From a bacterium (GTDB lineage Bacteria > Coprothermobacterota > Coprothermobacteria > Coprothermobacterales > JAADFF01): 5,081 nucleotides of DNA. Below are positions 1 through 5,081 of this stretch, one piece after another (position 1 is the stretch's first letter; every line of letters starts with the position of its first letter). The stretch lies in NCBI GenBank assembly GCA_027063755.1, contig JAMORD010000138.1, positions 1-5,081 on the forward strand. Reading direction: 5' to 3'. The notes under the pieces are model-generated. The model did not search any database and was not told where the DNA came from. It worked only from the letters and a program-made list of their open reading frames with translations. A program made the translations under genes and the position numbers.

Positions 1-126
1 CTGCCCCTTTTCATGTGAAAACCATGCACCTTGGGAACGGGAAAAACCAACACCATAAAATTTCCATACCCGTGGAAGTTTTATTTTTACAACCGCATGC
101 GCTTGCAAGGTATATAGCTTGGTCAT
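1..126 (-). CDS. Possible 5' part of a hypothetical protein, cut by the window edge (weak)
   Basis: A minus-strand frame starts at ATG (124-126) and stays open for 42 codons to the left edge, beginning MTKLYTLQAHAVVKIKLPRV. The frame is open upstream to a TAA near 172-174 but contains no standard start there. The AAGGAG at about 157-162 is roughly 30 bases before the ATG, too far for normal spacing. A four-codon frame (ATG GCC TAC CCA TGA) ends in an ATGA overlap with this ATG, which could be a coupled leader or chance. No domain is recognisable in 42 residues. Chance is a real alternative for an open frame of this length. Confidence 0.2.
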   Translation of the reverse strand, partial: MTKLYTLQAHAVVKIKLPRVWKFYGVGFSRSQGAWFSHEKGQ

Positions 127-322
127 GGGTAGGCCATCAATGATATTTTTCTGAGATCTCCTTTCTATCTTTTATTCAACATCCAGAGTCCACAATAAGA
201 AAGGAAAGTCGCAAAGAAGATATTCCTTCACAAGGCACAAAAGAAAGGATATCTGCTCCACTGTCGGAAAATATTTCTTCAAAGGCTATCCCAAATGTAG
301 CATTGACCCTTTGCCGGTAAGT

Positions 323-342
323 TTTCATATACTTTCATATAC
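323..342. repeat. Perfect tandem duplication of a decamer
   Basis: TTTCATATAC occurs twice with no gap (323-332 and 333-342). On the minus strand this reads as two GTATATGAAA units. A further GTATAT lies about 11 bases from them inside AGAAGTATATTCT (349-361). Two units spaced by about one helical turn could be a protein-binding site, but slippage in AT-rich DNA would give the same picture. Confidence 0.5.
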
Positions 343-514
343 AAGGACAGAATATACTTCTATATCAAGCCCCATAGAAAACCACCGTGATTTTAAAACC
401 ATACAGAGAAACACTCATCAAAACAACGATCTGCTACTCTGTTATAACTCTAGCACACATATAAGACACTTTTTCACTATCCCAGCCAATGTAATAAAAA
501 CGCTACTGACATAT

Positions 515-542
515 AAAAAAGGGGGCATATACATGCCCCCTT
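515..542 (-). terminator. Factor-independent terminator of the minus-strand operon
   Basis: On the minus strand the sequence forms a 10-bp stem, AAGGGGGCAT pairing with ATGCCCCCTT (519-528 with 533-542), closed by a 4-base loop and followed at once by six T residues (520-515). It begins about 21 bases after the stop codon of the 689-residue membrane protein. The stem is GC-rich with no mismatch. On the plus strand the bases after the stem are TTCCACAA, so it should work mainly leftward. Confidence 0.93.
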
Positions 543-563
543 CCACAATTTAAACCATTGACA

Positions 564-2633
564 TTACATAATAATAGGTGGCAGGCCTATAACATTCCAC
601 CATGTCACCAAGAGACCACCAACGGTAAAGGCGAAGAATGCCTCCAAGAAGAACACAATAATACCCATGACAATGAGCCATACCCAAGAGGCACCACCAT
701 ACTGAGAGGTACTACTGATGATAGGTGGCAAGAACATTCTTAGCATCATCTCCATACCACCGATAATCAGAGCCAAGATAATGGTAAATATCAACACACC
801 TACCGGGTTAGGTCTGTTAGCATTACTCATCGCTATGAGGCCTCTTGTGCTCAGCACTTTTAGAGGTTTTCTGTCTGTTTCAGAAACAAGATAATAAGAC
901 TTTGTACCAAAATAAGGATTAATAAAAGATGCCATATTGACTGTGGCTCCACCACAATACATATTGTCAAACACGGCATTGAAAACCTTGTCAAAAGATG
1001 TATCAAATTTATCCATCACAGCACGACAGATATTCTGAGATGGCACGAAGTTTTCAATGAGTATTTTCTTAGTGTTCTTACCATTATCTATAACAACATA
1101 TGTTTTAAATGCCTCGGTCTGCTGCTGGGTTACAGCCTGCTCTTCAGATGCATTACACTCACAGGTATCAGATACAGTACATGTGTTCTGCTCCGTTTGG
1201 CTTGCTTCTGTGGTATTACTTATAGAAGAAACATCTTCCACACCAGCACAATTGCTTTCAATTTTAGCAAGAAGTTCCTCTTTATAGCCAGAAGACTGAC
1301 CTTCCTCAGCAGCAGCGGTATTGCCAGCATTGAAAAACACAGAAGCAGGGCAACCCTTCAGTTGCCTATCAACATATGTCTTAGTATACTCGCACTGAAC
1401 ATATGGCTTTATTTCATTCTTTGCCGTCATGCACTCTGATTGGTCAAGGGGAGCTTGTATACCATTTTTCTCTGCATACTTCTTGATGGTCTGTCTCATA
1501 AACTGGGCATAACCGTCTATACCGCCCATCTTTTCAAAAAGTTCTTTATTGTCAAGTTTAACCTGATACCATTTGGCATTTTTTATAATGTCAACAGCGG
1601 GTCCCATATTTTTGAGTGTGGATATAACCCCATCCATACCAGACAATGTAATCTCAAGCTCTTTAGGAAGAGTAGACAACATTTTTCTCATTTCCGCAAG
1701 GTTCTTATTATATTCTTCTATATATTTGTCTTTGTCTTCACCAGCAGCCATAAGATCAATATTCTGTTTAGCAGTAATAAGCTTGTCAATATAACCTTTT
1801 ACCTCATCAAGGCGTGCGGTTATATCGTCAATAACTCCTAATACTACATCTATATCTTTGAAACTTCCCCCGGTTATCGCTTCTATATCTGCTCTTACAG
1901 CATTGATATCTGTAATCATATTATCAATAGTGGCAATGGCATTCTCAAGGTCTTCTACAGAACTATTGTCTTCAAGCTTAATATTATCAAGACCTTTCAA
2001 GATATTGACTATATCTGCCTTAGCTTTCTTCTCCTTAGGTTCAAGCTGAGAGGCAACCTCACCAGATAATATCTTCACACTGTCAAGGAGAGAAGCCCTG
2101 ACATCGGCATTCTTATCTATCCATGTGCCAACCTCCTCGGCAGAAAGATCACCTATACGAGATGCAGGACACCCAGACACCTGGATTTTTGACCCTTCAA
2201 AGTGGTTGTAAACATCAACAAATGTACAGAAGTTATCTTTGCCCAACTTATCCATTAAAAACTTTTGGGCATCGGCATCTGTTTTCCAATCGGCAATAGA
2301 TCCAGACTTCAAACTATATGCCTCATTGCCCAACATATCTATCTCGTCGGCAACGGCACTCCAAGAAACAACAACAGCAGGCTTTTCTTTAAAGGGAAAG
2401 ACCTCACTGTAAAGGGGTTTGTTTTGATCTTGCATCTGTGGTCTGTCAAATATAAGGGGCCATGATCCCTTACCCCACTGCGTCAGATTACCTGCAGGAA
2501 TCACCATACCAACAGCCAAGATGATTACCACAGCCCAAACAGTGGTCTTAATTCTTCCCTCACGACGAATTGCTTTGTAGAGGGAATACCAAACATAGGC
2601 GAGAATCAATAAACTAACAATTGTCCAGCTCAC
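564..2633 (-). CDS. Large membrane protein of unknown function with Cys-bearing coiled-coil ectodomain
   Basis: A 689-residue protein I cannot assign to a family. Two N-terminal hydrophobic segments (about 4-20 and 30-47) are separated by a basic loop (K20, R23, R24, R27, K29). The positive-inside rule puts this loop in the cytoplasm and the next roughly 560 residues outside. That domain has a heptad-rich, likely coiled-coil stretch (about 195-345) and all 11 cysteines (136, 155, 401, 414, 428, 462, 485, 491, 493, 536, 560), suggesting disulfides. GCPAS occurs at 154-158 and 427-431. Two hydrophobic segments close the protein (about 610-633 and 650-676), each followed by LPPII (635-639, 684-688), the second ending one residue before the C-terminus. 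Translation starts at GTG, with GGAGGT 8 bases upstream, 2 bases after the preceding small gene. Coupling to that gene suggests that the two proteins act together. An envelope or surface role is inference. Confidence 0.9.
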   Translation of the reverse strand: MSWTIVSLLILAYVWYSLYKAIRREGRIKTTVWAVVIILAVGMVIPAGNLTQWGKGSWPLIFDRPQMQDQNKPLYSEVFPFKEKPAVVVSWSAVADEIDMLGNEAYSLKSGSIADWKTDADAQKFLMDKLGKDNFCTFVDVYNHFEGSKIQVSGCPASRIGDLSAEEVGTWIDKNADVRASLLDSVKILSGEVASQLEPKEKKAKADIVNILKGLDNIKLEDNSSVEDLENAIATIDNMITDINAVRADIEAITGGSFKDIDVVLGVIDDITARLDEVKGYIDKLITAKQNIDLMAAGEDKDKYIEEYNKNLAEMRKMLSTLPKELEITLSGMDGVISTLKNMGPAVDIIKNAKWYQVKLDNKELFEKMGGIDGYAQFMRQTIKKYAEKNGIQAPLDQSECMTAKNEIKPYVQCEYTKTYVDRQLKGCPASVFFNAGNTAAAEEGQSSGYKEELLAKIESNCAGVEDVSSISNTTEASQTEQNTCTVSDTCECNASEEQAVTQQQTEAFKTYVVIDNGKNTKKILIENFVPSQNICRAVMDKFDTSFDKVFNAVFDNMYCGGATVNMASFINPYFGTKSYYLVSETDRKPLKVLSTRGLIAMSNANRPNPVGVLIFTIILALIIGGMEMMLRMFLPPIISSTSQYGGASWVWLIVMGIIVFFLEAFFAFTVGGLLVTWWNVIGLPPIIM

Positions 2634-2635
2634 CC

Positions 2636-2806
2636 TCAGTTACCTCCCTTCACCATCTCTTCTGTTTCAATGAAATCTACTATGTCGTCTAGTCTGTTGC
2701 GAATGTCCTCGCTTAGGTAAGACAGATACTCCTGTCCAAGCACTAGGTATAGTATACCAACGAGGACAGATACAATTAGAAGGCCACTAAAAAGCTTCTT
2801 TAACAT
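2636..2806 (-). CDS. Small single-span membrane protein (56 aa), unknown function
   Basis: The protein begins MLKKLFSGLLIVSVLVG. A lysine pair (K3, K4) is followed by one hydrophobic span (about 5-23), then an acidic, helix-like tail (about 25-50) and a short GGN end. The topology is probably N-in with about 30 residues outside; there is no lipobox cysteine. The start is set by AGGAGGT 7 bases before the ATG at 2806. The frame could be extended 11 codons to a TTG at 2839, but the ribosome binding site would then lie inside the coding region. It follows the nucleotidyltransferase by 55 bases and ends 2 bases before the large membrane protein, whose ribosome binding site overlaps its last glycine codons. 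This placement suggests a partner or assembly factor for that protein. No family is recognised. Confidence 0.8.
   Translation of the reverse strand: MLKKLFSGLLIVSVLVGILYLVLGQEYLSYLSEDIRNRLDDIVDFIETEEMVKGGN
2642..2647 (-). promoter_or_regulatory. Ribosome binding site of the large membrane protein
   Basis: GGAGGT on the minus strand lies 8 bases before the GTG start at 2633. It sits inside the last Gly-Gly codons (G54, G55) of the upstream 56-residue gene, so translation of the small protein crosses the site and the two genes are likely coupled. It also supports GTG as the start. Confidence 0.8.
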
Positions 2807-2813
2807 ACAGGCC

Positions 2814-2820
2814 ACCTCCT
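2814..2820 (-). promoter_or_regulatory. Ribosome binding site that fixes the small membrane protein start
   Basis: AGGAGGT on the minus strand is followed after 7 bases by ATG (2806). This favours the 56-residue form over the 67-residue TTG-initiated form (2839), within which the site would be coding sequence. Confidence 0.85.
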
Positions 2821-2861
2821 CACCCAAATAAAACAACAACTATGCACCTTTTACTATTGTA

Positions 2862-3926
2862 CTACAGTTCAACCGATGCATCATCACCTATAAATAATTT
2901 GACTTTAGGTGCCCCTTGCATAGATATAGTGGCATTTTTCCCAACCAAACTATCCATAACACCGTGAACTCCAATAACTCTTACCTTATCAAGGAATACA
3001 CTATAAGAGATAGAGCTATTCTTAATTTCACTATCATTACCGATGCATGTGAATGGGCCAATAGAGGAATTTTCCACAACTGTCCCTGTCCCAATGATAA
3101 CAGGACCTCTTAGTTCAGAAGAGCGAACAACGGCCCCTTCCTCCACAATAACACGGCCAATAATACGGGTATCTTCTGAAACCTCGCCCTCTATCTTCTG
3201 CTCGGCATAGGCATCAAGCACGGCAAAGTTTGCCTCAAGTACTGTATCCTTCTTACCGGTATCTATCCACCAACCATCAAGTTTTATCACCTTAACCTTT
3301 TTCCCCATCTTGACGAGCTCGGCTATAGCATCGGTGATTTCATATTCACCACGCCAAGAGGGTTTGATTCTGAGAATGCTATCGTGAATAGAAGGAGAGA
3401 ACAGGTAGACACCAACAATAGCAAGGTTGGATGGCGGAACTTTTGGCTTTTCTACAAGCTCTTTGACATTACCCTCTTCATCAAGGACAACCACACCGAA
3501 GCGTGTAGGATCATCAACCTCTTTAACAAGTATAAGTGCATCGGCCTTTTCATTGTAAAAATCATTTATCATCTCAGGCAGTTTCATCTCCGTAAGATTA
3601 TCTCCAAGAAGCATAACAAAATCGTCATTACCAAGCCATGGCTGGGCTGTACGTACAGCGTGGGCCAAACCTTTAGGTTCCTTCTGAACAATGAATTCAA
3701 AGGACAAATCTCTTCCACCATACTCTTTCATAACGGCATCCCTAATGGTTTCCTTGTTATCTGGAGACACGACAATACCAATATCTTTTATGCCAGCATC
3801 TACAGCCTGATCTATAACGAAAAATAATACCGGCCTATTCATCACGGGAACCATAGGCTTTGGCATGGTATAGGTTAGTGGTCTTAAGCGTGTTCCCTTC
3901 CCTGCCGCCAAAATGAGTGCCTTCAT
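2862..3926 (-). CDS. Sugar-phosphate nucleotidyltransferase, long RmlA/StrD type (likely glucose-1-phosphate thymidylyltransferase)
   Basis: This cytoplasmic enzyme should join a nucleoside triphosphate and a sugar-1-phosphate into an NDP-sugar plus pyrophosphate, probably dTDP-glucose for envelope or surface polysaccharides. The N-terminal nucleotidyltransferase domain (1 to about 240) shows the phosphate-binding LAAGKGTRLRPLT (6-18), PKPM (22-25), EPKGLAHAV (83-91), metal-binding LGDN (107-110, D109), VEKPK (158-162), GEYEITDAI (193-201) and GWWIDTG (218-224, D222). The C-terminal part (about 250-354) has the hexapeptide-like pattern of a left-handed beta-helix. The 354-residue length and the WWIDTG motif fit the long RmlA subfamily better than the short, roughly 290-residue enzyme. 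The ATG start overlaps the upstream stop by ATGA and has GGGGGTGA 4 bases before it. No other nucleotide-sugar gene is visible, so sugar and base specificity remain open; UDP- or GDP-sugar use is possible. Confidence 0.93.
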   Translation of the reverse strand: MKALILAAGKGTRLRPLTYTMPKPMVPVMNRPVLFFVIDQAVDAGIKDIGIVVSPDNKETIRDAVMKEYGGRDLSFEFIVQKEPKGLAHAVRTAQPWLGNDDFVMLLGDNLTEMKLPEMINDFYNEKADALILVKEVDDPTRFGVVVLDEEGNVKELVEKPKVPPSNLAIVGVYLFSPSIHDSILRIKPSWRGEYEITDAIAELVKMGKKVKVIKLDGWWIDTGKKDTVLEANFAVLDAYAEQKIEGEVSEDTRIIGRVIVEEGAVVRSSELRGPVIIGTGTVVENSSIGPFTCIGNDSEIKNSSISYSVFLDKVRVIGVHGVMDSLVGKNATISMQGAPKVKLFIGDDASVEL

Positions 3927-5011
3927 ATTCTCACCCCCAAAAAAGTTTGTAAACCTTCTCTATCCATTACTTTACCAGAGAAACTTCCCATTTTACCGCC
4001 CCCACGAACATAGGCTCTCATCTGCTCCCATATATCATCAGGTCCAACAAATGTAAATCTATCTCCCCCAATTACCAAAATGGGAATATCTAAGTTCCGT
4101 GGTCTTGCCTTGGCAACAGCACTAACCATGTCAGGATCTTCAACTTTAATAACAATCATCTTACCTACATTGGTATCTGTCACCTCAGATCCTCGCCAAA
4201 TCTCTTCTACCATATAAGATATCATCTGCTTCTTTAGCCTCTTATTTTCAGACACCAGTTCATCTACATGGGCTTTCAGCCGTGTTATCTCTTTCCTATA
4301 TTCATCAATCATAGAATAGGCCCTATATCCTGCATAGAAGTAAATGCGACTACCACCTTTGTATCGTTCTATCTTTGGAAGCAAAAGCAGTGGAGCCAGC
4401 TCAGAGATATTTCTCACATGAAGGCCCCCACATGCGGAGACATCAATACCTGCTATCTCTACAATACGCACCACATCACCTTTTATCTTATCCCACTTAA
4501 GAGGTTTTCTCGTTGGTGGTAGTGTATCTCCACGATTATAATACCGTACCCTCACCTCTCTCGCCTGCGATATGGCAATGAGAGCCTCCATCTCTAAAGA
4601 AGGTAAATCAATCTTATGAGGTGGTACATCAACATCTATGCTGCTATACTCATCACCCAGATGCATTGACAGAGTTGTACCATCGGCCATATCATAAACA
4701 AGGGCAGATAGCAGATGCTGGGCTGTGTGTTGCTGCATAAAGTCATATCTGTGCATAAAGTCTATCTCCATAAAAACTTTACCCTCTATAGGTTCAGGCA
4801 ACACATGCCATATATCCCCATTTTCATCGTATACATCAAGCACTTTCTTGCCATTGATCTTGCCTCTGTCTTTGGGAAAACCACCACCTCCAGGATAAAA
4901 AATTGTGGCATCTGTAAGTACATGGTAATGCCTATCAATTTCTTTTATATCTACTACCTGTGCATCTGTCCTCACCATATACATATCTTCCCAAAATAGT
5001 CTCTTCGTCAC
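3923..5011 (-). CDS. alaX: Alanyl-tRNA editing protein, long AlaX type
   Basis: A free-standing relative of the editing half of alanyl-tRNA synthetase, expected to hydrolyse mischarged tRNA(Ala) (Ser- or Gly-tRNA) in the cytoplasm. The order is: glycine-rich editing-domain start FYPGGGGFPKDRG (38-50); zinc-site HTAQH (95-99); second half CGGLH (194-198), together giving H95, H99, C194 and H198 as metal ligands; a coiled coil (about 234-267); and a C-terminal DHHA1-like domain (about 283-360) with GGGKMGSFSGK (337-347). No aminoacylation domain is present. The length (362) fits the long AlaX class, which carries this C-terminal oligomerisation region. Two departures: F45 stands where relatives usually have Gln (GGGQ), and L197 replaces Thr of CGGTH. 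The GTG start overlaps the upstream GGDEF stop (GTGA) and has GGAGG 8 bases upstream; an internal ATG at codon 10 has a weaker site. The stop overlaps the nucleotidyltransferase start. Confidence 0.9.
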   Translation of the reverse strand: MTKRLFWEDMYMVRTDAQVVDIKEIDRHYHVLTDATIFYPGGGGFPKDRGKINGKKVLDVYDENGDIWHVLPEPIEGKVFMEIDFMHRYDFMQQHTAQHLLSALVYDMADGTTLSMHLGDEYSSIDVDVPPHKIDLPSLEMEALIAISQAREVRVRYYNRGDTLPPTRKPLKWDKIKGDVVRIVEIAGIDVSACGGLHVRNISELAPLLLLPKIERYKGGSRIYFYAGYRAYSMIDEYRKEITRLKAHVDELVSENKRLKKQMISYMVEEIWRGSEVTDTNVGKMIVIKVEDPDMVSAVAKARPRNLDIPILVIGGDRFTFVGPDDIWEQMRAYVRGGGKMGSFSGKVMDREGLQTFLGVRI

Positions 5012-5081
5012 TTGTCTTCCCTCCCCGTATAGTAGCGGTTTTTCCCCAAGTCTTTTGCCTTATAAAGCCTTTCATCGGCAA
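5008..5081 (-). CDS. C-terminal tail of a GGDEF-domain protein (partial)
   Basis: Only the last 23 codons and the TGA stop are in the window. They encode ADERLYKAKDLGKNRYY followed by TGREDK. The pattern A-D-x-x-L-Y-x-A-K-x-x-G-[RK]-N-R is the standard end of GGDEF (diguanylate cyclase) domains, so the protein probably makes c-di-GMP or is a degenerate GGDEF sensor. The GGDEF motif and any sensor domain lie outside, so activity cannot be judged. It is the first visible gene of the operon, and its stop overlaps the GTG of the AlaX gene. The tail is short after the domain, so GGDEF is the C-terminal domain. Confidence 0.88.
   Translation of the reverse strand, partial: ADERLYKAKDLGKNRYYTGREDK
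5019..5026 (-). promoter_or_regulatory. Ribosome binding site supporting the GTG start of alaX
   Basis: GGGGAGGG on the minus strand lies inside the last codons of the GGDEF gene. Its GGAGG core is 8 bases before the GTG at 5011. This makes the GTG, which overlaps the upstream stop as GTGA, a better start than the downstream ATG at codon 10. Confidence 0.8.

Follow-up and report, generated by a model that had tools for sequence, protein, structure and literature searches.

A Conserved Orphan Pair of Membrane-Protein Genes in One Genus of Dictyoglomota, a Candidate Envelope Complex

We describe two adjacent genes on the minus strand of a 5081-bp stretch of DNA (hereafter the window), which is a complete contig (C138) of a 1.5-Mb draft genome from the phylum Dictyoglomota. 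The first gene encodes a 56 amino acid protein with one membrane span, and the second a 689 amino acid protein of no recognised family. Comparison with Dictyoglomota bacterium L_MetaBat.91 (the sister species), the only other genome of the genus compared, points to a sound orphan gene pair that is evolutionarily maintained, the comparison being limited to two homologues. It is plausible that the two products form a complex.

Results

The small gene (2636..2806, minus strand) runs from an ATG at 2806 to a TGA stop at 2638-2636, and the large gene (564..2633, minus strand) from a GTG at 2633 to a stop within 566-564. They lie on the same strand and two bases (GG) apart, as had been claimed in an earlier reading of the DNA without database searches (the sequence-only reading). 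That reading had also placed the ribosome binding site of the second gene in the end of the first, and GGAGGT is indeed found within the final small-gene codons (AAG GGA GGT AAC TGA GG GTG). The junction (2634..2650, minus strand) reads AAGGGAGGTAACTGAGG, then GTG, and is identical in the sister species. Upstream of its ATG the small gene has a ribosome binding site of its own, GGAGGTGG, again with the same letters in the sister. The terminator noted after the pair is present 3' of the large gene (517..544, minus strand): a 12-bp stem with six G-C pairs, a 4-nt loop and a run of Ts, with a folding z of -1.9. The two genes are probably co-translated. Past the terminator, about 500 bases extend to the contig end (1-510); they hold no convincing gene, and neither repeats nor an Rfam match were found in them. 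The Rfam and tRNA searches gave no match.

Between the two species the small protein is 91% identical, with no indel, and the large protein 80%. By the Nei-Gojobori count, dN is 0.056 against a dS of 0.39 for the small gene, and 0.125 against 1.37 for the large gene. Because dN is well under dS in both, the two genes are, on this comparison, under purifying selection and more than chance ORFs. Gene order is unchanged in the sister, and the survey for paired genes finds the small and large genes adjacent in both homologous loci, a result that rests on two species only. None of the homologues lacks the small gene, which, with only two of them, is a weak test of the pairing.

The sister contig stops at the equivalent of residue 641 of the large protein, and the last span is known from the window only. 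All 11 cysteines, 9 tryptophans and 21 tyrosines of the aligned part are kept. The N-terminal 50 residues and residues 361-430 show the least amino acid change, and the helical stretch (161-360) and the linker (431-500) the most. Only 54 of 78 linker residues are identical to the sister, yet its four cysteines are all kept. In the DNA, the intergenic stretch before the small gene and the junction are nearly invariant between the species (0.98 identity at 2860-2801). Synonymous divergence starts low, through the small gene and the first 50 codons of the large gene, and then rises. We considered a hidden overlapping gene at the junction and rejected it: divergence climbs gradually into the large gene, and only the conserved junction is seen.

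The large protein has hydrophobic segments at about residues 3-25 (weak, KD 1.5), 30-48, 610-634 and 648-682, and a domain of approximately 560 residues sits between the two pairs. All of its 11 cysteines lie between residues 136 and 560. The domain is likely to be outside the cytoplasm, mainly because the loop between spans 1 and 2 (RREGRIK; four K/R, one E) is positive. The C-terminal hairpin adds little charge support, since its loop has hardly any charge and two K/R stand ahead of span 3 on what would be the outer side. In the layout given by the sequence-only reading, the spans at both ends and the cysteines in the middle domain thus hold good, and the outside placement is likely, with the topology not settled. 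The small protein has an N-terminal KK, one span (about 5-23) and an acidic amphipathic tail (3 K/R, 9 D/E). From this charge pattern, KK against the acidic tail, we predict an orientation with the N-terminus inside and the C-terminus outside.

The heptad-rich stretch noted earlier in the large protein is predicted to consist of four amphipathic helices folded back on each other rather than of a single rod. An AlphaFold2 model built from two sequences only has a mean pLDDT of 50 and a pTM of 0.38 over the whole large protein, and is moderately confident for residues about 91 to 350. Its best-modelled region is an antiparallel helical bundle (residues 176-352; 1578..2108, minus strand; pLDDT 54-85 by block), with helices predicted at 176-216, 226-254, 259-294 and 299-352. 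Because a structure search finds many unrelated four-helix bundles about equally similar over residues 196-340, the modelled fold carries no functional message. Among the matches are the four-helix-bundle sensor TorS (VIA Z 13.5, rmsd 2.6, 140 aligned) and the sensor domain of PcaY (VIA Z 12.4, rmsd 2.6, 130 aligned), whose scores are tied with those of de novo designs, vinculin and FAT domains, indicating a common arrangement only. Unlike these sensors, the large protein has no cytoplasmic signalling domain. The cysteine-rich region (residues 345-612; 798..1601, minus strand) includes nine of the 11 cysteines and the variable linker (431-512), and has a mean pLDDT of 44.8; modelled alone, it gave a low-confidence model and no structural match. 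The structure prediction of the large protein that had been suggested thus brought out no family, only generic bundles or insignificant matches.

The layout given by the sequence-only reading suggests disulfides. Eleven is an odd number, and therefore at least one cysteine per monomer is unpaired. Neither DsbB nor VKOR was found in seven Dictyoglomota genomes (incomplete drafts), in searches that both recover these families from control genomes. Since no DsbB or VKOR was detected, disulfides in the large protein are doubtful, though they may be formed by another route; the cysteines may instead bind metal or be free thiols.

The small and large proteins match no family in Pfam, NCBIfam, PHROGs or PADLOC, and the large protein none among PDB sequences. 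The matches seen there are weak, which bears out the earlier statement that the large protein belongs to no recognised family. Being of coil or span type, they were rejected as common helix composition; examples are the Cag19 chain 8aiw_B (E 0.0005, residues 196-309), Baculo_PEP_C, LmuB and ZorA. Genome matches with E from 5e-5 to 4e-3 (L025-L027) are to proteins of another layout and fall mainly in the helical stretch. Our Dictyoglomota sample comprises nine genomes, two of this genus and seven others. In the seven others, a two-sequence profile of the large protein (E up to 10) gave one negligible match. Beyond the sister, no homologue of the large protein was found by profile in 386 genomes (probably without Archaea), nor a further one in genome contigs, and there is no match in viral contigs, phages or plasmids. 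Weak matches of the small protein in other Dictyoglomota lie, where read, in or beside larger unrelated genes, and were rejected. Judged by these searches, the pair has so far been found in one genus.

Upstream of the pair lies a gene for an rmlA_long-type glucose-1-phosphate thymidylyltransferase (2862..3926, minus strand; TIGR01208, 420 bits against a cut-off of 320). It ends 55 bp before the small gene, occupies the same position in the sister, and its product is 95% identical to the sister copy. Overlapping it by 4 bp is a gene for an AlaX-like alanyl-tRNA editing protein (3923..5011, minus strand), which is 32 bits over the tRNA_SAD cut-off and scores 140 bits against the AlaXM model, below the cut-off of 300. 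This protein has 362 amino acids; the AlaXM model spans residues 2-225, leaving approximately 137 extra amino acids at the C-terminus, and identity to Dictyoglomus relatives is only about 30%. The window begins, in the direction of transcription, with the C-terminus of a GGDEF protein (5008..5081, minus strand), read from the sequence as ...DERLYKAKDLGKNRYYTGREDK and a stop that overlaps the alaX start by four bases. The sister orthologue (L042 4453-7944) is whole, with 1163 amino acids, near-identical last residues and a PF00990 match of 137.7 bits; the approximately 1000 residues before its GGDEF domain have no Pfam match at E 0.001. The genes for this GGDEF protein, the alanyl-tRNA editing protein and the sugar-nucleotide enzyme follow one another in a single run.

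In the sister, a contig ending in alaX has before it two ABC exporter halves, whose genes overlap each other in the same-strand run, a TPR protein and the 1163 amino acid GGDEF protein. A second contig carries rmlA, small and large genes in the order of the window, and we infer from the window that the two contigs (C70 and C63) adjoin. A probable operon would then comprise the two ABC exporter halves, the TPR, GGDEF, AlaX and RmlA proteins, and finally the small and large proteins.

Discussion

A tiny single-span gene directly before a larger inner-membrane gene is also the arrangement of OpvAB (STM2209-STM2208) in Salmonella enterica, likewise lineage-specific, where genes for a 34-40 amino acid single-span peptide and a 221 amino acid Wzz-like protein lie 1 nt apart (PMC3350482). 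A two-hybrid test suggested that OpvA and OpvB interact, and the pair is suggested to alter O-antigen length (PMC3350482). OpvAB is co-transcribed; the pair described here has a 2-base gap, one strand and a probable operon. OpvB has two spans and a Wzz-superfamily domain in its 221 amino acids, whereas the large protein has four hydrophobic segments and 11 cysteines in its 689. The likeness seen is one of layout; the large protein has no match to the Wzz family PF02706 (Pfam, up to E = 1).

Polysaccharide co-polymerases have terminal spans that flank a helical extracytoplasmic domain and a proline segment before a glycine-bearing span (PMC7809406). The large protein resembles Wzz in having spans at both termini around a helical, presumably extracytoplasmic domain. 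The prolines before its glycine-bearing span 3 (...LIIGG...) recall Wzz as well, but the motif, RPNPVG (PxP, RPNP) and in the sister KPNPTG, is slight and too short to carry weight. Wzz differs in having two single spans, against two hydrophobic segments at each end here (span 1 weak). It has an alpha/beta base with long helices and forms an oligomeric bell; the model of the large protein, at low confidence, has helices and a few strands. Co-polymerase structures are absent from its structure-match lists.

Of the specific mechanisms considered, the most probable is that the pair is a genus-restricted, co-polymerase-like scaffold complex for a surface glycan, a proposal that we hold tentatively and still consider rather unlikely. 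The small protein would pass once through the inner membrane, while two hairpin anchors of the large protein would keep its large, chiefly helical domain on the outer side; together they would form an inner-membrane complex. The large protein would be a lineage-specific scaffold of the Wzz type for surface-glycan assembly, its extracytoplasmic helical domain would organise a Wzy-type polymerase, and the small protein would modulate it, in the way that OpvA perhaps acts on OpvB. We infer topology, complex formation and glycan role alike. The glycan idea derives from the RmlA neighbour, from Wzy and a flippase without a detected Wzz, and from the OpvAB precedent. The sugar-nucleotide gene of the RmlA_long type is directly upstream of the pair in both species. 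Each of the two genomes of this genus encodes proteins that score above cut-off for Wzy_C and for the Polysacc_synt (Wzx-type) flippase, and a Wzz-domain protein over cut-off is found in neither; a sub-cut-off Wzz match in the window's genome is to the N-terminus of an apparent ABC-2-type permease and was rejected. Against a glycan role, the Wzy_C and flippase genes are on other contigs than the pair, and rmlA has no adjacent rmlBCD or glycosyltransferases in the available DNA. Other Dictyoglomota with Wzy_C and without Wzz, Dictyoglomus among them, lack the large protein, and a substitute is therefore not required in this genus. Improbable is the suggestion that the two proteins form a genus-specific inner-membrane complex, new as a family and with a novel fold of the cysteine domain, which replaces the missing Wzz-type co-polymerase or some other envelope-assembly part, its cysteines perhaps binding metal.

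The large protein could instead be a lineage-specific structural envelope protein with no link to glycan synthesis, serving in the periplasm of a diderm cell as a spacer or scaffold (between inner membrane and wall, for example); the small protein would then be a subunit or an assembly factor. This is possible, at well below an even chance, and somewhat more probable than the co-polymerase proposal because it is broader and less specific. The layout of the large protein suits it, as do the conservation of anchors and cysteines beside weak constraint on the linker and the helical part, the restriction to one genus, and the BamA/TamB/Skp-type outer membrane genes of D. turgidum (PMC5167688). However, the predicted bundle folds back and forms no long rod, and Pfam finds no wall- or outer-membrane-binding domain. 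Only two sequences, a poor model and a fast-diverging extracytoplasmic domain would fit a large protein that belongs to a known family but evolves fast and stays hidden from searches with two sequences; with nothing beyond coiled-coil-type chance matches from Pfam, NCBIfam, PHROGs, PADLOC and PDB sequences, we find this doubtful.

Two further readings turn on gene arrangement. The overlapping exporter half-genes upstream in the sister, in the same strand run, and the 4-base overlaps between the GGDEF gene and alaX and between alaX and rmlA would fit a large protein that is the extracytoplasmic partner of the exporter at the head of the operon and receives its exported substrate. Yet four unrelated genes intervene, 55 bp separate rmlA from the small gene, the large protein shows no HlyD/MacA-like adaptor signature, and the link between C70 and C63 is itself drawn from the window; such a partnership seems very unlikely. 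The small ORF, for its part, might act mainly in translation, its termination feeding initiation of the large gene, without its protein being a lasting partner. The 2-base gap, the ribosome binding site inside the small gene, the identical junction and the scarcity of synonymous changes in the small gene and at the large-gene start agree with this. But the small protein itself is constrained, as its dN, dS and identity indicate, and has a clear span and charge pattern, and we give a mainly translational role little credence.

Dictyoglomota is a little-studied, heat-loving phylum whose envelope is poorly understood. The large protein keeps eleven cysteines that are presumed to lie outside, in a phylum where DsbB and VKOR are not detected, and this raises the question of their role. 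Should the pair prove to be a true complex for envelope assembly, this thermophilic diderm phylum would have an envelope part that belongs to no family, and the two genes would exemplify how translation can link a tiny membrane protein to a large partner.
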